The translations under genes were made by a program, and so were the position numbers. This document shows positions 1 through 64,000 of a stretch of DNA of 64,000 nucleotides, one piece after another. The notes under the pieces were generated by a model that searched no databases, was not told where the DNA came from, and saw only the letters and a program-made list of their open reading frames with translations. This DNA comes from an uncultured bacterium (GTDB lineage: Bacteria > Patescibacteriota > Saccharimonadia > Saccharimonadales > Saccharimonadaceae), in assembly GCA_903899655.1 (NCBI GenBank), contig CAIUKF010000013.1, positions 1-64,000 on the forward strand, read 5' to 3'. Each line of letters begins with the position of its first letter. The stretch's first letter is position 1.

Positions 1-1
1 C

Positions 2-130
2 TGGCGTAAGAGCGTTCCGCTCTCCCGCCAGAAAACCAATCTTAATAAATATCTAGACTACTACAACCATGAACGTGTACACTTAGGCTTACAGCTAAAG
101 ACACCAGCTAGCATGTTGCAAAGCTATTGA
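2..130 (+). CDS. C-terminal end of a DDE integrase-type transposase (partial)
   Basis: An open frame enters from the left edge and stops at 128-130. Its last residues read YYNHERVHLGLQLKTPASML, the typical C-terminal end of rve/DDE-core transposases of the IS3/IS481 type, in which a Y-N-x-x-R-x-H-x-x-L motif closes the catalytic domain. The catalytic D-D-E residues lie outside the window. Its stop overlaps the stop end of the convergent PAP2 gene by a few bases. Whether the element is intact cannot be seen from here. Confidence 0.7.
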   Translation, partial: WRKSVPLSRQKTNLNKYLDYYNHERVHLGLQLKTPASMLQSY

Positions 131-594
131 GTTCTGTACGCGATGTTTAAATACCAAAGTGAGCCAATCAAGGCGATTACAACCCCACCAATCACATCAG
201 CTGGGGTATGTACTAGCGCCAAGACCCGGCCAATACAAACGATAATAGTCAAACCAATTAAAATAGCCGTAATAAGTTTTTGTTTGGTTTCAAACCAAAC
301 AGCACAGGTAATAACAGATATAAACAAGGCATGATCGGATGGAAAACCAGGGTTATTCAAAAATGACGCCCCAGCCGCCTTACCTAATATCTCAAACGGT
401 CGTTCACTAGATGGTTGATAAAACGATCCAATCAACTTTGCCAATAAATAAGCCGTAAGGCCAGCGATTAATATTCGCTTATACGACTCGAGTCGTTGAC
501 CTTTTGGTATCTTAAAAACTAAAGCGTAGGCACCCAATAACACAATCGGAATCAATGCCCCGTCAGCCATTAATTTAATTATTAGTGCCGACAT
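124..594 (-). CDS. PAP2-superfamily membrane phosphatase (undecaprenyl-diphosphatase-like)
   Basis: A 156-residue polytopic membrane protein with the three PAP2 signature pieces: an ERPF (R-P) motif near residue 65, PSDHA near residue 86 (the usual PSGH, with the Gly replaced), and R-x5-H-x3-D in RVLALVHTPAD near residue 122. PAP2 enzymes remove phosphate from lipid (di)phosphates, and many CPR copies are thought to recycle undecaprenyl diphosphate at the membrane; the substrate here is inferred. The gene starts 9 bases after the heliorhodopsin stop, so the two are probably co-transcribed. It is short but contains all catalytic residues. Confidence 0.85.
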   Translation of the reverse strand: MSALIIKLMADGALIPIVLLGAYALVFKIPKGQRLESYKRILIAGLTAYLLAKLIGSFYQPSSERPFEILGKAAGASFLNNPGFPSDHALFISVITCAVWFETKQKLITAILIGLTIIVCIGRVLALVHTPADVIGGVVIALIGSLWYLNIAYRTQ

Positions 595-603
595 ATAACT
601 AAA

Positions 604-1368
604 TTATGGCCTTAGTGTGCCGGCAAAAACCTGCCAAGCTAATAGTGATTTCGCAACTAGACTCAAAATAATATATGCCCGTTCGCCATACAAATAATCT
701 TTCCATGGTCCAACTTTTTTGTATTGTAACACCATGTTGACCGCAAAAGCATTAAAGAACAAAAATATTGATACAAATATCCAATACACAAAGTCAGGCG
801 CCGCTTTACCGCTGTCAGCTGATAGCCAAAAATAGAATGCAATTACAATCCAAGGAATCACACCAGCTGCACTACCAATCCAAAAACTCAGCCAATTCGT
901 CTTTTTAGTGGTTTGATTATGAATCTCCATCACTAGGCCCATCAGATTCATTACTGAAGTCAAAGCAAAAATCATTAACAGACTCATAATATCGTAAACG
1001 CCGACCAGCAGCGCAATTGATACCATCATTATGCTGGCCGAAATTGAATATTCAATCCAGCGAAATTTATTGATGCCAGACTCTAAATCTTTGTTATATT
1101 CTTTGTTGTAAATAGTAGCAATTACAAAGTGGAAACCAGCCGACAGGAAAAAGAACATCGCAAGTAATGTCGATAGTGACAAATCAAACAATGTTTTTGT
1201 AGTTGGCAGCAATGATAAAGTTGCTTCATTAAACTTTAAAAAACTGCCACTGATAGGTAACGTGAAGTTTTTACTTAAAACTATTAATAATATACCCTGC
1301 GCAAAATGGAGAAACCCCATCGTTAAGTTGAATTTTCGTAAACCAAGTTTCGATATTTTATTGCTCAT
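604..1368 (-). CDS. Heliorhodopsin (retinal-binding seven-helix protein)
   Basis: A 254-residue seven-helix protein that reads as a heliorhodopsin along its length. Helix 7 carries SLVAKSLLAW with the Schiff-base lysine at residue 240 and a serine four residues earlier, matching the Ser/Lys pair of characterised heliorhodopsins. Glu106 in RWIEYSISAS fits the helix-3 counterion, and His21 and His80 fit the two conserved histidines near the chromophore. Helix 5-6 segments NLMGLVMEI and NAFAVNMVLQYKKVGPW are also family-like. Heliorhodopsins insert with the N-terminus inside and are not known as strong ion pumps; their role is debated. No retinal-synthesis gene is visible here, so retinal might come from outside. 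The start ATG follows a TATAAT box by 6 bases. Confidence 0.93.
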   Translation of the reverse strand: MSNKISKLGLRKFNLTMGFLHFAQGILLIVLSKNFTLPISGSFLKFNEATLSLLPTTKTLFDLSLSTLLAMFFFLSAGFHFVIATIYNKEYNKDLESGINKFRWIEYSISASIMMVSIALLVGVYDIMSLLMIFALTSVMNLMGLVMEIHNQTTKKTNWLSFWIGSAAGVIPWIVIAFYFWLSADSGKAAPDFVYWIFVSIFLFFNAFAVNMVLQYKKVGPWKDYLYGERAYIILSLVAKSLLAWQVFAGTLRP

Positions 1369-1380
1369 GTTTAAATTATA
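1369..1380 (-). promoter_or_regulatory. Leaderless -10 box for heliorhodopsin
   Basis: On the minus strand TATAAT (1375-1380) ends 6 bases before the ATG, leaving no room for a Shine-Dalgarno site. The same spacing recurs at many genes in the window. Confidence 0.55.
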
Positions 1381-1402
1381 GCATTATTTTATAGCAAAAC
1401 CC

Positions 1403-1504
1403 ATTCCGCGGGTGACGTTCGTCGGGGCGGCCCCAATTTACTACAAAATGGTAATCCATTTTTATAAATTAGGGGCGGAACGGACGGCAGGACCCGAGGG
1501 TGGT
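1403..1504. repeat. GC-rich dispersed repeat, copy 1
   Basis: A GC-rich island in AT-rich DNA between two minus-strand genes. Its left part (about 1402-1430, containing CCGCGGGTGACGTTCG) and right part (about 1470-1500, containing GGCAGGACCCGAGGG) recur around 42370-42535 in the opposite orientation. The middle differs: here a short AT-rich spacer bounded by GGGGC-type inverted repeats, there an 88-bp palindromic element. No reading frame or tRNA match was recognised. Confidence 0.6.
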
Positions 1505-1521
1505 TTTGTACCTTATATGTT

Positions 1522-3381
1522 TTAGACCTGAGTAAATTGGCTAGCGTAAAGTTCAGCGTAATAACCATGCTGTTGCAACAGTTCATTGTGCGTTCCCTGC
1601 TCGACAATATTCCCATCACGCATCACCAAAATAACGTCCGCATTACGAATTGTCGACAATCGATGTGCAATCACAAAGCTGGTACGACCATGGCTTAATT
1701 TATCCATCGCCGATTGAATCAAGCTTTCAGTCCTTGTATCAACCGAGCTAGTAGCCTCATCCAAAATTAACATCGGCGCATCTGCCAAAATCGCCCGCGC
1801 AATCGTCAGTAATTGTTTTTCGCCAGCCGAAATACTATCCGCTGTTTCACTAATAATCGTGTCGTAACCTTTGGGCAAAGTTTTGATAAAGTGGTCAGCA
1901 TGAGCAGCCTTGGCAGCGGCAATAATCTCTTTACGAGTCGCGTCTGATTTGCCATAGGCAATGTTTTCAGCAATCGTACCTTGAAACAACCACGTATCCT
2001 GCAAGACCATGCCAAACATCTGTCGAACGTCTTTACGTTTCATAGTCGCCGTGTCGATGCCGTCAATCGTAATCGACCCACTGTCAATATCATAAAAGCG
2101 CATCAACAAATTGACGATCGTTGTCTTGCCAGCACCAGTTGGCCCAACAATCGCTACACTTTGTTTTGGTTTAATATGTGTCGAAAAGTGTTTAATGATT
2201 GGCTGATTTTCGTCATAGCCAAAACTAACATTTTTCAAAATCACTTCACCGTTAATAATTTTAGGTGCAGCTACAGTGTTAGTTTCAACCGCTTCCTCTG
2301 GCTGGTCCAAGAAGTTAAAGACTCGTTCAGCCGCTGCTGCCGTCGCCTGTAAAACGTTGGCAATATTAGCCGTTTGCGAAATTGGTTGAGTAAACTGATT
2401 CATATATTGAATAAAGGCTTGAATATCGCCAATTGTAATTTTGCCGTTAATCGCCAACCAGCCGCCAACAACAGCTACACCAACATAGCCAAGGTTACTA
2501 ATAAAGGTCATAATTGGCATCATCAAACCCGACAAAAATTGCGACTTCCAACCACTGTTATATAGCTTCTGATTAATTGTATTGAACTTATGAATCGAAC
2601 GCCCCTCACCGTTAAAAGTTCTAACGATTGCATGATTTGAAAACATCTCGTCAATATGACCGTCAATCTCACCTAACGCCGCCTGCTGCCTGTCGTAATA
2701 TCGCTGAGATCGTTTAACAATAATAGTAATCAGCACCATACTTGTTGGTAACACCAACAGCGCAATAATAGTCAATTGCCAACTAATACTAATCATCATT
2801 CCTAAAATACCAACAATCATAATGACAGATGTAATAATCTGCGTCATGCTTTGGTTCAAGTTTTGACTAATAGTTTCAATATCATTTGTAACATGACTGA
2901 CAATCTCACCATTTTCGTGTTTATCAAAATATTTTAGTGGTAATTTAGCAATCTTTTCTGAAATTTGACGGCGGAATTGATAGGTGACTTTTTGCGTTAT
3001 TGTAGTCATCAACCAACTTTGCAGATAACTAAACAGCGCACTAACAATATATAAACCAATCAACCAATATCCAATATTTGCAACATTTGTAAAGTTAATA
3101 TCAGGACCTTTATGAATCATCGCACCCCTAATGATGCCATTGACGATTTCGGTCGTCATATTACCCAAAACTTTTGGACTAGCAATAGCAAAAATCGTGC
3201 TGATAATTGCGCTAATGGCAACTAGTACCAATCGGCCCCAGAATGGACGCAAATATCCAATAATTTTTTTCATAGTTTTCTTGAAATTCTTTGGTTTTTG
3301 AGGTGTACCGCCCATTCTTACGCCGCCCATTGGTCCTGAACCTCTAAGACCGACTGGTGCTGTAGTTTTCTTTTTATCCAT
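1522..3381 (-). CDS. ABC exporter, membrane-ATPase fusion, canonical half of a heterodimer
   Basis: About 619 residues from the ATG at 3381, chosen because GGGGAGG lies just upstream and the first residues (MDKKKTT) follow the partner gene by 4 bases; a longer in-frame start overlaps that gene. The first 20-35 residues are Gly/Pro-rich, followed by six helices and an ATPase domain with Walker A GPTGAGKTT, an atypical signature SAGEKQ, Walker B LILDEATSSVD with the catalytic Glu, and an intact H-loop IAHRLST. The upstream partner has the complementary pattern, so the pair should form an LmrCD/TM287-288-type exporter with one active and one degenerate ATP site. Substrate unknown (drug, lipid or peptide). 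Confidence 0.9.
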   Translation of the reverse strand: MDKKKTTAPVGLRGSGPMGGVRMGGTPQKPKNFKKTMKKIIGYLRPFWGRLVLVAISAIISTIFAIASPKVLGNMTTEIVNGIIRGAMIHKGPDINFTNVANIGYWLIGLYIVSALFSYLQSWLMTTITQKVTYQFRRQISEKIAKLPLKYFDKHENGEIVSHVTNDIETISQNLNQSMTQIITSVIMIVGILGMMISISWQLTIIALLVLPTSMVLITIIVKRSQRYYDRQQAALGEIDGHIDEMFSNHAIVRTFNGEGRSIHKFNTINQKLYNSGWKSQFLSGLMMPIMTFISNLGYVGVAVVGGWLAINGKITIGDIQAFIQYMNQFTQPISQTANIANVLQATAAAAERVFNFLDQPEEAVETNTVAAPKIINGEVILKNVSFGYDENQPIIKHFSTHIKPKQSVAIVGPTGAGKTTIVNLLMRFYDIDSGSITIDGIDTATMKRKDVRQMFGMVLQDTWLFQGTIAENIAYGKSDATRKEIIAAAKAAHADHFIKTLPKGYDTIISETADSISAGEKQLLTIARAILADAPMLILDEATSSVDTRTESLIQSAMDKLSHGRTSFVIAHRLSTIRNADVILVMRDGNIVEQGTHNELLQQHGYYAELYASQFTQV

Positions 3382-3385
3382 ATTA

Positions 3386-5122
3386 TTAATCCTCCCCCAA
3401 CTCTGCGGCCGACAATTGAGATTCAGCAATTTCTTTATAAACTTTCGATGTACGAATTAAATCATGATGCGTGCCAATACCGACAATCTTGCCATCATCC
3501 AAAACAATAATTTTATCGGCTTGCATAATCGTGCTGATGCGTTGCGCTACAATTATCAATGTCGCCGCAGACAATTCCTGATTTAAGGCTTTACGTAATG
3601 CGGCATCAGTTTTAAAGTCCAATGCTGAAAAACTGTCATCGAATAAGTATATTTGTGACTGCTTTGCAAGTGCTCGTGCGATTGATAATCGCTGTTTTTG
3701 ACCACCAGATACGTTATTACCAGCTTGGGCGATTGGGTTATCTAATTTTTTCGGTAAGCCTTTGATAAAGCTACTAGCCTGAGCAATTTCAGCCGCTTTA
3801 TTTAACTCTTTATCATCGGCATCAGGCTTGCCATAGGCAATATTAGTACCGACCGTGCCTGAAAACAGTGATGATTTTTGGGGCACATAACCAATATGTT
3901 GACGCAGTTCAGCCTGCTTTATATTGCGAATATCGACTCCATCAATTGTTATCGATCCAGCCGTTACATCGTACAGGCGCGGAATTAAATTCAACAAGGT
4001 TGATTTACCGCTACCGGTACCGCCAATAATTGCCGTTGTTTGACCGGGTTCAGCCGTAAATGAAATATGTGATAAAACTTGTTGTTTCGAACCTTTATAA
4101 CCAAAATTTACATCTTTAAATTCAACAACGCCATTAATTTTTGCCGGCAAATGGGTTGGATTGACAGGATCACTAATCGAGGGATTCGTGTTTAATACTT
4201 CACCAATACGACGACCAGATACAGCTGCCCGAGGCACCATAATAAAAATCATCGATATCATCAAAAACGACATAATTGTTTGCATGACGTACTGCATTAA
4301 CGCCAAAAGACTACCAACTTGTAAGTTGCCGTCGCTAATCATATAGGCACCAAACCAAACTACTGCCATCGATGCCAAACCCATAATCAAAGTCATCGCT
4401 GGCTGCATCAACATCATCACGCGGTTTACAAATACGTTCAAACGCGTTGATTCCAAGTTAGTTTGATTAAATTTTGCTTGCTGACGATCGTCGTTATTGT
4501 ACGCCCGAATAACACGCACGCCGGTCAACATCTCACGAGCTTGCAAACTTAATTTATCAACCAGTTTTTGAATAATCGTAAATTTAGGAATCACGACAAT
4601 AAACAACATAATAATCAAAGCCACTAAAGCGCCAATTGCAGCATATACAATCCATGACATCGATGGGGCCAGTTGATGAGCCTTAATAATCGATCCGACG
4701 CCCATAAAAGGTGCCAAAAATGCCATCCTTAGCATCATAGCTAAAACAGTCTGAAGTTGTTGCATATCGTTAGTCGAACGTGTGATTAGGGATGATGCTG
4801 AATAACTATTAAATTCATTCAATGAAAATTGCTCAATCTTGATGAATATGGCTTCGCGTAATTTTTTAACATATCCAGTTGATATTTTAGCCGCTATAAA
4901 ACCAATCGCCACAGCACAAAGACCGCCAAATAAGGTCAGCAACAACATTTGGATACCATTGCTCCAAACAATTGCCAAATCTTTTTTCATAATACCTTCG
5001 CTAACAATCTTGGACATATAATCTGGTAGCGTCAGGTTGGTATAGGCTTGTCCCCAAATTAAAATAATCAAGCCAATCAGCCAGACGATATATGGTTTAA
5101 AATACTTAGCTAGATTCTTCAC
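3386..5122 (-). CDS. ABC exporter, membrane-ATPase fusion, degenerate half of a heterodimer
   Basis: 578 residues: six transmembrane helices (about 15-300), then an ATPase domain with Walker A GGTGSGKST, a canonical signature VSGGQKQR, but Walker B ends DDSFSALD (Asp in place of the catalytic Glu) and the H-loop reads VAQRIST (Gln in place of His). These are the substitutions expected in the degenerate site of heterodimeric exporters; the non-canonical signature that completes that site lies in the downstream gene. The two genes are 4 bases apart and clearly one operon. Substrate not predictable from sequence. Confidence 0.9.
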   Translation of the reverse strand: MKNLAKYFKPYIVWLIGLIILIWGQAYTNLTLPDYMSKIVSEGIMKKDLAIVWSNGIQMLLLTLFGGLCAVAIGFIAAKISTGYVKKLREAIFIKIEQFSLNEFNSYSASSLITRSTNDMQQLQTVLAMMLRMAFLAPFMGVGSIIKAHQLAPSMSWIVYAAIGALVALIIMLFIVVIPKFTIIQKLVDKLSLQAREMLTGVRVIRAYNNDDRQQAKFNQTNLESTRLNVFVNRVMMLMQPAMTLIMGLASMAVVWFGAYMISDGNLQVGSLLALMQYVMQTIMSFLMISMIFIMVPRAAVSGRRIGEVLNTNPSISDPVNPTHLPAKINGVVEFKDVNFGYKGSKQQVLSHISFTAEPGQTTAIIGGTGSGKSTLLNLIPRLYDVTAGSITIDGVDIRNIKQAELRQHIGYVPQKSSLFSGTVGTNIAYGKPDADDKELNKAAEIAQASSFIKGLPKKLDNPIAQAGNNVSGGQKQRLSIARALAKQSQIYLFDDSFSALDFKTDAALRKALNQELSAATLIIVAQRISTIMQADKIIVLDDGKIVGIGTHHDLIRTSKVYKEIAESQLSAAELGED

Positions 5123-5243
5123 TGTATATTACCCTTTTCTAATTAACTGCATTTTAGTGATTAAAAAGTATTTCATACTTATCATACTAATAATACAACT
5201 AATTTCTACACGCGTCTACATTATTAGCTATAAAAATGTCTAT

Positions 5244-5274
5244 AAACCCGCCCAAATTCATGTTGAGCGGGTTT
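5244..5274 (-). terminator. Hairpin terminator downstream of the coiled-coil membrane protein
   Basis: AAACCCGC and GCGGGTTT form a perfect 8-bp stem. It follows the stop at 5310 in minus orientation; T-rich sequence is present on both sides, so it could work both ways. Confidence 0.6.
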
Positions 5275-5309
5275 GTATTTTTAGACAAATAGTCCTTTCA
5301 ATAAATTTA

Positions 5310-6320
5310 CTACAAAGAGCTATCGCTATTTGCCAAAAATACCGTATTAATCTTGCCAGCACTGTCAAATGAGAATGAGATGACTTTACTGTTAGCTGAT
5401 TTACCAACTATTGCGATGGTAGGGAAATATTTACCATGACTCGTACTTGATTGATATGGAGCAAGGACAGATGGGGTTAAAGCAAAATCCCATGGTAAAG
5501 TCGCGTTGGCAATAAAGTTTGTCACACTGGTGACTGCAGCTGTAGCCGTACCAGTGCTTATGGAAGTTGAATTTGAGGTTGCAGTCGCAACGCTAACACT
5601 TGATGCCATGTAGCCTTCCAAGGCTGCAGTATTACCTGACGTGATTGAGGCTTTAATACTTGAAGCAGCTGATGAACTTGGTGCAACACCATTAGTCGTA
5701 GTTGTTGAAGATGACGTTCCATTCAATTCATCAATCTGACTTTGTAAATCTGCTTCATTCTTGTTAGCGGCTTTCAGCTGATTCTGCAAAGACGTAATTT
5801 GATCTTTGGTTTGGGCTTCGGAATCATTAGCAGCTTTGTCGCGCAACAAATACGCACCACCAGCAGTAATAATTGACCAAACTACAAATATAACAATGAC
5901 CAACTGAACAGCATGGCCTTTTTTAGCAACTTTTACCGATTTTTCTTCCTGAACTGGAGCATCATCATCATGTTTTTCAACTTTATCTTCTGATTTTTGT
6001 TCTTCGACAACACCAGTTGTTGGCTCAGATGAAGTATCTTGTTTTGGAGCCTCATAAGGCTTAACGTCTTCAATTAACTCTGGCACCTCAATTGGTTCGG
6101 TCTCGGCTTTTTCAGCCAATTCTTGAATTTCGGTTGGCTTTGCAGCCTCAGTGAAACCATCTGATTCTTCTGATGGTACTTCAGGCGTTAACTCTGCTTC
6201 AGTTGGCGTCTCAAATGTCTCGGACGTTTCGAATGTTTCATTCATTTCGTTGTTATCATTTGATGGTTGTTCAAATTGGTTAATTTCTTCACTCTTCTCT
6301 TCTTTTTTTTCTTGATCCAT
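5310..6320 (-). CDS. Acidic single-pass membrane protein with coiled coil, function unknown
   Basis: 336 residues. Residues 1-130 are strongly acidic, rich in Glu, Pro and Thr, with repeated EVP/ETFE-like runs. One hydrophobic helix lies around 138-160 (VQLVIVIFVVWSIITAGGAY), then a short coiled coil (TSLQNQLKAANKNEADLQSQ), a Ser/Thr/Ala-rich stretch, and a C-terminal domain of about 100 residues that looks compact. Topology is probably N-terminus inside and C-terminal domain outside. No family recognised. Such designs recur in this window (10561, 27131) and probably represent surface-anchored lineage-specific proteins. Confidence 0.75.
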   Translation of the reverse strand: MDQEKKEEKSEEINQFEQPSNDNNEMNETFETSETFETPTEAELTPEVPSEESDGFTEAAKPTEIQELAEKAETEPIEVPELIEDVKPYEAPKQDTSSEPTTGVVEEQKSEDKVEKHDDDAPVQEEKSVKVAKKGHAVQLVIVIFVVWSIITAGGAYLLRDKAANDSEAQTKDQITSLQNQLKAANKNEADLQSQIDELNGTSSSTTTTNGVAPSSSAASSIKASITSGNTAALEGYMASSVSVATATSNSTSISTGTATAAVTSVTNFIANATLPWDFALTPSVLAPYQSSTSHGKYFPTIAIVGKSANSKVISFSFDSAGKINTVFLANSDSSL

Positions 6321-6424
6321 GTTATATAATCCCCTATTAATACTAAAAGTATAACATAAGCAATAATAAAAGTAATAATTTATGCAATTTAGTAATATAA
6401 TATTTATATAATCAGGAGGAGTAT

Positions 6425-6937
6425 ATGAAAGCTTTCGTGCCAGAAATTATTGAAATGCCAGACAGAAAAGTATTAACAGTTACTAGTGTCGGCGACCCAA
6501 ACATCGTTGGTGAATCTGTTTTTAAGCCACTATACGGCGCTGCTTATGCTACAAAATTCAAAACTTTCAAACCTCGTGGCGTCAAAATGGAACTAGATAA
6601 ATTAACTGCCCTTTGGCCCGATGCTCATTTAAAACCAAAAGATAAATGGACCGGTATTTGGGCAATCCCTATTCCTGATTACGTCAACCTATCTGATATA
6701 GTCCAAAAAGACGAATCAAATCCAGCTAAATTTGATGTTTGGCCGGGAGGTACTTATGCTCAAATACTTCACAAGGGTACATACACCGAAGAAGGGCCAA
6801 CCATTGCCATCCTTCACAAATTTATCGAAGATAACGGTATCAAAATGGCCGACGTTATCGGTAAACATGAAGAAGAATATTTGACTTCGCCCGACTCTAA
6901 AGTTGTCAAAACAATCATTAGATATCGAATTAAATAA
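6425..6937 (+). CDS. GyrI-like small-molecule-binding domain protein
   Basis: 170 residues, no membrane segment. The layout (KAFVPEIIEMPDRKVLTVTS at the N-terminus, WTGIWAIPIPD in the middle, GGTYAQILHKGTYTEEGPT and a C-terminal EEYLTSP) matches stand-alone GyrI-like/SHS2 proteins, a fold used for small-molecule binding and, in some members, hydrolysis of toxic compounds. A strong Shine-Dalgarno AGGAGG precedes the ATG by 6 bases, unlike the leaderless genes nearby. Monocistronic; flanked by convergent genes. Confidence 0.75.
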   Translation: MKAFVPEIIEMPDRKVLTVTSVGDPNIVGESVFKPLYGAAYATKFKTFKPRGVKMELDKLTALWPDAHLKPKDKWTGIWAIPIPDYVNLSDIVQKDESNPAKFDVWPGGTYAQILHKGTYTEEGPTIAILHKFIEDNGIKMADVIGKHEEEYLTSPDSKVVKTIIRYRIK

Positions 6938-6950
6938 TCAATCCAATTAT

Positions 6951-7622
6951 CTAATCGTCATCCTTTTCTGAATGTGATTTTTCTGATTTTTCAGAATTAC
7001 TTGACGATGAAGATTGGCTTGACGAACTTGAATTTGAATTTGAAGTCGTCGTGCTAGATGTAGGTGCACTTGTTGATACAGTATCAGCTACAGCCGAAGA
7101 TTGCGACTGTGTTGTCGACGCAGTTTTTGGCGCAACAACCTCAAACTCTTGATACGGCAAAGCATTGTAATATTCAACAAAAGCCACAACTCTATACTTA
7201 CCAGGGTTAACAAACAAATTAGGCCATGGATCAAAATTTCCACTAACTGATTGACCAGCTGCAACGCTAACCTGACGCTGTTCGGTCGAACAAGCACCGT
7301 ATGATGCATAATCATGCTGACGAATCCAACTACCGTCACTCGCCTGGCGATAGACTGCCAATGGCTCGGCTGGACAATTATTCAAGATTGAAATTGAACT
7401 ATTGTAATTATTTTTTATCGTAAAAGTAACAGATTCGCCAACAACATATTTTGAATATGAAATCGTTAAAGTAACATCACCAGTTGGCAATGTATGTGTT
7501 CGAACTTGATTAGCTGCAATATTGGCACCGCCAATAATAAATCCAGCAATTAATATATAAACAACAACCCAAAAAAGACTTAATTTAAACGGATGTTTCA
7601 AGTGATCTAGTTCATTATTCAT
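6951..7622 (-). CDS. Membrane-anchored BsuPI-like Ig-fold protein, last gene of the redox operon
   Basis: 223 residues: one N-terminal transmembrane helix (about 15-36), an extracytoplasmic beta-rich domain (about 50-165; DVTLTISYSKYVVGESVTFT and FEVVAP at its end) resembling BsuPI-type domains, and a long Ser/Thr tail ending in alternating Glu/Lys/Ser/Asp. It overlaps the upstream haem-protein gene by ATGA, so translation is coupled. The family is named after a Bacillus proteinase inhibitor, but the fold is probably a generic extracellular beta sandwich. Whether the Ser/Thr tail is modified is unknown. Confidence 0.65.
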   Translation of the reverse strand: MNNELDHLKHPFKLSLFWVVVYILIAGFIIGGANIAANQVRTHTLPTGDVTLTISYSKYVVGESVTFTIKNNYNSSISILNNCPAEPLAVYRQASDGSWIRQHDYASYGACSTEQRQVSVAAGQSVSGNFDPWPNLFVNPGKYRVVAFVEYYNALPYQEFEVVAPKTASTTQSQSSAVADTVSTSAPTSSTTTSNSNSSSSSQSSSSSNSEKSEKSHSEKDDD

Positions 7623-8350
7623 AAAGATTTAGACCTCCACAATCTATAAAGTGAAATCACAGCAATCGCTACACCCATTGCAATCCACAACCATCGAACG
7701 ATACCATGTGTAAAATCCGTACCAAGGTATAGAGTATGGATAAATACAAACGCCATAACAATATACGACAATAAATGCGTTATTTTCCATAAATACGGCT
7801 TTTTTTCTACCCAAATTAGCGATACGGCAACAATAATAACCGTCAGATAAAATGACAGCACACCCAAAGCAACGTAAATCGATCCCAGTTGCAGTCCAAA
7901 TATCGTCACCGGCTGATAATTAGACAGCCACGGCACAAACAATGTAATCAAACTAAACGGAACGAAGCGATCGAACAACAGGCCAAACATATGTATTAAT
8001 AACGACACACCCATCACAATTCCCAATGCCCGATGCGACGCCCAGGCTGTAATTGGCTCCAAAAACCTAAATGTATGTCCAGTCACCAGACCAATACCTG
8101 ATAACATTAAAATTATTAAGGCTGCTGCTGCAATAATGCCCGATCCGCGCACAATATACCACGACCACGAAGCCGAAGTACGTTCGCTAATTTTTTGAGC
8201 TAAAGTTGGTCCAGGAATTGATTGAACAACCACACCGCCAGATGTATTAGCTCCAGACGACTCCTCTTCGGCAAACGTCGTTTGGCTAAATATCGCCACA
8301 GTCGATAAACTAATTACAAAAATAATTGCCAACATTAATAATTTACGCAT
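7619..8350 (-). CDS. Ferric-reductase-like transmembrane haem protein
   Basis: About 243 residues from the ATG at 8350 (GGGAG upstream); a few extra codons with a TTG start are possible. A signal-like N-terminal helix ends near TTFAEE, followed by about five helices. Two histidine pairs, HRALGIVMGVSLLIH and HLLSYIVMAFVFIH, sit 13-14 residues apart on different helices, as expected for bis-His haem ligation in FRD/cytochrome-b-like proteins. It lies between ApbE and the BsuPI-like gene with overlaps on both sides. The electron donor is presumably the FNR-like flavoprotein of the operon; the acceptor is not evident. Confidence 0.78.
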   Translation of the reverse strand: MRKLLMLAIIFVISLSTVAIFSQTTFAEEESSGANTSGGVVVQSIPGPTLAQKISERTSASWSWYIVRGSGIIAAAALIILMLSGIGLVTGHTFRFLEPITAWASHRALGIVMGVSLLIHMFGLLFDRFVPFSLITLFVPWLSNYQPVTIFGLQLGSIYVALGVLSFYLTVIIVAVSLIWVEKKPYLWKITHLLSYIVMAFVFIHTLYLGTDFTHGIVRWLWIAMGVAIAVISLYRLWRSKSL

Positions 8351-9329
8351 TAACAGCAAACTCCCTTGATTGATATAACTTCATTTTACTAATATTTGAC
8401 CCAAATTTCTTTTCGAACAATACACCGTTTTCATCAATACATTGCAACAAGGCAGATTTAACACCATGTTTCTTCAAAAAGGCTGGTGCTTTTTTTGAAC
8501 CCAAAATAATTGCGCATGACGCCAAAACATCAGCCCGTGTTACCGTATCAGCACAAACTGTCGCCATTTTGATATCTGATTTAGCTGGTTTTAATGTCGC
8601 TGGGTCAATAATATGATGCCAATCGCCATCATCATATTGATTTACTCGTTTCATTGCACCTGATGTTGCAATCGCAAAATTATTGGTTGGACAATTTATA
8701 ATCCAGTCAGTCGTAAAATTCAAATTATTAGCATTTTGAATGTCTAGCGTAATATTATTGCCATTTTCGTCCATTCCAAATGTCGAAATATCACCACCAA
8801 ACGACAACCAATAGCCTTGAACTGAAAATTTATGTAAAATTTCACCAATTTTATCAGCCAAATATCCTTTGCCAATACCTCCCATATCAATCGCTGTGTT
8901 ATACGGTATTAAAGCCCAATTATCGCCAACTTCTAATTTTTCGACGCCGACTACTCGTCTGTTTGAATAATCAATTTGTTTGTCATTTTCGTATCCAGGC
9001 AGTGCTGACTTTTTATAACCAGCATTTTGTAACGCTGGAGTAACGAATGGGTTATATAAACCACCAGTTTCAATTCCGAATTGTCTTGTGACCATCAATA
9101 GTTCTTTAAACTCCGATGAAATTGGATTTTTTAATCCAGTCGCACGATTAAAAGTCGTCAGTTCACTAGATAATAAAAATCGACTAAATCGCCTTTCAAA
9201 CAAATAAACTTGGCGCCAAAGTGCAACAAATAACTTATCGACTAAATCGTCAGACATATCTGTAACAATCGCCAGCGTTACATCGCTACCTAGTGCTAAT
9301 TTTGTCTGCGAAAGTCGCCTTAATAACAT
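8343..9329 (-). CDS. apbE: FAD:protein FMN transferase (ApbE family)
   Basis: 328 residues with the ApbE core: LTTFNRATG near 60, AIDMGGIGKGYLADKI near 148-163, a central YWLSFGGDISTFG, and TVCADTVTRADVLASC near 260-275 with the metal-binding Asp/Thr. ApbE moves FMN from FAD onto Thr/Ser of target proteins, usually outside the membrane. No export signal is obvious here. It overlaps the FNR-like gene by 10 bases and the haem-protein gene by 8, so it belongs to the redox operon. No classical FMN-binding target motif was found in the neighbouring proteins; the Thr/Ser-rich tails of the operon's first and last products are possible but unproven substrates. Confidence 0.9.
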   Translation of the reverse strand: MLLRRLSQTKLALGSDVTLAIVTDMSDDLVDKLFVALWRQVYLFERRFSRFLLSSELTTFNRATGLKNPISSEFKELLMVTRQFGIETGGLYNPFVTPALQNAGYKKSALPGYENDKQIDYSNRRVVGVEKLEVGDNWALIPYNTAIDMGGIGKGYLADKIGEILHKFSVQGYWLSFGGDISTFGMDENGNNITLDIQNANNLNFTTDWIINCPTNNFAIATSGAMKRVNQYDDGDWHHIIDPATLKPAKSDIKMATVCADTVTRADVLASCAIILGSKKAPAFLKKHGVKSALLQCIDENGVLFEKKFGSNISKMKLYQSREFAVNA

Positions 9330-10465
9330 GTCTTGACCCCACTTCTGGAAGTCGTACAGGTTGGGACATACGGTGCAGGAGTTGGCGTAGGTGTCGGTGT
9401 CACAACAGGTGTTGGTGTAACAACAGGCGTTGTCGTTGGTGTGGTTGTAGTGGTTGTGGTCGTTGAAGTACTAGTACTAGTTGCCGCTTGTGTCGCCGAA
9501 TCAGTCGCAGGTGTCGTAACAGTCAGGGCTGGCAAGCCATTGACTAAATTATCCAGTTCGGACTGGCGACTGTTAGTCGCATAGGTTGAATCAACTAAAT
9601 TTGATGACGTTGACATAGTTTTTATTGGTAAAGCCTCTAATAAATCTTTTACCATGATAACCAAACTTGTCAGTACTACACCGACCGCACCAAGTGCATA
9701 AATATTATTTGGCCAACTGAGTAGTTTACCGGTTTGTTTATGCGGACCCTGACTAAACGCTTCGGTCATAATCTTATCCGCTGGCACGCCTTTGCTACGT
9801 AAAATCTTGACCATGGCGTTCATAAATGGTGGCGGACCACATATAAAGAAGCTTTTATCGCGATAATCGCCTTTAATTAATGCGCTAATAACCTCAGGCG
9901 TTATTCGGCCCGTATTAACATTCGCACCAATCAGTTTATCTGTTTCACCTTCACTAATAACAAAATTTGTCGACAGTGATAACAATCTCTTATCTGATTC
10001 AATAATTTCTTGAAAAAACGGCACATCATTTTGATCGCGGCAACTATAAATTAGATTCATATTATTCGTCAAATTAGCCATATCGGCAAATTTAATCATG
10101 CTAATAAACGGCGCGATACCAATACCACCAGCAATCATTACGACATTACGGTCTCGAATTGTATCAAACACAAAACCGCCGAATGGCCCACGAACATTAA
10201 CCTTGTCACCTGCCTTCAAATCTAATAATGCTTTCGTAAAACGACCCTTCAAACGAATACTAAACTGCAAGATACCTTGATCGGTTGGTGAATTTGCAAT
10301 CGAAAAACAGCGGGATGGCGTTGGGCGACCATTGTGTTCAAAACTAATGGCCGCATATTGGCCAGGTTGAAACGAAAATGACTTTTTTGACGGATAACGC
10401 TTAAGCGTCAGCAACAAGGTAGTCGCTGTCAATTGCTGATTGCTATAGACATAATACTTATACAT
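9320..10465 (-). CDS. FNR-like FAD/NAD(P)H oxidoreductase with C-terminal membrane anchor and Thr/Pro tail
   Basis: 381 residues. Residues 1-100 form the FAD-binding barrel (RCFSIANSP, the R-x-Y/F-S motif), 100-235 the NAD(P)-binding domain (VMIAGGIGIAPFISM and FFICGPPPFM). A transmembrane helix follows (about 250-272), then a low-complexity tail of Thr, Pro and Val ending in TTSRSGVKTCY. The catalytic part would be cytoplasmic and the tail outside. As first gene of the operon it likely feeds electrons from NAD(P)H toward the haem protein. The Thr/Pro tail is unusual for the family and could be a wall spacer or a modified segment; this is inference. Confidence 0.82.
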   Translation of the reverse strand: MYKYYVYSNQQLTATTLLLTLKRYPSKKSFSFQPGQYAAISFEHNGRPTPSRCFSIANSPTDQGILQFSIRLKGRFTKALLDLKAGDKVNVRGPFGGFVFDTIRDRNVVMIAGGIGIAPFISMIKFADMANLTNNMNLIYSCRDQNDVPFFQEIIESDKRLLSLSTNFVISEGETDKLIGANVNTGRITPEVISALIKGDYRDKSFFICGPPPFMNAMVKILRSKGVPADKIMTEAFSQGPHKQTGKLLSWPNNIYALGAVGVVLTSLVIMVKDLLEALPIKTMSTSSNLVDSTYATNSRQSELDNLVNGLPALTVTTPATDSATQAATSTSTSTTTTTTTTPTTTPVVTPTPVVTPTPTPTPAPYVPTCTTSRSGVKTCY

Positions 10466-10527
10466 AAATTCTTTAATAAATTATATCATCAAATAACTGA
10501 CAAAAAGCTTAATAATTTTGAAAGTGG

Positions 10528-10560
10528 TATAATATAAGTACTAATTAAGGAGGACCACCT
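10528..10560 (+). promoter_or_regulatory. TATAAT box and strong Shine-Dalgarno fixing a GTG start
   Basis: TATAAT at 10528-10533 and AAGGAGG at about 10547-10553 precede the GTG at 10561. The strong ribosome site supports the GTG start. Confidence 0.55.
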
Positions 10561-11055
10561 GTGGAAACTTCAAACACTCAACCAGAAGTCGTCGAAACAA
10601 ACGATAATCAGGATAAAGTCGTCAAAAAAACTAAGCAAAAATGGAGCCTCAAAAAGAAGCTTACGGTCATCATCGGCACTATCGTCGTCTTAATTATTGC
10701 ACTTGTTTTAATCGCTAACACCGCGACCAGTGCGCCGCTCAAGGTCAGTGATGAGTTATTAACTGACATTCAAGCCGGTAATGCCACCGCCGCTTACAAT
10801 TTACTGGCTGATGACACAAAAGCTAGTGTAACTTCAGACGATATGAAAGCAACTGTCGACCAAATTAGCCCAATATTAACAGGTAAACCATCTGTTCAAA
10901 GTAAAGAAGTTAGCGCCGAATCAGGCAAAAATACTACCGCCAAAATCGTTTACGAGATCGCCGGCAGTGATAAACTGACTTACACCGTAACTGTCAATCT
11001 AGTTCAAAAGAATGACGCCTGGAAAGTATCCGATTTTACCAGCGATAAGAAATAA
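10561..11055 (+). CDS. Single-pass membrane protein with DUF4878-like extracytoplasmic domain
   Basis: 164 residues from a GTG start with AAGGAGG upstream. An acidic then basic cytoplasmic segment is followed by a helix (about 40-62) and an outside domain starting KVSDELLTDIQAGNATAAYN, with the pattern of small NTF2-like/DUF4878 lipoprotein domains (an A-A-Y-x-L helix, then strands ending AWKVSDFTSD). Function unknown; the fold assignment is tentative. Its 3' end converges on tsaC. Confidence 0.6.
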   Translation: METSNTQPEVVETNDNQDKVVKKTKQKWSLKKKLTVIIGTIVVLIIALVLIANTATSAPLKVSDELLTDIQAGNATAAYNLLADDTKASVTSDDMKATVDQISPILTGKPSVQSKEVSAESGKNTTAKIVYEIAGSDKLTYTVTVNLVQKNDAWKVSDFTSDKK

Positions 11056-11067
11056 TAGTAAACCGCT

Positions 11068-11634
11068 TTAATCTAATTTAAATACTGCCGCACCCTGACG
11101 CAATAATTCAATTTTACCGTCAGATAACTTTAGAATTGTCGACGACAATCTGTCAGACAAATCACCACCGTCAACATAAAAATCAACTTTATCACCAAAG
11201 TATATTTTGGCTTCATCGATTGTATTTGCAACTGGTTTACCTGGATCGTTGGCACTAGAAGTTAATAGCGGGCCAGTCACTTCTAGTAATTTTACTAATT
11301 CCCTGTCGGCTACAACTCTAAAAGCTAAACTTCCAACACCTTGATCTAAATATTCTAAATCATCACCAACCGGTAAAACGATACTGATTGGATTTGGCCA
11401 TAAATGCTTCACAATTTCAATATATTTTTCATTAACACCTAAATCAATTAGTTGTTGAGTGCTAGACGCAATTATCGTACCAGGCTTTTTATCACGATTT
11501 TTCAGTCGATATAACCTAGCAACGGCATCACGATTAGCAACCGTTGTGACCACACCATAAACAGTATCAGTCGGTACTACTCCAACTCCGCCATGCGTCA
11601 GCAAACTTATGATATCTGAATTATATTTTGTCAT
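11068..11634 (-). CDS. tsaC: L-threonylcarbamoyladenylate synthase (Sua5/YciO/YrdC)
   Basis: 188 residues covering the YrdC domain: GGVGVVPTDTVYGVV at the N-terminus, LYRLKNRDKKPGT near 40-52, and PLLTSSANDPGKPV near 122-135, the ATP/threonine-binding signature. It makes threonylcarbamoyl-AMP for the t6A37 modification of ANN-decoding tRNAs in the cytoplasm. Length fits the short TsaC form without the Sua5 C-terminal domain. The partner enzymes TsaB/D/E are not in this window. Confidence 0.9.
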   Translation of the reverse strand: MTKYNSDIISLLTHGGVGVVPTDTVYGVVTTVANRDAVARLYRLKNRDKKPGTIIASSTQQLIDLGVNEKYIEIVKHLWPNPISIVLPVGDDLEYLDQGVGSLAFRVVADRELVKLLEVTGPLLTSSANDPGKPVANTIDEAKIYFGDKVDFYVDGGDLSDRLSSTILKLSDGKIELLRQGAAVFKLD

Positions 11635-11765
11635 CTATTTTAGTTTACTATAATTTATAAACTTAGCTTATTTCAACATACAACTTTTCCAAGTTATATA
11701 TTGTATAAAACCACAAATCAGATTATTTGATGACAACATATCGAATTTCAATCACAACACCCAGT

Positions 11766-11795
11766 CATAGAGAGGCGCTCGCGCACCTCTCTATG
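11766..11795 (-). terminator. Perfect hairpin downstream of the secreted Cys-containing protein
   Basis: CATAGAGAGG pairs with CCTCTCTATG around a GC-rich loop, just after the stop at 11819 in minus orientation. There is no clear T-run, so it may be an RNA-stabilising hairpin rather than a classical terminator. Confidence 0.45.
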
Positions 11796-11818
11796 TAACT
11801 GATAAAAAAACCATAGCC

Positions 11819-12520
11819 CTACCATCTTCCTGCCTCGTAATAGCGTACTAGCGGCTTGAAGTAATACCTTAGGTCGTAACCAAACATGTATGGCTTCGTG
11901 AAAGACGGTTTCGGTCGTTCTTTGTTACTCCCAGCGTAATCGTAACAAATACCTCCATTTTGCTTTCCGGGGGTCTTCGAATGATTACTTGGGTGATCTT
12001 TCTGACATACTCCTTTTTTATTACAACGTGTCAGAACCTCACAAACAGTTAAACCGTCTTTTTGAGAACCATCTGGCGCAGGACCACCGTTCATCTTGGT
12101 AAAGTATGCGTTATCCGTAGCATTAAATGCTGCGTACGGAACGCCATTGACCCACCTTACACCAAAATAAGGATTTGCATACTTCCCAGCTGATTGCTGA
12201 GGAGCGACAACCACAGGTGTCTTAACGACAGGTTTTGGTTTTGCTTCATCAACTGGTACTACAACAGGTTCAACCTGTTGCTGCTCTGACAATTGGATAG
12301 TCGTCAATGGGACCTCTGGGCCGTTATTCACAACCTCCACAGGAACCTGCGACTGTTGTACTGTGATATTCACTAGTCTTGCCTCAGCTTGAGCCTTCGA
12401 TTTATCAGAATGATTTTTCATCACTCCAATTATTGTCGCTAAGCCGATAACGACCAGCACACCGACTAACGCAATCCAATACTTTTGCGCCCGGCAAAAG
12501 GCACTGATTTTTTCCCTCAT
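11819..12520 (-). CDS. Exported or membrane-anchored protein of unknown function
   Basis: 233 residues from the ATG at 12520 (MREKISAF); a longer frame to 12556 has a poorer start. One helix at about 15-33 is followed by a Pro/Val/Lys-rich linker and a C-terminal domain from residue 115 (KYANPYFGVRWVNGVPYAAF) with four cysteines (CEVLTRCNKKGVC and GGICYDY) that could form disulfides outside the cell. The final segment is rich in Tyr and Arg. No family recognised. A surface role is likely from the layout. Confidence 0.6.
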   Translation of the reverse strand: MREKISAFCRAQKYWIALVGVLVVIGLATIIGVMKNHSDKSKAQAEARLVNITVQQSQVPVEVVNNGPEVPLTTIQLSEQQQVEPVVVPVDEAKPKPVVKTPVVVAPQQSAGKYANPYFGVRWVNGVPYAAFNATDNAYFTKMNGGPAPDGSQKDGLTVCEVLTRCNKKGVCQKDHPSNHSKTPGKQNGGICYDYAGSNKERPKPSFTKPYMFGYDLRYYFKPLVRYYEAGRW

Positions 12521-12756
12521 AACAATTTGTTTTATTGAATATGATACGAATATCACAAACCAACAAAAATAATTAAGAACGAATTAAAAAAACATCGGCA
12601 TCGACCAAACCGTTGAACAAATTAGAAATTAATCGATATGTTGTTCAAATAATCTGATTTGTAAATGGGCCTCTGTTGTCATAGCCCAATCGCTAATAAC
12701 AACCGATACCAACATTGTGCCATAAAAGTGTTTATAAGTCAATAATGTTTGTTGGT
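12521..12756. other. AT-rich spacer with no recognised gene
   Basis: Between two minus-strand genes. A short open frame here overlaps the end of the upstream membrane protein in another frame and has no family resemblance. Nothing else seen. Confidence 0.5.
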
Positions 12757-13196
12757 TTAATATACAATGTTTGAAATAATAGATAATAACAAGCCAAACA
12801 ATATCAACCCAGATGCAATCAACGAAGCATGCCAAGGTGTATTTACAACTGATTTTTTATACAACGAATAATTATTGACGAACAGTCCAAAGCAAAATAC
12901 CAATGCTACCATTGGAGTCAAATATGTACCAATAAAACTAGACGCAAACAGGTTGACTATCGGAAAAACCGTCAGTAAAATCGCCGTCATCAAAAATCCA
13001 AGTCCTGTCAACCGCATCAAAAAAATAATCACATATTGCATCGACCGATCAACTTGCTCCCAAGTCTTTTTCGTAACATCTTTATGAAAACCCAAATATT
13101 CCTTGGCAAATAAAAGTTATTAGCCGCCATCTTAAAACTTATCATACCTACTGCTAGATACAGTGCAATCGAAATCAAATCTAAAATTATTCTCAT
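12757..13196 (-). pseudogene. Small multi-pass membrane protein with an apparent frameshift
   Basis: Two frames together make one plausible protein. From the ATG at 13194-13196 (preceded by TAGAAT 6 bases upstream) the frame reads MRIILDLISIALYLAVG and on to NNFYLPRNIWVF. Near 13085-13100 the second frame takes over with GFHKDVTKKTWEQVD and three more helices to the stop at 12757. The junction lies in a GGGTTTT run, so a one-base indel in the genome or an assembly error would explain it. About 145 residues if repaired; family unknown. If only the second frame is used, it must start at a TTG with no ribosome site. Confidence 0.55.
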
Positions 13197-13342
13197 ATAT
13201 CAATTCTATCATGCTGCTTTTTAAAAGGACGGACCTTCTAAAATGAAATAGTGTTTTATAATATATATTTTACCGTCACTCTTGAGCTGAAAGTGAAATT
13301 AGTGTACAATCTGTACTGCTAATAAGGCGTCTTTTAGCATAT

Positions 13343-13371
13343 TGGGATGTCGCCAAGTGTAAGTGCACTGG
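13343..13371 (+). repeat. Truncated 5' copy of tRNA-Gln
   Basis: TGGGATGTCGCCAAGTG matches the first 17 bases of the intact tRNA-Gln at 13684. It is followed by a hairpin (GTTTTATTCTGAAACAGAAT...) and, near 13415-13435, by an inverted copy of the tRNA anticodon arm (GGTACCAGTACCAAAAACC). Not a functional tRNA. Confidence 0.7.
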
Positions 13372-13474
13372 CCGTTTTATTCTGAAACAGAATAAAACAA
13401 AATATACTATAGGTACCAGTACCAAAAACCTGTAGTCGCACATTTTATCAAAATACAATCACCACAATAAATAT

Positions 13475-13617
13475 TGGGATGTCGCCAAGTGGTAAGGTGA
13501 GGACTGCCAGTGGCAGTTCGCAAGGCCGGAAACTGATTGTAGGCTATGCCTACAGTAAGTTGAGGCGGGGTCGCAGAAAATTTAGAATAAATTTTACTGT
13601 GACATGGTTTTTGGTAC
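13475..13617 (+). repeat. tRNA-Gln 5' copy split by palindromic element A
   Basis: Bases 1-22 of tRNA-Gln (13475-13496), then element A (about 13497-13603), then an anticodon-arm piece ATGGTTTTTGGTAC. Element A has the family plan: GTGAG, a perfect hairpin around CTGCCAGTGGCAG, CGCAAGG, a variable hairpin with core GTAGGCTATGCCTAC, TGAGGCGGGGTCGC, an AT-rich hairpin, and CTGTGAC. The break lies between the D-arm and the anticodon arm. Confidence 0.7.
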
Positions 13618-13683
13618 AATAAACAAGTGCCAATTACCGATAAGTAAATAGTACCTAGATAATTAGCAGTTAACAATATATAT

Positions 13684-13758
13684 TGGGATGTCGCCAAGTG
13701 GTAAGGCACTGGTTTTTGGTACCAGCATTCGGGGGTTCAAATCCCTCCATCCCAGCCA
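13684..13758 (+). tRNA. tRNA-Gln (anticodon TTG)
   Basis: Complete cloverleaf: acceptor TGGGATG/CATCCCA, D-arm GCCAAGTGGTAAGGC, anticodon stem CTGGT/ACCAG with loop TTTTGGT, T-arm GGGGG-TTCAAAT-CCCTC, discriminator G and encoded CCA. It is the only intact member of three tandem copies here. Confidence 0.95.
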
Positions 13759-13796
13759 AATTAAAAACGGACCCGCGTGGTCTGTTTTTAATTTGT
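13756..13796 (+). terminator. Terminator of tRNA-Gln whose stem starts at the CCA
   Basis: AATTAAAAACGGACC pairs with GGTCTGTTTTTAATT directly after the tRNA, and the pairing can extend into the encoded CCA. Confidence 0.75.
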
Positions 13797-13956
13797 CCGG
13801 ACTGGAGTGACTTGAGGCCCCGAATGGAACATTCGGGGGTGAGCAGTGCAAGTCTGCACTGCGCAAAGGCCTTAAAGCCTGGATGACGAACGTCACCGAC
13901 TGAGGCGAGGCCGCGGAAATTTGCAAAGCAAATTATCTGTGACCAAATCCCTCCAT
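13794..13956 (+). repeat. Inverted plus split 3' copies of tRNA-Gln with palindromic element B
   Basis: Order: an inverted degenerate copy of the tRNA 3' half (about 13794-13826, ending CCCCGAATG), a direct T-arm left half (CATTCGGGGG), element B (about 13838-13944), and the right half AAATCCCTCCAT. Element B keeps the plan, but its first stem is GCAGTGCA/TGCACTGC instead of CTGCCA/TGGCAG, so pairing is preserved with different bases. The third hairpin is AATTTGCAAAGCAAATT and the end is CTGTGACC. The break is in the T-loop. Confidence 0.7.
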
Positions 13957-14020
13957 AGTATGTCGTCATAATATGCATTCAAAGAAACTGACACAAAATA
14001 ACACCTATAGAGGACTGTCC

Positions 14021-15187
14021 AGGTTAAGTTTCAAAAAGTGTGCTATTTTATCGTCATTTTTTCAGTATTTGTTTCGTCAATTGCTTGTCTGTTTGGCCTT
14101 GCCTGTGGGCTAAAGACCAGGCAATTAAATTCTTTCGTTTTTCTAGATTTAGACCTCGATGCCTTCTAGTTAATTCACGCAGTACGCCATTGACTGACTC
14201 AATTAAGTTTGACGTTCTAGGCACGCTTGAGTTATCTAGGTATGTAAATATTTCATCTCTTATGTATGAGTTATTTATGACCGAAAAAGCAGAAAGATAT
14301 TCTCTTGGAATGCGTCGAGAGTTCTCGTACGTATCCGTCTTTGAACTCATGGATGTAATAGCGACTTCATATCTTTTTAAATAATCCTGCCACCGTCGCT
14401 CCCACAATAGCCTTTTAGTTGCATCATCTACACTAAACAACGATGCGACTAATCTTTTTAACTCCTTGGCTATCTCTGTTTTTGGTGAAATGCTCAGATC
14501 TTTATTCATGTTGCCCATGAAGTGAGCTAGGCAGCGCTGTTGTTTCGTATTGGGCCAGTATCTTGAACAGGCGTTGGTTATACCGGGGTGCCCGTCACTG
14601 ACAAGATAGTCTGGCCTAAACTTATGTGATTTCATTTCTTTAATGAACTTTTTCCATATGCCCATATTTTCTATGTCATCATAAAATTGCCAATAGATTG
14701 GCTTATGGGTTTCACAATCTATTGCCCATAAAAGAACGCATTTATCCTTTTTGAAGCCATCTTTATGTCGGTTGCGCTTGATGCTTGGGTAGGACAGATA
14801 AAAGCCATCTACGGCAATTATCTTGGCTTTAGTGGCCCTATACAGTGGGGCTGGCCTAACAGCCATTAGTGGTGCAAACTTTCGCCATAACGTCGTCCGG
14901 CTAGATTGATTAATTTCCGACAAAAAACTCTCTAGATATACTTTGGGCTAAGTAATCCTTAAAAAGACTCAACACAACCTTCAAATGTGAGGCTGGTCTT
15001 TTATTTGTTTTGCTCAAATTACAATAAATACACCTGTACCGAACTGTACCTTTTTTAGTAGTTCCATTCTTTCTAAAACAATGATTACATTAGCTAAATC
15101 TAACAGAAATTATTTTTAAAAATAATTATTTACTAAATAACCTCTGTTAAATAGGCTAAAAATAGCACACTTTTTGAAACTTAAGCC
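14021..15187 (-). mobile_element. IS256-like insertion sequence (1167 bp)
   Basis: The ends are near-perfect inverted repeats of about 30 bp sharing TTAAGTTTCAAAAAGTGTGC. A 9-bp direct repeat GGACTGTCC flanks both sides (14012-14020 and 15188-15196), fitting the 8-9-bp duplications of the IS256 family. It contains one transposase gene. The insertion split a palindromic 28-bp sequence that exists intact next door at 15209-15236. Confidence 0.85.
14054..15089 (-). pseudogene. Mutator/IS256-group (IS1249-like) transposase with a frame disruption
   Basis: The catalytic frame (14054-14923) has the DDE pattern: AVDGFYL, VSDGHPGI followed by QRCLAHF, and NLIESVNGVLREL. Upstream, another frame encodes a zinc-ribbon start (CNHCFRKNGTTKKG...YRCIYC) and joins at a T6 run near 14923; removing one T would give REFLSEINQS and one continuous protein. 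Either this copy carries an inactivating +1 frameshift or it relies on slippage at the T-run. No clear start codon precedes the zinc ribbon, which favours decay. Confidence 0.7.
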
Positions 15188-15196
15188 GGACTGTCC

Positions 15197-15236
15197 TCTA
15201 GTAAGTCCCTATAGAGGACTGTCCTCTAGTAAGTCC
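15197..15236 (+). repeat. Tandem 28-bp repeat with palindromic core (IS target)
   Basis: Intact copy at 15209-15236; the other copy is split into 14005-14020 and 15197-15208 by the IS. The core TAGAGGACTGTCCTCTA is a 17-base dyad. It abuts a gene remnant. Confidence 0.65.
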
Positions 15237-15369
15237 ACTTGTTGTTAAAGAGCGTAAATATGCCTATTACAAATACCTTGAGTTAGCTCAAACCAAGAAT
15301 GACTACATGCCATTAGAGTTATTTGTATCAGAATCGATGATGTTTACAAGTAATTTGTTGAATAAGTAA
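15233..15369 (+). pseudogene. C-terminal remnant of a Fic-like protein
   Basis: An open frame without a start reads VVKERKYAYYKYLELAQTKN and ends FVSESMMFTSNLLNK. The helix pattern resembles the C-terminal end of Fic/DOC proteins, but no HPFxxGNG motif is present because that part is missing. The 28-bp repeats and the IS lie where the rest of the gene would be. The family call is tentative. Confidence 0.4.
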
Positions 15370-15410
15370 AAATTTATTACAATTTTGTTGTAAATAACAT
15401 AATGCTAGTG

Positions 15411-15427
15411 CTATACTAAAAGCTATG
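15411..15427 (+). promoter_or_regulatory. -10 box and out-of-frame ATG ahead of the CT tract
   Basis: TATACT at about 15413 is followed by a short spacer and ATG at 15425-15427, the same leaderless arrangement used by many genes here. Reading from this ATG through the present CT tract reaches a stop at 15473-15475. Confidence 0.5.
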
Positions 15428-15434
15428 AAAAAGC

Positions 15435-16520
15435 GTGACTCATTACTCTCTCTCTCTCTCTCTCTCTCTCGATAAGCCAATAACTTTTAATCTTGAAAAT
15501 AACCAAGTTGAAAAGTCACAAAAAATGCATGGTTTTACTATTGTTGAGCTTTTGGTTGTGATTGTAGTTATCGGCATTTTGGCGGCGATTACAATTGTTT
15601 CATATACAGGCATAACCCAAAAAGCTAATTTAGCCGCCATGCAATCAGACTTATCAAGTATCTCTCAACGACTTAAAATGTATTACACTTTGTATAGTTC
15701 TTATCCAACAGCTCTTGATGCTAACAACTGTCCAACTGCACCAACAGCTGATACTAACTACTGTATCAAGCTTACTAGTAACAATACCCTAAGCTACAAT
15801 GGTTCAGCTAGTCAATTCAGTGCCGTTGAAGCTAATAGTGCTGGGACTACCTATTATAAAGTAACTGATAATTCTGCACCTACAGCTACGACTAGCTTGG
15901 ATAGTGGATTGGTAGCGTATTACAATTTCAATAATGACACTGGTACTACGGCAGTTGATTCCAGCGGAAATGGATATAACGGTACTATATCAGCCGCAGC
16001 AACTCACATTAGCGATGGGCTAGGACAAGGTATTGATTTTAATGCTAATGATGCGTATGTTTTGCTCCCTGTTATACAAAGTTTTACGAATAACCTACAA
16101 GGATCCTGTTCGTTTTGGTTTAAATCAACTTCAAATCAATCGCCAAATAAAAACATTTTTGCATTTGCATCTAGTAGGCTTGATATCAATTTCGCAACTA
16201 GTACTAAGCAAATATTTGTTTGGTTTTGGGATTCAGCCGGCAATAATCATAACGTGTGGATATCTCCAGACGCAAGTTATATTAACGGCAGTTGGCATCA
16301 AATCGTGGTAAGTAAATCATCCACGAGAATTAATGTGTATTTAGATAATGTTAACGTGGGCGGTTATGATACTGTACTAAAAACAAATAACGATGGCACC
16401 ATCAGTGTCATAGGTAATGGTGGTGACGGTTTTAGGGGAAGTTTTGATGATTTACGAGTATATAATCGTGGACTATCTACTGCCGAAGTTAATGCATTGT
16501 ATGCTGCTGGCACACCATAA
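15435..16520 (+). CDS. Prepilin-like protein with LamG (concanavalin-type) domain, start possibly phase-variable
   Basis: The frame open from 15435 encodes 361 residues. A class III prepilin signal sits at HGFTIVELLVVIVVIGILAA, with predicted cleavage between Gly and Phe near residue 33 and the usual Glu at +5. A pilin-like helix follows, then from residue 155 a LamG/concanavalin-like domain (GLVAYYNFNNDTGTTAVDSSG; DDLRVYNRGLSTAEVNALY). Likely a minor pilin or pseudopilin with a glycan- or protein-binding head. The best upstream ATG (15425) is one frame off because of a (CT)12 tract; one more CT unit would fuse it in frame. An internal ATG at 15525 could also start a short-leader prepilin. 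The gene at 31934 has the same design. Confidence 0.75.
   Translation: MTHYSLSLSLSLDKPITFNLENNQVEKSQKMHGFTIVELLVVIVVIGILAAITIVSYTGITQKANLAAMQSDLSSISQRLKMYYTLYSSYPTALDANNCPTAPTADTNYCIKLTSNNTLSYNGSASQFSAVEANSAGTTYYKVTDNSAPTATTSLDSGLVAYYNFNNDTGTTAVDSSGNGYNGTISAAATHISDGLGQGIDFNANDAYVLLPVIQSFTNNLQGSCSFWFKSTSNQSPNKNIFAFASSRLDINFATSTKQIFVWFWDSAGNNHNVWISPDASYINGSWHQIVVSKSSTRINVYLDNVNVGGYDTVLKTNNDGTISVIGNGGDGFRGSFDDLRVYNRGLSTAEVNALYAAGTP
15446..15470 (+). repeat. (CT)12 dinucleotide tract inside the 5' coding region
   Basis: 25 bases of alternating CT/TC, starting 7 codons after the leaderless ATG. In the current length the ATG frame is closed. A change of +1 or -2 units restores the pilin frame. Confidence 0.9.
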
Positions 16521-16588
16521 TTGAGCAGTTTTTAGTCTTACCCAGGACTACTTGATTGCTAATCGAGATTCTTTTCAATCACCTAAAC

Positions 16589-16741
16589 TCAACTAACGTA
16601 GCTTGATTTAACACAAATCGCTATATTATCATCGTCTTCATCCAGTAATTTTCGAATAGCAGCAATATCCGACTCAAGATCTTTTTCATCAACATTATCA
16701 GTGTCAAAAGTTAGATGGTCGAACCATTGTCCCGACCATGA
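16589..16741 (-). pseudogene. C-terminal remnant of an acidic protein
   Basis: A minus-strand frame reads WSGQWFDHLTFDTDNVDEKD and on through SDIAAIRKLLDEDDDNIAIC to a stop at 16589-16591, without a start. It is cut at its 5' side by the terminator-like repeat at 16735. Family unknown. Confidence 0.4.
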
Positions 16742-16773
16742 AAATAGTCAGACCTTTTGGTCTGGCTTTTTTC
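16735..16773 (+). repeat. Copied tRNA-type terminator, first copy
   Basis: CCATGAAAATAGTCAGACC then TTTTGGTCTGGCTTTTTT is almost identical to 17861-17898. Each precedes a palindromic element with tRNA-Gln pieces and looks like the terminator of a lost tRNA ending in CCA. Confidence 0.55.
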
Positions 16774-16775
16774 AT

Positions 16776-16943
16776 AACTTGGGAAGGTTGGGATTTTGAA
16801 TCCCCGAGTGTGAAAGCATTTGGGGGTGAGGATTGCCAGTGGCAATCCGCAAGGCGACTTTCCGATGCAAACTAGTTTGCAATCGTGAAATCGCGGGGTC
16901 GCGGAACGTTACCAAGTCCCTCCCATGGCATGCATCCCAGCCA
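16776..16943 (+). repeat. tRNA-Gln 3' copies with palindromic element C
   Basis: An inverted T-arm copy (TTTTGAATCCCCGAGTG), a direct left half (AAGCATTTGGGG), element C (about 16825-16913), and a right half AAGTCCCTCCC followed by CATCCCAGCCA. Element C: GGTGAG, hairpin GATTGCCAGTGGCAATC, CGCAAGG, nested stem GCGACTT...AAATCGC around ATGCAAACTAGTTTGCA, GGGGTCGCGG, end CGTTACC. Confidence 0.7.
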
Positions 16944-17001
16944 ATACTACTATGATTAAAATGACGGGAAACCGTCATTTTTTGTTTGTTATAATAATCG
17001 T

Positions 17002-17328
17002 ATGACATATCAAGAATTATTAGATACAGCAGTAAGGGTAAGAGGAAAATATAACCAACTAAATACACGTGACCATGGCGGTGCTTGGAATGGCGACAAA
17101 CTTATGGCAGGGTTTGTCGGAGATGTTGGCGACCTAAGCAAGATAATTATGGCTAAGAGCGGCTATCGGGCTATGGATGACATAGACGAAAAGTTAAAAC
17201 ACGAACTTTCTGATTGTCTATGGTCAATTCTTGTTCTTGCAAGCTATTATAATATCGACCTAGAAAGCCAATTTGTAAAATCAATGAATAGCCTTGAAGC
17301 TCGTGTCGAAACTGAACTTGTTAAATAG
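17002..17328 (+). CDS. MazG-like nucleotide pyrophosphohydrolase family protein
   Basis: 108 residues, all-alpha. DEKLKHELSDCLWSILVLAS holds the E-x-x-D (HELSD) metal-binding pair of MazG/dUTPase-like all-alpha NTP pyrophosphatases, and the end IDLESQFVKSMNSLEARVE is also typical. It probably hydrolyses non-canonical or excess NTPs to NMPs; the second metal motif is weak, so activity is uncertain. The ATG follows TATAAT by 8 bases. It sits among tRNA-derived repeats, suggesting accessory status. Confidence 0.7.
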   Translation: MTYQELLDTAVRVRGKYNQLNTRDHGGAWNGDKLMAGFVGDVGDLSKIIMAKSGYRAMDDIDEKLKHELSDCLWSILVLASYYNIDLESQFVKSMNSLEARVETELVK

Positions 17329-17426
17329 TTTTTCCTGAAACGCACCCACTTGCCCCAGCCGTAGCAACAAAAGAAATAGTGACCAAGGCTTCTAATCCTG
17401 ATGTAGCACGGATTAGTGCCTAAAAT

Positions 17427-17446
17427 AACCGCGCTGTACAGCGGTT
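17427..17446 (+). terminator. Terminator after the MazG-like gene
   Basis: AACCGC pairs with GCGGTT, followed by CTTTTGGTT, with a longer AATAACC/GGTTATT base. A -10 box for the next gene follows. Confidence 0.55.
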
Positions 17447-17472
17447 CTTTTGGTTATTGTATAATTACTATC

Positions 17473-17817
17473 ATGAAGATAATCAAACGAAGCGAATCAG
17501 AAGTATTCAAAAATGGCGATATCTGTGAAGTCAACGAATATCCATTCAATGACACAGATATTAATATTGGGACTGCTAAACTAGACGGAAGATTCCCTAA
17601 CTCTGGATATCTAGTTAACGAAATAGTAAAAGAATACGTTTATGTTGTTGATGGGTCAGGTAAGATCATCACCGAATCACAGACGATTGAATTTAATGTA
17701 GGCGACGTCGTATATATCCCAGCCGGAGAACCATATTACTGGGATGCGCATTGTTTTTTTGTAATGCCCTGTCAGCCAGCTTGGTACCCAGAGCAATCAA
17801 AAAATATCCAAGAATAA
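17473..17817 (+). CDS. Small cupin-domain protein
   Basis: 114 residues from the ATG at 17473, chosen because TATAAT lies about 8 bases upstream; a frame extension to 17416 overlaps the terminator of the preceding gene. The middle KEYVYVVDGSGKIITE and FNVGDVVYIPAGEPYYWDA are the two conserved cupin motifs of a single beta-barrel. Stand-alone cupins of this sort bind sugars or metals; substrate unknown. The C-terminus MPCQPAWYPEQ is typical of the group found beside sugar enzymes. Confidence 0.75.
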   Translation: MKIIKRSESEVFKNGDICEVNEYPFNDTDINIGTAKLDGRFPNSGYLVNEIVKEYVYVVDGSGKIITESQTIEFNVGDVVYIPAGEPYYWDAHCFFVMPCQPAWYPEQSKNIQE

Positions 17818-17860
17818 ATCATTTTAATCTATTAATTGTACCAAACCGACATGCGCAGCC

Positions 17861-17898
17861 ATGAAAACAGTAAGACCTTTTAGTCTGGCTTTTTTATA
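17861..17898 (+). repeat. Copied tRNA-type terminator, second copy
   Basis: CCATGAAAACAGTAAGACC then TTTTAGTCTGGCTTTTTT matches the copy at 16735-16773 at nearly every base. Confidence 0.55.
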
Positions 17899-17902
17899 GT
17901 TT

Positions 17903-18046
17903 GGCGAGAAAAGTCAGTGACTTTTCGCAAGATTACGTTTCAGATTTTAAACTTATTTTAAAGTATGAAACTAATAGGGTCGCGGAACGTGACCGCGGAA
18001 ATTTGCAAAGCAAATTATCTGTGACCAAATCCCTCCATCCCAGCCA
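17903..18046 (+). repeat. Composite palindromic element D ending in a tRNA-Gln 3' end
   Basis: It starts GGCGAG with hairpin AAAAGTCAGTGACTTTT (new stem, pairing kept), the conserved CGCAAG, a variable stem GTTTCA...TGAAAC, then GGGTCGCGGAACGTGACC (type-C end) followed at once by GCGGAAATTTGCAAAGC and CTGTGACC (type-B end). The right flank AAATCCCTCCATCCCAGCCA is exactly the tRNA-Gln 3' end. It looks like recombination between two element types. Confidence 0.65.
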
Positions 18047-18095
18047 AATAAAATAGAGCCCCCTAGGACTCTATTTTATTTAATCTTCCTTACTA

Positions 18096-18623
18096 TTACT
18101 TCTTACTTAAAACTTTTGCAGCATTAAACTGTGATCGGATTTCAAACAATAAATATGCACTAATTGCGGCACTAACTGCGGCATTGATTAGTTTTGGTAT
18201 CAATTGAATAAAGTCGAGGTCTAATATAGTGACAACAACCGATGAAGTTACGCCGATAATTGCTGACAAAAACAACAAATCCCAGCCATATTTATTACGA
18301 TTTTTCAGTGGTTGAATCGCCCTAATCGACAATACCGCCGTTGCGACCATAAATGCAAAAGCTGCAATCATCGCCAACAAAGAAGTACCGCCGTAACCTT
18401 GATAATAACTTGATCCAAGAATAAAACTAGTAGTACCGATTGCAGCAGTAGCAACCAATATCGCAAGTAGTGATATTAAGACTACGATACCAGATATTAT
18501 GGCGCCAATAAGTGTTATCCACCAGATATTTTCACCTAACCATTTACGCCATGTAACTGGCAAATGTGGCACTGGTTTTAATATTTGTTCGATTTTGTCT
18601 TCGAGTTTTTTGACTGATTCCAT
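18096..18623 (-). CDS. Four-helix membrane protein, function unknown
   Basis: 175 residues: an amphipathic N-terminus (KKLEDKIEQILKPVPHLPVTW) and about four helices with small-residue-rich segments. RNKYGWDLLFLS separates the second and third helices. The pattern is common in CPR genomes as a conserved hypothetical membrane protein. GGGAG precedes the ATG. It is in the same direction as 18655-19149, 31 bases downstream of it, so they may be co-transcribed. Confidence 0.7.
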   Translation of the reverse strand: MESVKKLEDKIEQILKPVPHLPVTWRKWLGENIWWITLIGAIISGIVVLISLLAILVATAAIGTTSFILGSSYYQGYGGTSLLAMIAAFAFMVATAVLSIRAIQPLKNRNKYGWDLLFLSAIIGVTSSVVVTILDLDFIQLIPKLINAAVSAAISAYLLFEIRSQFNAAKVLSKK

Positions 18624-18654
18624 ATTTTTCTCCCTTATTTTTATTCAACAAACT

Positions 18655-19149
18655 TTAGTTTATCGATTTATGCCTGTGGTGAATCACAAATGGCCACAAT
18701 CCCCAACTGGACCAGCCAGCAAGAATACCCAGCGCCAAACTGAAAAATATCGACCACCATCCAGGTATTAATCGTACTACCGTGCCCAAGTATCCAATAT
18801 TTGACGCTGCATTAGCCGCAAAAACCAACCAAAAAGATAGTTTTATCCAAATTATTGGCACCAGCCAGCTAAGACCCATACTAACAACCCGCATCAAACG
18901 ACTTAAATTCATACTTAGTAAAAACGGCAACGCAAAAACTTCACTGACTACAATAATTCCAGCCAACAAATGAGTTAGCGGTTCACCGCCAGGCAACCAA
19001 AAGCTATCCATTAATTTCAAAAAATCATCAAAAGTATAAAGTTGCGCCAAAACAAAGATTACCAAAATGGCTGCATATAAATATGCTACCTTTTGCGCCT
19101 CACGTACCCTTGGCCGTTTAGCCAAAGTTGCTTTGACAAACCCGCTCAT
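18655..19149 (-). CDS. Multi-pass membrane protein, weakly DoxX/MauE-like
   Basis: 164 residues with about four helices (20-38, 60-80, 90-110, 130-155). Helix spacing and a GGEPLTHLLAG loop recall small DoxX/MauE-type proteins, but the match is weak. A TATACT box 6 bases before the ATG indicates a leaderless start. Function unknown. Confidence 0.65.
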   Translation of the reverse strand: MSGFVKATLAKRPRVREAQKVAYLYAAILVIFVLAQLYTFDDFLKLMDSFWLPGGEPLTHLLAGIIVVSEVFALPFLLSMNLSRLMRVVSMGLSWLVPIIWIKLSFWLVFAANAASNIGYLGTVVRLIPGWWSIFFSLALGILAGWSSWGLWPFVIHHRHKSIN

Positions 19150-19207
19150 GCCTTTAGTATACTACATTTTGGGAAATGGGAAATGTCATTATTAATAAGC
19201 TTGCTAC

Positions 19208-19864
19208 CTACGATTCAGATTTCAACGAATTTTCATCTCGCCATTTGGCGATTTCGGCGTGATTACCACTTAATAAAACTTTTGGCACTTCCATTCCCTG
19301 ATAAACCTCAGGTCGAGTATATTGCGGAAACTCCAACGTCTGTCCGTCACTAAAACTTTCAATCGCAGCGCTGTTTTCGCCGCCCAATACACCTGGAATC
19401 AAACGTACAATACTGTCAATTATCGTCATTGCTGGCAATTCGCCGCCAGTCAGTACGTAATCACCAACGCTAACCTGTTGATCAACTAACGTCAATATAC
19501 GTTCGTCATAGCCTTCATAGCGTCCACAAACAAAGATATATCCGTCATTGCTATCAGCCCATTCTTGCGCCAAAGATTGCTTCCAGCGTTGCCCACGAGG
19601 CGTCATCAACACAACCTTGGCAGTTGGATCATACTTTTTGCCATCCGAAATCGCTGCAAACAGCGGTTCGGCCATCAACAACATGCCATCACCACCGCCA
19701 TACGGTGTATCGTCAACTCGTTTGCGTGGACCCAAACCGAAATCGCGCAGATTAATCATTCTAAATTCAACTGCTTTTTGGTCTTGAGCCTTCCACATCA
19801 TCGAGCTGTTCAACACGCCTTCAAACATTTCAAGAAATAATGTAACAACTTGTATCTTTCTCAT
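19208..19864 (-). CDS. trmD: tRNA (guanine37-N1)-methyltransferase
   Basis: 218 residues matching TrmD: RKIQVVTLFLEMFEGVL at the N-terminus, DDTPYGGGDGMLLM near 51-64, FVCGRYEGYDERI near 112-124 and VGDYVLTGGELPAM near 133-146, the knotted SPOUT SAM-binding elements. It methylates G37 of tRNAs reading CNN/Pro codons to prevent frameshifting. Slightly shorter than the 240-residue norm at the C-terminus. Downstream of khpA and rpsP, the common bacterial order. TATAAT precedes the ATG by 8 bases, so it may also have its own promoter. Confidence 0.95.
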   Translation of the reverse strand: MRKIQVVTLFLEMFEGVLNSSMMWKAQDQKAVEFRMINLRDFGLGPRKRVDDTPYGGGDGMLLMAEPLFAAISDGKKYDPTAKVVLMTPRGQRWKQSLAQEWADSNDGYIFVCGRYEGYDERILTLVDQQVSVGDYVLTGGELPAMTIIDSIVRLIPGVLGGENSAAIESFSDGQTLEFPQYTRPEVYQGMEVPKVLLSGNHAEIAKWRDENSLKSES

Positions 19865-19888
19865 TAAATGTAATTATAACAGATTCAT

Positions 19889-19988
19889 CCCGTTAGAACT
19901 CCTTATATAGGTTATAGCAGTCAATAACCTGTCGATTTATTAGCGTATTTATGATTAGGTAATAAGTTTGTAACAGAGTTCTAACGGG
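19889..19988. repeat. 100-bp inverted repeat with nested hairpin
   Basis: CCCGTTAGAACTC at 19889 is perfectly complementary to GAGTTCTAACGGG at 19976-19988, and AGGTTAT/ATAACCT forms an inner hairpin. A terminator-like AAACCACC...GGTGGTTT follows at 19999-20022. It could be a structured RNA or a small inverted-repeat element. Confidence 0.45.
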
Positions 19989-19998
19989 ACACACAAAA

Positions 19999-20022
19999 AA
20001 ACCACCCTTGATTAGGTGGTTT
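19999..20022 (-). terminator. Terminator between khpA and trmD
   Basis: AAACCACC pairs with GGTGGTTT, followed in minus orientation by a T-run (GGTTTTTTTGTG). Confidence 0.6.
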
Positions 20023-20124
20023 CTCTGACATATAAATCTCTCAACAATATATATTGTTGCTCGCATAGAGCTTTTGTCGTTCTTTTTCTCGCAGTTCAGA
20101 CAATTTGTCTGTAACTGTTAATGA

Positions 20125-20517
20125 TTATATATCTAGGTCGTCTAGTTCTGCAAGCTCTTGACGAGCCTTTTTTGAGTAATCATTACCGTTATCCACAGGC
20201 TCATCTGTTGAGTTTTTCACAGCCTCGTCAGAAGTGTTATCTGATGATATTGTATAGTTTTCACGCTGATCATCATTATTAACGATTTTCAGGTTGTAAC
20301 GAGCATCATTTTTGGTGCCAAGTGCGCGTAACAGTGTACGCAAACTTTGAGCCGTAACGCCGCGTTTGCCAATTACTCGTCCCAAATCTTCAGGATTTAC
20401 GGTCAATGATAGTAATACGCCTTTTTCATCAATGATACGTTCGACTGATACATCATCTGGATGTCCAACGAGCGACTTTACGATATATTCTACGAATTGT
20501 TGGTCTATTGTCGACAT
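20125..20517 (-). CDS. khpA: KH-domain RNA-binding protein KhpA-like
   Basis: 130 residues from the ATG at 20517, which has GGGGGC just upstream; six earlier in-frame codons are less likely. The KH core contains the G-x-x-G loop as VIGKRGVTAQSLRTLL near 51-66. The C-terminal 40 residues are acidic with DEAVKN and NDYSKKARQEL. KhpA proteins bind RNA, pair with KhpB/Jag and affect cell division and small-RNA function. Located between rpsP and trmD as in many bacteria. The long acidic tail exceeds the usual 75-80 residues. Confidence 0.88.
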   Translation of the reverse strand: MSTIDQQFVEYIVKSLVGHPDDVSVERIIDEKGVLLSLTVNPEDLGRVIGKRGVTAQSLRTLLRALGTKNDARYNLKIVNNDDQRENYTISSDNTSDEAVKNSTDEPVDNGNDYSKKARQELAELDDLDI

Positions 20518-20591
20518 AATTGCCCCCTCGCACATTAAATTTCTTCTACTGATTGTAGATTTATTGTATCACGTTAATATCGCGGTATAAA

Positions 20592-20921
20592 CTAAGCAGC
20601 TTCAACAGATGGTTGATTTTTGCGTAGTTTGTCGCTGTGACGAACAGCTTTTGCTTTTGGAGCTGATTTTACAACCCACTTAGGCAATTTAACACCAGCG
20701 TCTTTTAATAATTTAACGACACGTGGTGATGGTTGAGCACCGTTATCTAGGTACTTTTGAGCTGTTTCTACTTGGATATTAGCCTCTTTGGTATGAGGAT
20801 TGTAACTACCAACAAAAGCCACAATACGACCACTTGATGGATGGCGTTGAGCTTCCTGTACTGAAATGCGGTAGGTTGCAAAGCCCTTACGGCCGACACG
20901 TTGCAAACGAATTGCGAGCAT
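20592..20921 (-). CDS. rpsP: 30S ribosomal protein S16
   Basis: 109 residues: MLAIRLQRVGRKGFATYRIS and the PSSGRIVAFVGSYNP and GAQPSPRVVKLL segments are diagnostic for S16. The protein has a basic C-terminal tail beyond the usual 80 residues. AGGAAG precedes the ATG. It leads the rpsP-khpA-trmD group. Confidence 0.97.
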   Translation of the reverse strand: MLAIRLQRVGRKGFATYRISVQEAQRHPSSGRIVAFVGSYNPHTKEANIQVETAQKYLDNGAQPSPRVVKLLKDAGVKLPKWVVKSAPKAKAVRHSDKLRKNQPSVEAA

Positions 20922-21030
20922 AAATATAAACTTCCTTTGTCTTTTCGCTTAAAAGCGATATTAAATAATTTTTTACTGATACCAATTTTACACTGTTTTG
21001 CCTCAAGAGTCAATCAGTAATTGCTTAGTG

Positions 21031-21064
21031 GGTATGGGGATTAGGAAATGGGAAATGGGGTAAT
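21031..21064 (+). repeat. G-rich short dispersed repeat
   Basis: GGGGATTAGGAAATGGGAA plus GGGG. Related strings are at 19171-19185 and, in complement, inside leuS at about 26305-26345. Intergenic here. Confidence 0.5.
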
Positions 21065-21095
21065 CTCATTGGATATTAAATTTTACTTTATTACG

Positions 21096-21815
21096 TCACG
21101 CAGCTGAGCGTTTGGCGTATTCTTCCAACGCTGCTTGGGCGGCTTGTTGCTGAGCAACCTGCTTGCTGGGACCACTGCCGGTACCCATCAATTTGTCACC
21201 AACATAAACACCAAGTGTAAAAATTTTGTCATGATCTGGGCCAACTTCATCGATTGTTCGATACTGTGGCGTTTGACCGTCAGTCCGTTGAGATACTTCT
21301 TGCAAATGCGATTTTGCATCACGCCAACTGCCAGTTTGCAAAATTCCATCCAATTTACTGATGATATGTTTGTGAATAAAAGCCGCCGCATCATCATAGC
21401 CACGCTCCAAATATATCGCACCAGTAACAGCCTCAAAAGCATTCGCTAGTATCTGTTGGCGGGCCCTGTCGCCACCTTGTTTTTCACCACGACTCATTCG
21501 AACTAGTGGTTCATAACCAATGCTCATACCAGCGGCACCAATGCTTTCAGTCCTAACTAGAGCAGCACGCCAACTAGTCAAAGTTCCTTCGGCGTCAGTC
21601 GGAAAATTTCGATACAAATGGTCAGTTACGACCAATTCCAACACGGCATCACCCAAAAATTCCAAACGCTCGTTGTGTTCGCGGACGCTTTTTTTGTGTT
21701 CGTTAACATAACTACGGTGCGTCAACGCCGTAATCAACAACTGAATGTCATTAAATTCAAAGCCCAAATTTTCCCTTGCAAAATTTTGATAAGGTTCGAT
21801 TTGCATCCCACTCAT
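21096..21815 (-). CDS. rnc: Ribonuclease III
   Basis: 239 residues. The catalytic domain has the signature ERLEFLGDAVLEL (about 44-56) and the second metal site ANAFEAVTGAIYLERG (about 126-141). A double-stranded RNA-binding domain starts near 165 with DAKSHLQEVSQ and ends with AAQAALEEYAK. It cleaves structured RNA precursors, including rRNA. AGGAGA lies upstream and the start is one base after the NUDIX stop, so translation is coupled. Confidence 0.96.
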   Translation of the reverse strand: MSGMQIEPYQNFARENLGFEFNDIQLLITALTHRSYVNEHKKSVREHNERLEFLGDAVLELVVTDHLYRNFPTDAEGTLTSWRAALVRTESIGAAGMSIGYEPLVRMSRGEKQGGDRARQQILANAFEAVTGAIYLERGYDDAAAFIHKHIISKLDGILQTGSWRDAKSHLQEVSQRTDGQTPQYRTIDEVGPDHDKIFTLGVYVGDKLMGTGSGPSKQVAQQQAAQAALEEYAKRSAA

Positions 21816-21816
21816 C

Positions 21817-22311
21817 TTACAGATTCTCCTGTCTTATTCTTTTCATAGCCAGCAACATTAATTTACCAATATCTTCATATTCAATTGCTTCCAGTGCATC
21901 ATGAAATTTAAACCAACGAATATCTTTCATCCAATCTTCTTTGGTAATATCATCGGTGTCACCCTTGGCGCGTACCAAATATATTTGCGTCGTCATCAAG
22001 ACTAATTTGTCGATTCGACGATACCTAAAATAGATTTTACCCAACCAACCCAAAATATCCATTTCGTGCAGGCCAGCCTCTTCGCCAATCTCACGACGGG
22101 TTGTTTGTTGAGCAGTTTCACCTGGTTCAATATGGCCCTTTGGAATCGTCCAACGGTCTTTACCATCTTGAATTAGTAAAATCTCAACACCGCCATCTTT
22201 GTCGCGACGAAAAATAATGCCACCTGATGTTGGTTCACGAACTATCTCTTGAATCTGATACTTTTTAGGATTAAAGTACTTTTTGAACTTATCAAACCGT
22301 GGTGCTGCCAT
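21817..22311 (-). CDS. NUDIX hydrolase
   Basis: 164 residues from the ATG at 22311 (MAAPRFDK). The NUDIX box [23 protein letters not shown] is complete (G-x5-E-x7-REU-x-EE-x-GU). The end [14 protein letters not shown] and the substrate-side loop TIPKG resemble Ap4A/diphosphoinositol- or RNA-type NUDIX enzymes; substrate unknown. It overlaps nusB by 20 bases and precedes rnc by one base. A longer frame upstream lies wholly inside nusB and is rejected as the start. Confidence 0.88.
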
Positions 22312-22750
22312 TGGTTGTATCCTCCACAAGTGTACGGTAGGCTGTACCGAGTACGCCATTAATAAACTTGCTTGAGTTATCAGAACCAAACGCTTTTGCC
22401 AGCTCGACAGCTTCATTAATAGCGACTTTTGGAGGAATTACATCTGCCTGATGTAGTAATTCATAAAGTCCAATGCGCAAAATATTGCGGTCAATGCGAG
22501 CAATTTGATCAATCGGCCAATCTGGAGCAATCGGTTGAATTTTTGCATCCAAATCAGCTTGATCCGCCAAAACACCGTTTACTAGTGTTCCAACGAATCC
22601 CTTGTCGTCAATTGCAGTCTCGTACCTATCCAGGTTACGGACCAAAATCTCTTCCACGTCCGCCGTTGGATCTTTGGACTCGATACGAAATTCATATTCG
22701 TACAAAGTCTGCAGAGCAACGATGCGACCAAGGTGGCGGTTAGATGCCAT
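22292..22750 (-). CDS. nusB: Transcription antitermination factor NusB
   Basis: 152 residues, all-helical: [17 protein letters not shown] at the start, [17 protein letters not shown] near 93-109 and [17 protein letters not shown] near 116-132, then [14 protein letters not shown]. These are the NusB core motifs. It binds boxA RNA with S10 in rRNA antitermination complexes. It follows rpmF and overlaps the NUDIX gene. Confidence 0.95.
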
Positions 22751-22798
22751 AGCGTTTTATTCTTTCTTTTATTATATATTTTAAGGTGTTAGAACTCG

Positions 22799-22948
22799 TT
22801 ATTTAGCGAGTGCTTTGCCAGTTTCACGACGAGTCGTGCGTACTTTTACTGGTGATGTCTTGTTGACACGGCGAGCTAATTCAAGACGCAAGTGACTGCG
22901 GCGTAAACCAGTTTTACGTGGGCTTGACTGTTTCTTTGGTTGTCCCAT
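22799..22948 (-). CDS. rpmF: 50S ribosomal protein L32
   Basis: A small gene of 49 codons: MGQPKKQSSPRKTGLRRSHL at the N-terminus resembles the L32 start (x-x-P-K-x-x-x-S-x-x-R-x-x-x-R-R-S-H). The remaining basic residues lack the C-terminal cysteine pair of many L32 proteins, a zinc-free form known in some bacteria. AGGAG lies upstream of the ATG. It leads the rpmF-nusB-NUDIX-rnc run. Confidence 0.8.
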   Translation of the reverse strand: MGQPKKQSSPRKTGLRRSHLRLELARRVNKTSPVKVRTTRRETGKALAK

Positions 22949-23086
22949 AGTAAGAACTCCTTTTCAGGTTATTAATAATAAAACTTAAAACCATTATACC
23001 CAATGTCGCCTCATATCTCAAGGGCTTTACAGCATTTACGCCAGATTGACAATCGCAACCATAAGTATTAAGATATAATACAAAAT

Positions 23087-23596
23087 ATGACCGAAAAACA
23101 AAAAATACCATATGACTGGAAAAAGAAGGCTGGAGAGTTAGCCGAACTATTAACTAAGTCAAGAAAAACTAACATTCTAGCAATAACAGCACTCATACTG
23201 TCGTTTGGGGTTAATGTCGAGCTTTTAACTGATCATAAACCTTCAGAAATGTTACTAAATATGCTGAGAAATAGAAAAACCGTAGAACATGTAATACAAA
23301 GAGATGAGCTTTTAGGGTCAAAAGTTATAACTATTTCTACAAAAACTCTAGAGAGAGAAGCAACTGATGCATCTAAAGAATTGGCGGTTCAAGCTGGAAT
23401 CAGCCCAGAATCACTAAATTACGAAGAAATTCAACAGGAATCGCGCGTAGCACAGACAGAAAACGATCCAAAAAGCGTGTCCTATCCTGGCGACGAATAT
23501 ATTATTTCCTTATCCAAAGACATTTCTGGTATACCAAAAACAGGGGTAAAGCCAATTGATAAAGGAATAGCAGTCGTTGACAATAATAACCTTTAG
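23087..23596 (+). CDS. Single-pass membrane protein, function unknown
   Basis: 169 residues: a basic N-terminus (KIPYDWKKKAGELAELL), one helix at about 28-45 (ILAITALILSFGVNVELL) and an acidic extracytoplasmic part with no family seen. TATAAT precedes the ATG by 7 bases. The next gene, 15 bases downstream with its own -10 box, has the same architecture, so the two may act at the same site. Confidence 0.65.
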   Translation: MTEKQKIPYDWKKKAGELAELLTKSRKTNILAITALILSFGVNVELLTDHKPSEMLLNMLRNRKTVEHVIQRDELLGSKVITISTKTLEREATDASKELAVQAGISPESLNYEEIQQESRVAQTENDPKSVSYPGDEYIISLSKDISGIPKTGVKPIDKGIAVVDNNNL

Positions 23597-23611
23597 TAGT
23601 ATAATATAAGT

Positions 23612-24133
23612 ATGGCTGAAAAAATATTTACTCCAAATACATTAAGAAATAAAAATATAAAAAAATCTACTCTTGGACAAAAAGCCTTTGAACTGCTTGT
23701 TCTGTCTGGCAAGATAGCCGTGTTTACTGGTCTAACCGTAGGTGCAGTAAGTGGTGGAGCCTGGGTATTTGATAAACTTACAGGCACACCAGCCGCCGCT
23801 GAGGAATTTAAAAGTGGCAAATCAACTGATATTTATGCAAATGCAAATATTCAATCTATCACTTTAGAATCTGGTGCACGCCTACGTTCCGAACCTGTAG
23901 TTACAGATAAGGCCGACCCAACGAACATAGTTGATTCGGTTGAGCAAAAAACTACCATACAAACCAGCAATGAGGTTTTAATTAAAGACAGTTCAGAGGC
24001 AAACGGAAAATGGTATGGTATACCAATTAAAAATGTAGAAGACGTAATTCCAAAATTCGATGATCAAGATGACAAAGATAATTATGTCTGGGTCAACGAA
24101 CTTGGTGTTCAAAAAATCGAAAAAGACAACTAG
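23612..24133 (+). CDS. Single-pass membrane protein with SH3-like extracytoplasmic domain
   Basis: 173 residues: a basic N-terminus, a helix (about 25-48), then a domain containing ITLESGARLRSEPVV and, at the end, NYVWVNELGVQ, the start and finish pattern of bacterial SH3 (SH3b) domains that bind peptidoglycan or peptide ligands. The assignment is by pattern only. TATAAT lies 6 bases before the ATG. Confidence 0.6.
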   Translation: MAEKIFTPNTLRNKNIKKSTLGQKAFELLVLSGKIAVFTGLTVGAVSGGAWVFDKLTGTPAAAEEFKSGKSTDIYANANIQSITLESGARLRSEPVVTDKADPTNIVDSVEQKTTIQTSNEVLIKDSSEANGKWYGIPIKNVEDVIPKFDDQDDKDNYVWVNELGVQKIEKDN

Positions 24134-24138
24134 CTTAC

Positions 24139-27060
24139 CTAAACGACGATATTTACCAACCGGCCAGGGACATAAATCACCTTGGTCGGTTTTTTGTTGC
24201 CCATGAATATTTGAACATTGGCATCATTTAATGCTAATTGTTTGATATCGTCCTCGGTGGCATCGGATACCACACTTAATTTAGCGCGTAATTTGCCGTT
24301 AACTTGGACGACAATTGTAATTGTATCCATCTGTAAATATTGATTGTCCCAAGTTGGCCAATGGTCAACATGAATCGTATCAGTGTGCCCCATTTGGCTC
24401 CACAACTCTTCAGTAATATGTGGTGCGAATGGAGATAGAATTTGTAACAAACTTTCAACCGCATATGTCCAAGCTGGTGATTTACCCACTGGATATTGGA
24501 CTTTTAATTTGTAGTAATTATTAACCGCTTCCATCATTGATGAAATAGCGGTGTTAAATTTGTCATCGTTAATATCGGCTGACACCTTTTTGGCAGTGCG
24601 ATGAGCCGTCACCAATATTTCTTTAACGGCAGTATCAGTTAAATTAACTTCACCAGCGTCAATGTATTCTTGGGCCAACGTCCAAACACGGTTCAAAAAT
24701 CGGTAAGTGCCAGGTACACCACGGGTATCCCATGGAGCTTCCAAATCATACGGCGCGATAAACATTTCGTAAACGCGCAAACTGTCGGCACCATAACCAC
24801 TGTCCATAATTTCCAGTGGGTCAATTGTGTTGCCTTTTGACTTACTCATTTTGGTACCGTCTGGCGCCAAAATATAGGCGTTGTACATCATGCGACCAAA
24901 TGGTTCGGGTGTTGATACTAGTCCTAATTTATAGAAGAATCGCATCCAAAAACGTGAATATAACAGATGGGCAACAGCATGGTCGGCGCCATTATAAAAG
25001 TCGACTGGCCCCCAGTGTTTTTCAACCTCTGGATCCCACGCCTGATTGTCATTAAATGGATCCAAATAGCGCAAGAAATACCAGCTGCTGCAAGCATAGC
25101 CATCCAAAGTATCGGTTTCACGCAAGGCTGGCTTGCCACAAGTTGGACAAGTTGTATTAACCCAATCGGTTGCACTAGCTAGGGCTGAAGTTGCACCGCC
25201 ACGAGGTTTGAAATCTTCTAATTCTGGCAAAATGACTGGTAATTGGTCATCAGGTACGGCTACGGCGCCGTGTTCGGGACAGTGAATAATTGGAATTGGC
25301 GCGCCCCAATAACGTTGACGACTAATCAACCAGTCACGCATTTTGTAGGTTGTTTTTGATTTGCCTGTTGCCTGCTGTTCTAACCAGTCAACAATTTGCT
25401 CGCGAGCATCTGATGATTCCATACCATCAAACTGGCCACTATTCATTAGTATACCTTCGCTTGAGATTGGCGTTTCGTGATTTAATTGCTCCCAGACTAA
25501 TTTTTGGTGAGCTGGAGTTAAACGATTTAGCACCTCGGCTTCATCAACCCAAACTAACGTATGTAAATTCTGTTCATTGCTATCAATTTTGCCTTGACCG
25601 TCCAAACTATCGATTTCAGCCAACAAAACGTGTGATATAGCTTTACGATTTTGACTTTTATGAGACGCGCAATATTGAGCAGCCGTAATCCAACGAAGCT
25701 GTTTTACAATCGTGACATTATTAATGGCTGCTTCTTCGCTTATCTCGGCCCTGGCGGCGTCCTCAACAGATTGGCCGTCTTCGATACCACCCATAATTGC
25801 AGTTGTGATACCATCTAGACTGTTGTGCCAATCTAGCAGCGCAAATTTACCAGTCGATTTGTCACGTAAATGAACGATTACAGTTTCACGAACTACCTCA
25901 TCAAAACCAGCCTGTGGAGGGTTAATCGGATCAATCGAACACGGCATAATAACCTGTGTAATTGGCAGATTAAACTTTTCAGCAAAAGCAAAGTCGCGTT
26001 CGTCGTGCGCTGGAACAGCCATAATTGCACCCGTTCCATAGCCAGATAAAACATAATCAGCTATCCAAATTGGCAATTTGTTACCATTAACTGGGTTGAT
26101 GGCGTAACTGCCCGTAAAGACACCGGTTTTTTCGCGCGATTCGTTCATGCGCTCGATTTCGGACTTGCGTGCCGCATCGGCAATGTAATTTTCAACTGAT
26201 TGACGTGTTTCGTCATTGACTAAAGTTTTAACTAATTCATGTTCAGGCGACAAAACAATAAACGTTGCACCAAATAAGGTGTCAGGGCGAGTAGTAAAGA
26301 CGGTAATTATTCCCCTGTTCCCTATTTCCGAATCCCCATCCCCCGAATTTGCAACTGCAAATTCCACTTCGGCGCCAACTGAACGGCCAATCCAATTTTT
26401 TTGCATGGTTTTGACCATTTCGGTCCAATTCAAATCGTCAGTCGCATCCAACATTTCGTCAGCGTATTCAGTAATCTTGAAAAACCATTGTTTTAGATTT
26501 TTCTTTGATACTTGATTGCCACAACGCCAACATTTGCCATCAATTACTTGCTCGTTTGCCAAGACAGTTTGATCGGTCTCACACCACCACTGTGGGCTTT
26601 GCTTTTGATAAGCTAAATCATGTTTATACAGCTGATTGAATATCCACTGTGTCCATTTGTAATAAGATGGGTCAGCTGTGCTGATTTCTTTGGACCAGTC
26701 ATAACTATAACCTAATCGCTTTAATTGCTTTTTGAAATTAACTTTGGCTTCATCGTGTGCGACACGTGGGGTTTTGCCAATTTTAATTGCATAATTTTCA
26801 ACTGGTAACCCAAAAGAATCCCAACCGATAGGATTATAGGCGTTGTAACCTTGCTGACGTTTAGCGCGCACTTTGATATCACTAAATTGAAAAGTTCGGC
26901 CGTGTCCAGTGTGAATACCAGCGCCCGTGATGCCTGGCAACATGCTCATACCGTAATATTTAGGTTTACTGTGGTCAGAAAAATCCACTTTATACGTACC
27001 ATTACGTTCCCAGACGTCTTGCCACTTTTGTTCAATTTCGGTTGGATTATAGCGCTTCAT
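24139..27060 (-). CDS. leuS: Leucyl-tRNA synthetase with a NUDIX-like insertion in the editing region
   Basis: 973 residues, about 100 longer than the usual bacterial enzyme. The HIGH motif appears as HTGHGR near 48, KMSKSKGN near 735, and the editing domain has YGTGAIMAVPAHDERDFAFA near 340-360. Between the editing domain and GILMNSGQFDGM lies an extra block at about residues 388-524 with a NUDIX-box-like GGIEDGQSVEDAARAE then ISEEAAI, and WVDEAEVLNRL at its end. The Arg of REUxEE is Ala here, so hydrolase activity is doubtful. A second short insertion near 238-253 (NSGDGDSEIGNRGI) coincides with a dispersed G-rich repeat. Charges tRNA-Leu in the cytoplasm. Confidence 0.95.
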   Translation of the reverse strand: MKRYNPTEIEQKWQDVWERNGTYKVDFSDHSKPKYYGMSMLPGITGAGIHTGHGRTFQFSDIKVRAKRQQGYNAYNPIGWDSFGLPVENYAIKIGKTPRVAHDEAKVNFKKQLKRLGYSYDWSKEISTADPSYYKWTQWIFNQLYKHDLAYQKQSPQWWCETDQTVLANEQVIDGKCWRCGNQVSKKNLKQWFFKITEYADEMLDATDDLNWTEMVKTMQKNWIGRSVGAEVEFAVANSGDGDSEIGNRGIITVFTTRPDTLFGATFIVLSPEHELVKTLVNDETRQSVENYIADAARKSEIERMNESREKTGVFTGSYAINPVNGNKLPIWIADYVLSGYGTGAIMAVPAHDERDFAFAEKFNLPITQVIMPCSIDPINPPQAGFDEVVRETVIVHLRDKSTGKFALLDWHNSLDGITTAIMGGIEDGQSVEDAARAEISEEAAINNVTIVKQLRWITAAQYCASHKSQNRKAISHVLLAEIDSLDGQGKIDSNEQNLHTLVWVDEAEVLNRLTPAHQKLVWEQLNHETPISSEGILMNSGQFDGMESSDAREQIVDWLEQQATGKSKTTYKMRDWLISRQRYWGAPIPIIHCPEHGAVAVPDDQLPVILPELEDFKPRGGATSALASATDWVNTTCPTCGKPALRETDTLDGYACSSWYFLRYLDPFNDNQAWDPEVEKHWGPVDFYNGADHAVAHLLYSRFWMRFFYKLGLVSTPEPFGRMMYNAYILAPDGTKMSKSKGNTIDPLEIMDSGYGADSLRVYEMFIAPYDLEAPWDTRGVPGTYRFLNRVWTLAQEYIDAGEVNLTDTAVKEILVTAHRTAKKVSADINDDKFNTAISSMMEAVNNYYKLKVQYPVGKSPAWTYAVESLLQILSPFAPHITEELWSQMGHTDTIHVDHWPTWDNQYLQMDTITIVVQVNGKLRAKLSVVSDATEDDIKQLALNDANVQIFMGNKKPTKVIYVPGRLVNIVV

Positions 27061-27130
27061 ATTAGATGTAGTATAACAAATTCACCCCCGATACGCTACC
27101 GGGGGTGAAATATTATTGTCTATTCAAATC

Positions 27131-28477
27131 TTATTGATATGTACTATGAAACGAATCGTAGGCTTGTTGAATGTACGAGCTCAATTCGGTCAACGAAATC
27201 GATGTTGCAGGTGTATCAATTGTCACCTTTTGATTAAACTGGGGTACGATGACGGCCGTAAAGCTATTGTTTGCATCAGATGAGCCACTAAAATCAATTT
27301 TGGTAATTTGGTGTGACCAATAATCGATTGATAGTATTAACTTCGAGGAATAATCTGTGCTCGAACTCGAGCTTGTATTGTCTTTGATGCTATTTTCATC
27401 AATCGTGAAGCTGCTGTCGCAATCATGAATTGCATTATAAATCTTGGTGGTTTTTAGACTGGCTATGAATGCTTTCAACCCAGTAGTTGAGCCCTTGATC
27501 TGAAAATTAAAGTTACCATCTTTTTGACCTAAGTCCTTATCGATTAGCAAGAATGGATTCTTTTTATAAGCATCGATGACTTCGACGACTTGAGTGCTAT
27601 CATTTTCAAATTTCGTCATAGCATCATTAACACAGGTCTTTGTCGTAGCATACGTAGAACTATATTGTTTGATGTCAGCGCTGGATATTTTAACCCATGT
27701 GCCATCAATTTTTGAGACTAAATTGTCGATTGAATCTGAAATAGTCGAACCAGTATCGATACCCATCGCTGTTTTTGCTTCAGCAACTATGCTAGTGAGG
27801 TTTGATAATTTAAAATACAGATCACCGTTTTTATCTATCAATGCACTAGTATCAATTGAATAACTTTTACCACTATAAGTGGCCGTTATTTTGACATCCA
27901 AACTTCCTGTTGCATAATCAGCTTGTTTTGTCGTAATTGAAATTTTTACTTTTGTGCCGTTGCTGTCAATATTGATATCACTGGAATAAATTGAGGCCTT
28001 TGATATCACAGCATTAACAATTGCATCAGACAATACTTTTTGAGGGTCTTGATACCAATAATTAAAGCCTAATGCTGTAAAACTAATCGACAAGGCAAGG
28101 ATTATCGAAATCACTACACCTGCAATAAACTTTTTACTCTTTTTTGGTTTTGTAACCACAGGTTGAGCGGAACTAAGATCAGGGACAATCGGCTGTGGTG
28201 TTGTAGTTTGTACTACACCTGGGCTAATCACTGGAGTTTCTGTTGCCACTACAGGGTCTGAAGACACTGGAACTACTGGCGTCGACGCAAGATTTGCTGC
28301 GGGCGCAGGGTTAAAAATAGGTGTTGGTGTCGGGGTAATTACAGGGTCAAGATTCAATTGCGCAATCGGCTCATCAGGCGTAACTACGGGCTGAGGTGCT
28401 AGATTGGTATCATTTTGCGGTATTATATCTTGGATTGGCGCTATTGGTTGCTGATTTTCTTGTGGTTCGTCGGGCAC
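27131..28477 (-). CDS. Large single-pass membrane protein with Pro/Thr N-terminus, function unknown
   Basis: 448 residues from a GTG start preceded by AAAGGA. Residues 1-130 are Pro/Val/Thr/Gln-rich and would be cytoplasmic; a helix follows at about 137-158 (FIAGVVISIILALSISF). The outside part of about 290 residues alternates strands with KVSITTK-like segments and has two cysteines (KTCVNDAM, HDCDSSF) that may pair. It resembles lineage-specific surface proteins seen repeatedly in CPR genomes. No enzyme motif found. Confidence 0.68.
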   Translation of the reverse strand: MPDEPQENQQPIAPIQDIIPQNDTNLAPQPVVTPDEPIAQLNLDPVITPTPTPIFNPAPAANLASTPVVPVSSDPVVATETPVISPGVVQTTTPQPIVPDLSSAQPVVTKPKKSKKFIAGVVISIILALSISFTALGFNYWYQDPQKVLSDAIVNAVISKASIYSSDINIDSNGTKVKISITTKQADYATGSLDVKITATYSGKSYSIDTSALIDKNGDLYFKLSNLTSIVAEAKTAMGIDTGSTISDSIDNLVSKIDGTWVKISSADIKQYSSTYATTKTCVNDAMTKFENDSTQVVEVIDAYKKNPFLLIDKDLGQKDGNFNFQIKGSTTGLKAFIASLKTTKIYNAIHDCDSSFTIDENSIKDNTSSSSSTDYSSKLILSIDYWSHQITKIDFSGSSDANNSFTAVIVPQFNQKVTIDTPATSISLTELSSYIQQAYDSFHSTYQ

Positions 28478-28545
28478 AAAAATCCTTTAATAAATTATGC
28501 TAAATATTAATTTAATATTAACATAAGTGTGATATATTAGTGACT

Positions 28546-29823
28546 TTATTTTGAGAAGAACGCATTTTTACGAGCCATCCACTCTGGTGATTGGCGGACT
28601 AATTTTGTCTCATCGGCAGTTGAGTGTAAAACTACTTTGACAGCTTCCTCTAAAAAGATTCCGCCTTCAGAGCCCTTAAACAAAATCGCCGCACCTTCTT
28701 CTATAACACTACGAACAAAAGCACCAGCCTGAAGTGAGTTTTTGAAGCTTTTTACTTGGCAACCGCGTGCCTTAGCAGCAGGAGCAAGATATTTTTCAGC
28801 ATCATCGCCAACAGTTATTACCCAAGCTAGGCCATTTGGATCACACAACTTACCGATTGCTTCGTGTTCAACCTGCGATGTTAAACCAAGCTCATTCATG
28901 CTACCTAAGACTGCGATTCGTTGTGGCACCGATAAACGATATAATTCACGTAATGATGACTCTGCAGCCAGCGGACTAGAATTATATGTATCATCGATAA
29001 TTGTCGTATTGTCAGCACCACGTAACACGTTCATACGTCCTGGTAGTGACCGAATTTTCGATAAACCACTGGCAACTTCGGTCGCACTTAGACCTAATTT
29101 AACAGCTACGGCACCAGCAGCAATCGCTGGTCGCAGTGGATGCTCGCCAATCACATGAATCTCGGTCGGTACTGGATCTAACCATTCAGGCGCCACAAAA
29201 GCACCAACATGACCACCGTCTGCCGTATAATCTTGACTAATAAAATGATACTCCGAAATATTGCTGGTTCCATAAGTATTAACGTTGCCATTAGTCAAAT
29301 ACTTGGCATACATTTCGTCAACATCATCACGATTAATTAAAGCCTTCTGTGAAAAGTTTGCCACCGCCAATTCTTCACGCGCTACTGCTTCCATATCGCG
29401 AAAATACTCCATATGTTCAGGCGAAACTGCCGTCACAACACCAATGTCAGGTTGTAAATAGGTGCTAAAATGTTGAACCTGACCAATACGATCCGACCCA
29501 AGCTCTTGGACAATAACATCAACGTCAGTTGGGGCTGCGATTCGTTCTTTGGCGGCTTTGAAAACTTCCAACCAAGCCCTAATGCTTTTTAACTGTTCGG
29601 GATATTCAATCCCCAACACCGCTAGTGGTGTACTCATATGAGTATTGTGATTACCTTCATGTAAACGCACCCTGAAACGTTCAGACAACACCGTCGCAAT
29701 AGCAACTTTGGTGCTGGTTTTACCAACACTACCCGTGACGACAACTAATTTAATCTCGGGGTGCTGGACAAAATATTCTTTGACGTATTTTTCTAATCGT
29801 TTTTGAACAAAAGCTTTAAACAT
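28546..29823 (-). CDS. Mur ligase family protein, MurF-like
   Basis: 425 residues. ATP-binding loop VVVTGSVGKTSTKVAI near 29-44 with EGNHNTH shortly after, a central-domain PEHMEYF, and the C-terminal-domain entry DDTYNSSPLAAESSL near 273-287 are typical of MurF (UDP-MurNAc-tripeptide:D-Ala-D-Ala ligase), although the N-terminal UMP-binding domain is reduced, so a MurF relative is possible. With Ddl in the same window a wall-precursor role is sensible. TATAAT lies 7 bases before the ATG. Confidence 0.78.
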   Translation of the reverse strand: MFKAFVQKRLEKYVKEYFVQHPEIKLVVVTGSVGKTSTKVAIATVLSERFRVRLHEGNHNTHMSTPLAVLGIEYPEQLKSIRAWLEVFKAAKERIAAPTDVDVIVQELGSDRIGQVQHFSTYLQPDIGVVTAVSPEHMEYFRDMEAVAREELAVANFSQKALINRDDVDEMYAKYLTNGNVNTYGTSNISEYHFISQDYTADGGHVGAFVAPEWLDPVPTEIHVIGEHPLRPAIAAGAVAVKLGLSATEVASGLSKIRSLPGRMNVLRGADNTTIIDDTYNSSPLAAESSLRELYRLSVPQRIAVLGSMNELGLTSQVEHEAIGKLCDPNGLAWVITVGDDAEKYLAPAAKARGCQVKSFKNSLQAGAFVRSVIEEGAAILFKGSEGGIFLEEAVKVVLHSTADETKLVRQSPEWMARKNAFFSK

Positions 29824-29877
29824 AATTACAATTATAACCTAAACCCACCACAAAACACACGGCCATAAATAGTATTC

Positions 29878-30086
29878 GGCTATTGGAATATGGCTATTGG
29901 AAGGTGGCAAAAGTTAGCCAATAACCACTTTCTAATGATGCAATGTTTTAACTCTGTTAGAGCACCGACCTTGAGAAGTGTTATTTTGTGCATGTTTTTC
30001 AAGACATAATTTATACAAGGTCCAACTCTGAAATAAACCATAGAATGTATTAACTGCTATATTCCAATAGCCATATTCCAATAGCC
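29878..30086. repeat. 209-bp inverted-repeat element, copy 1
   Basis: Bounded by GGCTATTGGAATATGGCTAT and its perfect complement at 30064-30086. The central part shares a nearly invariant block of about 50 bases with the copy at 33151, including CTGTTAGAGCACCGACC and TTGAGAAGTGTTATTTTGTG. It has no reading frame. It resembles a MITE or a mobile structured RNA. Confidence 0.75.
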
Positions 30087-30096
30087 CCTAAGATGC

Positions 30097-30969
30097 CTAC
30101 TTTAACTTACGATGTATTTGCAAAATAGCACCAACCGTAAAGACAACAAACAAACTAGTTAAAATCGCAACAATTAAACTATAACTAAGTGTAAAGTCAC
30201 CGACTTTAATCACTATACCAAAAAACTCCTTAATCTTTGTCAATGCTTCACTATTACCTGATACTAACTTATCTAAGTCTTGTTGTACAAAAGTCGATCG
30301 CATCAATGACGCAGCTTGTGAAAACGGCAATAAATTAATTACGTTATCGACCGTTTTTGGCAATGTACCAACTGGTACATAAACTGCCGCCAAAAATCCA
30401 GATGCCGTACCAACAATAATATTGAATGACGAAAAAGCTGCCAAGCTTTTAATAAACGTTACGATAAAACTATTCAAGGCTGAAAATACTGCGCACAATA
30501 ACACCAAAATTGCATATGATAGTGCCGCATTTTGAACAGATAGTAACTGGCCACCCCTGGCAACAATATACAGTTCACTTAGGATGAAAACAATTGTCGT
30601 CATAAATAGCGAAATGACAAATGTCGATGCCAAATAAGCCATCACAATTTTGCTGCTTTTGATTGGCGAAACGGCGAAATCTTTGAACCTATCACTAGCA
30701 CGATCGGCTACAAAAACTTGAATCGCAGCCAAACTGGTGGTGGCGGTTACAATCGTTAATATACCTGCAAATACCCATGTGATTGCAAAATTATCAAGAT
30801 CGGTTGCACTGGCCCCAGGAAAGACATTCTTTAAACCTTCAGATTGAACGGCCCCCAAAAAAACCACATACAAAACAAACATAATAACCGGACCAAGTAG
30901 TGAAAAGAAAACACTTGAACGATCACGGAAAAACAGTTGAATATTGCGCTTCATTAAACTAAATATCAT
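30097..30969 (-). CDS. ABC-2 type transporter permease
   Basis: 290 residues with six helices and a large outside loop after helix 1, the layout of ABC-2 (DrrB-type) permeases. SPIKSSKIVMAYLAST marks the coupling helix region and LPFSQAASLMRST the re-entrant segment before the last helices. It lies 2 bases after the ATPase gene. Such pairs export drugs, lipids or polysaccharide; substrate unknown. Confidence 0.85.
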   Translation of the reverse strand: MIFSLMKRNIQLFFRDRSSVFFSLLGPVIMFVLYVVFLGAVQSEGLKNVFPGASATDLDNFAITWVFAGILTIVTATTSLAAIQVFVADRASDRFKDFAVSPIKSSKIVMAYLASTFVISLFMTTIVFILSELYIVARGGQLLSVQNAALSYAILVLLCAVFSALNSFIVTFIKSLAAFSSFNIIVGTASGFLAAVYVPVGTLPKTVDNVINLLPFSQAASLMRSTFVQQDLDKLVSGNSEALTKIKEFFGIVIKVGDFTLSYSLIVAILTSLFVVFTVGAILQIHRKLK

Positions 30970-30971
30970 AA

Positions 30972-31880
30972 CTAAGCCTCCTCACCTTGTTTAGTCAATT
31001 CCAAAAATACGTCATCCATATTACCGTGAACGAATTCAAAGTCTTTGATAACTGATTCATATTTTTTCAGCAAACTCATCGCACCCTTGCTAGATTCAAC
31101 ATTTATAATAATCGCGTCGTTTTTGACACTAAATTTGATCTTGTCTTTTTGTAAACTTGCAACTAATTCTTTGTGGCGAATGCCGACTAATTTTAATTTG
31201 TCATGGCTAAAGTCAGCTCGCAAACTTTGTGGCGTTCCGCTGGCAACATAATTACCATTGTTGATAACATAAACCATGTCAGCTCGTTCGGTTTCTTCCA
31301 TATAATGAGTTGTCAAAAACACTGTTAAGCCTGACTTTTTTTGTAAATCATAAATCGTTTGCCAAACGTTTTCACGACTAGCTGGGTCAAGGCCCGCTGT
31401 TGGTTCATCCAAAAATAATATGTTTGGTTTGTGCACCAAAGCCCTGGCAATATCTGCTCGGCGTTTTTGACCACCAGACAAAGTACCGTAACGTTGGTCT
31501 AAGAATACATCCAAATCAAGAGTTTTTGATAATTCATGTATCCTTGCATTTATGTCAATATCAAGATTATAAAATGCCGCACGACTAGCAATATTTTCTC
31601 GAACCGTCAGCAAATCGTCCAACAAAGAAGTTTGAAAAACGACACCAATTTCGCGACGGATCAAATCATCATCAGTCCCGACCTTATGACCGTTTACTGT
31701 GATATTGCCGCTATTAATTTTATTGGTAGTCGTAATGCAACCAATTGTCGTACTTTTACCTGAACCGTTAGTACCCAAAAAGGCAAAAACCGAACCTTTT
31801 TCGACTTCTAATGATATGCCATTAACAGCCGTTAGTTGCCCATATTTTTTAACTAGATTTTTGATAATTATTGACTTCAT
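30972..31880 (-). CDS. ABC-2 type transporter ATP-binding protein
   Basis: 302 residues: Walker A FLGTNGSGKSTTI near 32-44, signature LSGGQKRRADIARAL near 134-148, Walker B ILFLDEPTAGLDP, H-loop LTTHYMEE. The C-terminal 80 residues form a DrrA-type extension ending DVFLELTKQGEE. It pairs with the adjacent permease. The ATG lies right after a TATAAT string, so the exact transcription start is uncertain. Confidence 0.9.
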   Translation of the reverse strand: MKSIIIKNLVKKYGQLTAVNGISLEVEKGSVFAFLGTNGSGKSTTIGCITTTNKINSGNITVNGHKVGTDDDLIRREIGVVFQTSLLDDLLTVRENIASRAAFYNLDIDINARIHELSKTLDLDVFLDQRYGTLSGGQKRRADIARALVHKPNILFLDEPTAGLDPASRENVWQTIYDLQKKSGLTVFLTTHYMEETERADMVYVINNGNYVASGTPQSLRADFSHDKLKLVGIRHKELVASLQKDKIKFSVKNDAIIINVESSKGAMSLLKKYESVIKDFEFVHGNMDDVFLELTKQGEEA

Positions 31881-31933
31881 ATTATAAATACTACCATCAA
31901 TAGCGCATGAGACAAAGAATACTATGACCTAAA

Positions 31934-32923
31934 CTATACTCCGAAACGATTTCGAGTATCTGTAAAGTTTTGCTGAATTTCGGCCGGATTAAGAACACGG
32001 TTATATATTCTGAAATCTTGCAATAAACCTTTATATCCCCAACCACCAGTAAAATAATTATTTAGATATAATGAAGTCCAACCACTTAAGTTAACACCAG
32101 TTGCGACATATTGATGCCAAACGCCGTTTCTGGTATCTGTCGTCGAAGCAACACCGTCTTGGTAAGTCAAGATTGATAATCCAGCATTGCCGTGATAAAA
32201 AGCACCTGATGATATTGCCATTAAAAAGTAAGCTGTACTTTGGCCGCCCAAAATTAACCATTGAGTACTATCGACTGATTTTCTCCAAAATGTAACCGAG
32301 CAGTTTGTTAGACTAGCGCGGCTAACATTAGATAAATTTACATACCCTGTTGTGCCATCAAAGGTGAAGGCTCCGTGGTCGCCAGCCGTATAGGTTACGC
32401 CACCGACCAGTGCATTCGTGGTTGCATTGCCACTTAAATCAGTCCATATCGTGCCAGATCCTGGGTATGATGCAGTGTTTTCAGCGTCCAGATACAATGC
32501 CAAACCATAATTGATACAATCACCAGATACTGATGTGCTGTCATTAGTGATTTTATAACTTGTTGTTCCTTTGGTTGCCGAAACGCAAAATGTCTGAGGG
32601 CTAACATTATTGTTAAACCCGTATCTTAAAGTCGTACCTGGACTAACTGATACTCCTTTATTGCCATTCGCCGCAGCTAACGATACTGGATACCCACTAC
32701 TAATAATCTGATCTAACTTTAATACATTTGAAACACTAGTTAAATCTGATTGTAGCGAAGCAATTGTAGCGCGCTGAGAAATGCCGTTATAGCTGACTAA
32801 TGTTACAGCAGCCAAGATACCGATGACGACTACAACAACTAATAGTTCGACAATAGTAAAACCATTCGACTCTCTACGCTCTCTCATGGCCTGGCGACCA
32901 CTATCTTCAGCACCGATATACAT
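31934..32923 (-). CDS. Prepilin-like protein with LamG domain (second copy)
   Basis: 329 residues. A prepilin signal follows a 20-residue basic/acidic leader: NGFTIVELLVVVVVIGILAA, with cleavage expected between Gly and Phe. A short pilin region with QRATIASLQSDLTSVS parallels the first copy (QKANLAAMQSDLSSIS). From about residue 140 a LamG-like domain runs to DFRIYNRVLNPAEIQQNF. TATACT is 6 bases before the ATG. Unlike the gene at 15435 there is no dinucleotide tract. Likely a minor pilin adhesin. Confidence 0.8.
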   Translation of the reverse strand: MYIGAEDSGRQAMRERRESNGFTIVELLVVVVVIGILAAVTLVSYNGISQRATIASLQSDLTSVSNVLKLDQIISSGYPVSLAAANGNKGVSVSPGTTLRYGFNNNVSPQTFCVSATKGTTSYKITNDSTSVSGDCINYGLALYLDAENTASYPGSGTIWTDLSGNATTNALVGGVTYTAGDHGAFTFDGTTGYVNLSNVSRASLTNCSVTFWRKSVDSTQWLILGGQSTAYFLMAISSGAFYHGNAGLSILTYQDGVASTTDTRNGVWHQYVATGVNLSGWTSLYLNNYFTGGWGYKGLLQDFRIYNRVLNPAEIQQNFTDTRNRFGV

Positions 32924-32982
32924 GGATTAAGTATAAGCGTAATTAACAGTCGTGACAAGAAACTACAAGATTAGTAATCAAC

Positions 32983-33102
32983 AAAAACCCGCCCTAATGA
33001 CTAGGACGGGTCAATTTTTCGCTGTTGCGCGCCCACCCGGGGCACGTTTTTGTTTGAACATGTTTGTTTTAGCGCAAAGGTTACCCCTTATGCGCACCAG
33101 CT
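32983..33102 (-). ncRNA. Candidate small structured RNA with terminator
   Basis: On the minus strand a GATAATAAT box (about 33109-33117) is followed by a hairpin GCGCATAAGG...CCTTTGCGC, then a stem with GTGCCC/GGGCGCGC and a hairpin ACCCGTCCT/AGGGCGGGT plus TTTTTG. No family was recognised: SRP, tmRNA and 6S signatures are absent. Confidence 0.35.
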
Positions 33103-33129
33103 ACATGATTATTATCACCCTTTAGTCTC

Positions 33130-33149
33130 CAAAACGCAAGCGTTTTGAG
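33130..33149. terminator. Short perfect hairpin
   Basis: CAAAACGCAAGCGTTTTG is a perfect palindrome next to the inverted-repeat element; it could terminate transcription from either side. No gene reads directly into it. Confidence 0.35.
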
Positions 33150-33150
33150 T

Positions 33151-33347
33151 GGCTATTGGAATTTGGCTATTGGAAGGTAGCAAAAGCTAGCTAGTAGTCA
33201 TTGCCTAATAATGCAATGCTTTTCCTCTGTTAGAGCACCGACCTTGAGAAGTGTTATTTTGTGCATGTTTTTCAAGACACTGCTTTTGCAAAGTTCAGCC
33301 TTTGAATCTATTATCTGCCATATTCTAATAGCCATATTCCAATAGCC
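33151..33347. repeat. 197-bp inverted-repeat element, copy 2
   Basis: Ends GGCTATTGGAATTTGGCTAT and CCATATTCCAATAGCC are complementary. The core shared with 29878-30086 is almost identical over about 50 bases, while flanking arms have diverged. Internal hairpins CTCTGTTAGAG and CTTGA...TCAAG suggest RNA structure. Confidence 0.75.
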
Positions 33348-33463
33348 ACCTACCCCAATTCCGCTCATACTAGTATTTTTCATCAAAGTATGCTTAAATA
33401 GGGATGTTCAGAAGCACACGCATATAAAGGCAAAAGGCGGGCGCTTACCTTTAATTAGGTAAT

Positions 33464-33530
33464 CTCTCTTCTTCGCATAATAAATAGTGAATTGGTCGAT
33501 CTGACAATAATAAATCAGATTAAGAAGAAA
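33464..33530 (+). promoter_or_regulatory. Structured 5' leader of the RRM gene
   Basis: ATCTGA/TCAGAT forms a hairpin at 33499-33520 within a longer CTTCTT/AAGAAG pairing, and ATAATAAAT occurs twice. Unlike most genes here, this one has a long leader, which suggests post-transcriptional control as seen for RNA-binding cold-response genes; inference. Confidence 0.4.
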
Positions 33531-33543
33531 AGAGTACCTACAT

Positions 33544-33867
33544 ATGGCACAGCAAAATCTATTCATCGGCAGCCTAGCATACGCTACTACTGATGACACA
33601 CTAAAAGCACATTTCGAACAAATCGGTGCAGTTGCAAGCGCACGCGTCATTACTGACCGTGACAGCGGCCGCAGCAAAGGCTTCGGATTCGTAGAATTCG
33701 TAAGCGAATCAGACAACCAAAAAGCTGTTGATCAGCTAGATGGCAAAGAATTAGACGGACGCGCAATCAGCGTTGGCCTAGCACGACCAAAAGAAGACCG
33801 ACCTCGTCGTGATTCTGGCGACCGTGGTGGCAACGGTGGTGGTTCATTCCGCCAACGTAGCTGGTAA
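33544..33867 (+). CDS. RRM-type RNA-binding protein with Gly/Arg tail
   Basis: 107 residues: one RNA-recognition motif with RNP2 LFIGSL (residues 6-11) and RNP1 KGFGFVEF (about 44-51), followed by an RGG-like tail (RRDSGDRGGNGGGSFRQRSW). This is the short Rbp type found in cyanobacteria and many other bacteria, often cold-induced; it binds single-stranded RNA. Codons look more optimised than in neighbours, suggesting high expression. A terminator follows closely. Confidence 0.93.
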   Translation: MAQQNLFIGSLAYATTDDTLKAHFEQIGAVASARVITDRDSGRSKGFGFVEFVSESDNQKAVDQLDGKELDGRAISVGLARPKEDRPRRDSGDRGGNGGGSFRQRSW

Positions 33868-33890
33868 TTTATTACCACACTTCAACTAAT

Positions 33891-33917
33891 ACCTCACTTT
33901 AAACGGTGAGGTATTTT
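33891..33917 (+). terminator. Terminator of the RRM gene
   Basis: ACCTCAC/GTGAGGT stem followed by ATTTTTTA. It ends at the stop codon of the convergent nadD. Confidence 0.8.
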
Positions 33918-34499
33918 TTATTCAAAATCACTTAAGTGCTTTTTAACATGCGCACTGACTAAATGATCAAATGATGTACCATCATTCAAACATTGTCTGA
34001 CGGCCGTCGAGCTGACGCCATTAGGGATATCAACTGGTAATATCGTCACCTTTTTAGCTAATGGATGAATCTCGCTACCGTTGCGACGAACAACTAGGAT
34101 ATCTAAATTATCTAACAACCACTGACCTTTCTTCCAAACTGCCATAGTTTCGATTGAATCAGCGCCGTATACCCATAGAAATTCTCTGTCAGGATAATCA
34201 ATTAACAACCTCTGTAAAGTATCGTAAGTTTCAACGTATATTTCTCTATCAAGTTCAGTCGTTATAATCGTAACATTGGGACTGTTTATACTTTTTATCA
34301 TCGCATCTAAATATTTAATGCGGACATCTCGCGGTGTTGAGATTTGTTTGTCGGTCCGATTACCACTGGGCATAATCCAAATATCGGCATTAATGTTTTT
34401 AGAATAGTCAACACAGGCCTGCAAAATACGCTCGTGAGCGATAGTTGGTGGATTAAATGAACCGCCGAATATGATTGTAATTTTTTTGCCTATTATCAT
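33918..34499 (-). CDS. nadD: Nicotinate-nucleotide adenylyltransferase family protein
   Basis: 193 residues: IIFGGSFNPPTIAHERIL holds the G-x-F-x-P-x-x-x-H nucleotidyltransferase motif, and NGVSSTAVRQCLNDG the I-S-S-T-x-x-R motif. Middle segment LWVYGADSIETMAVWKKGQW is NadD-like. It would make deamido-NAD from nicotinate mononucleotide in the cytoplasm; a nicotinamide/other adenylyltransferase role cannot be excluded from sequence alone. Confidence 0.8.
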   Translation of the reverse strand: MIIGKKITIIFGGSFNPPTIAHERILQACVDYSKNINADIWIMPSGNRTDKQISTPRDVRIKYLDAMIKSINSPNVTIITTELDREIYVETYDTLQRLLIDYPDREFLWVYGADSIETMAVWKKGQWLLDNLDILVVRRNGSEIHPLAKKVTILPVDIPNGVSSTAVRQCLNDGTSFDHLVSAHVKKHLSDFE

Positions 34500-34543
34500 T
34501 CTAGATATAAGTTTATAATAGATTACAATAAATTAGCTTAATT

Positions 34544-35503
34544 ATGATAAAAAATACCACATTACAGGACATACTTGAATTACCACCTGCCGATTTAAAG
34601 ATTTCGACGGCTGCTGGTGGCCACATGGCATACAATCACTTAATTATCGAAGCGCCACATGATAAGCTGTTCGTAAAATCATATGATCCAAGCCAATTTA
34701 CAAGTGACTTACACCGACAGCATTCACTCGATTATCTGACAAAAGAATACCTATACTTTAAATATCTGAAAACAAAAAAATATAATAATATACCTAAACG
34801 ATTTGAGCTGATTAATGATCAGATTTTAGCAATGGACGCTTTGTTGATTGAAAATGGATGGCACTGGCGCATACCGAAAAATAAGAATGACGCAAATCAG
34901 TATGCCTCTGACATCTTACTAGCACTAGATCACCTTGGTAAAATTAAAACGCCCGACATTACACTGAAGGTCGATATTCGATCAACATACGAAATATTAG
35001 TCAATGAAGGTTGGCAAGATATAGATGACCAAAAAATGAAATTGATAAAAAATAAAATAAAATCATGCAGTAAAAAACTAGCAACCGATTTTAATATTAA
35101 TACAAACGACTTCATCAGCAACCTTGAGTCACTTCAATCGGTTGCTTTGGATACAATATATAATGGCGATTTTTATTTTTCACATAACGATGCCAGACAA
35201 TCAAATATCGCTTGGCACCCTAAACTAGGAGTCAAAGTAGTTGACTGGAGTTGGGCTGGCAATGCACCCAAAAATGGCGACAGCACAATGTTTATTATTG
35301 ATTTAGCAAAAAGTGGACATAACGTTAAACAGCACTTAAAATCACACTTTAATTACGGTTTTGCGTTAACCCTTATCGGATATTGGTTATCACATAGCAT
35401 AGTGGATGAACACAACAAAAAATCGAATGTTCGACTGCATCAAATTGCATCAGCCATATCAGCTTATCAACTGATTAATACTGCGGTTTTGGACCTTAAT
35501 TAG
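34544..35503 (+). CDS. Aminoglycoside-phosphotransferase-fold kinase
   Basis: 319 residues with the APH-fold catalytic loop FSHNDARQSNIAW (H-x-D-x4-N) near 222-234 and the metal-binding VKVVDWSWAG near 239-248. The N-lobe is divergent. These proteins phosphorylate small molecules such as choline, homoserine or sugars; resistance is only one possible role and is not implied. Convergent with the ZIP gene, with an 8-base overlap. Confidence 0.75.
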   Translation: MIKNTTLQDILELPPADLKISTAAGGHMAYNHLIIEAPHDKLFVKSYDPSQFTSDLHRQHSLDYLTKEYLYFKYLKTKKYNNIPKRFELINDQILAMDALLIENGWHWRIPKNKNDANQYASDILLALDHLGKIKTPDITLKVDIRSTYEILVNEGWQDIDDQKMKLIKNKIKSCSKKLATDFNINTNDFISNLESLQSVALDTIYNGDFYFSHNDARQSNIAWHPKLGVKVVDWSWAGNAPKNGDSTMFIIDLAKSGHNVKQHLKSHFNYGFALTLIGYWLSHSIVDEHNKKSNVRLHQIASAISAYQLINTAVLDLN

Positions 35504-36208
35504 CAAAATTAACAGCCAGCAAAATTACCAACATACCCAATATCGTCGACAAAGTCGTCCAAGCTGCTGGATGTTGATGGTGGCTTTCAGGAATCAAGTC
35601 ACTAGCACTGATGTACAAGAATAAGCCAATATAAACCGATAATATTAAGCCTAATGTTGAGCCCGAAACAGTAATTAGATAGGTTGTAGCTACACCAATT
35701 GCTGGCGCCAACGAATCGGCAATTAACCACTTTATCGCTGATTTGCGACCGCCCTTATTTTTTACAATCATACTAACTGTATTGACCCCGTCCGAAAAGT
35801 CGTGCGTTAACACTGCCAGTGCCACTACCCAACCGATTGCTGGTGAAATTTTGAATGCCAAACCAATTCCAAAACCATCCAAAAAGCTGTGAAAAACCAA
35901 CGCCGAAGCACCGAGCTTGCCATTATGTGAAGGATTCTCACAATGATCATCATGTCCATGCATTGAAAAATATCTATCCAGTAACATATAGATTGCAAAA
36001 CCGGCCGCAATTAAAATTGATATGATTTGAATATTATACGTTCCGCTAGTTAGGTCGATTGCTTCTGGCAACAGATCAAATAATGCCACGCCCAACACCG
36101 CGCCAGCACTAAACCCAAGTATCAAATGAAGTTTATCTTTTAGTTTAATCGCAAACAATCCACCTAGAGCCGTGCTGATTGTAGTTGCAATTATAATTAA
36201 TAAAACTG

Positions 36209-36212
<4 letters not shown>
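35496..36212 (-). CDS. ZIP-family metal transporter
   Basis: 238 residues, about eight helices. Helix 4 carries HSFLDGFGIGLAFK and helix 5 HDFSDGVNTVSMI, the ZIP metal-binding His/Asp/Asn pattern. A His/Asp-rich loop (HGHDDHCENPSHN) lies between helices 3 and 4. Likely imports zinc or iron. Its ATG overlaps the def stop (ATGA), and Def needs a divalent metal, which may explain the coupling. Confidence 0.88.
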
Positions 36213-39853
<3,641 letters not shown>

Positions 39854-39856
39854 AAT

Positions 39857-40735
39857 TTAAAACTTATTTGCATTCTTACGTAACCTATCAATGCGATCGT
39901 CTAGTGGTGGATGGGTACTGAATAATTTAGCAAAAAAACCAGGTTTAAGCGGGTTGGTAATGTACAAATGTGCCGATGCTGTGTTTTGGCGTTTCATTGG
40001 ACGACCATTAGTTTTTAATTTTTCCAGCGCTGATATCATTGAATCAGGATGACGAGTTGTCATCGCACTGGTAGCATCAGCCAAATATTCTCGCTGACGA
40101 CTGACCGCCATTTGAACAACTACGGCAATAATAGGTGCCAAAATTAACACAATAATGCCAATAATCATCATAACTGGCGATTTATCTTCGCTGTCACGAT
40201 CACCACCGTAAAACATCATCCGTAAAACTATGTCAGTCAAAAAACCGATTGCACTGACTAATCCAAACGTAATCATACTGACGCGAATATCGTAATTTTT
40301 AACATGGCCCATTTCGTGCGCCATTACAGCCTCAAGTTCACTGTCGCTCATTATATCGATTAGTCCAGTCGTTGCCGCTACGATAGCATGTTTAGGGTCG
40401 CGACCAGTCGCAAAAGCATTTGGCGCAGCATCCTCAATAATGTAAACTTTAGGTGTTTGCATACCAGTTGTAATCGCCAAATTTTCAACTATCCGATAAA
40501 ACCTTGGGTTATCGCGTTTTTGAATTTCCCTAGCGCCAGTCATAGCGATTGTCAATTTATCGGCAATATAATACTGAATCCAAGCGTACAAAGCCGCACC
40601 GACAATAACAAAATAAGCAATATTGGTGTCGCCGTAAAAATAACTGACGACCCAGCCGATAGCACTAATAATGCCAACAAACACCGCCATAATCAAGACG
40701 GTGTTGCGTTTGTTGTCAGCAATTGCTTTGTACAT
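39857..40735 (-). CDS. htpX: HtpX-type membrane metalloprotease (M48)
   Basis: 292 residues with two N-terminal helices, the zinc motif HEMGHVKNYDIR near 140-151, two further helices, and the third ligand region REYLADATSAMTT near 214-226. HtpX degrades misfolded membrane proteins. It is directly downstream of lemA, a pairing known from many bacteria. Length and motif order are standard. Confidence 0.93.
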   Translation of the reverse strand: MYKAIADNKRNTVLIMAVFVGIISAIGWVVSYFYGDTNIAYFVIVGAALYAWIQYYIADKLTIAMTGAREIQKRDNPRFYRIVENLAITTGMQTPKVYIIEDAAPNAFATGRDPKHAIVAATTGLIDIMSDSELEAVMAHEMGHVKNYDIRVSMITFGLVSAIGFLTDIVLRMMFYGGDRDSEDKSPVMMIIGIIVLILAPIIAVVVQMAVSRQREYLADATSAMTTRHPDSMISALEKLKTNGRPMKRQNTASAHLYITNPLKPGFFAKLFSTHPPLDDRIDRLRKNANKF

Positions 40736-40752
40736 TTAAGATTATTTACCTA

Positions 40753-41316
40753 TTAAAACTTTACGTCGACTGGTTTTTCGGCTTGTTTTTGTTCGGCTGC
40801 GTCTAGTTCGTAAAACTCGCGAACCTTGAAACCAAACATACCAGCAACGATATTACTTGGGAACATTTGAATCTTGGTATTTAAATCACGGACACCACCG
40901 TTGTAAAAACGGCGAGATGCTTGAATTTTATCTTCAGTATCAATCAATTCTTGTTGCAATTGAGTAAAGCTGGCATTAGCTTTCAAATCAGGATATGCTT
41001 CGGCAACAGCAAATAAACTTTTTAATGCACCCTCGAATTGATTTTCAGATGCAGCAGTTTCTTTGACGCCTTTGGCATTTAGTGCATTAGCGCGGGCTGC
41101 GGTAACAGCTTCAAAAACACCACTTTCATGTTTAGCGTAACCTTTGACGGTTTCAACCAGATTTGGAATCAAATCCAAACGTCGTTTTAATTGAACAGTG
41201 ATATCACTCCAAGCTTCATCAACACGAACCTTTAATGTGACTAACGAATTGTAAGCACCGAATAAGAACAACGCCACCAAGACGACAATTCCTAAAATAA
41301 TCCAAACAGCTTCCAT
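40753..41316 (-). CDS. lemA: LemA family protein
   Basis: 187 residues: an N-terminal helix (IILGIVVLVALFLFGAYN) with the bulk a helical bundle containing VDEAWSDITVQLKRRLDLIP and AVAEAYPDLKAN, and the end FPSNIVAGMFGF plus REFYEL, all LemA hallmarks. The exact role is unknown; it often sits with HtpX. GGGGGA precedes the ATG. Confidence 0.93.
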   Translation of the reverse strand: MEAVWIILGIVVLVALFLFGAYNSLVTLKVRVDEAWSDITVQLKRRLDLIPNLVETVKGYAKHESGVFEAVTAARANALNAKGVKETAASENQFEGALKSLFAVAEAYPDLKANASFTQLQQELIDTEDKIQASRRFYNGGVRDLNTKIQMFPSNIVAGMFGFKVREFYELDAAEQKQAEKPVDVKF

Positions 41317-41387
41317 ATTTCCCCCTTTTTATTACGTACTTGTGTATATATTATAGCAAATTTTCAGTTTGAAAAGTAGACATTTAA

Positions 41388-41424
41388 AATTAAAATAACC
41401 TCCATAAAGGAGGCTATTTTAATT
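41388..41424. terminator. Terminator of the lost tRNA-Leu 3' copy, facing lemA
   Basis: AATTAAAATA...CCTCC and GGAGG...TATTTTAATT form a long stem; on the minus strand it directly follows the CCA end of the duplicated tRNA-Leu 3' half. Confidence 0.65.
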
Positions 41425-41577
41425 GGTGCGCGGAGCGGGACTTGGTCACGTTCCGCGACCCCGCGATTTCACGATTGCAAGTATAACTTGCATCGGAAAA
41501 TCGCCTTGCGGATTGCCACTGGCAATCCTCACCCACACGACCGGTCGTGCGATTTCAAGTCCCACAACAAATACCAA
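41424..41577 (-). repeat. Inverted plus split 3' copies of tRNA-Leu with palindromic element E
   Basis: On the minus strand: an inverted tRNA 3' half (41537-41577; its plus-strand text GTGCGATTTCAAGTCCC mimics the tRNA), a left half (CGGTCGTGTGG), element E (about 41454-41533), and the right half AAGTCCCGCTCCGCGCACCA. Element E is the best-preserved type-C unit: GGTGAG, GATTGCCAGTGGCAATC, CGCAAGG, nested stem GCGATTT/AAATCGC around GCAAGTTATACTTGC, and the hairpin GGTCGCGGAACGTGACC. The break is in the T-loop. Confidence 0.75.
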
Positions 41578-41613
41578 CTAAAAATAGCCTCCCAAGGGAA
41601 GCTATTTTTAGTT
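41576..41613 (-). terminator. Terminator of tRNA-Leu(TAA)
   Basis: AACTAAAAATAGC pairs with GCTATTTTTAGTT; the stem can extend into the CCA of the tRNA. Confidence 0.75.
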
Positions 41614-41699
41614 GGTGCGCGGAGCGGGACTTGAACCCGCACGACCGAAAGGTCACGACATTTTAAGTGTCGCTTGGCTACCGATTACAACATCCGCGC
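41613..41699 (-). tRNA. tRNA-Leu (anticodon TAA)
   Basis: Acceptor GCGCGGA/TCCGCGC, anticodon stem CGACA/TGTCG with loop CTTAAAA, long variable arm (GACCTTTCGGTC) as expected for a class II tRNA, T-arm GCGGGTTCAAGTCCCGC, encoded CCA. Its 5' 47 bases overlap the end of the HNH reading frame on the same strand. Confidence 0.95.
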
Positions 41700-42177
41700 G
41701 TATATATACCTTTTTATTTCTACCACGATGAGTAGGTTGAAGGCTATGACAATTTGGGCAAAGTATCCGAAGGTTTTCAAGACGATTATCGTTATGGTCA
41801 CCATTAATATGATCTAGTTCAAGTGGAATTCGACCGTCTTCAGATAATCGATTCCAACCACATAATTCACATTTTGGTAATTTCAGACCAGTTTCATACA
41901 ATCTACGTTTGAGTTTAAAGCTTTGAACGGTACTACCGACAACAAGCAATTCTTCAATCATTGGACGAGAATTACTGTGGTAAGTTGTACCTTTGTTCCA
42001 AACCTTACCCGTAAAGTGGCCAGTATCCAGCCCAAGTTCTTTGGCGCGTGACTGAACTTGAACATAATTACCACCAGCAGGTATCAAACCGAGTATTTTA
42101 ATAACCGAACGATAACTATTTGCAATAGATACTGCATTCTTTAGTTGATCATCCGTCCACGATCGTTGTCTTGGCAT
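41653..42177 (-). CDS. HNH endonuclease ending inside tRNA-Leu(TAA)
   Basis: 174 residues. The HNH domain is clear: CELCGWNRLSEDGRIPLELD with HINGDHNDNRLENLRILCPNC, i.e. two zinc CxxC pairs and the catalytic D-H...N...H/N set. An N-terminal helix-turn-helix-like WTDDQLKNAVSIANSYRSVI with KELGLDTGHFTG resembles the DNA-binding part of phage and homing HNH proteins. The final 16 or so codons are read from the tRNA gene, so the natural stop may have been lost or replaced by the tRNA. The ATG follows a TATAAT box by about 6 bases. Confidence 0.85.
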   Translation of the reverse strand: MPRQRSWTDDQLKNAVSIANSYRSVIKILGLIPAGGNYVQVQSRAKELGLDTGHFTGKVWNKGTTYHSNSRPMIEELLVVGSTVQSFKLKRRLYETGLKLPKCELCGWNRLSEDGRIPLELDHINGDHNDNRLENLRILCPNCHSLQPTHRGRNKKVYIRADVVIGSQATLKMS

Positions 42178-42235
42178 ACATATATTATACCATTGCGCTT
42201 TCGTTTACCTAAACATTGTGCCTAATTGTTAAATC

Positions 42236-42309
42236 TGGAGGCACGTATGGGAGTCGAACCCATTTATAAGCTTTTGCAGAGCTCCACGTAACCGTTCCGT
42301 CAACGCGCC
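42236..42309 (-). tRNA. tRNA-Cys (anticodon GCA)
   Basis: Acceptor GGCGCGT/ACGTGCC with discriminator T, as usual for tRNA-Cys, anticodon loop CTGCAAA, T-arm ATGGGTTCGACTCCCAT, encoded CCA. The only tRNA here without an obvious split copy beside it. Confidence 0.93.
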
Positions 42310-42369
42310 ATCGCTGATTTATTATAACAGACAAGGAAAATATTTTACTAGTACATCTTAGCTAACTTA

Positions 42370-42535
42370 AACCCCCTCGGGTCCTGCCGTCCGGTCCGCC
42401 CCTGATGTCGGGGCGTCACGTTCCGCGACCCCAAAACTTCACGATTGTAATCACAGATTACATCGGAAGATTTCCTTGCGGATTGCCACTGGCAATCCTC
42501 ACCCCGCCGAACGTCACCCGCGGAATGGGTTTAAG
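42370..42535 (-). repeat. GC-rich repeat, copy 2, carrying palindromic element F
   Basis: Outer arms match 1403-1504 (GGCAGGACCCGAGGG and CCGCGGGTGACGTTCG). Between them lies element F (about 42416-42503), a type-C unit: GGTGAG, GATTGCCAGTGGCAATC, CGCAAGG, a stem around GTAATCTGTGATTAC, GGGGTCGCGGAACGTGA. No tRNA remnant was recognised in the arms, so this element may use another target. Confidence 0.65.
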
Positions 42536-42542
42536 GATTGTT

Positions 42543-42857
42543 TTACTGTGCTTGCGTAACTAACTTCAACAAATTAGCCTTGCTGGTTGCGCCGATGATT
42601 GATCCGACAGGTTTACCATCTTTAAAAACCAAAAATGTTGGTAATCCGCTGACACCCAATTGACCTACGATATCCATTTCGGTTTCGGCGTCTAGTTTAA
42701 TAACTTCAGCAAATGATTTTGTTTCTTCGGCAACTGCGTCAATAATTGGTTCCATACCGCGACAAGGTGCGCACCATGGGGCCCATACATCTAGTAGCAC
42801 AATTTTGTTTGATTTCAATACATCCTGTTCAAAAGTAGCCGTTGTTGTCGCTTTCAT
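42543..42857 (-). CDS. trxA: Thioredoxin
   Basis: 104 residues with the active site WAPWCAPC (usual WCGPC) near 26-33, the cis-Pro SGLPTFLVF near 70-78 and DGKPVGSIIGA at the end. It is a cytoplasmic dithiol reductant and the usual electron donor to ribonucleotide reductases. It is divergent from nrdJ, with 123 bases between starts, so the two may be regulated together. GGGG precedes the ATG. Confidence 0.94.
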   Translation of the reverse strand: MKATTTATFEQDVLKSNKIVLLDVWAPWCAPCRGMEPIIDAVAEETKSFAEVIKLDAETEMDIVGQLGVSGLPTFLVFKDGKPVGSIIGATSKANLLKLVTQAQ

Positions 42858-42910
42858 ATGCCCCTTACTCTTTATGCTTTATATTCTGAATGTAATAATA
42901 ACAATTATCG

Positions 42911-42940
42911 TTGACATACGCAACATGTAGCGTCTATACT
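42911..42940 (+). promoter_or_regulatory. Sigma70-type promoter of nrdJ
   Basis: TTGACA (42911-42916) and TATACT (42935-42940) with an 18-bp spacer, followed by a leader with AAGGAAGG before the ATG. No NrdR-box pair was identified. Confidence 0.65.
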
Positions 42941-42980
42941 ACAACACACACACAACATATGGGGATAAGGAAGGGTATAA

Positions 42981-45581
42981 ATGAAAGACATCGAACAACC
43001 AACATTAGGTTTAAATGAGGCTGATAGATTAGCCGAGATACATGCCATCGGTCAAGATATTCCACCAGCACCAGCATCACTGCCCGAGCCAAAACTAAGC
43101 GAGAATGCTTGGTATATTGGACGGACTCGTTATGCTAGGCGCGATAAAGCTGGCACACCAATTGAATCACCAAAAGATATGTTTTGGCGGGTGGCTTACA
43201 ATATTGCAACGTCTGAGCGACTATACGGTGGCGATAAAAAAGCTCATATTGCTATGGCAACCAAGTTTTATAAACTTATGATTACGCGTAAGTTTTTGCC
43301 AAATACACCAACCTTACTAAATACTGGCAAACCAAAACAACAACTATCAGCTTGTTTCGTTTTGCCTGTGCCTGACGACCTAGAGGGTATTTTACAAACT
43401 GCTACCGACATGGCTATGATTCACAAATCAGGCGGCGGTACTGGGTTCGCTTTCTCACGTTTGCGTCCAAAAAACGATATTTTATCAACTTCTGGCGGTT
43501 CAACCACCGGACCAGTCTCATTTATGCAAATGTACAACGATATTACGTCTTCAATCCGCCAAGGTGGCGTTCGACGTGGTGCCAACATGGGCATTTTACA
43601 CTTTAATCACCCCGACATTTTGTTGTTCGCTATTTACAAACTCGATGAATTTTCACTAACTAATTTCAATATTTCGGTCACAACTGACAAAGAATTCTTT
43701 GAACAAATTGAAATCGACAAACAATTATTAGACGATGATTACGAAAAAGGCTTTGACTTTAACGCTCTTGTTGCCGATGTTCGTGAAGCTCATCAAACCC
43801 GCGATATTGATCTAAAGACTGTTCGTTTGGACGCTGCTGTCGCTAAACTAACCGAATGGTGCCGTGAAGATACACCAGGTTATGGCTATGCCTTAATCAA
43901 CCCACGCACTAAGTCTGAAGTAGGACGGCTGAACGCTAAAAAAGTCTTTGACCTAATCACCCGCTTTGCATGGCAATACGGCGATCCAGGTATGATTTTT
44001 ATCGACCGCATTAACAGTTCACGCGCCAATCCAACCCCACAACTAGGCATGATTGAAGCAACTAACCCTTGTGGCGAACAACCATTGTTGCCATACGACG
44101 CCTGTACACTGGGCAGCATCAACTTGGCGCTATTCGTCAAAGGTAAAGATTTCGACTGGGATGGTTTACGCGAAACTACTCACCTTGCCAACCGCTTCCT
44201 AGATAACGTTTTGGACATGAACGAATATCCAATCGACAAAGTTCGTCAAATGGTTCGTCAAATCCGCCGTATCGGCCTAGGAATCATGGGCTTTGCTGAT
44301 GCACTAATCGACATGGAAATCGGATACAACACTGACGAAGGCGTCGCGGTTGCCGAAAAAGTCATGAAGTTTATCCAAGATGAATCTGATGCCGCATCTG
44401 TCCAATTGGCAATTGAACGTGGCGTATTCCCAGCTTTTGAAGGATCTTACTATGACAAACCAGGTGAAATCAAACCACGCAACGGCGCTCGCACCACAAT
44501 TGCACCAACCGGTACAATCTCGATGCTAGCTGAAACTTCCAGCGGTTGCGAACCACTATTCGCCCTGACTTACGCTAAAAATACAATTGAAGGCAAACGC
44601 ATGTTCCAAAGCAGCCCATATTTTGAAGCTGCACTCAAGAAACGCGGCCTATATTCCGAAGAATTACTTGAACAAATTCAAGCTAACGGCGGATCAATTC
44701 AAAACATGGATTCAATCCCGGATGATTTGAAAAAGACTTTCGTTGTGGCTGGTGATATTAGTCCACAGTGGCACTTAAAGATTCAAGCCGCCTTCCAAAA
44801 ATACGTTGATAACGCTATTTCAAAAACCATCAACTTCTCGAACAACGCAACTATCGAAGATGTTCGCGATGCTTATCTGATGGCTCATGAAACAGGTTGT
44901 CGAGGTATCACAATCTACCGTGATGGTAGCCGCGACAAACAAGTCCTTGAAACCAAAAAAGAGTCGTCATATTACGACAAATTGGCTGGCAAAATATCGG
45001 AAGTCGTTGACGAAATCGAACTTGAAATCGAAACAATTCCAGCTGCTCGAATCGACTTGAAAAAACGCCCAATCGTCCTAAACGGTCGCACACATAAGGT
45101 AATGACACCACTTGGTAAAGCCTTTGTGTCAATCAACGAAGATACAGACGGAAATATTTTTGAAGTCTTTATCAACGTTGGTCGCGCCGGATCAGATATT
45201 ACAGCTGACGCCGAAGCTATTGGAAGATTGATTTCCCTTGCCTTCCGCATCCCATCTGAATATTCATCTGACCAAATTGCTCAAAAATTGATTTATCAAT
45301 TGCGTGGCATCGGTGGATCAAGTTCAACCGGATTTGGTACCGAACGTGTCAGATCACTAGCCGATGCAGTCGCAAAAGTCATGGAACAACACCAAGCTAC
45401 CAAGATAATTCACATCGAAGTCGAAGAATCTGACCAAAACGAAACAATTCCACTTTTCACTGAAAAAGTACCAGCAAAAATTACCGATGTAACTGATATT
45501 TGCCCAGAATGTGGATCAGCCAGCCTACGATTTATCGAAGGTTGCCAAAAATGTGAATTGTGCGGCTTTAGTAAGTGTTAA
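42981..45581 (+). CDS. nrdJ: Adenosylcobalamin-dependent (class II) ribonucleotide reductase
   Basis: 866 residues of the NrdJ type. The N-terminal RYARRDKAG and LPNTPTLLNTGKPKQQLSAC carry the first redox Cys; NPCGEQPLLPYDACTLGSIN near 358-377 holds the radical Cys and Glu; a C-terminal zinc ribbon CPECG...CQKCELCGFSKC provides the reducing thiols. It converts ribonucleotides to deoxyribonucleotides without oxygen dependence, but needs adenosylcobalamin. Downstream genes suggest uptake and adenosylation of cobalamin. No intein found. Confidence 0.95.
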   Translation: MKDIEQPTLGLNEADRLAEIHAIGQDIPPAPASLPEPKLSENAWYIGRTRYARRDKAGTPIESPKDMFWRVAYNIATSERLYGGDKKAHIAMATKFYKLMITRKFLPNTPTLLNTGKPKQQLSACFVLPVPDDLEGILQTATDMAMIHKSGGGTGFAFSRLRPKNDILSTSGGSTTGPVSFMQMYNDITSSIRQGGVRRGANMGILHFNHPDILLFAIYKLDEFSLTNFNISVTTDKEFFEQIEIDKQLLDDDYEKGFDFNALVADVREAHQTRDIDLKTVRLDAAVAKLTEWCREDTPGYGYALINPRTKSEVGRLNAKKVFDLITRFAWQYGDPGMIFIDRINSSRANPTPQLGMIEATNPCGEQPLLPYDACTLGSINLALFVKGKDFDWDGLRETTHLANRFLDNVLDMNEYPIDKVRQMVRQIRRIGLGIMGFADALIDMEIGYNTDEGVAVAEKVMKFIQDESDAASVQLAIERGVFPAFEGSYYDKPGEIKPRNGARTTIAPTGTISMLAETSSGCEPLFALTYAKNTIEGKRMFQSSPYFEAALKKRGLYSEELLEQIQANGGSIQNMDSIPDDLKKTFVVAGDISPQWHLKIQAAFQKYVDNAISKTINFSNNATIEDVRDAYLMAHETGCRGITIYRDGSRDKQVLETKKESSYYDKLAGKISEVVDEIELEIETIPAARIDLKKRPIVLNGRTHKVMTPLGKAFVSINEDTDGNIFEVFINVGRAGSDITADAEAIGRLISLAFRIPSEYSSDQIAQKLIYQLRGIGGSSSTGFGTERVRSLADAVAKVMEQHQATKIIHIEVEESDQNETIPLFTEKVPAKITDVTDICPECGSASLRFIEGCQKCELCGFSKC

Positions 45582-45651
45582 AACCAATTTAAATAGTGTT
45601 CAAAATAAAATAATAAATAATTCACCATAAACGTGAAAGGGTACGAAACAT

Positions 45652-46047
45652 ATGAAAAAAATATCAAAACAACATATCATCCTAGCGATTGCAGCTGTAT
45701 TTCTAATCGTCGCAGCAGTTACGGCTGGAGTATATTACAACCGATCTATATCAGCTGCCAATCCAGTTGTAATCGAAAAAGCCACTAAGCCAGAATTAGT
45801 AAATAACACTTTGACCTACCCAGGGAAAGATGGCGTTACAGCACTGGCATTGTTGCAACAAAATGCTACAATAGTAACTAGTGGCACAGGTGAAATGGCA
45901 TACGTAACATCAATTGATGGTGTTGTCGCCAATCCTACCAACCAATATTGGGAATTTTTGGTTAACGACATCTCAGCATCAGTTGGAGCTGGAAGTTATG
46001 TAAGTAAAAGTACCGATACAATTACTTGGAAATTAAGTTCTTTCTAA
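45652..46047 (+). CDS. Exported DUF4430 (transcobalamin-like) protein
   Basis: 131 residues: an N-terminal helix/signal (IILAIAAVFLIVAAVTAGVY), then a domain with LTYPGKDGVTALALLQQ, TSIDGV and YWEFLVND followed by KSTDTITWKL, the pattern of DUF4430, related to the C-terminal beta domain of transcobalamin/intrinsic factor. No lipobox Cys, so it is secreted or membrane-anchored by the helix. Between nrdJ and an ECF-S-like gene, so a cobalamin-capturing role is a reasonable inference. Confidence 0.8.
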   Translation: MKKISKQHIILAIAAVFLIVAAVTAGVYYNRSISAANPVVIEKATKPELVNNTLTYPGKDGVTALALLQQNATIVTSGTGEMAYVTSIDGVVANPTNQYWEFLVNDISASVGAGSYVSKSTDTITWKLSSF

Positions 46048-46059
46048 AAGGAAAAAACA

Positions 46060-46626
46060 ATGACTAAACAAAATAATATCATTAAGCTCGCTATTATCAT
46101 CCTACTGACAGCTTTGGCTGTCGGCTGGAGAGTCGTAAATTTTAATTACGGCATTGCACCTAACCTTGAAATCGTAACCACCGTCAGTGTTTTGGCGGCG
46201 ATTACATTCGGCCTACAAGCTGCTGTAATTGTACCAATTGCGACAATGATTATATCTGATTTAATAATCGGCAATACATCAATCTTTGTTTACACCTGGA
46301 GTGCATTTGCAGTTATTGGCCTAGGTGCATTATTGCTGCGTAAACTTAACAACAAACCAAAAATGCAGATTTTGTCATCAATTGGTTTTGCTGCTGCCAG
46401 TTCATTCTTGTTTTTTATCGTCACAAACTTTGGCGTTTGGGCACAAGGCTGGTACCCAGCAACTGTTGCCGGTTTAATCGATTGTTATGCAATGGCAATT
46501 CCGTTTTATCGCACTATGTTAATCGGCAACTTGATTTTAGTACCTGCCGCTGTTAGCGCATGGCAACTAGTCAAATACTACCAAACTTCAAAAAGTTCAG
46601 TAGTCGATGCCCTTGTTCGCAAGTAA
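46060..46626 (+). CDS. ECF-transporter S-component-like membrane protein
   Basis: 188 residues with about five helices: VVNFNYGIAPNLEIVTTVSV, FGLQAAVIVPIATMIISDL and GWYPATVAGLIDCYAMAIPF are typical of the DUF6580/ECF substrate-binding group. AAAGG precedes the ATG, 12 bases after the DUF4430 stop. The energising EcfA/EcfT proteins are not in this window. With DUF4430 and NrdJ it could bring in cobalamin. Its 3' end converges with the adenosyltransferase gene. Confidence 0.75.
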   Translation: MTKQNNIIKLAIIILLTALAVGWRVVNFNYGIAPNLEIVTTVSVLAAITFGLQAAVIVPIATMIISDLIIGNTSIFVYTWSAFAVIGLGALLLRKLNNKPKMQILSSIGFAAASSFLFFIVTNFGVWAQGWYPATVAGLIDCYAMAIPFYRTMLIGNLILVPAAVSAWQLVKYYQTSKSSVVDALVRK

Positions 46627-47163
46627 TTTATCGTCAAAATGATGTTTTAGTTTAGTCATATCCGATGCAATGTCAACCTGTTTGATAAGCGATTTTGGAA
46701 AATTACGACCAGTCAAACACAGACTGGTCGTTTTATGTTTGTCACTAATTATTTTTTCCAAATCGACAATACTAAGCAGCCCATCATGAACGGCGTTATT
46801 AATTTCATCACAGATTACAAGTTGATAATCACCACTGGTTGCAGCCTTGTAAGCAAAATCATAGGTTCGTCTAGCTTCAGCAATATGATCTTCTTTTGAA
46901 GCACTCGAACTTAATTCACCGGCTTCAAAAAATCCTAATCCACCCTTATAAAATGCCAATTTTTTATCAAAAATCGGCGCAATCGTCCGAATAAATTGAT
47001 GCTCGCTGACATCCCACAATTTGATAAATTGCACAAAAGCCACATTAAAGCCAGCGCCCAGTGCCCTGGCCATCAAACCTAGCCCAGCACTGGTCTTGCC
47101 TTTGCCATCGCCAGTGTAGACAACAATAACACTGTCTTTTTGTTTGTAATCTTCAAATGTCAT
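46597..47163 (-). CDS. cobO: Cob(I)alamin adenosyltransferase (CobA/CobO/BtuR)
   Basis: 188 residues from the ATG at 47163, chosen because TATAAT ends 8 bases upstream; an earlier in-frame ATG lies before that promoter. P-loop VVYTGDGKGKTSAGLG near 13-28, VQFIKLWDVSEHQF near 47-60, VICDEINNAVHDGLL near 106-120 and CLTGRNFPKSLI near 142 match CobA-type enzymes. It transfers adenosyl from ATP to cob(I)alamin, making the NrdJ cofactor. Overlaps the convergent ECF-S gene by 30 bases. Confidence 0.93.
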   Translation of the reverse strand: MTFEDYKQKDSVIVVYTGDGKGKTSAGLGLMARALGAGFNVAFVQFIKLWDVSEHQFIRTIAPIFDKKLAFYKGGLGFFEAGELSSSASKEDHIAEARRTYDFAYKAATSGDYQLVICDEINNAVHDGLLSIVDLEKIISDKHKTTSLCLTGRNFPKSLIKQVDIASDMTKLKHHFDDKLLANKGIDY

Positions 47164-47167
47164 AGAC

Positions 47168-47176
47168 CTATTATAT
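47168..47176 (-). promoter_or_regulatory. Leaderless -10 box of cobO
   Basis: TATATAATAGG on the minus strand directly before the ATG at 47163; it decides the start codon. Confidence 0.55.
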
Positions 47177-47222
47177 AGGTAATCAATCACAAACAACTAA
47201 TTGTTTAATCTTATTTATCAAA

Positions 47223-47404
47223 AATAGAGAGGTTGATGGGTATCGGGGAGGGATTGTTTAATAAAAAAGTTTTGTATTAGCTAGTTAGCTAAAAGACTTT
47301 TTGATTAACAATCACCTCACCCGATACCCAGACAAATTTTGTCGACATTTGCCAACAAGTTTGTCTTATTTAGTGTCGATTCGTAAACCAACACTACCTC
47401 TATT
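47223..47404 (-). ncRNA. Large three-way-junction RNA candidate
   Basis: A 180-base block with nested pairing: an outer stem (AATAGAGGTAGTGTTG with CAACCTCTCTATT), one arm from GACAAA...TTTGTC, and a long arm GGGTATCGGG/CCCGATACCC continued by GATTGTT/AACAATC and AAAAAGT/ACTTTTT. In minus orientation the outer stem is followed by a T-run, as a terminator, and TTGTTA/TAGAAT-like boxes precede it. No protein frame. Family unknown; 6S-like or RNase-P-like consensus bases were not found. Confidence 0.5.
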
Positions 47405-47448
47405 TTAGTCCTATTCTAACTAATAACAATAGCCGTATCTGTTGTGTA

Positions 47449-50326
<2,878 letters not shown>

Positions 50327-50546
50327 GTTTTAACCTTTAGATTTAAATAATAGCTAATCTGCCATAACGCAATTTTTATCGTACAATTTTTTTATTTTTG
50401 TCCGCAATAACGGACTTGTCGTACTTTATTATACCACGGCAAGACCTACCGTCATCGGTCTTCTTCAAAACAGTGATTATTCTATCAAATTGACATTTAT
50501 TAAAAATAAGCGCATAATAAACATGCTATTTAATGGAGGAGTGGAC

Positions 50547-50753
50547 ATGAAAGCATTGAACACTACAGCATTAATACTAATCGTAATCGGTGGCGTCAAC
50601 TGGGGACTGGTAGGATTTTTTGACTATAACTTAGTCGATTCAATTTTCAACCAAGGATCGTTTTTGGCGCGCGCGGTCTACGCTATTGTCGGTCTTGCTG
50701 CCCTTTGGACAGTTGTCGTTATGGGTTCAAAGTCTATGGAGAAAAATTCCTAG
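50547..50753 (+). CDS. DUF378 small membrane protein
   Basis: 68 residues from the ATG at 50547, with GGAGGAG just upstream. Two helices: ALNTTALILIVIGGVNWGLV and ARAVYAIVGLAALWTVV. The G-G-x-N-W-G-L motif is the hallmark of DUF378. Function unknown. Monocistronic with its own terminator. Confidence 0.88.
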   Translation: MKALNTTALILIVIGGVNWGLVGFFDYNLVDSIFNQGSFLARAVYAIVGLAALWTVVVMGSKSMEKNS

Positions 50754-50772
50754 ACTTGTGAATCTGACAAGA

Positions 50773-50800
50773 ATGCCAGGTATAATAGCCTGGCATTTTT
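50773..50800 (+). terminator. Terminator of the DUF378 gene
   Basis: ATGCCAGG/CCTGGCAT stem with a TTTTT tail, reaching the stop of the convergent NUDIX gene. Confidence 0.8.
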
Positions 50801-51348
50801 TATATCAACTTTAATTCGATTGCAGCTAAAGTAAGCGCCGAAACAGTATCAGAATCTGTTATTTCGCCATTTTTTATCATATTAAGTACTTGTTTAAATT
50901 GTACTTTATATATTTTACTAATTCCTTCTTCTGCCTGATGGTTTAAATGTGTATGTTTTAAACCCTTTGCAATAAATATATAATGATTAATATCTAAAAA
51001 ACCATTTGCTGGATGTAGAATACCAAGATACTTCCAATCACTAGCCGTTAAACCAGTTTCTTCTTGTAATTCTCTTTTTGCTGCAACTAGAGGATCTTGA
51101 TTATCAGTTGAGCCACTTGGTACTTCAATCGAATATATATTATTCGGATAACGATGCAGCCCAACAAGATAAATATCGTTATTTTCATCAATCACAATAA
51201 TAAACACTGCGGCAATCCCTTGAACGACATTATAAAATCCCTTAGATCCATCAGGCTTAATAACCATATCTTCACGCACCGAATAATAAGAGTTCTTATG
51301 AACAACTCTAGATGATAACTTTGTCCAATCACCTCTTTTTTCAATCAT
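50800..51348 (-). CDS. NUDIX hydrolase, ADP-ribose pyrophosphatase-like
   Basis: 182 residues. The NUDIX box reads GSTDNQDPLVAAKRELQEET followed by GL, with REL-x-EE-x-GL intact and its first Gly replaced in context by PSGSTD; EVPSGSTD is typical of ADP-ribose pyrophosphatases. NGFLDINHYIFIAKGL and EEGISKIYKVQF follow. It probably cleaves ADP-ribose or nucleotide sugars. TATAAT is 6 bases before the ATG. Confidence 0.85.
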   Translation of the reverse strand: MIEKRGDWTKLSSRVVHKNSYYSVREDMVIKPDGSKGFYNVVQGIAAVFIIVIDENNDIYLVGLHRYPNNIYSIEVPSGSTDNQDPLVAAKRELQEETGLTASDWKYLGILHPANGFLDINHYIFIAKGLKHTHLNHQAEEGISKIYKVQFKQVLNMIKNGEITDSDTVSALTLAAIELKLI

Positions 51349-51477
51349 AGATTAATTATAACAAAGTAAAAGTATGAATATTTCGTCCATAATAATCTTT
51401 GTGGTAGTTTTTTGCCCATATATTTATTTCAATCCTTGCAATTTACACGACTCTTCTCTATAATTTTTAAAAGACAT

Positions 51478-51553
51478 GCGGGTTTAGCTCAGTTGATAGA
51501 GCGCTTCCTTGCCAAGGAAGAGGTCGAGAGTTTGAGTCTCTTAACCCGCACCA
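51478..51553 (+). tRNA. tRNA-Gly (anticodon GCC)
   Basis: Acceptor GCGGGTT/AACCCGC, D-arm AGCTCAGTTGATAGAGC, anticodon loop TTGCCAA in a CTTCC/GGAAG stem, T-arm GAGAGTTTGAGTCTCTT, encoded CCA. Confidence 0.95.
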
Positions 51554-51589
51554 TAAGAAAATCCCCATCTCGTGTGGGGTTTTTCTTAT
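51553..51589 (+). terminator. Terminator of tRNA-Gly
   Basis: ATAAGAAAATCCCC pairs with GGGGTTTTTCTTAT; ACC/GGT extends the stem into the tRNA end and beyond that an inverted tRNA 3' copy continues. Confidence 0.75.
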
Positions 51590-51755
51590 GGTGCGAGCTG
51601 TGCCCAACTCTCGACCTCAGAGGGAGAGAGTGAGAACTGCCAGTGGCAGTTCGCAAGGCCGGAAACAGATTTGAAGCTATGCTTCAAGTCTGTTGAGGCG
51701 GGGTCGCGAAAATTTGCAGAGCAAATTTATCGTGACTGAGTCTCTTAACACGCAC
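51590..51755 (+). repeat. Inverted plus split 3' copies of tRNA-Gly with palindromic element H
   Basis: An inverted tRNA 3' half (GGTGCGAGCTG...ACTCTCGACCT), a left half (GAGAGAGT), element H (about 51630-51736) and the right half TGAGTCTCTTAACACGCAC. Element H: GTGAG, hairpin AACTGCCAGTGGCAGTT, CGCAAGG, long variable hairpin with core TTGAAGCTATGCTTCAA, TGAGGCGGGGTCGCG, hairpin AAATTTGCAGAGCAAATTT, CGTGAC. The break is in the T-loop between GAGAGT and TGAGTCTC. Confidence 0.75.
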
Positions 51756-51809
51756 TATAAATAAATCAATAGCTTATCTGGCTTTTTCTTGCCATATTCC
51801 AATAGCTAA

Positions 51810-52574
51810 CTATATCTTCTCTTTTTTCATAAACTGTTTAACGCTGTCAACCGTATCCATAAACTGACTTGGGAAGATAATCGTACTGTTCTTTTCAACT
51901 GCAATTTCAGATAAGACTTGCAGGTTACGTAGTTGTAACGCAATTGGGTGAGCAGCAATCGTGTCAGCAGCTTCACCTAATTTAGCGGCACTTAGGGCTT
52001 CGCCTTCAGCGGCAATAATTTTGGCGCGTTTTTCGCGTTCAGCTTCGGCTTCTTTGGCCATGGCGCGCTGCATTGAATCTGGCAACTGAATATCCTTCAG
52101 TTCAACATTGCTGACATAAATTCCCCACTTTTCAGTCGCTTGATCCAAAATCGCTTTTACTTTTTCGTTTAGGGCTGTTGTTTCACTTAAAACATGGTCA
52201 AGTGTAGTTTGACCAACGACATTTCGGACCGTTGTTTGCGCAATTTGATAAGTGGCAGAGACGACATTTTCAATCTCGACAATTGACTTAATCGGATCAA
52301 CAATTTGATAATACGCCACCGCCGCAACGTCAATCGAAACGTTATCTTTGGTAATAATTTTTTGAGTTTCAATTGGCAATGTAATCGTACGCATTGCAAC
52401 CTTACGCATTTGGTCAACAATCGGAATAATCACCCTTAAGCCCGGCTGAACAACATGTTTTCGCACTCTGCCTAGACGAAATACTACACCACGTTCATAT
52501 TGATTAACAATCCTGATGCCATTAGCAACCACAACAATTATTAAGGTGGCTATACTTATTAATAAAACATCCAT
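51810..52574 (-). CDS. SPFH/band-7 (stomatin-like) membrane protein
   Basis: 254 residues: one N-terminal helix, then the band-7 domain with [31 protein letters not shown]-like segments and [20 protein letters not shown], ending in a coiled coil. Typical of slipin/stomatin proteins that form membrane-associated rings and influence proteases and lipid domains. No NfeD partner in view. AAGGAGAG precedes the ATG. Confidence 0.92.
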
Positions 52575-52626
52575 ATCACTCTCCTTTGTTAGTGATTTTA
52601 TTGTAGGACTATTGCCGTTTCACGGC

Positions 52627-52798
52627 AAGTCCCCAGTTCAGACCCAAGAGGCTCCTCCCAGCAAGCGGTCGGCTAAAGCCTCCCTATATCCGCTCATTAC
52701 ACGAAAAAATGTAAACACTTTTTCGCTTCAATCGCTTCACGAGTGGGGTTGTTTTGCTTGCAGCAAAACCACCAGTTCGACCCTACGTAGTAGCGGTC
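52627..52798 (-). repeat. tRNA-Phe 3' copies with a second-type palindromic element J
   Basis: On the minus strand: an inverted tRNA-Phe 3' half (GTAGGGTCGAACTGG), a left T-arm half CCCC, element J (about 52662-52741) and a right half CTGGGAGGAGCC, then another inverted copy (TCTGAACTGGGGACT). Element J lacks the CGCAAGG plan; it has CGTGAAGCG and a hairpin CGAAAAAGTGTTTACATTTT, a form shared with the element near tRNA-Leu(GAG). Confidence 0.65.
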
Positions 52799-52799
52799 C

Positions 52800-52839
52800 A
52801 AAGAAATTACCCCAACCTTTCGGTTGGGGTAATTTCTTT
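52800..52839 (-). terminator. Terminator of tRNA-Phe
   Basis: AAAGAAATTACCCCAACC pairs with GGTTGGGGTAATTTCTTT, and the stem continues into the CCA. Confidence 0.8.
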
Positions 52840-52913
52840 GGTGGCTCCTCCCAGGGTCGAACTGGGGACACAAGGCTCTTCAGGCCTCTGCTCTACCACT
52901 GAGCTAAAGAGCC
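52839..52913 (-). tRNA. tRNA-Phe (anticodon GAA)
   Basis: Acceptor GGCTCTT/AGGAGCC, D-arm AGCTCAGTGGTAGAGC, anticodon loop CTGAAGA in a GAGGC/GCCTT stem, T-arm CCCAGTTCGACCCTGGG, encoded CCA. Confidence 0.94.
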
Positions 52914-52965
52914 GCATATTATTGCGTATGGTATCATTGTAACATCTTGAACTGTATGACTGAAG

Positions 52966-53098
52966 TCTTCAGGCCTCGTCACGATAAATTTCTTTGAAAT
53001 TTTCGCGACCCCGCCTCAGTCGGTGACGTTCGTCATCCGGCTTCCGGCCTTGCGAACTGCCACTGGCAGTTCTCACTCTACCACTGAGCTAAAGAGCC
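52966..53098 (-). repeat. tRNA-Phe 5' copy split by palindromic element I
   Basis: On the minus strand: tRNA-Phe bases 1-22 (GGCTCTTTAGCTCAGTGGTA...), element I (about 52978-53076), then an anticodon-arm piece GAGGCCTGAAGA. Element I matches A and H: GTGAG, AACTGCCAGTGGCAGTT, CGCAAGGCCGGAAG, GATGACGAACGTCACC, TGAGGCGGGGTCGCG, AATTTCAAAGAAATTT, CGTGAC. The break is at the D-arm/anticodon-arm junction, upstream of the intact gene. Confidence 0.72.
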
Positions 53099-53127
53099 AC
53101 ACTTTAACTATTGTAGGTGAATCACCT

Positions 53128-54156
53128 CTATTTATCAAGCGCATTAGTAATCAGGGCTTCAATCAGCGCACTATATGACAAACCTTCTTGACGCCATAAC
53201 TTTGGATACATGCTTATATTTGTAAATCCAGGTAAAGTATTAATCTCGTTCAAATACAATGTGCCATCGTCAGATAAAAAGAAATCAATGCGCGATAATC
53301 CTTGACCGCCAACAACTGCAAATGCTTTAACGGCAATCGCCTTAATCTGTTCAGATAATTCACTGTCAATATCAGCTGGAATAATTGCTTGCGACTGACT
53401 GGATGCGCTGTATTTAGATTCGAAAGTATAAAATTCACTATCAGGCCGAATTTCACCAACACCACTAGCCTTGGCGTTGGCACCATTGCCCAACATGGCA
53501 ACTTCTAACTCCCTAGCATTAATAGCTTTTTCAATCAAAACTTTTACATCAAATTTATGAGCTTCATCCAACGCTGATGATAATTCTTCATCACTACGTG
53601 CTTTACTGACACCAACTGAACTGCCACAACCAGCTGGTTTGATAAATAATGTATCACCAAGTTGCGCCGATAATTGACTAAAACTTGGCAATGGTTCACC
53701 CGCCAAATGTACAGCATAAGGCACGGTTACAATACCGTTTTGCTCTAATAACTGTTTGGTTAATACTTTATCAATACAAATAGCTGAAGTTGCAATTTCA
53801 CAACCAACAATCGGAATATGCATTAATCGCGCCAATCCTTGAACGGTACCATCTTCGCCATTTTCACCATGTAAAATCGGCAAAATTACATCTGGTGTAA
53901 TATATTTAGTACTTGGCAAAGTTGTAAACTTTTTTGTTCCTAAAATCGGCACAAGTTGTGACACGTCAGCCAAATCAGACGCTTGATCAAACGAATCCAA
54001 CAACCACCATTTACCTGATTGATCGATAAAGGCCAGTTCGACATCAAATTTTGTTTCATCCAGCGCCGCAAAGACATTGCGAGCCGAAGAAATTGATACG
54101 GTGTGTTCAGATGATTCACCGCCAAAAAGTAACATAACTGTCGTAAGTTGTGTCAT
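53128..54156 (-). CDS. ddl: D-alanine--D-alanine ligase
   Basis: 342 residues: LLFGGESSEHTVSISSARNV at the N-terminus, ILHGENGEDGTVQGLARLM near 93-111, FIKPAGCGSSVGVSK near 171-185 (ATP grasp) and LYLNEINTLPGFTNISM near 296-312. It joins two D-Ala for peptidoglycan precursors in the cytoplasm. Divergent from rarA; TATAAT lies close to the ATG. Confidence 0.95.
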   Translation of the reverse strand: MTQLTTVMLLFGGESSEHTVSISSARNVFAALDETKFDVELAFIDQSGKWWLLDSFDQASDLADVSQLVPILGTKKFTTLPSTKYITPDVILPILHGENGEDGTVQGLARLMHIPIVGCEIATSAICIDKVLTKQLLEQNGIVTVPYAVHLAGEPLPSFSQLSAQLGDTLFIKPAGCGSSVGVSKARSDEELSSALDEAHKFDVKVLIEKAINARELEVAMLGNGANAKASGVGEIRPDSEFYTFESKYSASSQSQAIIPADIDSELSEQIKAIAVKAFAVVGGQGLSRIDFFLSDDGTLYLNEINTLPGFTNISMYPKLWRQEGLSYSALIEALITNALDK

Positions 54157-54187
54157 ACATAATAATTATACGATGTATACTAGATAT

Positions 54188-55363
54188 ATGCAAAGAGTAC
54201 CCTTGGCGGAGAGAATGCGACCAACCTCGTTAGACGAGGTTATTGGTCAAACTCATTTGCTGGGCGATGGCGAAATTTTACGTCAAATTGTCCGTAACAA
54301 AGAGCCTGTTAGTCTGATATTATGGGGACCGCCAGGCAGCGGCAAAACAACTTTGGCTCGAATTATTGCAAATGAGGTAAAAGCTGAATTTATTGAGATA
54401 TCAGCCGTCACTAGTGGTAAAAAAGACGTTACAACAATTATCGAACATGCCCGTCAAAATTGGAATTTGCAATTACGCACCATTTTATTTGTTGATGAAA
54501 TTCACCGTTTCAACAAAGCCCAACAAGACGCCTTTTTGCCACATGTCGAATCGGGTTTAATTACATTGATTGGTGCTACAACCGAAAACCCAAGTTTTGA
54601 AATCATTAATCCATTATTATCACGCAGTCGTGTCCTAATTTTACAACCACTTGATAAATCCGAAATTATCAAAATCTTAAAACACGCATTACAAATCGAA
54701 AAAAAGACCAAAAACGTTACGCCATCCGCCCTGGATTATCTGGCCGAACTGTCTGGCGGCGATGCCCGCGTAGCTCTTGGTAATTTAGAATTATCACTTA
54801 GTCTTGCCACCAAAGTTACACCTGAAATTGTCAAAGTTGCCGCTCAAAAACGTCTGCCAGGATATGACAAAAACGGTGACATGCATTACAACATCATCAG
54901 TGCTTTTATTAAAAGTATGCGCGGTAGCAATGTCGACGCCACTTTGTATTACCTAGCCCGCATGATTGACGCTGGCGAAGACCCAAAATTTATTGCAAGG
55001 CGAATGGTAATTTTTGCCAGTGAAGATATCGGACTGGCTGGCAACGGCGCCTTGGGATTGGCCTTAAACGCTTTTCAAGCCGTCGAACGCATCGGCATGC
55101 CAGAATCAAAAATAATTCTGGCGCACGTTGCCACCGCTTTGGCAAAATCTGAAAAATCACGCCAAACCACCGAAGCTATCAATCGCGCCATGGATTTGGC
55201 TCAACAATACCCAATTGCGCCCGTCCCGTTACAATTACGCAATGCACCAACAAAATTAATGAAAGACATCGGTTATGGCGCCGATTACAAAATGACAGCC
55301 GGATTCAAACACGACAAAGGTTTTCTGCCAGACGAAATCAAAGATAAAACAATCTTTTTATAA
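54188..55363 (+). CDS. rarA: Replication-associated recombination protein A (RarA/MgsA)
   Basis: 391 residues from the ATG at 54188 (MQRVPLAERMRP), chosen because TATACT ends 6 bases upstream; in-frame codons further up overlap ddl. Walker A LWGPPGSGKTTLAR near 42-55, Walker B ILFVDEIHRFNK, sensor 1 GATTENPSFEI, SRSRVL arginine finger region, and the RarA-specific C-terminal domain (MHYNIISAFIKSMRGSNVDA; ARRMVIFASEDIG). It acts at stalled forks with clamp-loader-like ATPase activity. Confidence 0.95.
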   Translation: MQRVPLAERMRPTSLDEVIGQTHLLGDGEILRQIVRNKEPVSLILWGPPGSGKTTLARIIANEVKAEFIEISAVTSGKKDVTTIIEHARQNWNLQLRTILFVDEIHRFNKAQQDAFLPHVESGLITLIGATTENPSFEIINPLLSRSRVLILQPLDKSEIIKILKHALQIEKKTKNVTPSALDYLAELSGGDARVALGNLELSLSLATKVTPEIVKVAAQKRLPGYDKNGDMHYNIISAFIKSMRGSNVDATLYYLARMIDAGEDPKFIARRMVIFASEDIGLAGNGALGLALNAFQAVERIGMPESKIILAHVATALAKSEKSRQTTEAINRAMDLAQQYPIAPVPLQLRNAPTKLMKDIGYGADYKMTAGFKHDKGFLPDEIKDKTIFL

Positions 55364-55364
55364 A

Positions 55365-56552
55365 TTAAATACTTTTGCCATTCAACCGAATCGCCTGTTG
55401 ATAACGTTTGACGTATTCAGCCGCCATAGTTGTTGCTGAAAACTTCTTTTCAACTGATTTTCGGCAAACAACTGGGTCAATTTCGTCAATTCTATCGATA
55501 TATTCTTCAAATTCTTGTTCATTATTTGCTAAAAAGCCATTTACGCCATGTTCAATAATTTCTGACATTGCTCCTCGATTCATTGCAATAACCGGCGTAC
55601 CGCAAGCCAGCGCCTCAATCACAGCCATACCAAACGGTTCTTCCCAATCAATTGGAAAAAGCAAAGCTTTTGATTCTGAAACAAACTTCATCTTGGCCGC
55701 ACCGCTTAAATTGCCAGAATATGTAATATTTTTATGTTTTACTGTATATGGTAATATTTTATCACTGTAATACCTAAAATCATCACAAGACCTAAAAGAA
55801 CTAAGAGGATTAGCTAGCTCAAGTAGTAACCGTTTATTTGTCTCAATGCCATTAATTGTTCCGGCCATGCGTAAACGTAAACCTTTTTTTACACACAGCT
55901 CAACAGCAATATGTTGACCTTTATCGCGCGAAAATCGCGCTAATGTCATAAAATAATCTTTTTTTTGCTTAACAAATGGAAAATTATTAATCTCAATCGC
56001 ATTATATACGGTCGGTAGAATATGCTTACGTAGCTCATTTGAGGCTGGATCCATCAAGGTATTTGAAATTCCAATAATATACATCCGTCCCATATTTTTC
56101 GCCAACTGGTCCCAAAAAGGTCGATTATCTGGCAAACCTTGTTCGAGCATTGCTTGATTAGAAAAAGGCGGGCCATGAAGAGTATGCACGACTGGCGGTA
56201 AACTTTTGTCGTACGTCGCCCAAGCTAATAACTCTGGACCAAAGAATCCATTATGATCATGAATGATGTCAAATTTGCCATCAGCCTTAATCTTTGTCAA
56301 AGCATATTCCATATGAGCCGCTAGTATCGGCAACGATTCGTACATTGGCCGATGGATATTTAGATATTGTTCTGTCTTATACAAAGAATGAGTAACAATA
56401 CCATCCATTTTGCGCGCTTCATTACCAAAAACTTCAACCTCAATGCCACTAGCCACTAGTCCGTTAATTAGTCCTTCCAAAACTAATTCAATACCACCAT
56501 AACCCTTTATTGGTAGTGCTAGCCAAGGCGGTGCAATTATTGCTACACGCAT
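55365..56552 (-). CDS. Glycosyltransferase family 4
   Basis: 395 residues, GT-B fold. The N-terminus MRVAIIAPPWLALPIKGYGG and the ELVLEGLINGL helix fit GT4 enzymes; the donor-binding site is EEPFGMAVIEALACGTPVIA then SEIIEHGVNGFL near 295-335 (E-x7-E pattern). FDIIHDHNGFFG lies at the domain interface. It transfers a sugar from a nucleotide-sugar donor; acceptor unknown. It is beside a glucosidase-like gene and a trehalase, which suggests glucan or trehalose chemistry. Confidence 0.88.
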   Translation of the reverse strand: MRVAIIAPPWLALPIKGYGGIELVLEGLINGLVASGIEVEVFGNEARKMDGIVTHSLYKTEQYLNIHRPMYESLPILAAHMEYALTKIKADGKFDIIHDHNGFFGPELLAWATYDKSLPPVVHTLHGPPFSNQAMLEQGLPDNRPFWDQLAKNMGRMYIIGISNTLMDPASNELRKHILPTVYNAIEINNFPFVKQKKDYFMTLARFSRDKGQHIAVELCVKKGLRLRMAGTINGIETNKRLLLELANPLSSFRSCDDFRYYSDKILPYTVKHKNITYSGNLSGAAKMKFVSESKALLFPIDWEEPFGMAVIEALACGTPVIAMNRGAMSEIIEHGVNGFLANNEQEFEEYIDRIDEIDPVVCRKSVEKKFSATTMAAEYVKRYQQAIRLNGKSI

Positions 56553-56653
56553 ACCAGATTAAACCTTTTGACCTCTAAGGTCATAGACCATGCAATAACA
56601 TTTGTTACACATATTTAGTACTTATATTGTAGCATGCTGGTACAATATAAGAT

Positions 56654-58120
56654 ATGGTGGAACATGACAACAAACAACCAAAAATACCCGATAATTTTAG
56701 ATTGCTAGATGGAGAAAAAATATATAAGTTTCGCTCATACAAATTCAGCCCTTCGATCTTAAAACCATCAAGCCTAAATGAAATCTATCGCTTAACTGCT
56801 GCGACTAATGAATATGAAGTTGGCACCAACGGCCCAGCTATTGCCGCACTTTCATCTGAACTACATTCCGTCAGACATGAGAATCAAGGACTTTACAGTG
56901 TAATTTTTGGCCGAGATTCATTGCGCGTAGCGATTGATTTAGTCGACCATTATCCAAAACTTGCCAAAGTAACCATTCAAAAATTAGCTGAGTTACAAGG
57001 CACTACATATAACACTGCCCGCGAAGAAGAACCAGGTAGAATACCACACGAAGTTCGGCTAGCAACTGATCCGATTGCAATTAGACTCACCAAAGAACGA
57101 GGTTGGGGCTGGCCATATTATGGCTCGGTTGATGCCACCCCCGAATTTATTCGTACGCTGTATGCATATTGCAAAATTTCAGATCATAATATTCATTTTT
57201 TATCTCAAAAATACATTGATAAAAATGGTCAAAACAAAACAATTGCCGACGCCCTGATAAGTGCTGTTGATTGGATGCAAAAACGTATGCAAAATAACCC
57301 TCAAGGTTTATTAGAATTTAAATCCGTCTTAAAACACGGGATTGAAAATCAAGTTTGGAAAGATTCGTGGGATGCCTATCATCACAGCGACGGCAAAATT
57401 GCTAATCACGAACAAGGAGTAGCTTCAATTGAAGTTCAAACCGTCTCACACGATGCCCTACTGGACGCTGCCGACCTATATGACACAGATATTATCAACA
57501 AGCACCAAGAAGCCAGTCAACTACGTGAACAAGCAAAGTTATTGGCTAAAAATATTATAGACATCTTTTGGACAGACGACAAAGGTGGATATTTTGTTAT
57601 TGGAACCGACCGTGATGATGACGGTAATCTGCGTCAACTCAAAATTCGAACATCAAACATGGGACACATATTTAATTCGCGCGTCTTGGATGGGCCAGAA
57701 CATGCCGATAAACGACTAGTAATATTGAAACAATTGCAATCTCCTGAAATGTTATCAATCAGCGGTATTAGAACACTTGCCAGTGACGAGGTCAGATATC
57801 GCGAAGGCGCCTATCATAATGGAAGTGTGTGGATTTGGGATACTCATCATATTGCTAAAGGTGCTCGTCGACATAACGATAATCCCGAATTTATAGCTTT
57901 TGCTAACGACCTAGATGACCGAATAATCCATGTTGTCGATACTATCGGTGAATTTCCTGAATATATTAAAGGTGGTAGCGAAATTGCAATTAATACGCGA
58001 ATTATCGATGTTTATGATAGCAAAGCAGAAAGAATCAATCGCGTCGAACAGCCGCCCCAAGAAGTCCAAGCTTGGACAGTAGCTGCTATTTTAGCTACAA
58101 AGTGGCGCAATAGCCGATAA
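56654..58120 (+). CDS. Glycogen-debranching/amylo-1,6-glucosidase-like glycoside hydrolase
   Basis: 488 residues of an (alpha/alpha)6-type enzyme: YSVIFGRDSLRVAIDLVDHY near 76-95, GWGWPYYGSVDATPEFIRTL near 150-169 and YHNGSVWIWDTHHIAKGARR near 385-404 with acidic residues as in GGDE C-terminal/amylo-alpha-1,6-glucosidase families. Probably acts on alpha-glucans or glucosylglycerate-type compounds; no signal peptide, so cytoplasmic. TACAAT lies 7 bases before the ATG. It converges with the trehalase gene, 3 bases apart. Confidence 0.8.
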   Translation: MVEHDNKQPKIPDNFRLLDGEKIYKFRSYKFSPSILKPSSLNEIYRLTAATNEYEVGTNGPAIAALSSELHSVRHENQGLYSVIFGRDSLRVAIDLVDHYPKLAKVTIQKLAELQGTTYNTAREEEPGRIPHEVRLATDPIAIRLTKERGWGWPYYGSVDATPEFIRTLYAYCKISDHNIHFLSQKYIDKNGQNKTIADALISAVDWMQKRMQNNPQGLLEFKSVLKHGIENQVWKDSWDAYHHSDGKIANHEQGVASIEVQTVSHDALLDAADLYDTDIINKHQEASQLREQAKLLAKNIIDIFWTDDKGGYFVIGTDRDDDGNLRQLKIRTSNMGHIFNSRVLDGPEHADKRLVILKQLQSPEMLSISGIRTLASDEVRYREGAYHNGSVWIWDTHHIAKGARRHNDNPEFIAFANDLDDRIIHVVDTIGEFPEYIKGGSEIAINTRIIDVYDSKAERINRVEQPPQEVQAWTVAAILATKWRNSR

Positions 58121-58123
58121 TAA

Positions 58124-59704
58124 TTACTTATCTTGATTTAGTAACGCTGCCAAAACCCCATTAGTCCATCCAAAACCATCTTGTAATGGATATTCACCAC
58201 CGCTACCTGGCTGAATCGGATTAATGACATTATATTTTTCGACTAATTTATGTTTTTCATTCAAGTTATCTAAATTTGTCTTTATCCAGCGACGTTTAAT
58301 TTCGTTTGCTAGTTCGTTATAGCCATAATTTCGCAAACCTTCAATCGCAATCCACTGCAACGGCGCCCAACCGTTTGGACTGTCCCATTGTTGGCCTGTC
58401 TCAACCAAAGTCGTTACTAAGCCACCTTGTCTAAGGAAATCCCTTTCCAGGCGCATAGCTATCAAATTCGCTTGATGGTCCGTGGCAATTTTTGAATAAA
58501 GTGGAAAGACAGATGCCAATGTCAACCGTCCAGTTTGCTGACCATCATGAAAATAGTAATCATTAAAAAAACCGGTTGATTCATCCCAACAATAATCATT
58601 CAAAGCTTTAGCTCGACTATTCGCCAGCAGCTTAAATTTACGAGCAAATATCGGCTGTTTTATATAATCATAGGCCTCGGCAATCGTTATTTCTAATTGA
58701 TAAAGTAGACAATTTAAATCAATCGGCACAATATCAGCTGTTCGAATTGTCTTGATATCTTGAACATCATCAAACCAGCGCGAACTAAAATCCCAACCTG
58801 ATTCGGCTCCGGCGCGTAAATGTAAATACATACGATCGGATTGATAATCTGGTGCATCACCAACAGTCTTTAAATCTTCATTTAACGATTCTGCTCGTGG
58901 TGTAGACTGCTTATCGTAATACCGATTCAACATTGTCCCGTTAGGCATTTCAACAACCCGGGCATTAGCCTTATATTCACTTTTTGATAATTTATTTCTA
59001 CCTTTCATCCAAAAGTTATATTCCATTACCATATACGGTAGATATTCCAACAAAACTTTATTGCCTTTGTGACTGGCTAATAATTTAACCATTTGCGAGA
59101 AAAACGGCGGTTGAGATCGACTTAAAAAATATGTTCGATTGGCGGTTGGAACAAAACCAAATTTACGAATCATATAAGCCACATTTTTTATCATGCCCTC
59201 AACTTTATCCCAATGATTATCAGCCACCAGTCCCAACATAATAAAATAGCTATCCCAATAGAATTGCTCTGAAAAGCGTCCTCCAGGCACAACATAGGCA
59301 TAAGGCAAAGCGATTAATGAACCCTGATTACGGCGCTGCTTACGCTCTAAAACACCCCAAAGTTCATCAATATGTTGACGTGGGGTCATATTTAAATTAG
59401 TTTTATAAATAGATTTTTGTAAATTATTATTATAAAAATGACGACTTATAAAATCGTGCAGGTCAAATTTTGGATCATCTTTTAACAACGCGTATTCTTG
59501 CTGAATCTGTTTGACTCGATGACGTGGTACTAAATCAGCAAACAACTTGCCATCTTTATAGACATGGTTCTGCTGAACGTCAAAATACAAATCACCAAAT
59601 ATTTCATCGGGACCTTTGATAGATTTTATTAGCTGGCCAACTGAAGAAAACAATACTGATTTTATCTTATCTTTATCAATGAATATTGATTTTTCATTTA
59701 GCAT
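58124..59704 (-). CDS. Trehalase (GH37 family)
   Basis: 526 residues. Both GH37 signatures are present: PGGRFSEQFYWDSYFIMLGL near 141-160 and QQWDSPNGWAPLQWIAIEGL near 437-456, plus a GGGEY-like SGGEYPLQDGFGWTNGV near 505. It hydrolyses trehalose to two glucoses; no signal peptide, so a cytoplasmic TreF type. The N-terminus (about 90 residues before TNLNMTPRQHIDELW) fits family entry. TATACT precedes the ATG closely. Confidence 0.9.
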   Translation of the reverse strand: MLNEKSIFIDKDKIKSVLFSSVGQLIKSIKGPDEIFGDLYFDVQQNHVYKDGKLFADLVPRHRVKQIQQEYALLKDDPKFDLHDFISRHFYNNNLQKSIYKTNLNMTPRQHIDELWGVLERKQRRNQGSLIALPYAYVVPGGRFSEQFYWDSYFIMLGLVADNHWDKVEGMIKNVAYMIRKFGFVPTANRTYFLSRSQPPFFSQMVKLLASHKGNKVLLEYLPYMVMEYNFWMKGRNKLSKSEYKANARVVEMPNGTMLNRYYDKQSTPRAESLNEDLKTVGDAPDYQSDRMYLHLRAGAESGWDFSSRWFDDVQDIKTIRTADIVPIDLNCLLYQLEITIAEAYDYIKQPIFARKFKLLANSRAKALNDYCWDESTGFFNDYYFHDGQQTGRLTLASVFPLYSKIATDHQANLIAMRLERDFLRQGGLVTTLVETGQQWDSPNGWAPLQWIAIEGLRNYGYNELANEIKRRWIKTNLDNLNEKHKLVEKYNVINPIQPGSGGEYPLQDGFGWTNGVLAALLNQDK

Positions 59705-59753
59705 ATACTATTAACAGTATAGGACTAATCTACAGTAGTTGCAATTTTTGCTA

Positions 59754-61577
59754 TTAGTTTTTAGCGGCGCGTTTGCGCAAGTTTGGATCAAGGATTCGCT
59801 TACGTAGACGTAGATTTTTTGGAGTAACTTCCAATAATTCATCATCTTCGATAAAGTCGATACATTGTTCAAGACTTAAATTCGTAAATGGCGTCAGCTG
59901 AGTTGTACCATCACTTGACGAACTGCGCATGTTAGTTAGGTGCTTAGCCTTACAGACGTTCATCTCAAGGTCTTCACGGCGTTGATTCATGCCAACAATC
60001 ATGCCTAAGTAAACTTGGGTTCCAGGACCAACAAACAATTCACCGCGCGATTCACCCATTTCTAGGGCGTAAGGTGTTGTAACACCAGCTTCGGTTGTCA
60101 CCAAAGCACCGTTGCGAATCTGTGGCAATTTTGGACCAAGTGGTTGATAACCGTGTGGTAACGAGTTCGTAATCACCGTACCTTTGGTAGCAGTTAATAA
60201 CAAGTTACGTAGACCGATTAAAGCACGAGTTGGCAAAATATAAGTTACGCGGGCAGCACCACTGGCAGCTTGTTCTTGTTTGACCATAGCGGCCCGACGA
60301 GCACCAAGCTCTTGGCTAACAGTACCCAAAAATTCTTGAGCAACTTCAACTAATAATTCTTCAATTGGCTCTTTGGTGACATTACCTTCAACAATCGTCA
60401 CAACTTGTGGACGACCAACTTCAAATTCATAACCTTCACGGCGCAAAGTTTCAATCAAAACTGAAAGGTGTAATTCACCACGGCCAGAAACTTTAAAGCC
60501 AATGCCGTCATCTTCGACGCGCAAGCTAACGTTAGTTTCAAGTTCGCGTTTCAAACGATCGCCAATTTGACGAGAAGTGTTGTATTGACCCTCTTTACCC
60601 TTCATTGGGCTAGTATTTGGTCCCAAATATATGCTGATTGTTGGCGCTTCAATGTCAATCAATGGCAAAGCTTCGGGGGTGTCTTTATCGGCAATTGTTT
60701 CACCAATATGAGCTTCGGCAACACCAGTAATCGCAACAATATCACCAGCGGCTGCACCATCAATTTCTTCGCGCAACAAACCACGATAACCAAAAATCTT
60801 ATCAATTTTTGAATTAATCAATGTACCGTCACGTTTAATCAAAACAATTGGCATACCCTTTTTGACAGTACCACGGTTGATACGGCCAATGGCATATTTG
60901 CCCAAGAATGAGTCGTATTGCAATGACGTAACTAACAACTGCAAAGGACCATCAGTATTAACATCAGGCGCTGGAATATCATTAATAATCGCATTAAAAA
61001 TTGGGTCTAGGCTGCCTGGTTCGTCCAAATTATCAGGTAGTTCTGACCAAGCTTTACCATCGCGACCAACCGCGTAGTAAACTGGATAATAAAGTTGGCT
61101 ATCGTCAACCGCAAGTTCCAAGAATAAGTCTGAAACTTCATCCAAAACTTCATCAATTCGGCGTGACGGTTTGTCAATTTTGTTAACAACCACAACTGTT
61201 TGCAAACCAAGTTCAAGCGCCTTTGACAAAACGAATTTAGTCTGAGGCATTGGGCCTTCTTGAGCATCAACAATTAATAGTACGCCGTCCGCCATATTCA
61301 AAGTTCGTTCAACCTCACCGCTAAAGTCAGCGTGCCCTGGGGTATCGATAATGTTGATTTTATAGTCACCATGATAAACAGATGTTTGTTTGGCAGTAAT
61401 AGTAATACCGCGTTCGTGCTCTTGATCACCACTGTCCATAATAAGCGTTTGGTCCATTTCGGCTTGGTTAGAACGGAAAGTATTACTTTGCTTTAAAAGA
61501 CCATCCAAAATAGTGGTCTTACCATGGTCGACATGGGCGATAATCGCAACGTTTCTGATAAATTTTGGGTCTTTCAT
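59754..61577 (-). CDS. typA: Ribosome-associated GTPase TypA/BipA
   Basis: 607 residues: G1 AHVDHGKTTIL, G2 HERGITI, G3 DTPGHADFSGEVERTL, G4 NKIDKPSR; then EF-G-like domains with YNTSRQIGDRLKREL and SGRGELHLSVLIETLRREG, and the TypA C-terminal domain (GESRGELFVGPGTQVYLG; VCKAKHLTNMRSS). It supports ribosome assembly and stress translation. A GCCCGAAATCGGGC hairpin (61587-61600) sits just before the ATG and could affect initiation. Confidence 0.97.
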   Translation of the reverse strand: MKDPKFIRNVAIIAHVDHGKTTILDGLLKQSNTFRSNQAEMDQTLIMDSGDQEHERGITITAKQTSVYHGDYKINIIDTPGHADFSGEVERTLNMADGVLLIVDAQEGPMPQTKFVLSKALELGLQTVVVVNKIDKPSRRIDEVLDEVSDLFLELAVDDSQLYYPVYYAVGRDGKAWSELPDNLDEPGSLDPIFNAIINDIPAPDVNTDGPLQLLVTSLQYDSFLGKYAIGRINRGTVKKGMPIVLIKRDGTLINSKIDKIFGYRGLLREEIDGAAAGDIVAITGVAEAHIGETIADKDTPEALPLIDIEAPTISIYLGPNTSPMKGKEGQYNTSRQIGDRLKRELETNVSLRVEDDGIGFKVSGRGELHLSVLIETLRREGYEFEVGRPQVVTIVEGNVTKEPIEELLVEVAQEFLGTVSQELGARRAAMVKQEQAASGAARVTYILPTRALIGLRNLLLTATKGTVITNSLPHGYQPLGPKLPQIRNGALVTTEAGVTTPYALEMGESRGELFVGPGTQVYLGMIVGMNQRREDLEMNVCKAKHLTNMRSSSSDGTTQLTPFTNLSLEQCIDFIEDDELLEVTPKNLRLRKRILDPNLRKRAAKN

Positions 61578-61586
61578 AAAAAATAT

Positions 61587-61600
61587 GCCCGAAATCGGGC
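61587..61600 (-). promoter_or_regulatory. Perfect hairpin in the typA leader
   Basis: GCCCGAAATCGGGC folds 10 bases before the typA ATG, separating it from an upstream GGAG. It might block or expose the ribosome site, or end an upstream transcript. Confidence 0.4.
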
Positions 61601-61718
61601 TCCTTATTTGGTTAATTGATTACATTATAGCAGAAAAGTTGAATATATTCAAGCATAGTTATTATGATTCATATCTGTATTGCTCTGTTTTCAACAGTCG
61701 TGTATAATACCTTGATAT

Positions 61719-61795
61719 GGGCGCTTAGCTCAGTTGGCTAGAGCACCTCGTTTACACCGAGGGGGTCGGGGGTTCGAGCCCCTCAGCGCCCACCA
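61719..61795 (+). tRNA. tRNA-Val (anticodon TAC)
   Basis: Acceptor GGGCGCT/AGCGCCC, D-arm AGCTCAGTTGGCTAGAGC, anticodon loop TTTACAC in a CCTCG/CGAGG stem, T-arm GGGGGTTCGAGCCCCT, encoded CCA. GTATAAT lies 14-15 bases upstream. Confidence 0.95.
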
Positions 61796-61834
61796 CGAAA
61801 AATCCCGTCCTTTTGGACGGGTTTTTTCGTGGTG
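61791..61834 (+). terminator. Terminator of tRNA-Val including its CCA end
   Basis: CACCACGAAAAATCCCGTCC pairs with GGACGGGTTTTTTCGTGGTG; the first five bases are the tRNA discriminator region and CCA. Confidence 0.85.
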
Positions 61835-61990
61835 CGCGCGAGAGGACTATCGTTCCGATTTGTCACTGCCAAATCTCCTCTCTTCCGTTTGCTTATAAAA
61901 ATATGTAAACACATTTTTATTTCGCTACACTACACGAACTTCCACTTAAAATTTGCTAGCAAATTTCGTGGAAGTCCAAATCCTATCGGC
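61835..61990 (-). repeat. tRNA-Leu(GAG) 3' copies with second-type palindromic element K
   Basis: On the minus strand: an inverted tRNA 3' half (GGATTTGGACTTCCACGAAA), a direct left half GTGGAAGTTC, element K (about 61849-61936) and a right half AGTCCTCTCGCGCGCACC. Element K has CGTGTAG, GCGAAA and the hairpin ATGTGTTTACAT, like element J. It occupies the space between tRNA-Val and tRNA-Leu. Confidence 0.65.
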
Positions 61991-61994
61991 ACCT

Positions 61995-62037
61995 ACCAAT
62001 TAAAAATGATAGTCATTGACTATCATTTTTAATTGGT
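61995..62037 (-). terminator. Terminator of tRNA-Leu(GAG)
   Basis: ACCAATTAAAAATGATAGTC pairs with GACTATCATTTTTAATTGGT; ACCA at its base is the tRNA 3' end on the minus strand. Confidence 0.8.
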
Positions 62038-62120
62038 GCGCGCGAGAAGACTTGAACTTCCACGTCCTTGCGAACACCAGCACCTCAAGCTGGCCTGGCT
62101 ACCAATTACAGCACGCGCGC
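62034..62120 (-). tRNA. tRNA-Leu (anticodon GAG)
   Basis: Acceptor GCGCGCG/CGCGCGC, anticodon stem CCAGC/GCTGG with loop TTGAGGT, long variable arm (TGTTCGCAAGGACG), T-arm GGAAGTTCAAGTCTTC, encoded CCA; a class II tRNA. Confidence 0.95.
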
Positions 62121-62143
62121 ATTAGGTTGTAGTATAGATGATT

Positions 62144-63943
62144 TTAGGGCGTTTTGTAAACACTTTGACTGCCAACTGACCAGTCAAGAATATTACTATA
62201 ACGATCGATTGGCGAAACTAGCTTCATTGAATTATTGATTGAACTTGCACTTGAACTTGTTACGTACTGCGAATTTGACTGATATAAACCAATTGCCGGC
62301 ACGTCACTTATCCATTGTTTCGCAAAAGTGATATATTTAGCATTTCGAAGGTTTGGCTCAACTCTTAAGCGCGCCGACGATAATGCATCATCACTAATAA
62401 CATTGGAATAATTTGATAAATTATTGTAGCCCTGCGCTGAAATTTGTGACGAGTGCCAATAGGCATAAACATCAGGGTCAGCTCCAATATTCAACTGATA
62501 CAATAGCACGTCGTAGTTACGTGGTTGTAATGTCGATTGAACAAAGTTCTGTGATACATCACTAGGATTTATCACCTGTGAACTAATTGTAATTCCTAAT
62601 GCTCGCCATTGATCAGATAGTTTCGTCAAGACACTTTCTAATTCGCTGTTTTTAATAGTCACTACCGACAACACCAAAGGCTTGCCATCTTTTTCTCTAA
62701 CATTTTTGCTATTCAGCAGCCAACCATCACCATCAAGAGCTTTTTTTGCTGTAACAATATCATAGACCGGAACTTTTGGCACATCGCCTGTCAACTGACC
62801 ATTCGTAAATGGCAAACTTAAATCCAAAGTACCAGCCGGCAGCTGAGAACGAATTGCATTAGTGTCTGTTGCAATTTGCAAAATGCGCCGTAAATTAACA
62901 TCTGACAGTATTGCGCTTTTTGTGTTGATAATCGCATAGACCCCACTCTGAATTGGCTTAGTTGATATGGCATAATTTTTTTTATCTACTTGTTTAATGT
63001 CTGCTGGCAACAAATCAGCCGCCGCGTTAACTTCATTTAATGCCAGTGCTTTAACGATTGCATCACTAGTATCATAAACGTGCAACTGAAATCGTGCCAA
63101 TTTCGCATTACCAGTGTAATAATCATCATTTCTGACTAAATATATAACTTTACGATTTAAATTTGAGTCGACGCTTTGAACTAATCGCAATTTAAACGGG
63201 CCACTGCCAATTGGATTTTGACTAAAATCATTTTCTCGAAGGCTACTTGGGGCCACTTGCCCTAAGATATGTTCAGGAACAATCGGAAAAGTCAATGCGT
63301 GTTCAAATGCAGCCCAAACCGCCGGCAAAGTAAATTCGATTGTGGTACTATTAATAACTTTTACAGATATATCCTTCCAGCCAGTAATAGTTGAACGAAC
63401 ACTAGGATTATTGATTAAACCAACCGTAAAAGCAACGTCACTAGCAGTTAATCTTGTACCGTCATGCCACAATGCATCTGACCTAATACCAATCGTATAG
63501 ACGGTATGCGTATCGTCAACTGAAATGTTCGTTGCTAAATCATTATTTAAGTGTCCAGTAGTGTCATAAGACATTAAACTTGAAAACATCAGCCTGCTAG
63601 CTGACTGCTCGGCACTTGAAGTAGCGAATATGGGATTGAGTGTATCAACTGGGCCCAACACCGCCTCGGCATATGTACCATCTTTAGCCGCGACATTCGT
63701 CCGATAACTTTGTTGATACCACATCAGTTGCAATCCAGTCGCCGCAATCAATAACCCCATAATAAGCACCCAAACAATCACCTGCCATTGCACTTCACGA
63801 ACACTACTCCATCTTTTGACCACAAACTTATGAGCATGGCGAATAGTTGCGCTTTCAACTTTGCGCACCCTTAGTTTGATAAGATTTTTATTAAGGCTTA
63901 CTTTCGGCAAGCGATACCATTTTTTACGGCTCTCATTTGCCAT
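62144..63943 (-). CDS. Peptide/oligopeptide ABC-transporter substrate-binding protein (family 5), membrane-anchored
   Basis: 599 residues. A basic cytoplasmic N-terminus (about 1-55) leads to one helix (VIVWVLIMGLLIAATGLQLM, about 56-76), then an SBP_bac_5 domain: DTLNPIFATSSAEQSASRLM, LATNISVDDTHTVYTIGIR, ALWHDGTRLTASDVAFTV, NPIGSGPFKL and a C-terminal RNAKYITFAKQWISDVPAIG. It would capture peptides outside the membrane. No lipobox, so anchoring is by the helix. Permease and ATPase genes may lie beyond the right edge or elsewhere. Confidence 0.9.
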   Translation of the reverse strand: MANESRKKWYRLPKVSLNKNLIKLRVRKVESATIRHAHKFVVKRWSSVREVQWQVIVWVLIMGLLIAATGLQLMWYQQSYRTNVAAKDGTYAEAVLGPVDTLNPIFATSSAEQSASRLMFSSLMSYDTTGHLNNDLATNISVDDTHTVYTIGIRSDALWHDGTRLTASDVAFTVGLINNPSVRSTITGWKDISVKVINSTTIEFTLPAVWAAFEHALTFPIVPEHILGQVAPSSLRENDFSQNPIGSGPFKLRLVQSVDSNLNRKVIYLVRNDDYYTGNAKLARFQLHVYDTSDAIVKALALNEVNAAADLLPADIKQVDKKNYAISTKPIQSGVYAIINTKSAILSDVNLRRILQIATDTNAIRSQLPAGTLDLSLPFTNGQLTGDVPKVPVYDIVTAKKALDGDGWLLNSKNVREKDGKPLVLSVVTIKNSELESVLTKLSDQWRALGITISSQVINPSDVSQNFVQSTLQPRNYDVLLYQLNIGADPDVYAYWHSSQISAQGYNNLSNYSNVISDDALSSARLRVEPNLRNAKYITFAKQWISDVPAIGLYQSNSQYVTSSSASSINNSMKLVSPIDRYSNILDWSVGSQSVYKTP

Positions 63944-63966
63944 TTTTGCAATAACCTATTTAACAA

Positions 63967-63983
63967 CGGGCAAAATCAGCCCG
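63967..63983. terminator. Hairpin upstream of the substrate-binding protein gene
   Basis: CGGGCAAAATCAGCCCG forms a 5-bp stem at the right edge; it may end the next minus-strand gene, which lies outside the window. Confidence 0.35.
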
Positions 63984-64000
63984 ACTAAGATAGATAGCAC

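Follow-up and report, generated by a model that had tools for sequence, protein, structure and literature searches.

The pilin gene at positions 15,425 to 16,520 (+) of the window, the 64,000-nucleotide stretch of DNA analysed here, probably belongs to a set of eight modular type IV pilin genes in a Saccharibacterium that are phase-variable ('contingency' genes). We put the probability of this explanation as a whole, with slipped-strand mispairing in a CT tract as the switch in all eight genes, at about 0.87. The argument starts from the tract itself and from paralogues that repeat its layout, and it is strengthened by two relatives whose copies of one such gene differ by two CT units.

A CT tract at the start of a lectin pilin gene

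An extended -10 element, TGCTATACT, lies at 15,409 to 15,417 (+) and contains TATACT at 15,412 to 15,417. Seven nucleotides separate this box from the ATG at 15,425, which is the spacing of a leaderless-type start. The start codon opens a stretch of seven codons (MKKRDSL; ATG AAA AAG CGT GAC TCA TTA; 15,425 to 15,445, +) that runs into a perfect (CT)12C tract of 25 nt at 15,446 to 15,470 (+), the proposed slipped-strand switch. At this length the ATG frame terminates at a TAA at 15,473 to 15,475 and its product is a 16-aa peptide, MKKRDSLLSLSLSLSR. The window gene is at present out of frame from this ATG. Frame arithmetic turns it ON at +1, -2 or +4 CT units. The preliminary description had given the same ATG, the seven codons, the 25 nt of CT, the TATACT just upstream and the stop at 15,473, all of which a recount returned unchanged. 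It was also right that one extra CT links the ATG to the prepilin-LamG frame. The tract is not there by chance. None of 100 shuffles of the window contains even 14 nt of CT, and the longest dinucleotide run in five simulated genomes (same size, third-order Markov) is 13 nt. The window gene has a repeat beyond chance length in its 5' coding region, a change of one unit shifts the frame, and the gene downstream is intact.

From the tract to the cleavage site the leader reads DKPITFNLENNQVEKSQKMHG (15,471 to 15,533, +), and a relative has a similar leader, KPLTFKLENKQLNKPQNSHG (G023/L172). The mature type IV pilin follows at 15,534 to 16,520 (+), with the FTIVELLVVIVVIGILAAI helix, a pilin domain, a C-terminal LamG/ConA-like lectin domain and the stop. 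Pfam bears out the earlier reading of this frame as a prepilin-LamG protein, with N_methyl at 2.6e-6 (27.2 bits, cut-off 21.2) and Laminin_G_3 at 5.3e-17 (62.8 bits, cut-off 27.6). The Pfam scan found only pilin and LamG families above cut-off, and the protein does not belong with the Hop adhesins. A G before FTIVELLVVIVVIGILAAI, N_methyl above its cut-off and a prepilin peptidase in the genome, which also encodes pilus ATPases, identify it as a type IV (class III) prepilin. In the AlphaFold model a long helix forms the N terminus and a jelly roll the C terminus (mean pLDDT 61.8; mostly 60-90 in the C-terminal part). The Laminin_G_3 profile and this predicted fold point to a LamG/ConA-like lectin. 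Foldseek returns many ConA-like domain matches (best E about 3e-11), and a match of the model to this generic lectin fold tells nothing on a specific ligand.

A second pilin in the window (31,937 to 32,923, -) serves as an internal control. It has no CT tract, an in-frame ATG and a TATACT 6 nt upstream. Directly upstream of the CT-pilin there is a transposase-like ORF, recognized by eye (14,054 to 14,923, -), perhaps tied to the dispersed position of the pilin.

Eight pilins with one layout

The source genome is a Saccharibacterium of 924,537 bp in 18 contigs, 97% complete, and its stretches were combined for the repeat census and gene scans. A protein search finds 19 pilins, eight with a CT tract and 11 without. 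A CT-repeat search reaches the same eight genes, which hold every CT run of six or more units in the genome. The whole-genome census lists nine dinucleotide repeats of at least 11 nt, namely the eight CT tracts and one 11-nt AC run; at 12 nt or more only the eight tracts are left. This census rules out the tracts as a chance or low-complexity artefact. Homopolymers of at least 9 nt are a separate curiosity of these 924 kb: there are none, with about 99 expected under a third-order Markov model.

The eight genes share their architecture. Every tract begins 14-21 nt 3' of the prepilin ATG, with a -10-like box 6-7 nt 5' of that ATG in 8/8. The ATG is followed by AAA or CAA, and CT is on the coding strand, in all eight. 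The tract lengths are 25 (window), 31, 17, 23, 35, 14, 17 and 27 nt, and they differ among paralogues despite near-identical flanks. The 14-nt tract is imperfect, with TT and then more CT; the one tract with an interrupting TT is at C10:96536. Six of the eight are arranged in tandem at C10:94-102 kb; the C12 gene and the window gene stand apart. The array (C10:90.8-104.7 kb; L020) is flanked by a large serine recombinase, a winged-helix (TrmB-like) ORF and a PLD-like ORF. The TrmB-like ORF resembles the replication-relaxation ORF of the mobile element of Ca. Saccharibacteria 49-20 described below, and the flanking set is the one found at that element's ends. An AAA_21 ATPase with a small partner, possibly a defence pair, also lies inside this region.

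Only one of the eight is in frame from its ATG. This is the gene at C10:96,640-97,701, whose 35-nt tract gives a 353-aa prepilin with MKKRDILLSLSLSLSLSLSDNHASKIKSHRSG before the cleavage site and FTIVELL after it. In the seven OFF genes, the window gene included, the ATG frame closes after 13-32 aa. The distribution over the three frames (1/5/2) does not depart significantly from random among the eight genes. A strict control that allows one ON gene at a time was considered and dropped, since at most one ON in eight is within random expectation (about 0.2, binomial). The pilins that lack a tract have an in-frame ATG in 11/11, several at the same leaderless spacing, and the second window pilin is among them.

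The OFF genes are intact over 318-552 aa, and the pilin frame is open across leader and tract in 8/8. Between the window gene and the C10:100 kb gene, both OFF, the N-terminal 120 aa give a dN of 0.09 and a dS of about 2, which is saturated. OFF paralogue pairs have the pilin part under strong purifying selection and a lectin part that changes faster. Genes that were permanently silent would decay; these are maintained.

Which codon starts translation

Among 795 ORFs, a -10-like hexamer precedes the candidate ATG at 6 nt in 103 cases and at 7 nt in 66, and other spacings mostly have about 30. The ATGs of the CT-pilins stand at the enriched distance of 6-7 nt. This genome-wide enrichment backs the leaderless start at 15,425 that the preliminary description had assumed; the spacing supports such initiation without proving it. 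Several relatives in the genus show no leaderless -10 at the ATG. In some relatives (L069, L071, L173/L179, L102) the tract comes after two or more ATGs that differ in frame, which could permit more than two expression levels. With such ATGs (L069, L071, L173, L102) two of the three tract lengths might yield product, at different strengths.

Translation could instead begin at a GTG at 15,435 to 15,437 (+), a codon absent from the preliminary description, as the sole start or as a weak second one. With the tract as long as it is now, this codon reads in the pilin frame and opens an ORF of 361 aa. The window gene would then be ON now, and either the ON length is a different one or there are three levels, with ATG strong, GTG weak and the third off. 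The GTG shares the pilin frame in the window gene, in C10:101849, in C10:100639 and in G023:C7, and the paired ATGs of L069, L071 and L173/L179 suggest that more than one frame is usable. However, two of the eight genes lack the GTG and three others have it outside the pilin frame. No Shine-Dalgarno sequence lies upstream of GTG 15,435, and the -10 box is at leaderless distance from the ATG and not from the GTG. We consider this start unlikely, while granting that it deserves attention.

The other candidate is the ATG at 15,525 to 15,527 (+), which would leave the tract in an untranslated leader where its length is irrelevant to the protein. A start here had been named in the preliminary description as the finding that would speak against a switch. 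The C12 gene also has an in-frame ATG 3' of its tract, but in 6/8 CT-pilins there is no ATG, GTG or TTG in frame between the tract and GFTIVELL. In those six genes protein can come only from an upstream start, through the tract. The ATG is not conserved either: the gene of the closest relative has AGT (S) in its place, so that SHG stands where the window has MHG, in an otherwise similar leader. A pilin frame that is open through leader and tract in every one of the eight genes also speaks against it. The 3-aa leader MHG is shorter than a usual prepilin leader. We reject the start at 15,525 on the missing start codons of the six paralogues, and find it barely credible. The ATG at 15,425 is the start that we adopt below.

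A tract difference on a mobile element

Counting CT units in other assemblies was proposed in the preliminary description, and one pair of relatives allows it for a gene of their own. Ca. Saccharibacteria 49-20 (G140) and 47-87 (G129) belong to the same family as the source genome. They have in common a block of 20,292 bp at 99.87% identity (G140:C1:133625-153916 and the matching G129 stretch; L188-L191), and its surroundings are otherwise non-matching in the stretches compared. This element carries a serine recombinase, a replication-relaxation protein, a TraG-type ATPase, a reverse transcriptase, bAvd and a CT-pilin with an FGE-type domain. The sole indel between the two copies is 4 nt in the CT tract, 28 against 24 nt, between essentially identical flanks. 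It makes the ORF from the same GTG 370 aa long (ON) in one and 21 aa (OFF) in the other. The other internal difference is a cluster of 13 mismatches, confined to 98 nt in a variable region (VR) at the 3' end of that pilin gene, and ten further mismatches lie at the extreme left edge of the element. Since the copies differ internally only at the tract and the VR, both of these changed while the surrounding 20 kb did not. The 4-nt difference is the strongest single item for switching. Together with the common layout of the eight paralogues, this frame-changing difference of two CT units in an orthologous pair upholds the earlier suggestion that the window gene is likely phase-variable. It must be noted that the start of the 49-20/47-87 gene is less certain, being a GTG 40 nt 5' of the tract with no leaderless -10. 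Both genomes are from one reactor series, and the difference could be transfer and not switching in place.

One could also hold that the seven out-of-frame genes are pseudogenes or assembly errors and that (LS)n is a static part of the leader. The data are assembled consensus only, and the TT in the tract at C10:96536 fits this reading. A random error is hard to reconcile with a 4-nt difference that is the only indel in 20.3 kb, and a static leader is hard to reconcile with lengths that vary among paralogues with near-identical flanks. Purifying selection on the pilin part and intact frames of 318-552 aa lead us to reject the pseudogene reading. Overall we regard this alternative as very improbable. 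We judge no better the idea that the tract works at the DNA or RNA level, through modulation of transcription or translational frameshifting on the CT run, and not through heritable change of length. It can draw on the constant strand of the CT and on the theoretical possibility that a run of two-base units is slippery. Tract length varies by frame-changing units, however, and a known frameshift signal of this kind was not identified. Slipped-strand switching accounts for the tracts better than either.

Retroelements at some of the pilins

In the 49-20/47-87 pilin, VR and template repeat differ almost only at adenines (10/10 in several 90-nt windows). Such A-specific mismatches are the sequence signature of a diversity-generating retroelement (DGR). 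The only reverse transcriptase of the source genome adjoins the C12 CT-pilin, which has a Fib_succ_major domain (G000:C12:364-3709; L021). This locus also has an Avd-like ORF, and its template repeat and VR differ only at A (7/7). The C12 and the 49-20/47-87 CT-pilins can both be classed as DGR targets, and each would combine an ON/OFF switch and retroelement diversification on one gene. The window gene is not a DGR target, the one reverse transcriptase of its genome being at C12. A third co-occurrence is found in BP9.bin16 (L176), where a CT-pilin stands with Avd-like and RT-like ORFs, identified by eye.

Distribution among relatives

The ATG-CT pattern is present in 5/28 genomes of the genus and in 17/394 sampled genomes of the family (10/61 genera), with several matches that are not pilins. 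A stricter ATG-CT-pilin pattern matches five contigs in a collection of 84,980 genomes. Two are from named Saccharibacteria and three are MAGs that by sequence are the genus members G023, G022 and G010. In the class it is found in 4/393 genomes. These counts are a minimum because the pattern is strict. CT matches with no pilin downstream were left out (L094-L096, L100, L101, L103-L105, L113), and L075 and L176, which are the same gene, were counted once. A viral origin was also considered and discarded, as pattern scans of IMG/VR gave no match.

Two further arrangements were seen in the family. In other genera, ATG-(CT)n stands ahead of non-pilin membrane or secreted proteins (L106 and L111 in G079, L102 in G285), which implies that the switch may not be confined to pilins. 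At L100, L103 and L104 (G168, G047, G099) opposite-strand AG runs lie between TTGACA-like and TATTAT/TATTCT-like boxes. They may be repeats in a promoter spacer, which would be a second kind of phase variation.

Proposed mechanism

The scenario that we favour is as follows. Transcription would begin at or beside the ATG, in leaderless fashion, and the ribosome would reach (CT)n after seven codons (about five to seven in the paralogues), still within the prepilin leader. Slipped-strand mispairing during replication would add or remove CT units. One length in three would join the ATG to the pilin, and prepilin peptidase would then cut between G and F, which in the one ON gene would remove a leader of about 32 aa. 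At the remaining lengths the product would end within about 13-32 aa, which is OFF. With MutS and MutL absent, slips would stay uncorrected, and dinucleotide slippage is expected to increase when mismatch repair is lost. Neither MutS nor MutL was found in the source genome, and MutS was found in 0/28 genomes of the genus, in a search whose positive controls succeeded in 11/14 cases. MutS and MutL are among the families common to two other CPR phyla and not to Saccharibacteria (PMC8406219).

Length variation is seen between relatives, and we infer the rate and reversibility of switching. For the window genome we also infer switching within one population, from a consensus assembly, where long CT tracts are open to miscalling. 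Given independent slippage of the eight genes, which we suppose, a clone would contain cells that show different sets of lectin-bearing pilins. This would be bet-hedging of host recognition, a purpose suggested by the LamG domains and by the part that pili play when cultured Saccharibacteria bind their hosts. Some CT-pilins are further diversified by retroelements, and several lie on or beside serine-recombinase mobile elements. We lean, with some reserve, towards a still broader picture, a pilin 'phasome'. In it up to eight pilins per genome, most of them lectin-bearing, are independently CT-switched, some are DGR-hypermutated, and mobile elements spread them; host recognition would thereby be randomised at two levels, display and binding.

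A set of contingency pilins would offer a way to study how ultrasmall epibionts find their hosts, stay with them and exchange them for others. Existing metagenome reads give the tract lengths directly, and these can be compared with the host in the sample. Mechanical gene calls start such genes at a GTG, a TTG or an internal ATG, which would hide the switch.

Comparison with known systems

The preliminary description knew of no account of slipped-strand variation of a surface adhesin in CPR epibionts. The open-licence PMC literature agrees, as we found in it no report of phase variation or slipped-strand mispairing in Saccharibacteria, Patescibacteria or the candidate phyla radiation. The nearest case in the radiation is the hypervariable 9-mer repeat of PTD in Gracilibacterium BD1-5 (PMC6851277). 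It is also repeat-based variation in a CPR surface protein, for which slippage was considered, but its 9-mers are in frame and there is no ON/OFF switching. TM7x, of the Saccharibacteria, has minor pilins with extra C-terminal domains, and its pilX2 is needed for full host binding (PMC12206443). The likeness is close, since this is the same group, with beta-rich C-terminal domains on pilins and pili that bind a bacterial host; that paper does not use the term phase variation. Streptococcus sanguinis has modular type IV pilins, PilB (vWA) and PilC (ConA-like lectin), in which an adhesion or lectin module is likewise grafted on a pilin for display on the pilus. Repeat-driven switching is not part of the description of PilB and PilC as far as we could follow it in that source (PMC8179133). 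Our C12 and 49-20/47-87 CT-pilins have the Avd, reverse transcriptase and A-specific template repeat of known DGRs. Those vary sequence, and the literature searched gave no case of a repeat ON/OFF switch added to such a target gene.

Neisseria switches opa by CTTCT repeats and pilC by poly-G, while its dinucleotide tracts were found not to vary (PMC5953494). As here, the paralogous surface genes are dispersed and have a coding repeat each, and a repeat switches pilus-associated adhesion. The Neisseria repeats are pentamers or homopolymers, however, and Opa and PilC are not pilins. The closest match in mechanism is found in the Hop adhesins of Helicobacter pylori (babA, sabA, oipA/hopH, hopZ), whose coding regions have CT dinucleotide repeats at the 5' end (PMC3960876; PMC10564699). 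There too (CT)n stands at the gene start, slipped strands turn the gene ON or OFF, and several adhesin genes each have their own repeat. The likeness is in mechanism and not in sequence. Here the genes encode type IV prepilins of a Saccharibacterium, mostly with C-terminal lectin domains and with leaderless-type promoters, and several of them are mobile-element cargo or retroelement targets. If our reading is true, the strategy of H. pylori has arisen convergently in an organism that has no mismatch repair and probably lives on bacteria, not animals. The switch mechanism is one already known from H. pylori; its presence in this group of bacteria, its pilin targets and its pairing with DGRs appear to be new.
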